From NCBI GenBank assembly GCA_024636315.1, contig JAGXHJ010000066.1, positions 1 through 37,065 of the forward strand: 37,065 bases of DNA, in the 5' to 3' direction. Shown piece by piece: positions 1 through 37,065 of this stretch. How positions within the stretch are numbered: the stretch's first letter is position 1; the number at the start of each line of letters is the position of its first letter. Both the position numbers and the translations under genes were made by a program. This DNA comes from Methylophaga sp. GTDB lineage: Bacteria > Pseudomonadota > Gammaproteobacteria > Nitrosococcales > Methylophagaceae. The notes beneath the pieces are model-generated. The model made no database searches and had not been told where the DNA came from. It saw nothing but the letters and a program-made list of their open reading frames with translations.

Positions 1-289
1 GCGGATTGCTCTACAGAGCAATGTGCAAGTCGACATGGACGCAGGACGGCTGGTGAATTATTAACCGTCACGTACTCCTCAGCAAAAAGGGCGACTTGGA
101 TGTCCCGTTTTTGTATCCTGGGGATCGTGACTCGCTTGTGTGGATGGAATTTATCAAGGTGACGATGCAAAAGTAAGTGCACTTAGTCGGTGGTTAGATT
201 ATTTTGATAACGGGTATATGGAAACTGGATATAGAAAAGATGATTCGAAAAATTTATACGTCTCCATGTTAAAAAACATTGTTCATTAG
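1..289 (+). other. Decayed coding remnant, unidentified
   Basis: No intact gene is visible. The frame from about 131 to the TAG at 287-289 encodes a protein-like stretch (ending ...YVSMLKNIVH) with no good start codon. A second + frame stays open to about 180 and contains FLYPGDRDSLVWMEF, so the region may be one gene broken by a frameshift. A perfect 7-bp hairpin with a TACA loop lies at 5-22. I do not recognise the family. This is either the 3' end of a gene that begins outside the window or a decayed gene; it could also be chance. Confidence 0.25.
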
Positions 290-1017
290 GCTTTGGCGTT
301 TGCCAGTGGCAAGTTTACCTTCAAAATATGAATGTAGCGTAGATTTCAGCTATTCACCACTTAAAGTTAACTTCCTTTAAATGTTGGCTAAATATATTCT
401 AGCTCAAAGATGAGTCATTGGAATTTGCTGAGAATTAGATCTTTCAGAATTTAAATGTAATTTATGATTCACTTAAGCTGTATGGTGAAATGTAAATTTC
501 GTATTGTTTATCGTATATCTAAAAACCAATACTTAAGTTACATGCCATCATAGAATGTGAAAAAAACGATGCTTTTTAAATATGAAACAAATGCTGTTTC
601 CCCATAAACTTTACTAAAAAACACGCTTAAGACTATTGTGAGTCAAAGTTCTCACGCTTGACGCAATTCTCATCCTTAATGATTTTCGACACGCACCGAT
701 GCCATGCTTTTTACACCTACATATTAGTTCGCATAATGTATATTATGTTAAATAGAATAATAAAGAGTAAATACACACTCTCGGGTGTGATTATTCATTA
801 AGATCTGGAATTTAATTCATACGCTGGAATTACTGGAAGTAAGCACTGACACCACTTTGATAAAATCGGTGTCAGTAAACTTAGTTCGAAAAGGCTTTTT
901 TTGTCACGGATTAAAATCGGAACAACCTAGAGCCTAATGTATCCAAAATTTAAAATAAGAAGATGTTTTACCTGCACTGATAGACAGAATTTACAATTTG
1001 AATGTGAAACTTTGTAA
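290..1017. other. AT-rich non-coding stretch with a hairpin at 846-877
   Basis: No reading frame of convincing length or composition is seen on either strand. The only clear structure is a perfect 9-bp inverted repeat: ACTGACACC at 846-854 pairs with GGTGTCAGT at 869-877 around a 14-nt loop. A T-run follows about 20 nt later (897-903) on the + strand, too far for a classical intrinsic terminator. The hairpin lies beyond the end of dinG, which is read leftwards, so it could help end that transcript. Confidence 0.5.
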
Positions 1018-3165
1018 TTACACTACCTTGCCATGAACACCCTCTTCTTGAGCAGTGAGATCAACATTTCGTAGCACGCGATAATTAGGCAAATGGTGTA
1101 ATAACGTTTCGCCATATTGCTTTACCTGCAAACGCTTATCCATCACTGTAATTCTGCCCTGATCAGTTTCGCGGCGAAGTAATCTTCCACACGACTGAAT
1201 AAGGCGAATACTTGCCATAGGTAATGACAAATTAAAAAAGGGATTTAAACCTCGCTGTTTAAACCACGCCTGCTTTTCTCTGTCTACAGGCCGATGAAAT
1301 GTAGGGAAAGGAATACGCGTGATAATCACATGGGTGCAATAATCACCGGGTAAATCGACACCTTCCGCAAACCTATCCATACCAAAAATGACACTTCCCT
1401 CACCTGCTTGTATGCGTGCTTTATGTTTATCCACCATTTTTTGTGGTGACAAGTCCGCATCTTGCAACAAAATGCGTGCTTTCATTAATGGACTCAACTG
1501 CTGATAAACGGTATTCATCACAACCTTAGACGTAAACAACACTAACGTGCCTTCCTTTTCAGCTATTGCATGTGGCAATGCGGTCACCAATTCATTCAAC
1601 CACGCCTGAGCACTGTCCGAACTTGGTTCAAATCGCATCGCTGCCAAACGTAATGTCGCCTGCTGGTAATACTTAAATGGTGACGAAACAGCGTGAAAAT
1701 CAGCGGCACTAATCCCCTGTAAACCGCAGTCATCCTTGAAGCGTGCAAATGAGCCTAAGCCCTTTAGGGTTGCCGACGTCAATACCGCCCCAGACACCTT
1801 ATTCCAAAGCTTTTTTGCTAAAAATGACGATGCCACCATAGGGCTTGCATGTAGTTCTAGGCAAGAAGGTACGCTATGAGCAGAAAATGACAACCAACGG
1901 ACATTAGGGACTTGCTCATCATTACCCACAGCTAAATATAGCCCAATACACTCAGAAACTTGTTGAAAAGTACCCAGCAAACCACCCACTATGATAAAAA
2001 AACGCTCGCCCACATCCCGAGAGATGCTTTTTGTATCGACGGCCTCTTTCAACCACATAGCAAAGACATTCAATCGTTTCCTGATCAAATCGAGACTTGC
2101 CCATAACGCCTCAATCATCGGCATTAACATCGTCAACAAAGGTGATTTCCAAGCAATAATAGGCTCTTGCTGATGTTCAGAAGACAACTGTTTAACACAA
2201 TCTTGCACCATTAATACCGCTTCAAGATTGATAAAACAATCAATAAGCTGATCTAACTCGTTATTCGACAAATTGACCAAATCAGATACTTCTGCACCAC
2301 GGTGTTTTAACAATACAGGTAATCGTTTAAACACTGTATCAGCTTGCTCACACGCCTTTTTCACATCGGAAAAATTCAATTTTCTAGCAGAATGCTCTAA
2401 GGCCTTTTTAGGTAAGGCATGTGCCTCATCAATGACATGAACCACCTCTTTCATCGCAGGCAATAATACACCGCCACCTAAGGTAGCATCGCACAATACC
2501 ACGTCATGATTAGCCACAATGAGTTGCGCGCCGATTTGTCTGCGCTTCATATTAAAAAAAGGGCAGGTTGCATAATCGGCACAACTTTTAGCCAAACAGC
2601 TATCAGAATCAGTAGAAAGTTTAGCCCATAATGCCCTCGACACATTATCGGGCCAATTGTCGCGGTCGCCATCCCACTCACCACTTACTAATGCTTTACG
2701 CATAGCAGCTAGCGCCAATTCATCCTGAACATGATGAATGGCCACCACCTTTTCTAAGGGTAATATCGCCTGAGTTTTATTACCCGCTGACTGATTAAGT
2801 TTTGTCACACACACATACCGACCACGGCCCTTAGCAATGGCATAATGTAATGGATGGCCTAAGGCCTTGACCAGCATCGGCAAATCATTATTGATTAATT
2901 GAGATTGAAGATTAGTTGTCGCAGTACTCACCACAACGACCTTATTGTCTTTTAACGCCTGCGATAAAACACCTACTAAATAAGCCAATGTTTTACCCAC
3001 CCCAGTGGGTGCGTCAATCACAATAACACGCTCATCCATACGATTTGGATCAAGTTTATGCGCGATTAAATTGGCCATTTCTAGCTGCTGAGGGCGAGTA
3101 ACAAAGCCGGTCACCTGTTGCTCTAATCCAACAAACATAGCCTCAACTGTTTTTATGACAGTCAT
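1018..3165 (-). CDS. dinG: ATP-dependent DNA helicase DinG (XPD-like, iron-sulfur)
   Basis: Superfamily 2 5'-to-3' DNA helicase that unwinds forked DNA, D-loops and R-loops during repair. The 715-aa product matches the length of E. coli DinG (716 aa). Visible motifs in order: Walker A APTGVGKT at about residues 52-59; four cysteines C119, C190, C195 and C201 with the spacing of the DinG/XPD 4Fe-4S cluster; DEAH at 246-249; VLTSATL; and C-terminal motif VI-like QSCGRLLRR. Translation starts at an ATG with no strong ribosome site; an internal ATG (residue 10) is possible. The gene is transcribed away from the CRISPR array. In E. coli dinG lies next to ybiB; here a ybiB/trpD2 homologue lies about 7 kb away on the same strand, with the accessory island in between. 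No obvious LexA box was found upstream. Confidence 0.95.
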   Translation of the reverse strand: MTVIKTVEAMFVGLEQQVTGFVTRPQQLEMANLIAHKLDPNRMDERVIVIDAPTGVGKTLAYLVGVLSQALKDNKVVVVSTATTNLQSQLINNDLPMLVKALGHPLHYAIAKGRGRYVCVTKLNQSAGNKTQAILPLEKVVAIHHVQDELALAAMRKALVSGEWDGDRDNWPDNVSRALWAKLSTDSDSCLAKSCADYATCPFFNMKRRQIGAQLIVANHDVVLCDATLGGGVLLPAMKEVVHVIDEAHALPKKALEHSARKLNFSDVKKACEQADTVFKRLPVLLKHRGAEVSDLVNLSNNELDQLIDCFINLEAVLMVQDCVKQLSSEHQQEPIIAWKSPLLTMLMPMIEALWASLDLIRKRLNVFAMWLKEAVDTKSISRDVGERFFIIVGGLLGTFQQVSECIGLYLAVGNDEQVPNVRWLSFSAHSVPSCLELHASPMVASSFLAKKLWNKVSGAVLTSATLKGLGSFARFKDDCGLQGISAADFHAVSSPFKYYQQATLRLAAMRFEPSSDSAQAWLNELVTALPHAIAEKEGTLVLFTSKVVMNTVYQQLSPLMKARILLQDADLSPQKMVDKHKARIQAGEGSVIFGMDRFAEGVDLPGDYCTHVIITRIPFPTFHRPVDREKQAWFKQRGLNPFFNLSLPMASIRLIQSCGRLLRRETDQGRITVMDKRLQVKQYGETLLHHLPNYRVLRNVDLTAQEEGVHGKVV

Positions 3166-3362
3166 GGCTAGCTTTCAGCCTGTAACGTTAATAATGCTAG
3201 ATCATCAGCCGTCAATGGACATAAAAAAGACCACTGACCGTATGCATTTAACACAGGAGAATTGAATAAATACACCATTTGATAAACCGCCAATCACTAA
3301 AAGAGTGAGGCCATTACAGCATGGTAGAAACAAAAAGTCGGGCTTGACAACCTTGTCGTCAA

Positions 3363-4021
3363 ATCAAAATCCCTACTGTTTTAGGGCGTGGTTCTGACTG
3401 TATCAACTCATGGTAAGGAGTCAGCCATGTAGTCTTAATCCCTACTGTTTTAGGGCGTGGTTCTGACAGAATCCCCTGCTCAGTCACTGGCACTACATGA
3501 GTCTTAATCCCTACTGTTTTAGGGCGTGGTTCTGACCTATACTAAACGCTTTCGTAGCTGATACCAATAAGTCTTAATCCCTACTGTTTTAGGGCGTGGT
3601 TCTGACTCTGGATTGAGCAAGCCAACAATCTGGTAAAATCGTCTTAATCCCTACTGTTTTAGGGCGTGGTTCTGACGGTCACGCGATAGATTGTGGAACA
3701 AGTCCTCTTGTCTTAATCCCTACTGTTTTAGGGCGTGGTTCTGACTCATGTCTCAGGTGACGGCGATCCGACTAAACCGTCTTAATCCCTACTGTTTTAG
3801 GGCGTGGTTCTGACTCGGTTAACTCCGTTTACTTCTGACGATATTCCAGTCTTAATCCCTACTGTTTTAGGGCGTGGTTCTGACCCATCACAGCCCTTGG
3901 CATAGGGGTGGAAGGCGTCTTAATCCCTACTGTTTTAGGGCGTGGTTCTGACGCTGTATCCTACTGTAACTCAACAACTATCTTCGTCTTAATCCCTACT
4001 GTTTTAGGGCGTGGTTCTGAC
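3363..4021 (-). CRISPR. Orphan CRISPR array: 10 repeats, 9 spacers
   Basis: Ten 36-bp direct repeats start at 3363, 3432, 3501, 3571, 3641, 3710, 3779, 3849, 3917 and 3986, separated by nine unrelated spacers of 32-34 bp. Repeats 2-10 are identical by eye. The first (3363-3398) differs at three of its first five bases, as expected of a leader-distal repeat. Read on the - strand, each repeat begins GTCAGAACC, forms a 5-bp hairpin (CCCTA/TAGGG, 6-nt loop) and ends with the 8 nt ATTAAGAC. That is the layout of Cas6-processed class 1 repeats with an 8-nt 5' handle. Transcription is therefore inferred leftwards, with the leader expected to the right of 4021; a truncated helicase gene abuts the last repeat there instead. 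No cas gene lies in the window. Subtype is undetermined; type III or a type I variant is plausible. Confidence 0.97.
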
Positions 4022-4780
4022 ATGAGCTTCATCAACAATAACGCAATCGAGAAGAGATGATTCAACACTCTGCTCCTCGAGAAATAGTGCTAATTTAGCA
4101 GCCCCTGTATTGAGTTCATTGTCACGATCATCCCAACCACGAGGTGGCCTTATACCTTGCATGGAACAAATAATGGCAAAGTTACGATTACTTCTTGCGG
4201 TGGAGTCTTTTAGTCGCACTAAAAGTTCATGAGCATTACATAGCTCGGCATTCACACCAAATCTAGTTATAAGCTCATCTTTCCATTTCTGACACAACAT
4301 GGCAGGACATACGATAAGTAATCTGCCAGCATCAAACCTAGCTTTTAATTCTGTCCATATTAGTCCAGCTTCTATTGTTTTACCTAAACCCACTTCATCT
4401 GCAATGAGAATTCCCTGAGAAGGTGAATCTAGAAAATTGAGAACGGGTTTAAATTGATAAGGAAGAAACTCGGTATTAGTGGCTTCCATGGAGTAAATAA
4501 CATCTGCCAATCTTCCTGATAATCGAGCATGTGTCAGTAATGACCGCATGTTGTGAAGACGACCATATTTCTTAAGTTCTAACAAACTCTCTATGGTCTC
4601 AACATCAACTAGTTCAAGTTCACTCACCAGTTTGAATTCTTTACCTGGATTAAAGTCTAATTGTAGCCTTACCCTGTCTGCACGAGACATACTCTCGCCC
4701 GTTAAAATCCCTGTCCGGTCTGGGGCCGATTTTAACCTGACCCGTTGACCCGCTTTAAATTTATCTGCATCATTATCCAT
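4004..4780 (-). pseudogene. SNF2/RapA-like helicase, truncated at the DEAH box by the CRISPR array
   Basis: N-terminal part of an SNF2-family (superfamily 2) DNA-dependent ATPase. Residues about 6-57 look like a small SH3/Tudor-type barrel (FKAGQRVRLKSAP...). Then come a Q-like motif (FLPYQFKPV), Walker A in ADEVGLGKT at 127-135, motif Ia (LIVCPAMLCQKWKDEL) and Walker B/motif II VIVDEAH ending at residue 253. Native sequence stops at this His codon (4022-4024). The next five codons (VRTTP) and the stop are read from the CRISPR repeat. The rest of the ATPase core, including the whole second RecA lobe, is missing and is not found left of the array. The start ATG has a good ribosome site (AGGGAAG). 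Related helicases occur in DISARM- and Dpd-type defence systems, but subfamily cannot be fixed from this fragment. It should be inactive as an ATPase; its promoter may still read into the array. Confidence 0.85.
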
Positions 4781-4881
4781 TTATACTTCCCTATATAAAA
4801 ATAGTCTTCCCGCAGTGGTGAATGATATGTAACTTTTAACTATAGTAACCCATCTGAATAGATGGTAAGGCAAGCCTAATC

Positions 4882-5478
4882 TCAAAGTACATATCTGTCA
4901 TCAATGTCAATCATTGTGCTTATTCCAAAATACTCACGATCATGCATGTGTTCTCGACATAATAATTTGGAACGTTGAATGGCTTCTTGAGCACCTTGTA
5001 ACGAAAAACCTAAAACATAGTTTTTTTCATTGACGGCTATTTTTATGCGTAACCTTTCACCGTGAAGAATTTCAGTTAATATTTGTTCCTGGTCATCAAA
5101 TTCGATGAATTCGATAAAAATATAACTTTCATTTTCTTCAAATGAGATTTGGTACTGAACATCATGTGTTACAGAGTTATCAATCCTTAACTGTCCGTTC
5201 ATTCGCTCAGACTCTAACGCTGATGGTGCGGTACTAACATTCATCACGGTAAATGAAAGATCCCATTCATTACAATCATTTGCTGTCCGAGCAACATATA
5301 AGACGACCTCACCATACTCACCCGAATGTTCCGTCAGTGCAACAAAGGTATCTTGCTGATCATAGATCAAGCCAGAGGTCCACTGTTGATGGTTCATGTC
5401 TTCTTCTGATGCCAAAACTAATGATCCTGACAATGTCATCAGAAAAACAGAAAGTAGCGTTAAATGCCTATTTAACAT
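4882..5478 (-). CDS. Hypothetical exported protein
   Basis: A 198-aa protein of unknown function. The N-terminus is a typical Sec signal peptide: basic start, hydrophobic core LTLLSVFLMTLSGSLV and a likely cleavage site after VLA (about residue 23), before the acidic SEEDMN. The mature part has no further hydrophobic segment, so a periplasmic or secreted location is inferred. It is rich in acidic and beta-prone stretches and has a C-terminal cysteine (...SKLLCREHMHD) plus one near residue 69. Its start codon overlaps the end of the upstream gene by 7 nt, so the two are probably translationally coupled. I recognise no family. It lies in the accessory island between the truncated helicase and the WYL fragment. 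Confidence 0.75.
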   Translation of the reverse strand: MLNRHLTLLSVFLMTLSGSLVLASEEDMNHQQWTSGLIYDQQDTFVALTEHSGEYGEVVLYVARTANDCNEWDLSFTVMNVSTAPSALESERMNGQLRIDNSVTHDVQYQISFEENESYIFIEFIEFDDQEQILTEILHGERLRIKIAVNEKNYVLGFSLQGAQEAIQRSKLLCREHMHDREYFGISTMIDIDDRYVL

Positions 5479-6311
5479 AAACGCATTAATTCTATTTCAA
5501 ATAGGTTATGCTCGTTTGGACAAAAGAATCGACCGTTAATTGTTCCGAGTGGATATGGATCGACATCTTCTCTTAGTTGTTGACCAGTATATTTTTCCTG
5601 ACATTTTTTACAAAGTACTACACCTTTCTTTTGTTCAAGAATCTGATAGGAAATGTATTGAAACTTGTCTCCCCATTGCTTAGGAACGTATGTGTCATGG
5701 TTTAGTGATGCATCGACTGCTTGTACCCAAGGTAAAATCTCACTTGGTTTATAAAATTCATCGCTACCATGTTTCAGTTCATGCTCTTGATGCTCTTGAA
5801 CTTCATTTTCCAAATAGTGTTCGACATCTTCCGACTTGAGTAAGATTTCACCGCAGCAGCTAAATCTATTATCCGTCGGAATAAATCGAATAATTGGGCT
5901 ACATATAGGTACAGGATCAGGTCGATTACGCTCTTCTATTTCAGCTTGCCACTTAGCATCCTCATCTTCTAATGCTTGCTGCTTTCCATGTATATATTTT
6001 TGTAAGGCTACCCCTGATAATGAATAAGAAACACCCGGCTGATCAAATGAAGGTTCTTTGCACGGAAGTATGGTTAAGATTTCAGCGGCATCTGATGTTC
6101 TTGTTACTCGAAAGGGTTTTCCACACAGTTCAATATCACAGATCCTATGCGTAGCAAGGTAAGGTTTTTTCATCGTTTCTATAAACCATTCATCACTTAG
6201 CTCATAATTAGGATCGAAGTCTTCCGGAATATATTCTTCAACCACCTTCAATAATGTCGCTTGTTCTGAATTTTGTAAGAAATTTTCCCATGCTATTTTT
6301 AACTCATCCAT
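5472..6311 (-). CDS. Hypothetical protein with a C-terminal zinc-ribbon-like motif
   Basis: A 279-aa, strongly acidic, probably cytoplasmic protein of unknown function; there is no signal peptide or membrane segment. The C-terminal third carries LCKKCQEKYTG followed about 33 residues later by FCPNEHNLFE, a CxxC...CxxxH arrangement that could bind zinc. A further CC pair occurs near the middle (FSCCGEI). A charged helical segment (GKQQALEDEDAKWQAEIEE) sits around residue 110-130. The ATG is preceded by an AAGGGA/AGG-type ribosome site. The gene overlaps the following exported-protein gene by 7 nt, so the pair forms an operon. Its location in a defence-like island is the only functional hint. 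Confidence 0.75.
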   Translation of the reverse strand: MDELKIAWENFLQNSEQATLLKVVEEYIPEDFDPNYELSDEWFIETMKKPYLATHRICDIELCGKPFRVTRTSDAAEILTILPCKEPSFDQPGVSYSLSGVALQKYIHGKQQALEDEDAKWQAEIEERNRPDPVPICSPIIRFIPTDNRFSCCGEILLKSEDVEHYLENEVQEHQEHELKHGSDEFYKPSEILPWVQAVDASLNHDTYVPKQWGDKFQYISYQILEQKKGVVLCKKCQEKYTGQQLREDVDPYPLGTINGRFFCPNEHNLFEIELMRLC

Positions 6312-6672
6312 TTGCCTGTTCCCTTGAAGTATTTATCCAATAAATATAACTATAATCAGCCGTTGAACTGTATTTTTACCTCCAACCAGTCCATTAAGAA
6401 ACAATCTTACCAGTGAAGTATATTTGACTTCAATTGCCGATGCGTGGTAAGGGAGGGTTTTTCGGTAAAATTTAACTCTATAGCCGAAATGCTAATGGTG
6501 ATGCCAACTAACTTTTCCGTGGTTCTGCAAGACGGACATCAAAACTGTTACAGGCTAGCGGCATCATAGATACTTTGCTTCTGATTTTATTGGTATGTAG
6601 TTTTATGGCTGGGAAATATTATGCTAAAACTGCCAACTTTCTTATGCTGTTCAACATGGTAACTATTGGACG
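6312..6672. other. Non-coding stretch with a nested inverted repeat at 6406-6451
   Basis: No gene is seen. The region separates the leftward two-gene operon from the rightward WYL fragment, so it should contain the operon's promoter. Two nested inverted repeats share an arrangement: outer CTTACC (6406-6411) with GGTAAG (6446-6451), and inner TGAAGT (6414-6419) with ACTTCA (6427-6432). This could be a cruciform, an operator or a leftover mobile-element end. The last part (about 6628-6672) reads in frame into the WYL fragment and looks like eroded WYL coding sequence. Confidence 0.4.
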
Positions 6673-6984
6673 ATGAATTACACCCAAGGGCTATGCCCTT
6701 ACAAGCTTATTAACAATAAAGGTATTTGGTATCTTGTGGCACTGGATGATGAGAACATTGAAATATTCTCATTCACTACAATCAGTCATTTTCAAGTTAG
6801 TCAGTCTAATTTCATCCCTGATGATAAACTCAGCAAACTGATAGTTGACGATAACAGTGTTTGGTTCAGTACAAACAAATATAAAATCGTGCTCAGTATT
6901 TCTAAAGAAGTGGCTGACTATTTTTACAGAAGGACACTGATTGCCAACCAAGCAATTGAAAAGAGCTTGAGGACGGAAGCTTAA
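6673..6984 (+). CDS. WYL-domain fragment (regulator missing its N-terminus)
   Basis: A 103-aa product containing the WYL signature: LCPYKLINNKGIWYLVALDDENIEIFSF resembles the conserved P-Y-L...G-WYL-A-D core of WYL ligand-sensing domains. Intact WYL regulators carry an N-terminal DNA-binding HTH domain, absent here. The frame is open upstream from 6628 and reads SYAVQHGNYWTMNY, which also looks WYL-like, so the annotated ATG lies inside the ancestral domain. There is no convincing ribosome site. I judge it a 5'-truncated remnant, though a stand-alone WYL protein is possible. WYL regulators commonly control phage-defence loci, and this one lies 171 bp upstream of the TerB membrane cassette on the same strand. 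Confidence 0.7.
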   Translation: MNYTQGLCPYKLINNKGIWYLVALDDENIEIFSFTTISHFQVSQSNFIPDDKLSKLIVDDNSVWFSTNKYKIVLSISKEVADYFYRRTLIANQAIEKSLRTEA

Positions 6985-7155
6985 ACATTTCAACAGAAAT
7001 TAGTGATAACCACCAGTTATTGCCTATAATCAAATATTAGCTCCCATATATCCAAATTATCAGTCCTAAAGCATTACAAGATGAAATTAACCAAGAACTA
7101 AAAAATAATTGACCTAAAATTTTAACGAAGACAAAACTAAACAAGGAAATAGTTG

Positions 7156-7629
7156 ATGAAGATATCAGGCGTAGATCCAAAAACAGGCAAAATATTCCAA
7201 AAAGAGGCGGCAGGTATCAATGGTAATTTCATTACGGCAATGTCTGAGCTTGAACTTTCAGAAGCCGGCGTTAAGAAATTAATTGATAATCTAGATATTT
7301 CCGCAGATGCAAAATCAATACTGCACAGCCTTTCATCGATTACTATTCGGGCGGGGGAATTCATAATAAAAATTGGCAGAAAGATTATTGATTTTATTTG
7401 CTCTATTTTTAGGGATTTTCCAACCGCTACTTTTGGGATAGTGTTTGGAAGCATTGTTGGTTTCCTCATTTCCTCAATCCCTGTTCTTGGCATTATTTTA
7501 GGCCCGATTGTTACCCCCATTTTAATATCCCTAGGTTTGCTCGCTGGTGTATACGAAGATATTAAAGATAAAAATCTCTCTAGGAAAATAGCTGAAATAA
7601 ATGCTAAATTCTCAGCTCTTAACAGCTAG
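7156..7629 (+). CDS. Small membrane protein, first gene of the TerB cassette
   Basis: A 157-aa protein of unknown function. The first 90 residues are soluble and amphipathic (SELELSEAGVKKLIDNLD...). They are followed by a continuous glycine- and proline-broken hydrophobic hairpin at about residues 91-131 (two membrane passes, GIVFGSIVGFLISS and PVLGIILGPIVTPILISLG) and a short charged C-terminal helix. I chose the ATG at 7156, 8 nt after AAGGA, over the TTG just before it. The next gene starts 11 nt after this stop, so they are co-transcribed. The compact hydrophobic hairpin recalls pore-forming or holin-like proteins, but that is shape only; no family is recognised. Confidence 0.8.
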   Translation: MKISGVDPKTGKIFQKEAAGINGNFITAMSELELSEAGVKKLIDNLDISADAKSILHSLSSITIRAGEFIIKIGRKIIDFICSIFRDFPTATFGIVFGSIVGFLISSIPVLGIILGPIVTPILISLGLLAGVYEDIKDKNLSRKIAEINAKFSALNS

Positions 7630-7640
7630 GACATATACTG

Positions 7641-8495
7641 ATGGAAGATAACGCTAAAGACCGCCTAGAAAACATCGAAGAAGTCATTACTGAGCCATTA
7701 AAATTTAAAGCTAAGCTGTGCATTGGTGAAGATGCTTATACATCATTAAGACTAAAGAATGCTGCTTTTGAAGCGTGGGATACCTTTGGTGCTGGAGCAA
7801 CCGCTGTAGGTCTTGCTCAATCTTCTGCTGTTGCATCTACCTTTTTTGCCCCATCAGGACTTTTGGCTGCGCTAGGGTTTGGAGCCGCCGTAACGCCTAT
7901 TGGTTGGGTTGTTGCAGCTGGAGTATTAACTAGTAGTGCATGGTATGGAGTTACACGTCTTACCAAAAATACTACCTCAAGCCGCGTTACTGTAATTCCG
8001 AATTTCATCAACACCCCTATGGATGTCTTGGCACTAGGGCTTTTTGATCTAATGGTGCCCTTAGCCCTAAAGGTTGCTGATGTCGATGGGCATATTCATG
8101 AATCAGAAAGAGACTTAATTAATACATACTTTGTCAAAGAATGGGGCTACCACCATACCTTTGTTGAGGAGGGTCTTAAATATATTGAAGGGAACCTGTC
8201 TACATTTTCAATCAAAGAATTAGCTCAAACACTTGCCGAATTCAAAAAAAATAATCCTGATTGCAACTACGAACCAATGTCACAAGAAATACTGAGCTTG
8301 CTTACCCAGATCATGGAAGTAGATGGCAGAATTGATGAACGTGAAGAAATGGCAATAGAAAGGGTTCGCAGTATTTTTAAAGAAACAAATAAAGTTTCAC
8401 TATCACAAACAATTGAGGCAATGAAAGGTCGCTGGAACTCCGCTAAAGGCACTGTAGGCAGAATCATTCCCGACACCATCCTCCCAAAAAAGTGA
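7641..8495 (+). CDS. TerB-domain membrane protein
   Basis: A 284-aa protein with two parts. Residues about 50-105 form one or two membrane passes very rich in Gly and Ala (GAGATAVGLAQSSAVAS..., GLLAALGFGAAVTPIGWVVAAG). Residues about 130-240 look like a TerB/DjlA-type all-helical domain with two copies of the characteristic acidic metal-binding-like motif: VADVDGHIHESERDLI (about 145-160) and IMEVDGRIDEREEMAIERV (about 214-232). TerB domains are known from tellurite-resistance and phage-stress loci and often sit at membranes. The start ATG follows AGGA by about 10 nt. It is the middle gene of a tight three-gene cassette flanked by two other small membrane proteins. Substrate and activity are unknown. 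The domain call is good; the system is not one I can name. Confidence 0.8.
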   Translation: MEDNAKDRLENIEEVITEPLKFKAKLCIGEDAYTSLRLKNAAFEAWDTFGAGATAVGLAQSSAVASTFFAPSGLLAALGFGAAVTPIGWVVAAGVLTSSAWYGVTRLTKNTTSSRVTVIPNFINTPMDVLALGLFDLMVPLALKVADVDGHIHESERDLINTYFVKEWGYHHTFVEEGLKYIEGNLSTFSIKELAQTLAEFKKNNPDCNYEPMSQEILSLLTQIMEVDGRIDEREEMAIERVRSIFKETNKVSLSQTIEAMKGRWNSAKGTVGRIIPDTILPKK

Positions 8496-8518
8496 AATTA
8501 ATAATTAGGAGATAAAAG

Positions 8519-8962
8519 ATGCTCGAGAAATCAACATTATTTCTTTCTAGCGTTCTGGATGTTGCATCTAAAGAGCACAACAATTTAAAAGCCATATTAA
8601 AGTCGTTATGGAGTCATCCAATCAAATTAGCATCTGCGTTTGTTGTTGCTCCTTTTCTGGTTTTTCGAATAGCCCAAGTAGCTAATAATCCTGTTCGCAG
8701 ATGGGTTGCGAGCATCGGGCTTTTCATTGCAATTATTCTGGCATATGTGGCGGGAACATTTTTAGGTACTTTTGCAGGAGCACTAATTGTTATGAGTAGT
8801 GTTGGCTTACTTGCTGGAGTGGGCTTTTTGATAGGAACAACATTCAGTGTGTTTTTCAGTTTTATATTTGCAATAGTGGTCTTGAATTCTGTTTCTTTCT
8901 TTTTCTTAAAGGTAAATACTCAAGAAGTCATAGACTATCTCGATGAGATTTCTAACGAATAA
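8519..8962 (+). CDS. Small polytopic membrane protein, third gene of the TerB cassette
   Basis: A 147-aa protein that is mostly hydrophobic. After a 35-residue soluble N-terminus there are about four predicted membrane segments, roughly 36-54, 63-84, 86-108 and 109-130. Glycine-rich runs (GTFLGTFAGALI, VGLLAGVGFLIG) precede a short acidic tail (QEVIDYLDEISNE). A strong ribosome site (AGGAG) sits 7 nt before the ATG, and the gap from the TerB gene is 23 nt, so it belongs to the same operon. The family is unknown. The conserved arrangement suggests it forms a membrane complex with the two preceding products, which is inference. Confidence 0.8.
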   Translation: MLEKSTLFLSSVLDVASKEHNNLKAILKSLWSHPIKLASAFVVAPFLVFRIAQVANNPVRRWVASIGLFIAIILAYVAGTFLGTFAGALIVMSSVGLLAGVGFLIGTTFSVFFSFIFAIVVLNSVSFFFLKVNTQEVIDYLDEISNE

Positions 8963-8987
8963 GTTATAAAAGGAAGGGATATATCTC

Positions 8988-9018
8988 GCTGTCATTATTA
9001 ACAGCAGGTGTTTTTTTT
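8988..9018 (+). terminator. Possible terminator of the TerB cassette
   Basis: A weak hairpin (GCTGT at 8988-8992 with ACAGC at 9001-9005, 8-nt loop) is followed five bases later by eight T residues (9011-9018). It lies 26 nt after the last cassette gene. The stem is short, so efficiency is uncertain. Confidence 0.45.
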
Positions 9019-9401
9019 CATTGAGAGCCCTCGTTCTCATTATCTATTAAGTAATGCAAATATTCGATGTGACCAATATAGAATTCTGTCCAGCATAAAG
9101 TTCTTAAGCTAGCGAGTTACTATGATTTACTTAACGAACGCTCTCAGAGGGCTTGTACTGGCTTTATTTGCAATTTAGGTACATACTCTTCATCAATAAC
9201 TAATTGATATTAAATTAATTTCTAAAAAATCCGGCCGTAAAAGAATATTTCAATAAATTCTGGCATTTAGTGCCTAACTTTTAGCTAAAATATTCCATCG
9301 GTTAGTGATAACCAATTGATTTTTAACAGTTCTAAAATCTTACTTTAAATGCATTTTCACAGGTATTTACTGATAAGTCTAGATTTGGATTTGAGGCCTA
9401 C
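9019..9401. other. Non-coding gap at the right border of the accessory island
   Basis: No gene, RNA or clear promoter was identified between the TerB cassette and the convergent yjbQ. The sequence is AT-rich. The 13-mer TTAGTGATAACCA at 9302-9314 also occurs at 7000-7012, so it brackets the cassette; a chance match of this size is not rare in 37 kb. Confidence 0.5.
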
Positions 9402-9818
9402 TTATTCACCTTGGATGGTGATAATCACGCGTCGATGATATTTATGCGTACGATGTTCCCACAAGTAGATACCTTGCCAGATACCCAAACTGCATTGACC
9501 AGCACTGACTGGTACGGTCAAATCGGGATTAGTTAACACGGTTCTGATGTGTGCACTCATATCATCTGGGCCTTCATCTTGATGTAAAAACATGGCATCG
9601 CCGTCAGGCACAATATGTTGCATATAGGTTTCAAGATCACGCCGAACATCAGGATCTGCATTCTCACATAACATAATAGATGCGCTGGTATGTTGTACAA
9701 AGATATGACAAGTTCCAATTCTGATTCCTGATTGAGCGACCAGATTTTGAATTTCAGATGTAATATCGGTGGTACTTCGTCCAGGTGTTGAAATGACGAT
9801 CTCTTGCTGAAAAACCAT
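9402..9818 (-). CDS. yjbQ: YjbQ family (UPF0047) protein
   Basis: A 138-aa member of the widespread YjbQ/UPF0047 family, small trimeric proteins sometimes annotated as secondary thiamine-phosphate synthase. Family landmarks are visible: FVQHTSASIMLCENADPDV near residues 40-58, HQDEGPDDMSAHIRTVL near 79-95, and C-terminal GTWQGIYLWEHR-like LGIWQGIYLWEHRTH. The conserved His and Glu/Asp residues expected to bind metal are present. The ATG overlaps the stop of trpD2 by one base (TAATG), so translation is coupled. It is the last gene of the zipA-ligA-trpD2-yjbQ operon. The physiological role of the family is not firmly established. Confidence 0.92.
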   Translation of the reverse strand: MVFQQEIVISTPGRSTTDITSEIQNLVAQSGIRIGTCHIFVQHTSASIMLCENADPDVRRDLETYMQHIVPDGDAMFLHQDEGPDDMSAHIRTVLTNPDLTVPVSAGQCSLGIWQGIYLWEHRTHKYHRRVIITIQGE

Positions 9819-10867
9819 TATTTGAGTCCTCGTTCAAAACGAGCTTTAGCTTGTCCTGATCTAATAACTTGGCGAACATGATCGGCGGCTTGTTTAGGTG
9901 TTGCTTGTAATTCACAGTGCCATAATGTCATGGCGGCGCCATAAACTAAGCTATCAAATGCCGGACCTGCTTTTCCAGATAATGCATCCAATCCTAATTC
10001 GACAGTATGTTTGGCTGTTACTGTCTGATCTAATTCTGGTAAAACACCACGCGTTGTTTGTTCTATACCATACTCTGTAGGATCCATTACGCAGGTTTCA
10101 ACATTATCTTTCCAGGCGCGGAAACAATTTGCTGATTCTCGCAAAGTAGGCAACACCCCTCCTTCTAAACCCCTGATAACTAAGGCAGAATGGAAACCAA
10201 CTTGTTGTGCTAACCACGCTAACACGTTGGGATAGGCCTTATGAACAAAACCTATTTGTAGGTGTGTACGCCCTTTTGCTTTAATCGGCATGACTAACTT
10301 TTCTAATGCCGCCAGACTGGGGCGTTTTATCATTTTAGTACGTAAATCTTCTAAGGCGTATAAGGCTGGTGTGGCATGTTGTTGATCGATATAAGACCAG
10401 CCTAGATCAGGATTATTCACCCTTTCGGTAGCTGCTTGAACTGAAAGGTCTACATTCATGCCCGCTTCTGCTAATACTTGTGAATGTGTTACCCCGAATT
10501 TTGGGCCCATTTCTTTTACGCCTTGCGATACTGTTGGCAATCCCGATGCGGCTAGAACGGCAGGTAGAAAGGCGGTAACGGGACAATGTCGGTTATAACC
10601 ATTATAAGGTTCAGATAGAATTAGTAGATTATCAACGTCAGCTTGGCATTGTGCAGTGGATGCTTGCAGGGCTTGTAAAATGCCTAAGTTTTCATCGTTT
10701 GTTTCAGTTTTCATACGTAAAGCAATAAAGAATATTGCAGCTCGTACAGGATCGGCATTGCCAGATAAGATTTCTAACATCGCTAAATTGGCTTCTTCAA
10801 TTGAGAGATCTTTGCTCAAATGAGGGCCTGTGGCGACTTTTTTAATGGCTTCAGCCAATGCTGTCAT
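9818..10867 (-). CDS. ybiB: TrpD2/YbiB, anthranilate phosphoribosyltransferase-like protein
   Basis: A 349-aa homologue of the glycosyltransferase family 3 / TrpD2 (E. coli YbiB) group. It has the TrpD fold (N-terminal helical domain LSIEEANLAMLEILSGNADPVRAAIFFIALRMKTET; phosphoribosyl-binding region around VTAFLPAVLAASGLPTVSQGV) but lacks the canonical KHGNR motif of true TrpD. At the corresponding place it has PYNGYNRHCPVTAF. YbiB-type proteins bind nucleic acid rather than making tryptophan intermediates. It follows ligA by 11 nt and overlaps yjbQ by one base. A ribosome site (AGGAA) precedes the ATG by about 10 nt. In E. coli ybiB is adjacent to the SOS helicase gene dinG, consistent with an ancestral link to the dinG across the island. 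Confidence 0.88.
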   Translation of the reverse strand: MTALAEAIKKVATGPHLSKDLSIEEANLAMLEILSGNADPVRAAIFFIALRMKTETNDENLGILQALQASTAQCQADVDNLLILSEPYNGYNRHCPVTAFLPAVLAASGLPTVSQGVKEMGPKFGVTHSQVLAEAGMNVDLSVQAATERVNNPDLGWSYIDQQHATPALYALEDLRTKMIKRPSLAALEKLVMPIKAKGRTHLQIGFVHKAYPNVLAWLAQQVGFHSALVIRGLEGGVLPTLRESANCFRAWKDNVETCVMDPTEYGIEQTTRGVLPELDQTVTAKHTVELGLDALSGKAGPAFDSLVYGAAMTLWHCELQATPKQAADHVRQVIRSGQAKARFERGLK

Positions 10868-10878
10868 AATATATATTC

Positions 10879-13801
<2,923 letters not shown>

Positions 13802-13866
13802 TTATTGTGGAACCTCTGTATCAACTAAGGGATAATGGTTGTTTTTTACATATGATGAGCATTTTC

Positions 13867-14256
13867 ATGACCACACAACCAAGCAAACAATTGGAAACCT
13901 TCGACAACGCAATGCCGGAGCGTGATTATACCATTCACATCGAGACACCAGAATTTACTTGTTTGTGTCCTAAAACAGGTCAACCTGACTTTGCGACCAT
14001 TAAGATTGACTACGTACCTGATTTAAAGTGTGTTGAATTAAAGGCTTACAAGCTTTACTTATGGTCTTACCGTAACGAAGGTGCCTTCCACGAAAAAGTA
14101 ACTAATCAAATTTTAGATGACTTAGTAGCGATTTGTGATCCACGATTTATGCGTATTACCGGTGTTTTTAATGTTCGTGGCGGTGTTTACACAACGGTTG
14201 TTGCTGAACATCGTAAAGCGGGTTGGGTTGCACCAACACCTGTTCAACTTCCATAA
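13867..14256 (+). CDS. queF: NADPH-dependent 7-cyano-7-deazaguanine reductase QueF (unimodular)
   Basis: Reduces preQ0 to preQ1 in queuosine biosynthesis using NADPH. The 129-aa product from the ATG at 13867 is the short, Bacillus-type form rather than the two-domain form of E. coli. The active-site Cys34 (in [13 protein letters not shown]) and Asp41 have the family's seven-residue spacing, and the QueF motif appears as [20 protein letters not shown]. In-frame starts at 13852 or 13855 (ATG) or 13807 (GTG) are possible. I chose 13867 because [12 protein letters not shown] is the usual N-terminus of this family. No preQ1 riboswitch is evident in the short leader. It lies 18 nt before the sugar kinase gene. 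Confidence 0.93.
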
Positions 14257-14274
14257 GCTAACAAGATAAGCGTT

Positions 14275-15555
14275 ATGAATAATAACGCCTACATTGGTAT
14301 TGATCTCGGCACCTCAGGGTGTCGAGCCATTGCCATAGATGATCATTCAAACATTATCACTAGCAGTCGCTTAGCTTTTCAAGCACCTCATTCCAATAAT
14401 ACTTCTGAACAAGACCCGAGTTATCACTGGCAATGTGTGAAAAAAGTGTTAATTGATCTCATTCCTGAGTGTCAGCACTATGAAATTCGAAGCATTGCTG
14501 TTGATGCCACTTCTGGCTCGATATTAATCACCGACGCGCTCGGTAATCCGCAAACACCACTGTTAATGTATAACGATGCTCGCGCTGTTGAACAAGCAAA
14601 GTTGATTGCTGATATTGCTCCAGCACAATCTGGGGCTCATGGTGCGACTAGTGGTTTAGCTAAATTAGTCTATTTACAACAGCATAATGTCCTAGCCCAA
14701 TCCCCAAATAATCATTTATTACATCAAGCAGATTGGATTAATTTCCGTCTTGGCGCGCCTTTAGGCATAAGCGATGAAAATAATGCACTCAAAACAGGCT
14801 ACGATCCGGTTCAACGCTGCTGGCCAAATTGGCTTGATTTCATCACCAATCGAGCTGTTTTACCGAAAGTTGTGCCGCCGGGAGCCATTATTGGGCTTTT
14901 ATCTGATGATTTATGTAAGCAATTAAACTTAACATCCCCACCCAAAATCGTTGCAGGTACAACCGATAGTATTGCCGCATTATTGGCCACTGGAGCTAAT
15001 GAAATAGGCGATGCTGTGACCTCGTTGGGCTCAACACTGGTTGTTAAATTGATCAGCGATACACCGATTTTTTTACCTGAGCAAGGAATTTATAGCCACC
15101 GTTTAGCTGATAAATGGTTAGTCGGCGGCGCATCAAATACCGGCGGAGCCGTATTAAATGAATTCTTTAATAATGAACAATTACAAGTTCTTAGCAGTTT
15201 AATCTCAATAAATAATCAGGTTCCTGATTACTATCCTTTATTAACTAAAGGTGAACGTTTTCCAATCTGTGATCCTGAGTTGGCCCCTAGGCTATCACCC
15301 CGCCCTAATCGTGATGTTGAGTTTTTACATGGCATGTTGGCCGGTATGGCAAAAATTGAACAACAAGCTTATCAAAAGCTAGAAGACGCTGGGGCTTCAT
15401 CAGTAAAATCAATAAGAACAGTCGGCGGCGGTGCCGTTAATCTAGTTTGGCAAGCACTCCGTCAGCAACATATACTCTTACCTTTCATTTCAGCTGAACA
15501 TACAGAAGCTGCTTTTGGTGCGGCATGTTTAGCTAAAAATGCCATGGCCAATTAA
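14275..15555 (+). CDS. FGGY-family carbohydrate kinase (ribulokinase/xylulokinase-like)
   Basis: ATP-dependent sugar kinase of 426 aa with the two-lobed actin-like FGGY fold. The N-terminal phosphate-binding loop is YIGIDLGTSGCRAI (Asp10). The probable catalytic base is Asp231 in VAGTTDSIAALLATG, followed by the second nucleotide-binding loop (VTSLGSTLVVK). It is shorter than classical xylulokinase (about 480 aa) and resembles the compact group containing the cyanobacterial/plant D-ribulose kinases (SePSK type), so a ketopentose substrate is plausible but unproven. Spacing suggests co-transcription with queF and, 25 nt downstream, cysZ. Confidence 0.85.
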   Translation: MNNNAYIGIDLGTSGCRAIAIDDHSNIITSSRLAFQAPHSNNTSEQDPSYHWQCVKKVLIDLIPECQHYEIRSIAVDATSGSILITDALGNPQTPLLMYNDARAVEQAKLIADIAPAQSGAHGATSGLAKLVYLQQHNVLAQSPNNHLLHQADWINFRLGAPLGISDENNALKTGYDPVQRCWPNWLDFITNRAVLPKVVPPGAIIGLLSDDLCKQLNLTSPPKIVAGTTDSIAALLATGANEIGDAVTSLGSTLVVKLISDTPIFLPEQGIYSHRLADKWLVGGASNTGGAVLNEFFNNEQLQVLSSLISINNQVPDYYPLLTKGERFPICDPELAPRLSPRPNRDVEFLHGMLAGMAKIEQQAYQKLEDAGASSVKSIRTVGGGAVNLVWQALRQQHILLPFISAEHTEAAFGAACLAKNAMAN

Positions 15556-15580
15556 TCTAATTTTAAAGTAAGAGTTTTTT

Positions 15581-19721
<4,141 letters not shown>

Positions 19722-19735
<14 letters not shown>

Positions 19736-20486
19736 GCAATTCTTTTAAAACTTCCACAGTAATGTAGTTAGCACTAATGGCTTGTCCCGAAATAAGGCTA
19801 CACGGCATGTCTGGCTCGCCTAAGTGATTAAATACACTGATAGCGCCACTGAAATCATCATCTTGCGTGTAAGCATTCAGGGTGACTATAGTAGGGATAT
19901 TGGCCCCTATAGATGACAAAACACCGTTAGCTGAATCTTCAAGCACTAAACATTCATCTGCAGATAAGCCAATCTGTTGCAAACAATAATCAAAAATATC
20001 TGACGGGGGTTTTTTTGCCGGCACAATATCACCTGCGGCAATACAATCAAACCAATCTAAGGCCTGCTCGCCTAAAGTACTTTTTATTAATGCGGTTACA
20101 TTTTCTGGCGTGGTGGTAGTGGCGATGGCAACACCTAAACCTGCTTGGCGAATTTCATTGATCAAGCGAACAACGCCTGGACGTAATGCAATGGCATTTG
20201 ATTCTAAGAGCGCGACATAATGTTTAGTTTTAGCGGCATGTAAATTGGTAATAAGATCGTTAATATTACCTACATATTTAAAGTCCGAATGAAAGTCATT
20301 TAGGAAATATCGAATGCGCTCTTTTCCACCTGTAACGGCCAGTAATTTTCCGTATAAATCTTCGTTCCACACCCAATTTAAACCTGCATCAATGAATGCG
20401 CGGTTGAAGGCTATTCTATGGCCATCACGCTCGGTTTCTGCCAAGGTGCCATCAACATCAAATATAACCGTTTTTAATTGCTTCAT
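19722..20486 (-). CDS. HAD-superfamily phosphatase, CbbY-like
   Basis: A 254-aa HAD subfamily IA hydrolase. Motif I is FDVDGTLAETERDGHR with nucleophile Asp10 and Asp12. Motif II lies in IATTTTPEN, motif III lysine in AKKPPSDIF and motif IV in LVLEDSANGV. The ETERDGHR cap sequence is characteristic of CbbY, a sugar-bisphosphate phosphatase first known from Calvin-cycle operons, but no Calvin genes are nearby, so the substrate is open. A GTG at 20537 would extend it by 17 residues. I prefer the ATG at 20486, which has GGAG about 10 nt upstream, and the extension would overlap the dksA promoter. Confidence 0.87.
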
Positions 20487-20531
20487 CGCCAATTTCTCCA
20501 CATAAAAATCAGCACGAATGATATCAAATTT

Positions 20532-20560
20532 TTGCACATCTAGGTTTCATCTGGTATAGA
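20532..20560 (+). promoter_or_regulatory. Sigma-70-type promoter for dksA
   Basis: TTGCAC (20532-20537) and TATAGA (20555-20560) are separated by exactly 17 bp, a good match to the consensus. The predicted start is near 20567, about 30 nt before the dksA ATG. Confidence 0.65.
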
Positions 20561-20596
20561 TGCGCCCTTAAATTTTAAAGTTATGAGGTTTTTCAC

Positions 20597-21019
20597 ATGG
20601 AATCATTGCCGACAAGTGCACAAATTGCTCCCTACCAAAAAGAGGCTGGGGAAGAATATATGAGTGCTACACAACTAACCCATTTTCGAACTATTTTAAA
20701 TGGTTGGAAAAGAGAGTTAATGGAAGAAGTCGATAATACCGTTTCTCACATGAAAGACGATGCTGCTAACTTCCCTGATCCTAATGATCGTGCCACTCAA
20801 GAAGAAGAATTTACCTTAGAACTTCGTACGCGTGACCGTGAACGTAAGTTAATCAAAAAAATTAATCAATCACTTGAAGACATGGATAAGGGTGACTACG
20901 GTTTTTGTGAGTCTTGTGGTACTGATATTGGTCTTCGCCGCCTTGAAGCTCGCCCAACAGCCAACTTATGTATTGATTGTAAAACACTAGCTGAAATCAG
21001 AGAGAAAAACCGCGTTTAA
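20597..21019 (+). CDS. dksA: RNA polymerase-binding transcription factor DksA
   Basis: Binds the RNA polymerase secondary channel and works with ppGpp to tune rRNA and amino-acid promoters. The 140-aa protein aligns with E. coli DksA over nearly its full length (YQKEAGEEYM, the coiled-coil with DAANFPDPNDRATQEEEF, and the zinc finger CESCG...CIDC). The coiled-coil-tip acidic residues needed for activity are kept (DRATQEEEF region, residues about 55-65). The ATG has an AGG ribosome site. A strong hairpin terminator follows. Confidence 0.97.
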   Translation: MESLPTSAQIAPYQKEAGEEYMSATQLTHFRTILNGWKRELMEEVDNTVSHMKDDAANFPDPNDRATQEEEFTLELRTRDRERKLIKKINQSLEDMDKGDYGFCESCGTDIGLRRLEARPTANLCIDCKTLAEIREKNRV

Positions 21020-21058
21020 TATTAAACGAGAAACCTCAGCTGATAGCAGGCAAAAAAA

Positions 21059-21086
21059 AGCCCCGAATTAATCGGGGCTTTTTTTT
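21059..21086. terminator. Bidirectional intrinsic terminator between dksA and prx
   Basis: Perfect 8-bp GC-rich stem (AGCCCCGA at 21059-21066 with TCGGGGCT at 21072-21079), 5-nt loop, flanked by a run of A on the left and T on the right. It can terminate both the rightward dksA and the leftward peroxiredoxin transcript. Confidence 0.93.
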
Positions 21087-21105
21087 GTTCTTAACACGCT
21101 AATTG

Positions 21106-21705
21106 CTATAGTTTATCTGCATTTTTTGCTAGATAATCAGCAACGCCAGCAGCATCAGGTTTCATACCTTCATCACCTTTCTGCCAACCAGCTGGGCAAA
21201 CTTCGCCATGTTCTTCAGTAAATTGTAATGCATCAACTAAACGTAACATTTCATCTACTTCACGGCCTAGTGGTAAATCATTAACCACTTGGTGACGAAC
21301 AATACCGTCTTTATCGATTAAGAATGAACCACGTAATGCGACACCTGCTGGGTGTTTAATGCCGTATGCTTCAACGATTGAGTGTTGAATATCAGCAACT
21401 AGTGGGAAATCAATTTTGCCGATACCACCATGTTTAACTTCTGTATTGCGCCATGCTAAATGAGTGAATTGTGAATCAATAGAAACACCAATCACTTGTA
21501 CACCACGTTTTTCAAATTCAGCAACACGGTGGTGATGAGCAATAATTTCAGATGGGCATACAAAAGTAAAATCTAGTGGGTAAAAGAATAAAACAATATA
21601 TTTACCCTTGTAATCTGACAATGAAAAATTTTCATTGATGCTGTTGTCAGGCATTACTGCTGCTGCGGTAAAATCTGGGGCTGGGCTAGTAACTAATACG
21701 CTCAT
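21106..21705 (-). CDS. 2-Cys peroxiredoxin (AhpC/Prx1 type)
   Basis: Thiol peroxidase that reduces hydrogen peroxide and organic peroxides. From the ATG at 21705 it has 199 aa with peroxidatic Cys50 in FTFVCPSE, the supporting Thr and Arg (Arg123-region GVALRG), the GGIG motif near 93-96, and the resolving Cys170 in GEVCPAGW. This is the typical dimeric 2-Cys form. I chose this start because TTAGGAG precedes it; a longer frame from 21753 lacks a ribosome site and adds an unlike tail. No OxyR site was identified. Confidence 0.93.
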   Translation of the reverse strand: MSVLVTSPAPDFTAAAVMPDNSINENFSLSDYKGKYIVLFFYPLDFTFVCPSEIIAHHHRVAEFEKRGVQVIGVSIDSQFTHLAWRNTEVKHGGIGKIDFPLVADIQHSIVEAYGIKHPAGVALRGSFLIDKDGIVRHQVVNDLPLGREVDEMLRLVDALQFTEEHGEVCPAGWQKGDEGMKPDAAGVADYLAKNADKL

Positions 21706-21824
21706 AATGGCTCCTAAAAGTCTATTATTGGATTGGAGAAAAGTCATCGACACGACGACTCAATGAATTACCTAGTAAAACACTCGGCTATGCTATCAAT
21801 ATCATTTAGTAATGTCTATTCGTT

Positions 21825-24800
21825 TTAGCGTTCATGAGTGTATAAAAAGTCGACGCTGGTTTCTATTCCAGATTCGGCTTTTAAGCTCCAAATTTTGCTC
21901 AATTTATAACGCATAATAACGGTACTCACAGGTTCAAAAATACCAATGCCATAACCCAGATATAATTTTGGTGACAGGTATTTACCAATTTGCACGGCGG
22001 TATCTTCACCACCATCACCCTTGATGCCGACACTATCAAGACCGAAGGTACTCGCAATTCGGTCGCCTATTTGATTGCCACCTTTGATACCTAATCCTGT
22101 TGCAGCTGAAGCAAGTAAGGCAGCATCAGCTACTGATGCTTCACCGATAGGCCTACCTAATACTATATAAGCAAGAATGTTATCTTGGCTCATTGCAGGT
22201 GTCGAAAATAGCGTGATCTGTGGATTATTAGCCGCGCCTTGTACATGAAGACCCGCTGTGAAGCCATCGCCTTTTCTAAGCGCTTTAACATCAAGTTGTG
22301 GGTTATCTAATGCCCCGCCAGAAAATAGTATTTTGCCATCATCAACCGCTAATTTTTGGCCATAAGCTGTATATTTACCATCCTTAATAATAATAGCGCC
22401 AGTACCCAGCAAAATTTTACTGGTATCCCCCGTCACCTGTAATTTTCCTGTTAAACGACTATTAAATCCGACAGCAGCAATTTTAACTTTATCACCCAAG
22501 GTAACGTTGACATTCAAGATGGTTGGAAAAGTCTTTTTTTCAGCCTCTGATACAGTGTTACTAAGCACGATGACATCTTTACTAGGTGAAACAGGCATAT
22601 TAAACTGTAAAGGTGCTAGCTCAGCTTCTGGGATGGTTACAGAGCCACTTACTTGTGATGACTTGGCATTCATTGAGAATTTTAAGTCGGTTGAAGCAAT
22701 AACATAGGCTTCTGGCAAGTTTACTAATTCTGTATTGGTTGCTTTCAAGTTGGCATCCATTTGCCAAGTATCATCTTTAGCGACAAATTGACCGCCCCCA
22801 ACTAAATTACCCTTACCTGATTTAGCTTGATAAGAAAATTCAATACCTTTGTCGAGACTACCTTGAGCATTGACATTCATTTCAGTCAGTATTAAACCTA
22901 AACTAGGTAATTCAACTGACGACTTATCGAGTGTAATTTTACCAATCAGGGCAGGATTTTTAACGGTACCTGTGACTGACATATCAACGTTTAACTGTCC
23001 TTTCAAGTTGTCATATTCAGGGTTTAAATCATCAAATATCGACAAGTCATCAACTTTAGTTTTGAAAGCGCCACTGAGAGGTGCTTTATTAGGATCGTTC
23101 ATTACTACTTCTAGAATAGGAAGCTCGATTCTCCCTGTTAATGGCGACACTCCTTTTAAGTCAGGAGCAATAAATACATTCGCTGAGGTATTTTTTTCTG
23201 TCAGCAGATAATCAAATTTAACCGTTTTTAATGGTATTACTCTCTTTTCTTTTTGACCAATAGCATCGAGTAAAATACTCCCATTTACTAAGTTTAGTTC
23301 TCCTTGACCTTTAGTGGGATATTGATTGCTACCTGATAATGCAAATTGGCCTTGTATTTGACCTTCTATAGGCTCTAGATCTGGTACAAAAGCGTGCAAT
23401 ACACTCATCGAAAGTTTATTCAATCGCCCCGCACCTTGCCAATTACCTTCTGGTGAATAATTAGCGTGGAAACAAATGTCGCCTTTGTCTGATTGTAGAC
23501 ACTGTTCTGCAATTAAACCTTGGTCACTAGCCAGATTAATACGGCCTTGCTTGGTTAAATTCCAAACACCAGCTTGTGTTTGGTCAAGCTTTAGCTTAAT
23601 CAGTTGACCCTGCCAATTTGTATCTGTCAGTTGTCCCGATACATTGCCCGACGCATTGATCTGCTCACCACTCACATCAAACGAAAGCTGATGACTGTCT
23701 TTACTACCTGCAATATTAAGTTCTGCATTAAGTGCTGGTATGGTGTTCATTTTCATGTCAGTCAGTACTACTTTTCCGTTGACTTGACCCTGCCTGTCTA
23801 AACTGAAATTACTATTTGCCTTAGCGATAGCAACACCATCAGCATAGGCAATTTTTTGTCCTGACAGCGTTGCTTTGATGACCGGGGCATCTAGCTTGCC
23901 GGTAACGGTTGCTGAAGCGTTAAGCTGTCCGCCTAGATCCGGGTACAAATCTGCCAAATCAGGTGAGTCTAGTAGCCAATTTAACGCTAAAGTATCTTGC
24001 ATATGGCCATTAACTGAGATCGTTGATTTTCCAGAGACTAGCTGTAAGTTAGGGATGTTTAATTGGCTTTTTATATAAGAAAGTTCACCTTGTAAATGTA
24101 ATGGTCGTTTTCTTAAACTACCTTTTACATCTAAAGCTTCTATCCGAATATCTGCCATTTGGTCATGTAGGTTATCGACGGACATTGTCCAACCACCAGA
24201 TAAATCACCTGTCCATTCGGGTGAAAACAGGTCGGGATTTATGTTGTGCAGGTTAATCTTACCATTCAGTTTAAAGGCATCAAGCCAAAATAGTTCTCCA
24301 TCAAAGCCAACAGTACCGTTACCAGTTTTTGTGTTGATAACCAACTGCTTGAAGCCCTTATCTGTTCCTGTACCTTTAATGTTAATGCTTGCAGGTTTCG
24401 CATCTACTGATAGTGCAACAGCAGAAGTCAGTGTGAATGTTTCTGTGGTGCCTGATAAAACGAGATCACCCGCTTCACTGTTAATCATTAACTTACTTAA
24501 GGCTTCTGGTACAACGATGTTTTGCCAGTTGGCAGCTAATTCGAAGCTAGAACCAGACTGCCAATTGAACCAACCAGCAAAGGTTGCCTTGCCGCCAAAG
24601 CCATTGACCTGTAGTTGTTTCAAATCAATTTTATTTGCAGTGCCTTGTGCATTGGCCTGCCAGATTAAGTGTTGCTGTTCTGCATCCAGTTCACTGCTAA
24701 TTGCAACAGTATACTGTTCAAGATCACCGCTGACGGTGAATTCACCTTTCGCACTAGTGACTGTTTTTATAGGTTCTAGTAATGGCCAAGCTAATTGCTG

Positions 24801-25850
24801 CCATTGTCCCGTCAGAGCTAAACTAGGTGCGGTTAACACCTGGTTTATTTGACCTTTAATGAGTAGTTTTGCACCATCGTTCGTGCTGATATTGGTATCC
24901 GTTAACCAGTCATCAAACCCTGTTGTTGATATTTGGCTATGTAGACTTAACTGTGGCAAGCCAGTTTGTTTAAATTGGCCATCAAGTAATAAGTCTGCAC
25001 GCGTTAAATCACCATTGGCCATGAGTGTCAGCTGGTGTATTACGCCAGTTTGGCCTTCAACAAAATCAGCCATTACTAGTTGTGCTACTTGTATATTCGC
25101 AGACCAGATAACCTTATCCAGAAGGTCTGAAACGGTAATATTCTGGGTTGATTGCACTGGTTTAAGTAATTGTTGTTCCAGTTTTAATTCGGCCAGATTA
25201 CCTTTAATGGTACCTTCTGCACTAATCGTTTTTAATTTTGGATCAAGCACGGTCCACTGATAAGCTAAATCAGTTTTATATCGTCCGCTTAGCCTTATTG
25301 CACCACTTAGTTCTAGGCTTACATTATCAGCATAGTGTATTAATAAAGACTGAATTTTAAGCTTATCACCCCAAAGCGTCATGTCAGCCTTTAAGCCACT
25401 GATTAACGGAACCTTGTTTTGTGAGGGATCAATCGAAACAAGACTATTAAGACTAAGATTTTTTAGGGATATAGCTATCGGGATGTTGATATTAGGTAAA
25501 ATAATAGGTAAAGACTCAACATTTTTTGCTGAGTTTTGGGTAATAACCACATCACCTATATGCAGTTTATCTATTACAAGTTGTCCGGAAAATAAGCGCA
25601 TCGCTTGCCAGCTCATTGCCAAATTACTGATCGATAAACTACTGCTATCATCAATTTGATAGTTTATTTGTTCAAAGTCAGCACCATCATAAAATCGGCC
25701 AGAGGTTTTTTGAATACTTAATTCAGGCACAAATCGTTCAGCTTGCGATATTGCGAAAGATAAGCCCGATTCAGTCAATCCTAGCCAAGCGACGAAACTG
25801 GCGAGCAACATTAAGACACTTATTAATATAATTACTATACGACGACGCAT
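21825..25850 (-). CDS. tamB: Translocation and assembly module subunit TamB
   Basis: Large inner-membrane-anchored AsmA-like protein, 1341 aa, that spans the periplasm and works with TamA in moving lipid or proteins to the outer membrane. It has an N-terminal signal anchor (RRRIVIILISVLMLLASFVAWLGL), then a long repetitive beta-strand region typical of bridge-like lipid-transfer proteins. The C-terminal TamB/DUF490 domain follows, with GKYTAYGQKLAVDDGKILFSG and LAYIVLGRPIGEAS. It ends in a beta-strand-like segment. The start overlaps the tamA stop by one base (TAATG). Confidence 0.95.
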   Translation of the reverse strand: MRRRIVIILISVLMLLASFVAWLGLTESGLSFAISQAERFVPELSIQKTSGRFYDGADFEQINYQIDDSSSLSISNLAMSWQAMRLFSGQLVIDKLHIGDVVITQNSAKNVESLPIILPNINIPIAISLKNLSLNSLVSIDPSQNKVPLISGLKADMTLWGDKLKIQSLLIHYADNVSLELSGAIRLSGRYKTDLAYQWTVLDPKLKTISAEGTIKGNLAELKLEQQLLKPVQSTQNITVSDLLDKVIWSANIQVAQLVMADFVEGQTGVIHQLTLMANGDLTRADLLLDGQFKQTGLPQLSLHSQISTTGFDDWLTDTNISTNDGAKLLIKGQINQVLTAPSLALTGQWQQLAWPLLEPIKTVTSAKGEFTVSGDLEQYTVAISSELDAEQQHLIWQANAQGTANKIDLKQLQVNGFGGKATFAGWFNWQSGSSFELAANWQNIVVPEALSKLMINSEAGDLVLSGTTETFTLTSAVALSVDAKPASINIKGTGTDKGFKQLVINTKTGNGTVGFDGELFWLDAFKLNGKINLHNINPDLFSPEWTGDLSGGWTMSVDNLHDQMADIRIEALDVKGSLRKRPLHLQGELSYIKSQLNIPNLQLVSGKSTISVNGHMQDTLALNWLLDSPDLADLYPDLGGQLNASATVTGKLDAPVIKATLSGQKIAYADGVAIAKANSNFSLDRQGQVNGKVVLTDMKMNTIPALNAELNIAGSKDSHQLSFDVSGEQINASGNVSGQLTDTNWQGQLIKLKLDQTQAGVWNLTKQGRINLASDQGLIAEQCLQSDKGDICFHANYSPEGNWQGAGRLNKLSMSVLHAFVPDLEPIEGQIQGQFALSGSNQYPTKGQGELNLVNGSILLDAIGQKEKRVIPLKTVKFDYLLTEKNTSANVFIAPDLKGVSPLTGRIELPILEVVMNDPNKAPLSGAFKTKVDDLSIFDDLNPEYDNLKGQLNVDMSVTGTVKNPALIGKITLDKSSVELPSLGLILTEMNVNAQGSLDKGIEFSYQAKSGKGNLVGGGQFVAKDDTWQMDANLKATNTELVNLPEAYVIASTDLKFSMNAKSSQVSGSVTIPEAELAPLQFNMPVSPSKDVIVLSNTVSEAEKKTFPTILNVNVTLGDKVKIAAVGFNSRLTGKLQVTGDTSKILLGTGAIIIKDGKYTAYGQKLAVDDGKILFSGGALDNPQLDVKALRKGDGFTAGLHVQGAANNPQITLFSTPAMSQDNILAYIVLGRPIGEASVADAALLASAATGLGIKGGNQIGDRIASTFGLDSVGIKGDGGEDTAVQIGKYLSPKLYLGYGIGIFEPVSTVIMRYKLSKIWSLKAESGIETSVDFLYTHER

Positions 25851-27604
25851 TATAAATCTGGCCCAATAACAACATGAATACCAATAGGATTGTTATCTGC
25901 TGATAAGCCTGATGCGACATCAATTCGAATTAATCCAATAGGTGAGCGCCAACGAGCACCAACACCAACACTATATTCCAATGGGTCATCCCAACTATTC
26001 ATCGCATTACCAAAGTCACTAAAGATCGCGGCTCCCCAATTGCCTACTATCATCTGTTCATATTCCACGCTACCGACAGCTAAATAACGCCCGCCTTCGA
26101 CTAGACCATCGTCACCCAATGGACCTAAGGATTCAAAATCAAAACCACGGATACTGCTGTCACCACCGGCAAAGAAACGTAAAGAACTAGGTAGCTTAGT
26201 AAAATCAGTAACCTCTGTAACACCGAGCGTACCTCGAGTTATGAAGCGACCATTTTCAGTAAAGGAATGTATGTATTTTCCTCTAAGCACCGCTTGTCCA
26301 TACGTGGTATCTGACAGCACGGATTCGCTGGCGCCAGATAACGATAAAGATAATCTACCACCATGTTTAGTATAGATAGTGTCATCAGCCCAAATCCTGG
26401 CCCAAGAAATACTAGGAATTAATAATAATGAGGTATTTGAATCCAGTGATACTTCATAGTTTTCATTTAATAGTTTAAGCGCGCCAGTTTCATTCCAGCC
26501 CCATCGCTTAGTTTTATAATAGCTACCGATAGCAAATGAAGTACTTTCACTGATATCAGTGTTTTGTTGCTTAAATTCAGTATTAAAACCAATATCCGAG
26601 ATTGTTTCGCTCCAGAAAGGCATCCTATAATCCATCGCGATACTATTGGTTACTTGTGAAAATTTTGCATCTGCCGATAAACGATGGCCGCGTTTGTTTA
26701 TATACCTATTTTCCCAACCTAAACCTATTCGTGGCCCACTGTCGGTACCAAAACCTATGCCAGCGGTATAGCGTTGCCTTGCATCAGGTTCAAAGGAGAT
26801 ATCTAAGGCAACTTTCCCATCATGACGTTCATCAATTAAGGTCCTAACCGCCACCCCATCAAAATAACCACTATTCGTTAAATTGTTACGTAACTTCAAT
26901 ACTTGTGAAGCTAAATAGGGCTCTCCCGCCTTAATAGGCGTCAGCCTCAGCAATAATTCATTAGTAAGTACTGTTGGTGGAAATTGAATTTCAGAAAAAT
27001 AATATCGGTCACCAGAACTGTAATTCAAATAGATGCTTGCCGTGTTTATCTCTTTATTTACTTCAACCTTGTGTGTCGTTAATTCAGCATCAAAGTATCC
27101 ACGTTCAGCCCCGATTCGTAGTAATGATTTTTTAGCCGCCTCGTAGGCCTCATGATTAAAGGCATCAGCAGGTTTAAGAGGAAAATTATTGATGAATTTT
27201 TTGAATTCAACATCGTCAATGGCCTGACCATCCAGTGTCACAACAACTTGGTCTAACTTGACCTGCTCACCTAATTCTAATTGGTAATCAGCCAGCCATT
27301 TCTCATCACTAACCTGTTCTAATTTACTTGTTATTTTAACATTGTAGTAACCGTACACTTGTAACATCTGCGTGAGTTCAGTTGCCGATTCATCATGGAG
27401 CTTTCGTATATGGCGTGCAGATAAGCGAGCACTATTTTGTTGTCTGACAATACTTAAACCGCTTAATAAGGTTTCAGTTTTGCCTTCGGGAGCACCTGAC
27501 AGTTGCACTTTAATTTTTACGTCATCGGCCTGCGCTACCGTTGCAAATACCAGCAATAGTGCCATGACATATAATTTGAGCGATATAAAAAGCAGTTTAA
27601 ACAA
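25850..27604 (-). CDS. tamA: Translocation and assembly module subunit TamA (Omp85 family)
   Basis: Outer-membrane barrel protein, 584 aa (E. coli TamA is 577 aa). After a signal peptide ending AQA (before DDVKIKV) come three POTRA domains (to about residue 265) and a 16-strand Omp85 barrel containing the conserved GxGxGTDSGPR-like GIGFGTDSGPRIGLGW and the RGFDFESLGP lid-lock motif. The start is a TTG preceded by AAGGA about 7 nt upstream. The next in-frame ATG (27565) would leave a 13-residue leader with no positive charge, so the TTG is preferred. It is the first gene of a tamAB operon. Confidence 0.94.
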   Translation of the reverse strand: MFKLLFISLKLYVMALLLVFATVAQADDVKIKVQLSGAPEGKTETLLSGLSIVRQQNSARLSARHIRKLHDESATELTQMLQVYGYYNVKITSKLEQVSDEKWLADYQLELGEQVKLDQVVVTLDGQAIDDVEFKKFINNFPLKPADAFNHEAYEAAKKSLLRIGAERGYFDAELTTHKVEVNKEINTASIYLNYSSGDRYYFSEIQFPPTVLTNELLLRLTPIKAGEPYLASQVLKLRNNLTNSGYFDGVAVRTLIDERHDGKVALDISFEPDARQRYTAGIGFGTDSGPRIGLGWENRYINKRGHRLSADAKFSQVTNSIAMDYRMPFWSETISDIGFNTEFKQQNTDISESTSFAIGSYYKTKRWGWNETGALKLLNENYEVSLDSNTSLLLIPSISWARIWADDTIYTKHGGRLSLSLSGASESVLSDTTYGQAVLRGKYIHSFTENGRFITRGTLGVTEVTDFTKLPSSLRFFAGGDSSIRGFDFESLGPLGDDGLVEGGRYLAVGSVEYEQMIVGNWGAAIFSDFGNAMNSWDDPLEYSVGVGARWRSPIGLIRIDVASGLSADNNPIGIHVVIGPDL

Positions 27605-27904
27605 TTAATATCCTTTTTAGACTGTCCAGCAGCCACTCTAAAGAAAGGTGCATGTTGAAACCAAATACGCGCCTTGTATTATAAATTAATTCATCTCATT
27701 AGTTCATTGATGAGCAATTACTAACCATATAATGCACACACAGTATTGCCATGATACATATTTCCACTATAGGAAAGTATATAAAGGCCTGCCCTTTTGT
27801 GACCATCAATACTGGCATAAGTGCCCAGTACAATATTCACGGTTTGAATATGATTTCTCTTTATTCTTAAAATATAAAGAAACTTATTCGGATTTGTATC
27901 ATAT
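27605..27904. other. Intergenic region upstream of tamA
   Basis: About 300 AT-rich bases between tamA and the end of mgtE. No reading frame or RNA gene is recognised. It should hold the tamA promoter on the - strand, but no clear -35/-10 pair stands out. Confidence 0.5.
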
Positions 27905-27936
27905 TTAAAATGTTGAACATGGCCGTTAGTTCAACA
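27905..27936 (-). terminator. Intrinsic terminator of mgtE
   Basis: A perfect 8-bp inverted repeat (TGTTGAAC at 27911-27918, GTTCAACA at 27929-27936, 10-nt loop) begins immediately after the mgtE stop codon. On the - strand it is followed by TTTTAAAT. The T-run is short, so strength is moderate. Confidence 0.7.
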
Positions 27937-29274
27937 TCATAATAAAAATAATGTACCCAATCCTAAAAACGCGACAAAGCCTACTACATCGGTAACGGTC
28001 GTCAAAATGACCGACCCTGACAAGGCGGGATCAATGTTAAATCTATCTAACACTATGGGTACCAGTACTCCTGAGAATGCCGCCGCCACTATGTTGAGAA
28101 CGATGGCTGCCGCTATCACCAAACCTATGCTGGCACTTTCGAACCAAAAAGAGGTAATAACACCAATGACTATTGCCCATAGAACACCGTTCAAGGCACC
28201 GACACTGACTTCTTTTATTAATAGCGGTGACATATTACCTTTGGAAATTTGTCCTAAGGCTATACCTCTAATAATTAAGGTTAATGTTTGACTGCCTGCG
28301 ATGCCTCCCATTGAAGCCACAATCGGCATTAACACGGCTAAGGCAACTATTTGTTGCAGTGTTGCTTCAAATAAACCAATCGCCCACGAAGCCAGAAAGG
28401 CTGTTAGAAGATTGATGCCTAACCAGGTAGCACGACGTTTTGAACTACGAAATACTGGGGCAAATAAATCTTCATCTTCATTCAAACCCGCCGTAGCCAT
28501 TAACTGACTTTCATAATCTTCACGGGTAATTTCTATCGCTTGTCGTAGGGTAATTCGGCCAGATAATTTATTATTATCATCAATGACTGGCAAAGCTGCG
28601 AGGCCCGAATGTTCAACTTTTTCAGAGGCGTCAGATAGATGGATATCAGCAGCAATAGTGAACGGATCTTCAGTACTTAATTCCATTAACGGCTGTTCAG
28701 GTAAGGCTGAATAAAGCTTTTGAATGGAAACGGTTCCTGCGTAATCACCATTACGCTGAATAAGATAGAGACTATCTGTGTATTCCGGTAATGATTTTTT
28801 AATCAAACGCATAGCATCACGAACACGCGCTGTTTTTGGCAAAATAATCAGTTCATGATCAACGTAACGACCGATTTGATAGTCGTCATATTGCGCTGAT
28901 CGTTGATAGTGCTGGCGTTGCATAGCATCCATACTTTGCAAAGCGGTATCAACTACTGAATCTGGTAGCGTTTCAGCCAGTTCAATTAAATCTTCCGCAT
29001 GTAAATTGCTCAGTAATGCTTGTAACTGTTCATCATCAAATGTAGAAAAAATAGTTTGACGTGGCTCAGAACGCATTGCCACCAGAACAGCAACCCGATC
29101 TTCTTCAGGCACTTGTTGCCAGCGTTCAAGACGTTCAGGTAACGGCAATGACTCTAATAAAAAAGCCAACTCACTACTTTCTAACTCAATTACTGCTTCT
29201 TCGAAAACAGCCATTTGTGCGTCATCGCTTGCATCATTAAGACGCTCAACCAAAAGGCTGATTTCTTCCGTCAT
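27937..29274 (-). CDS. mgtE: Magnesium transporter MgtE
   Basis: Mg2+-gated channel of the inner membrane, 445 aa. The MgtE N domain (about 1-125, helical repeats such as LLSNLHAEDLIELAETLPD) is followed by two CBS domains (about 130-255; SLYLIQRNGDYAGTVSIQKL and LAALPVIDDNNKLSGRITL) that sense cytoplasmic Mg2+. Five membrane helices follow (about 280-445) and include the pore signature MPIVASMGGIAGSQTLTLIIRG. A GGAGA ribosome site precedes the ATG. A hairpin terminator follows the stop. No Mg2+-sensing leader was recognised. Confidence 0.95.
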   Translation of the reverse strand: MTEEISLLVERLNDASDDAQMAVFEEAVIELESSELAFLLESLPLPERLERWQQVPEEDRVAVLVAMRSEPRQTIFSTFDDEQLQALLSNLHAEDLIELAETLPDSVVDTALQSMDAMQRQHYQRSAQYDDYQIGRYVDHELIILPKTARVRDAMRLIKKSLPEYTDSLYLIQRNGDYAGTVSIQKLYSALPEQPLMELSTEDPFTIAADIHLSDASEKVEHSGLAALPVIDDNNKLSGRITLRQAIEITREDYESQLMATAGLNEDEDLFAPVFRSSKRRATWLGINLLTAFLASWAIGLFEATLQQIVALAVLMPIVASMGGIAGSQTLTLIIRGIALGQISKGNMSPLLIKEVSVGALNGVLWAIVIGVITSFWFESASIGLVIAAAIVLNIVAAAFSGVLVPIVLDRFNIDPALSGSVILTTVTDVVGFVAFLGLGTLFLL

Positions 29275-29371
29275 TGTTTTCTCCGATATGAAGTTTTAAG
29301 GCGATGCCATGAGTAATTATTTGTGACGAAATGTTGAGGCTAATTGTTGTTCAGATGTCAGTCAGTTTATC

Positions 29372-29560
29372 TTATATTTCTATAATTCTAACAGTAGTCT
29401 GACGAAGCAATGAAACCCAACTAGGACTAACTAACAAGCTTTGAGCCACTATAGCTATCGTTAAATTGATAAGCATTTTGCTTAATGATTACGAGTTAAG
29501 CCCAACTGCTAAAAGAATAAAACTGAATTCGCCAATTTGAACTAACAGTGCGTCTTAATA
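29372..29560 (-). pseudogene. Decayed cation/proton antiporter fragment (CPA2, Kef/RosB-like)
   Basis: On the - strand the frame starting at about 29551 reads ALLVQIGEFSFILLAVGL, a close match to the conserved QIGEFSF(I/V)L membrane helix of CPA2 monovalent cation:proton antiporters (KefB/KefC/YbaL/RosB). It is interrupted by an in-frame TAA. It then continues LSKMLINLTIAIVAQSLLVS to a stop at 29372-29374, which resembles the next hydrophobic helix of that family. A further stop lies just upstream, and no start or other domains remain. I read this as the eroded remains of an antiporter gene in the mgtE-AraC gap. A chance match is possible but unlikely for this motif. Confidence 0.5.
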
Positions 29561-29863
29561 CAGCGCATCACCCTAAGAATTACCCAGACAAATGCAAAAT
29601 AACTAAATTGATGAAAGTGTTAATCACTCAAACTAGCGCAACAAGTGCGATGATTTACAGCAGATGCTGACGGAATGTTTGCATCTCAAAATCAAAGCAC
29701 AAATAGTGAAAGATCTCTCGATCTCGTGCGAGTATCCAGTGACTTATATATTCGAGCGAACGCTAGGAGATTTATCTAAACTTTCGATAGAATTTGGGCT
29801 GGATTTATCTATAAAACTTTAAATAAGAATTTTATTAATATGATAATGCTTTGCCCTTACTTC
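29561..29863. other. Non-coding gap downstream of the AraC-family regulator
   Basis: About 300 AT-rich bases with no supported gene. It may contain further unrecognisable debris of the antiporter gene noted at 29372-29560. No terminator for the araC-type gene is evident. Confidence 0.4.
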
Positions 29864-30805
29864 TTAACCATAATGTTTCAGACGATAAGCTGTGGGAGAA
29901 CAACCATAAAACTGGGTAAACCGTCGACTGAAATGGCTTAAATCATTAAAACCTACGTCATAACAGGCTTCAGTTACTGTTTTACCGGAGCTAATAGCTT
30001 CTGCTGAGGCTTTTATGCGTAATTGTTGCTGAAACTCACCTGGTGAACAACCCAGTTGTTTTTTAAACTCAACATAAAGCTTACTTCTGCTCATGCAAGC
30101 ATGACGACTTAATTGTTCAATATTGAGTGGTATCGTAAGGTTTTTTTCAAGAAAATGAATGGCAGCTATGATGCCGCTAGTATCTGGGGCCTGTTGGCTG
30201 TAACTCAGAAGTATTTCCCTGCCCTGCTGTCTTAGCAATCTAATAACAAGTTCAGACACACCTAAGTCAACCATCATTTCTTTATCTGGATGATTTTGCG
30301 TAAATAAGCACACTAATTTTTCTAATAATTGCTGCGTGTCTGTCGTGTGATGTGCATGAATGATGTGAGGCTGGTATTCCCAATCATGGTTAATTGATTC
30401 TAATGTAGTGAGATCGCGCATTCTCTCAGAGATCGTTTCAATACGTTCTTTTGAAAATTCAATTGTGAGACATGTAGTCGGCGATTGTTCATTGGCTTCT
30501 GGAAAGTCAATTTCCACAAATTCACCTGGTGGCATTACAAAAGATTCATGCGGCAAAAATATTTCACCGTGGTCGTTTCCTGTGCCGTACATGATTTTTT
30601 TTCCCTTAACCATGCCGCAGTACAACAACTGTTGTGAGCCTAATCCAACACGCGATGCAACACGATAAGTATCATAAATACTTAGCTCTGATTCAGGGCC
30701 AGCAAAGGCTATTTTGTTTTCGACCAAGGACTGGCGATCTTCGCCATATCTTTTTGCTAAAGATTGCGAAACTGATGTATCGTGCTTATTGACAACTGTA
30801 TTCAT
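29864..30805 (-). CDS. AraC-family transcriptional regulator
   Basis: A 313-aa regulator. The N-terminal about 190 residues form a cupin-like sensing domain (ELSIYDTYRVASRVGL..., FVMPPGEFVEIDFPE). The C-terminal about 100 residues are the AraC/XylS DNA-binding domain with two HTH motifs: IEQLSRHACMSRSKLYVEFKKQLG and the signature ACYDVGFNDLSHFSRRFTQFYGCSPTAYR. It is divergent from the aldehyde dehydrogenase gene, and the 131-bp gap contains a 7-bp direct repeat spaced two helical turns. It is therefore likely to control that gene in response to an alcohol, an aldehyde or a related signal (inference). The ATG has only a weak ribosome site. Confidence 0.88.
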   Translation of the reverse strand: MNTVVNKHDTSVSQSLAKRYGEDRQSLVENKIAFAGPESELSIYDTYRVASRVGLGSQQLLYCGMVKGKKIMYGTGNDHGEIFLPHESFVMPPGEFVEIDFPEANEQSPTTCLTIEFSKERIETISERMRDLTTLESINHDWEYQPHIIHAHHTTDTQQLLEKLVCLFTQNHPDKEMMVDLGVSELVIRLLRQQGREILLSYSQQAPDTSGIIAAIHFLEKNLTIPLNIEQLSRHACMSRSKLYVEFKKQLGCSPGEFQQQLRIKASAEAISSGKTVTEACYDVGFNDLSHFSRRFTQFYGCSPTAYRLKHYG

Positions 30806-30837
30806 AATTCTGCATTTTGTGACCGATGTGGATTGTA

Positions 30838-30865
30838 AGTCAAGTAATAGAGATTCTCAGTCAAG
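30838..30865. promoter_or_regulatory. Candidate AraC-type operator (direct repeats)
   Basis: AGTCAAG occurs at 30838-30844 and again at 30859-30865, start to start 21 bp, on the same face of the helix. Both copies are followed by a TAA-type sequence. Tandem half-sites with this spacing are typical of AraC-family regulators, and the site lies between the divergent regulator and aldehyde dehydrogenase genes. Confidence 0.5.
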
Positions 30866-30936
30866 GTAAAGTGAGCTCTATAGATTTATGCTGACAGCCA
30901 TAACAACAAGAAACACTAAACCAGAGAGAGTAAAAT

Positions 30937-32457
30937 ATGATCTATGCAAATCCGAACACAGAAGGCTCAGTAGCCTCATACAAACCACGTTATGGCAACT
31001 ATATTAATGGTGGTTGGGAAGCACCTGTTAAGGGACAATATTACACCAATGTCAGTCCCGTCACCGGCGAAGGCTTTTGCGAAATTCCCCGCTCGACAGA
31101 AGAAGACATCAACTTAGCGCTTGATGCAGCTCACGCAGCTAAAGATGCTTGGGCTAAAACATCCATTACCGAACGTTCAAATATTTTGTTAAAAATAGCG
31201 GATCGCATGGAACAAAATCTAGAAATGCTAGCGGTTGCTGAAACATGGGATAACGGTAAAGCCGTCCGTGAAACATTAAATGCCGACGTGCCCCTATCTA
31301 TTGACCACTTCCGTTATTATGCGGGCTGTATTCGCGCTCAAGAAGGCACAATGGGTGAGATAGATGAAAACACTGTTTCGTATCAATTTCACGAACCATT
31401 AGGCGTCGTAGGACAAATTATCCCTTGGAACTTCCCATTATTAATGGGGGTATGGAAAATAGCACCCGCTTTAGTAACAGGTAACTGCATCGTTTTAAAA
31501 CCAGCAGAACAAACACCGTATTCGATTCTGAAACTTATGGAATTGATTGGTGATTTATTACCGCCTGGTGTCTTGAACGTTGTTAATGGTTTTGGTCAAG
31601 AAGCTGGCCAAGCATTGGCAACCAGCAAACGTATTCAAAAAATTGCGTTTACAGGCTCAACACCTGTTGGCTCACTTATTATGAAATATGCGGCTGAAAA
31701 CATTATTCCTTCAACGGTTGAATTAGGTGGTAAATCACCTAACATCTTCTTTGAAGATATCATGCAGCAAGAAGATGATTACATCAGTAAATGTGCTGAA
31801 GGTGCAGTACTTGCCTTCTTTAACCAAGGCGAGGTTTGTACCTGCCCTTCTCGTGCATTGATTCAAGAAAGTATCTATGATGAATTCATCGCTATCGTTA
31901 TTGAACGCGCTCAAAAAATCATTCGCGGCAATCCTCTTGATACCAATACGCAAGTAGGCGCTCAAGCATCACAAGAACAGTACGAAAAAATCCTAAGCTA
32001 TATGGAAATAGGTAAAGCAGAAGGTGCTGAATTATTAATCGGCGGTAAGATTGCTCAAGTTGGTTCTGAATTTGATAAAGGTTATTACATTGAACCTACC
32101 ATTTTCAAAGGCACCAACAATATGCGTATTTTCCAAGAAGAGATTTTTGGTCCTGTCGTATCTGTAACAACATTTAAAGATGAAGCTGAAGCATTGGCTA
32201 TCGCTAATGATACTGAGTTTGGTTTAGGCGCAGGTTTATGGACTCGCGATATGAACCGTGCTTATCGCATGGGTCGTGGTATTCAAGCAGGTCGTGTTTG
32301 GACAAACTGTTATCACCTTTACCCTGCTCATGCTGCTTTTGGTGGTTATAAAAAATCAGGCGTCGGTCGTGAGACACATAAAATGATGCTTGATCATTAC
32401 CAACAAACTAAGAACCTATTAGTAAGTTATAGCACTAGCCCACTTGGTTTCTTTTAA
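30937..32457 (+). CDS. Aldehyde dehydrogenase, ExaC/AldB type
   Basis: NAD(P)-dependent oxidation of acetaldehyde (and related aldehydes) to acetate. The 506-aa protein shows the family landmarks: Asn165 in [10 protein letters not shown], the cofactor loop FTGSTPVGS, Glu262 in VELGGKSPN, and catalytic Cys301 in [13 protein letters not shown]. It is followed by the C-terminal [20 protein letters not shown]. The second cysteine (Cys303) and the very long N-terminus ([16 protein letters not shown]) are typical of the ExaC/AldB group. A GAGAG ribosome site precedes the ATG. A terminator separates it from acs, which uses its product acetate. Confidence 0.93.
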
Positions 32458-32476
32458 ACAAAGCCAGTAAACAGCA

Positions 32477-32509
32477 TGCCTCCATAAGGAAACTTATGGG
32501 GGCATTTTT
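32477..32509 (+). terminator. Intrinsic terminator of the aldehyde dehydrogenase gene
   Basis: An 11-bp stem with one G-T pair (TGCCTCCATAA at 32477-32487, TTATGGGGGCA at 32494-32504), a 6-nt loop and five T residues. It lies about 20 nt after the stop codon. Confidence 0.9.
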
Positions 32510-32512
32510 GTC

Positions 32513-32542
32513 TATTTATCTCTGATAAATACAGGCTATAAT
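32513..32542 (+). promoter_or_regulatory. acs promoter with a perfect palindrome
   Basis: TATTTATC (32513-32520) and GATAAATA (32524-32531) form a perfect 8-bp inverted repeat around TCT. Five bases later comes a consensus -10 box TATAAT (32537-32542). No good -35 is seen, because the palindrome occupies that position. It may bind an activator or repressor of acs; the identity is unknown. Confidence 0.5.
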
Positions 32543-32649
32543 CTAGCTCGATAACCCTATGGAATTCTTATTCCCATACTTCTTCTAAACGAGACGGAAT
32601 ATAGCTAGAAAAGTAGCTTTTTCTTATATGAAACTAAGGTAACGAAACC

Positions 32650-34614
32650 ATGTCTGAAGACAATATCGAATCAACATTACATGAAGAACGCCAATTTCCA
32701 CCTAGTGCAGACTTTATTAAAGCTACGACGCTGACTACCGACAAGTTAGATGCCTTATATAAGAGTGCAGCAGTCGATAATCAAGCTTTTTGGGCAGAAC
32801 AAGCACGAACTGAAATTGATTGGCAATCGCCTTTTGAAACAACCTTAGATTCATCCAATGCACCTTTTTACCAGTGGTTTCTAGGTGGTAAATTAAATGC
32901 ATCATACAACTGTCTTGATCGCCAACTATCCAAAAATGCAGATAAAACGGCCATTATTTTTGAAGGTGATGCTGGTGACGTAGAGCATATTAGTTATCGC
33001 CAATTACATGCGCGGGTCTGTACCTTTGCTAATGTCTTAAAAGCACAAGGTATTACTCAAGGTGATCGCGTCATTATATATATGCCAATGATTGCCGAAG
33101 CGGTAATTGCCATGCAGGCGTGTGCTCGTATTGGTGCTATTCACTCTGTAGTATTTGGTGGGTTTTCAGCTTCTTCGTTAAAAGATCGCATTGAAGATAC
33201 AGCTGCAAAAATGGTTATCACTGCCGATGGCGGACACCGTGGTGGAAAAATCATTCCACTTAAATCAACGACAGATACGGCATTAAAAAATGGCTGTGAT
33301 AGTGTTGAATCAGTCATTGTATTTAAACGCACTGGCCACGATATCACCATGCAAGCTGGCCGCGATGTTTGGTGGTCAGATGCCGAGCAAGGCCAAACTG
33401 CTGATTGTGACCCAGTTTGGGTTGATGCCACCCACCCACTCTTTATCCTGTATACATCAGGATCGACAGGTAAACCTAAAGGCATACAGCATTCAACAGG
33501 CGGTTATTTGTTAAATGCTATCACTACAATGCGTTGGGTTTTCGACATTCAAGAATCTGATGTCTTTTGGTGTACAGCCGACGTAGGCTGGATCACTGGT
33601 CACACTTATGTAGCCTATGGCCCATTAGCCACCGGTGCCACAATGGTTATATTTGAAGGCGTGCCTACTTACCCAGATGCTGGTCGTTTTTGGGATATGT
33701 GTCAACGTCATCAAGTCAGTATTTTCTACACCGCCCCTACTGCTATTCGTGCCTTAATGAGAGTGGGTGATGCCATTCCTAATAGTTATGATTTATCTAA
33801 ACTGCGTTTACTGGGTACGGTAGGTGAACCAATAAACCCTGAAGCATGGATGTGGTATCACACCGTCATTGGTAAAGAAAAATGTCCGATTGTTGATACA
33901 TGGTGGCAAACTGAAACAGGCGCTCATATGATCGCACCTGTGCCAGGCGTCACAGTAACTAAACCAGGCTCGTGTACTCGTGCTCTACCGGGTATAGATG
34001 CCGCTCTGGTCAATCAAGAAGGCGAAGAAATCACCAAAGCGAACCAAGGTGGTTACTTAGTTATTCGCCAACCTTGGCCATCAATGGTACAAACCGTTTG
34101 GGGAGATGATCAACGTTATAAAGATTCTTATTGGCCTTATTTTGATGGCAAATATTACTTAGCAGGTGATAGTGCACGCCTTGATGAGGATGGATATTTT
34201 TGGATCATGGGTCGGATTGATGATGTATTAAACGTATCTGGTCATCGCCTAGGTACGATGGAAATTGAATCTGCACTGGTTGCTCATCCACGTGTTGCAG
34301 AAGCAGCGGTAGTGGGTAAACCTCATGAAATAAAAGGCGAAGCAGTCGTTTCTTATGTAGTGTTAAATGGTGAGCGACCAGTGGGTGGTGTTGATGAAGA
34401 GTTGACGCAAGAACTTCGTGCTTGGGTAGGTGAACAAATTGGTGCTATTGCTAAGCCAGATGAAATTCGTTATGCCGATAATTTACCTAAAACACGCTCT
34501 GGTAAAATTATGCGTCGATTATTAAGAACCATTGCCAAAGGTGAAGAAATTACGCAAGATACTTCAACCTTAGAAAATGAATCAATAATACCGCAATTAC
34601 AAGGTAAAGCTTAA
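32650..34614 (+). CDS. acs: Acetyl-CoA synthetase (AMP-forming)
   Basis: Activates acetate to acetyl-CoA via acetyl-AMP. The 654-aa protein has all the motifs of the adenylate-forming superfamily: the P-loop-like [11 protein letters not shown], the acetate/CoA pocket ([19 protein letters not shown]), WWQTETG, and the hinge region [23 protein letters not shown]. The regulatory Lys619 is in [13 protein letters not shown], the site acetylated in well-studied homologues. A TAAGG ribosome site precedes the ATG. It sits downstream of the aldehyde dehydrogenase gene but behind its own promoter. Together they carry ethanol- or acetaldehyde-derived carbon to acetyl-CoA. Confidence 0.97.
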
Positions 34615-34628
34615 CTAGTTATCATTAC

Positions 34629-34703
34629 GCCATAATTGTAGATATCTACCGTTATGGCCGCTTCTACAAAATCAGGGTGATTGACAGTTATTCGTCATCA
34701 CCC
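34629..34703. other. Two strong hairpins between acs and hslR
   Basis: Hairpin 1: GCCATAA (34629-34635) with TTATGGC (34652-34658) enclosing a perfect 12-bp palindrome GTAGATATCTAC (34638-34649). Hairpin 2: GGGTGAT (34675-34681) with ATCACCC (34697-34703), extendable by GAC/GTC with one bulged base, then AGTTTTG. Neither has a full T-run. They may act together as an acs terminator, as an mRNA-stabilising end, or as a protein-binding site. Confidence 0.5.
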
Positions 34704-34781
34704 AGTTTTGTGGGAACATTAGCAATGAATATCACAAATCACCTGCATATGCAGTTAGATCAGGTTTTATAGGAATAATTA

Positions 34782-35186
34782 ATGGCAAAACAGCCTGAAG
34801 CTGAAGATAACAGCCAAAGACTAGATAAATGGTTATGGGCGGCACGGTTTTATAAAACCCGTGGCCTAGCCGTTGAAGCAATTAATGGCGGTAAGGTTCA
34901 TCTTAACAATCATCGAGCCAAACCCAGCCGAACCGTTAAAGCAGATGATGTATTAACTATTTCAAAACCACCGTATGAACACGTGATCACCGTATTAGGT
35001 GTTGCCAAGCAACGACGCCCTGCTTCCGAAGCTCAGCTACTTTACCTTGAAAGTGATGAGAGTTTGGCCAAGCGTGAAAAATTGAAACTAGAGCTTAAAG
35101 ATCAACCTCTAGGCTTCAGGCATGACAAAGGTCGACCCAATAAACGCGATCGACGTCATATTATTAAATTTACTCGTAAAGAATAA
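34782..35186 (+). CDS. hslR: Ribosome-associated heat-shock protein Hsp15 (S4 domain)
   Basis: A 134-aa RNA-binding protein that rescues free 50S subunits carrying nascent chains after heat shock. The S4 domain occupies the N-terminal half (RLDKWLWAARFYKTRGLAVEAINGGKVHLNNHRAKPSRTVKADDVLTI). The C-terminal half is the basic, Arg/Lys-rich Hsp15 tail (GRPNKRDRRHIIKF). Length matches E. coli HslR (133 aa). An AGGAA ribosome site precedes the ATG. No heat-shock promoter was recognised. Confidence 0.94.
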   Translation: MAKQPEAEDNSQRLDKWLWAARFYKTRGLAVEAINGGKVHLNNHRAKPSRTVKADDVLTISKPPYEHVITVLGVAKQRRPASEAQLLYLESDESLAKREKLKLELKDQPLGFRHDKGRPNKRDRRHIIKFTRKE

Positions 35187-35329
35187 ACCTTGTAAAAAGC
35201 GTTGGTTCATCTAATTTTCTTCGTTAAACATCCTTAAATAAGCAAAGTTTTGAAAATCCCTCACTCACGTGCGTGCCAAAATCAAGTTGGTTTGCTCCTT
35301 GATGCTTTCTTTAGATAAAAATAAATTTA

Positions 35330-35376
35330 TGTGATCTAGTTCACAATTAAATAAAAATACTGTATAACCGTATACT
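35330..35376 (+). promoter_or_regulatory. CRP-type binding site and promoter for the PEP-CTERM gene
   Basis: TGTGATCTAGTTCACA at 35330-35345 has both CRP/Vfr half-sites (TGTGA-N6-TCACA) exactly. A -10-like TATACT (35371-35376) or TATAAC (35363-35368) lies downstream. This would centre the site roughly 38-45 bp before the transcription start, near a class II activator position. The gene starts at 35463. Confidence 0.65.
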
Positions 35377-35462
35377 TAGGTCACAATATTTTTTAAAAAT
35401 TTGTGAGCACAAGACGTGACTCAACGACGACATCAGTTTGATTTATTACGAAAGGATTTATC

Positions 35463-36065
35463 ATGAAAAAAATATTATTAGCCTCCACTCTTCTTGCTGC
35501 AAGCTTTAGCGTAAGTGCTGCAACAATAAGCTCATTAAACGATAACTTTGACAGCATCACTAGTTCAGTGCTCAATATACCTTCATCTGGCCTAGCTAAC
35601 TGGGATGTTTTAAATGGTACTGTAGATGCAGTTGCTACACCCAACTCATGGGGTATTACATGTAATACTGGCACATGTATAGACCTTGATGGTTCAAGCA
35701 ACGACGCGGGCGAGCTTGTTAGTGCATCTGGCTTCTCAGCCGGCCAATACTCACTTTCATTCGATTTATCAGGCAACCAACGCGGTGGCGTCAACGACGA
35801 CTTAATTGTTAGCTTTGGTGATTATTCACAAGCATTCAATTTAGCATCTAATGCTGCATGGGCAAATATTTTCATCTCATTGGTTAATGTAAATGATGGA
35901 GATAAACTGTCGTTTAGTCATGCTGGTGGGGATAACGTCGGCATCATGTTAGATAATGTTTCAGTCGCTGCAGTGTCTGCAGTGCCTATTCCAGCAGCTG
36001 CATTCTTATTTGCTCCTGCATTATTAGGTTTTATGGGTTTACGTCGTAAAGCTAAAGCAGCATAA
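35463..36065 (+). CDS. PEP-CTERM-type exported protein
   Basis: A 200-aa secreted or surface protein. It has an N-terminal signal peptide (KKILLASTLLAASFSVSA, about residues 1-19) and a mature beta-rich domain with one likely disulfide (GITCNTGTC). The C-terminal sorting signal runs VPIPAAAFLFAPALLG, a hydrophobic helix, then RRKAK. That is the VPxPAA variant of the PEP-CTERM signal seen in gammaproteobacteria, which is recognised by exosortase/EpsH-type membrane proteases and linked to exopolysaccharide or biofilm production. No exosortase gene is in the window. AAAGGA precedes the ATG. A CRP-type site upstream and a terminator downstream make it a single-gene unit. Confidence 0.88.
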   Translation: MKKILLASTLLAASFSVSAATISSLNDNFDSITSSVLNIPSSGLANWDVLNGTVDAVATPNSWGITCNTGTCIDLDGSSNDAGELVSASGFSAGQYSLSFDLSGNQRGGVNDDLIVSFGDYSQAFNLASNAAWANIFISLVNVNDGDKLSFSHAGGDNVGIMLDNVSVAAVSAVPIPAAAFLFAPALLGFMGLRRKAKAA

Positions 36066-36088
36066 GTTAGTAAGTACAAAAATAATTA

Positions 36089-36125
36089 AAAAGCCGTGGT
36101 AGCTTTCCTATCACGGCTTTTTTTT
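36089..36125 (+). terminator. Intrinsic terminator of the PEP-CTERM gene
   Basis: A 12-bp stem with one G-T pair (AAGCCGTGGTAG at 36091-36102, CTATCACGGCTT at 36108-36119), a 5-nt loop and eight T residues ending at 36125. Flanking A and T runs allow function in both directions. Confidence 0.92.
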
Positions 36126-36334
36126 ATACCAATAAACTGACTTAATAAAGCTGGCAATGTTATGACTGAAAATAGCTCGTTAGGTTTATTTCTAGAAATA
36201 GTGCAATAGTCCTATTTTAGTATTTAATTCCTCGTTAAGGACTCGTTTCTCGTTCAACAACTAGCATAATGAATCTGTATTCATCATTTATATAGTTGTG
36301 GGCAACTAAAGTAACACTGAAAACAAAACCAACT

Positions 36335-36913
36335 TTAGATCAAAATAGGAATAGCCACTACAAACTGTGCGCCAGTATGTCGGAGCTGAATAGTGTAATG
36401 TTCTGCCTGTTTCTCCGCACAGTGTAAGATTACTATAAAATAACCTTGCTCTACCGCATGGTGAATTGCATTAAGATCTGCCTTTGGGATTCCGATTTTA
36501 TGTAATGCACTGGTAAATTCTGTCAGTAATGCGGCACCTGCCATGGCGGCACCACCGATGACTGCACCGCTAAGAGAACTCACTAACATGTCGGCGATAC
36601 CCGCTACAGGTGAAGTCTCTATCCCAATGAACATAACCGATACACTTGTCAACAAACCCCATAAAGCGCCCAAAATTATGCCGTGTTTACTCCAAACTTT
36701 AACGCGTTCCTGACTATTGGAATAAATTAATCCAAGCATATCGTCACCGGGACCACTGGATTTATGCAGTAATGATATTCTATCCGCAGCAAAATCTTGT
36801 TCAAGTAACTTTTCAACCACAGCAGTAGCTTTATGTTCATCATCAAAAATACCGACGACCAATACAAGTCGTGGATGCGGTGTATCAATATGTTCAGAAC
36901 CTTTATTTTTCAT
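36335..36913 (-). CDS. Membrane protein with a YflT-like general-stress domain
   Basis: A 192-aa protein. The N-terminal part (LVLVVGIFDDEHKATAVVEKLLEQDFAADRISLL) and the C-terminal part (GYFIVILHCAEKQAEHYTIQLRHTGAQFVV) resemble the ferredoxin-like general-stress (YflT/DUF1269-type) fold. The centre (about 75-133) has two glycine-rich membrane helices (HGIILGALWGLLTSVSVMF and GAVIGGAAMAGAALL). Function is unknown. The ATG lacks a good ribosome site. A transposase fragment ends only 28 bp upstream, so the native promoter has probably been displaced. Confidence 0.7.
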   Translation of the reverse strand: MKNKGSEHIDTPHPRLVLVVGIFDDEHKATAVVEKLLEQDFAADRISLLHKSSGPGDDMLGLIYSNSQERVKVWSKHGIILGALWGLLTSVSVMFIGIETSPVAGIADMLVSSLSGAVIGGAAMAGAALLTEFTSALHKIGIPKADLNAIHHAVEQGYFIVILHCAEKQAEHYTIQLRHTGAQFVVAIPILI

Positions 36914-36941
36914 TTTTAATACGCTCTATACCCATCCCACT

Positions 36942-37065
36942 TCAAGTTGCAGGAATTAGCACCTGAAAATTATCATTAATTCTGTCATCTAACGTTTTAG
37001 CCAGGCTTGGAAGTGTATTGATGAAGAAATTATCAATCGCCTCTCGAAATTCCTTTGCTGTAGAA
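36942..37065 (-). mobile_element. C-terminal end of an IS630-like transposase, cut by the window edge
   Basis: The - strand frame from the window end reads EFREAIDNFFINTLPSLAKT and then a short Asn-Phe-containing tail to a TGA at 36942-36944. This matches the typical C-terminus of IS630/Tc1-type transposases (an FR..I..FF segment, then a DNFQVL-type ending). Only about 41 codons are inside the window. The sequence just after the stop (TATACCCATCCCACTTCAAG on the + strand, 36927-36946) may be part of the element's terminal repeat. Confidence 0.6.

Follow-up and report, generated by a model that had tools for sequence, protein, structure and literature searches.

A CRISPR array joined at its repeat edge to a truncated SNF2-family helicase gene in a Methylophaga draft genome

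Orphan (cas-less) CRISPR arrays have been reported, plasmids included, and have been interpreted as possible remnants (PMC9071438; PMC8616872). The array described here, in a 37,065 nt stretch of DNA from Methylophaga sp. (the window, which is contig C94 of a 113-contig, 2.36-Mb assembly that is 88% complete), is of this type in that it has canonical repeats and no cas genes either adjacent to it or found in the assembly. It differs in that the interior of a coding sequence replaces the leader end, with the join at the repeat edge. Two types of rearrangement are also relevant. First, bacterial spacers are reported to recombine with their phage targets (Watson 2018 and Varble 2019, as cited in PMC8616872), and we infer that such events would give joins at repeat-spacer borders; those reports concern phage targets and transduction, whereas here a helicase gene of defence type would be the partner and a scar fixed in the chromosome would be the product. 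Second, large deletions that follow self-targeting remove the target region, parts of the array or the cas genes, and in the available part of that report their joins lie between insertion sequences, similar genes, microhomologies or CRISPR repeats (PMC6990116), in contrast to the gene-repeat edge seen here.

The neighbouring genes recall two further systems. The best profile match of the truncated helicase (the stub) is to DrmD of DISARM (PADLOC), and NCBIfam DrmD gives 146 bits with a cut-off of 610, a score that is for a fragment. Unlike in DISARM no drmA, drmB or drmC gene was seen near the stub, and five of the six intact relatives of the helicase precede a protein of about 600 aa. Eight of the nine ORFs of at least 80 aa in the surrounding island were scanned against PADLOC, and none is a drmA, drmB or drmC gene; among the matches listed (for the stub, 25 of 31 families) none is to DrmB or DrmC, and the sole DrmA-model match is the helicase domain of the stub itself (68 bits). 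Type IV CRISPR genes were sought in the same eight of nine ORFs of at least 80 aa, with no match to csf1-3, and the DinG helicase of the island falls short of the Csf4 model (91 bits, cut-off 400) while passing the ordinary DinG model PRK11747. Against the call as an ordinary DinG, PADLOC names this protein typeIV_DinG (best 371 bits), in a search that was run without cut-offs and had no ordinary DinG model among its matches. The best reading of the array-helicase join is an unusual scar in a decaying defence island and not a new system. A natural gene-to-repeat fusion of this kind was not found in the literature searched, which excludes most subscription journals.

The array and its junction with the helicase gene

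The repeat (GTCTTAATCCCTACTGTTTTAGGGCGTGGTTCTGAC, or GTCAGAACCACGCCCTAAAACAGTAGGGATTAAGAC when read on the minus strand) is 36 nt long and is present in the window as nine exact copies and one copy with three mismatches. The near-identical direct repeats, together with nine unique spacers of similar length, identify the locus as a CRISPR array (Table 1). A search of the literature with the repeat as a string returned unrelated papers only. The degenerate copy is at the left end of the array, and a degenerate terminal repeat marks the trailer end. Each of the nine perfect repeats matches Rfam CRISPR-DR32 on the minus strand, albeit weakly (19.8 bits with a gathering score of 48, E 2.4), these being nine of the 15 matches at E values up to 10 in the subtype search of the window, all 15 of them below the gathering score. 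From the one degenerate repeat and this sub-threshold match, the left end should be the trailer and the helicase side the leader end. The minus-strand repeat folds into a stem of 5 bp with an 8-nt tail behind it (−6.2 kcal/mol, z −1.5), a stem and 8-nt tail being the usual layout of class 1 repeats; the fold is equalled by 18 of 200 shuffles, the plus strand folds about equally well (−6.7, z −0.7), and folding by itself leaves the array direction undecided. With the degenerate repeat at the left, a leader is therefore expected to the right of 4021, where helicase coding sequence stands. No leader adjoins the first repeat: the sequence is that of the helicase gene from the first base on, and the first 150 nt to the right of the array are 57% AT, compared with 61% in the left flank.

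Table 1. Features of the window and positions of the helicase module in related loci
Feature	Position	Strand	Details
dif-like chromosome dimer resolution site	726..753	+	native left flank of island; 2 mismatches to E. coli dif consensus
Foreign island, 8,590 nt	781..9370		blastn against G006, in which 13 nt separate the matching flanks
Second, diverged DinG helicase (715 aa)	1018..3165	-	NCBIfam PRK11747 645 bits, cut-off 598; beyond the trailer end of the array
CRISPR array	3363..4021	- (proposed crRNA sense)	10 repeats of 36 nt, 9 spacers of 32-34 nt
Degenerate terminal repeat	3363..3398	-	3 mismatches, all in the last five bases (minus-strand reading)
Helicase-frame readthrough into first repeat	4004..4021	-	VRTTP then stop
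Junction	4021..4022		last base of repeat / third base of His codon of DEAH
SNF2-family helicase, first 253 codons	4022..4780	-	PADLOC DrmD model PDLC02623, 270 bits over 4-248 of 1040
Helicase and downstream-protein module	L035 586-5434; L036 842-5937; L080 10243-15194; L097 7998-12871; L098 7995-12963

At the junction, the rightmost perfect repeat (3986-4021) abuts codon 253, the His of DEAH (4022-4024), with no extra base between them. The minus-strand ORF at 4004-4780 reads MDNDAD...DCVIVDEAH and then VRTTP-stop, where V onward is repeat sequence, and translation from the stub would stop five codons into the repeat. Past DEAH all six intact homologues compared read Y/H-L/M-R-N where the window reads into the repeat; three of them (L035, 1032 aa; L036, 1061 aa; L080, 1032 aa) continue with YLRN, HLRN and YMRN, and three plasmid homologues (L097, 1037 aa; L098, 1061 aa; L099, 1041 aa) with HLRN, HMRN and YLRN. 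Since the third base of the His codon (4022; T or C) is synonymous, the break can be placed at the repeat edge with a precision of ~1 nt. An earlier note on this DNA had described a CRISPR array fused to a helicase gene exactly after its DEAH box, and this proves correct to the base, coordinates included, with homology to the intact proteins ending at the H. Its account of a clean junction is likewise borne out: there is no partial repeat to the right of the array and no leader, and 4022 onward is helicase coding sequence. The same note had reported the remainder of the helicase missing past the array, and we find it neither in the window nor, in a search with the full-length DrmD profile, as any other part in the 113-contig, 88%-complete assembly.

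About three quarters of the helicase length has been lost; the stub that is left also matches Pfam SNF2-rel_dom. One candidate for the missing 3′ half, a DrmD-profile match at 4385-4726 of contig C89 beside a truncated transposase, was rejected, as its protein is of a different SNF2 family (best PDLC02619, 244 bits, compared with 107 for PDLC02623). The remaining nine DrmD-profile matches outside C94 are to SNF2 or helicase domains and score at most 64 bits. We looked in the window and in C89 for the protein that is normally encoded downstream of the helicase and did not find it; setting aside a 29-residue match (E 0.019), no match in the window is better than E 0.78. Promoter-like matches in the interval 3100-5000 are no more frequent than by chance (4 found, 4.5 expected). 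The helicase promoter could still transcribe the array, since the helicase sense is the proposed crRNA strand. The remaining array is probably inert because no Cas protein was found.

Setting of the island and searches for the repeat, cas genes and targets

The segments 727-780 and 9371-13911 match a genome of the same genus (G006, L071 4598-4545 and 4531-1) by blastn, and the gap that corresponds to the island is 13 nt in this genome and 51 nt in a second one, G005. From these alignments, 781-9370 is an insertion between dif and a block of genes that we take to be yjbQ, ybiB and ligA. Both relatives have a dif-like site at the corresponding position, with 2 mismatches in G006 and 1 mismatch in G005. 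A contaminant contig, suggested by the diverged DinG, was ruled out; the contig is native because ligA (10879-12912) is 95% identical to that of G006 and 90% to that of G005. Window positions 1-726 gave no blastn match to the stretches of relatives that were fetched, and positions 1-16000 gave none to E. coli genomes.

The position beside dif is variable: the window carries an island of 8.6 kb there, G006 has 13 nt and G005 has 51 nt. In G006 there is also a second dif-like word, with 5 mismatches, ~70 nt from its dif. Xer insertion at dif was considered for the island and is not supported, as ~27 nt separate dif from the start of the island, and no other dif-like word in the window has fewer than 9 mismatches. 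Neither is there support for mobile-element ends, for which the candidates were a 25-nt word at two places in C89 and a loosely similar word to the left of the array.

Several other genes lie within the island. The DinG helicase is 44% identical to the genus-type DinG encoded on contig C78 of the same assembly; near full-length matches to the DinG proteins of the genus are at 41-46%, and a split piece in genome G017 is at 60% over 123 residues. There are 314 plasmid records with a match to it, and the 12 listed are at 31-34% identity. A 103-aa ORF at 6673-6984 has a WYL domain (Pfam 23.3 bits, cut-off 21.8; also the PADLOC CRISPR-associated WYL model) and is too short for the usual DNA-binding part; it may be a remnant of a defence regulator. 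At 7153-8962 there are three consecutive small ORFs, of which the middle one has a TerB domain (32.1 bits, cut-off 24.4) and the two on either side have no Pfam or PADLOC matches and are hydrophobic by eye.

The earlier note had proposed a search of the genome for a second array with the same repeat, and allowing up to 3 mismatches there is no further copy of the repeat in the 88%-complete assembly. The Cas families sought were Cas1, the RAMP superfamily and the Cas3 core, and the assembly, with ~12% of the genome missing, gave no match for Cas1, none for the RAMP superfamily and six for the Cas3 core, none of them over the cut-off. Among 59 genomes the repeat is in one, its own, and absent from the 58 relatives; with a relaxed pattern it is again in its own genome only among 369 genomes of the class, and absent from the 368 others. 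Searches with a 25-nt core, a 21-nt core or the whole array found it in none of the collections of genome contigs, viral contigs, phages and plasmids, which may omit records very near the window's own genome.

The existing spacers were also searched. In the assembly, at E 0.001, they match the array alone, with no sign of self-targeting; the whole array with its nine spacers has no match at E 1 in phage and plasmid records; and five of the nine spacers, as 20-21-nt exact words, found nothing in viral contigs. No PAM is derivable because no target was found for any existing spacer.

Origin of the join

We think it likely that the array is a leader-stripped remnant in a decaying defence island by dif, and that a deletion or crossover fused it to the remaining 5′ part of an SNF2 helicase gene of plasmid type. 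Of the origins suggested in the earlier note, a deletion between an ancestral leader and cas region and the helicase gene fits best, agreeing with the orphan array, the shortened helicase and the correct flanks; the loss of a cas region is the part that is presumed. More tentatively, we favour an origin of the join through a lost, newer spacer that had been copied from the helicase gene. The array would once have borne this one additional spacer, identical to the helicase gene for 32-34 bp and in the same orientation, and a crossover or deletion through that identity would leave helicase sequence unbroken to the repeat edge. The next repeat, the leader, any cas genes and the rest of the helicase would be lost in that event. 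Had Cas proteins of the array targeted the helicase, such a deletion or crossover would have been selected for, although both the past cas genes and the order of events are inferred. If this hypothetical spacer was 33 nt long, its end would be at 4054 and CATCT would flank it 5′.

The spacer route is preferred because it needs only ordinary recombination and selection and explains both the exact edge and the direct orientation. As expected for spacer-target recombination, the join coincides exactly with a repeat-spacer border and the target gene runs on from there, and the helicase sense and the proposed crRNA sense are on the same strand, which is the direct orientation that a deletion needs. 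The helicase is a plausible source for a spacer because its family travels on plasmids. Escape from self-targeting by deletion of the target, array or cas genes is described in PMC6990116. Against the spacer route, a spacer matching the helicase was found in no genome or collection searched, the join was singled out for its exact look, and the sequence is an incomplete draft assembly that comes without reads. Furthermore, ordinary deletions are surely commoner than spacer-target recombination, and a random break, if uniform along the repeat-spacer unit, falls exactly at a repeat start in 1 of 69 cases and within 1 nt of it in 3 of 69. An exact repeat edge arises by construction from three processes, namely spacer recombination, bridging by an assembler and the Cas1-Cas2 reaction.

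The interest of the join is in its base-exact edge, and this depends on reads confirming the junction. If the join is real and came about through a matching spacer, it would preserve, in a natural chromosome, the trace of a spacer-target recombination. CRISPR memory would then have reshaped the genome by serving as a short homology arm, destroying its own leader and cas genes and pruning a neighbouring defence gene. The signature, an array edge running base-exactly into a gene, could be counted across genomes, and a laboratory observation would become a measurable process.

Chance deletion and a short-word assembly join are both serious rivals. In the first, which we regard as possible although on the unlikely side, ordinary deletion or end joining linked the leader (or array) region to the helicase as the island decayed, and by chance ended at the repeat edge. 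The island does hold fragments (the helicase stub and the 103-aa WYL-domain piece), orphan arrays are read as possible remnants of decaying systems in PMC9071438, and the last 100 nt of the helicase share no word of 8 nt or longer with the array on the same strand, which is compatible with simple end joining. What this explanation needs is a coincidence, at the frequencies given above for a random break.

The second rival, an assembly artefact, seems unlikely to us. A short-word assembler could have bridged an array spacer and the helicase gene through their 32-34 bp of identity, or a chimeric read could have done so, and the join sits exactly at the expected start of a spacer in a draft of 113 contigs that is 88% complete and was analysed without reads. 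The array side and the helicase side are, however, each joined to the correct outer chromosomal flank, and a join of two unrelated loci, one form of the assembly join raised in the earlier note, is unlikely for this reason; a shortcut inside one larger island is the form that could still apply. An assembler that took such a shortcut would have passed over the rest of the helicase, further repeats, Cas1, RAMPs and Cas3, and these were not found on the other contigs of the assembly, from which ~12% of the genome is missing. Should the join be of this kind it would serve as a warning, as a spacer identical to any sequence in the same sample can make false fusions.

The third process is improbable. 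Here Cas1-Cas2 would have joined an end of helicase-gene DNA, in place of a trimmed prespacer, to the leader-repeat border, with repair of the half-site product fusing it to the repeat. Prespacers are short and trimmed, which counts against such a join, and no Cas1 was found in the assembly nor a natural example in the literature searched. The polarity of the fused strand, with the helicase 3′ end on the repeat 5′ end, would fit the reaction, and a type II-A integrase reacts first at the leader-repeat junction and gives half-site products in vitro (PMC6895254). On this reading Cas1-Cas2 would have worked as a rearrangement enzyme on a break inside the helicase gene, in the chromosome or in an incoming plasmid, and the base-exact fusion would have placed the array under the helicase promoter.

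Off-target spacer integration that seeded a new array within the helicase gene, also raised in the earlier note, is very improbable and was not supported: such integration by Cas1-Cas2 duplicates the target's own sequence and hence cannot alone give nine identical repeats, and here the nine foreign repeats, and the degenerate copy that closes the array, are all on one side, the repeat is unlike the six homologous helicase loci (best 15-17 mismatches of 36), and no helicase sequence is present past the other side of the array. In its favour, integration into array-free DNA, a control plasmid, occurs in vitro (PMC6895254).

Relatives of the helicase and a second defence-type locus

The stub is 59% identical to L035 (142 of 239 residues), 50% to L036 (121 of 243) and 51% to L080 (123 of 240). 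Matches to it are present in 40 of the 59 genomes (its own and relatives), but apart from the window's own none exceeds 44% identity and each covers part of the stub; they include a second match in its own genome. At E 1e-40 it is matched in two of the 369 genomes of the class, one being its own. Relatives of the helicase are carried by plasmids, two of them typed as conjugative (pSF1 and pAA03). It is not a common phage gene, because only six phage records have a match, two of which cover at least 80% of the stub at 31-32% identity; in viral contigs there are 38 stretches with the pattern, none of which was confirmed.

We note a broken defence-type locus elsewhere in the assembly (L031, contig C89, 3254-8887). 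A transposase remnant, presumably IS21-like, abuts the C-terminal half of another SNF2 helicase, followed by genes that we take to be HipB/HipA-like and then the N-terminal part of a type III methyltransferase. Two copies of a 25-nt word, with 2 differences between them, lie at 4370 and 8863 of C89.

The gene that follows the helicase in five of the six intact homologues encodes a protein of 587-637 aa, and all pairs among these five proteins match each other; the L035 copy is cut by the contig end, and L099 has a transposase next instead. There is a recurrent two-gene module, with an SNF2-type helicase of ~1030-1060 aa and directly after it the 587-637-aa protein, on a closed chromosome, two draft contigs and two conjugative plasmids. 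It is possibly an undescribed defence module, and one of the downstream proteins has a below-cut-off FtsA/MreB-like signal.
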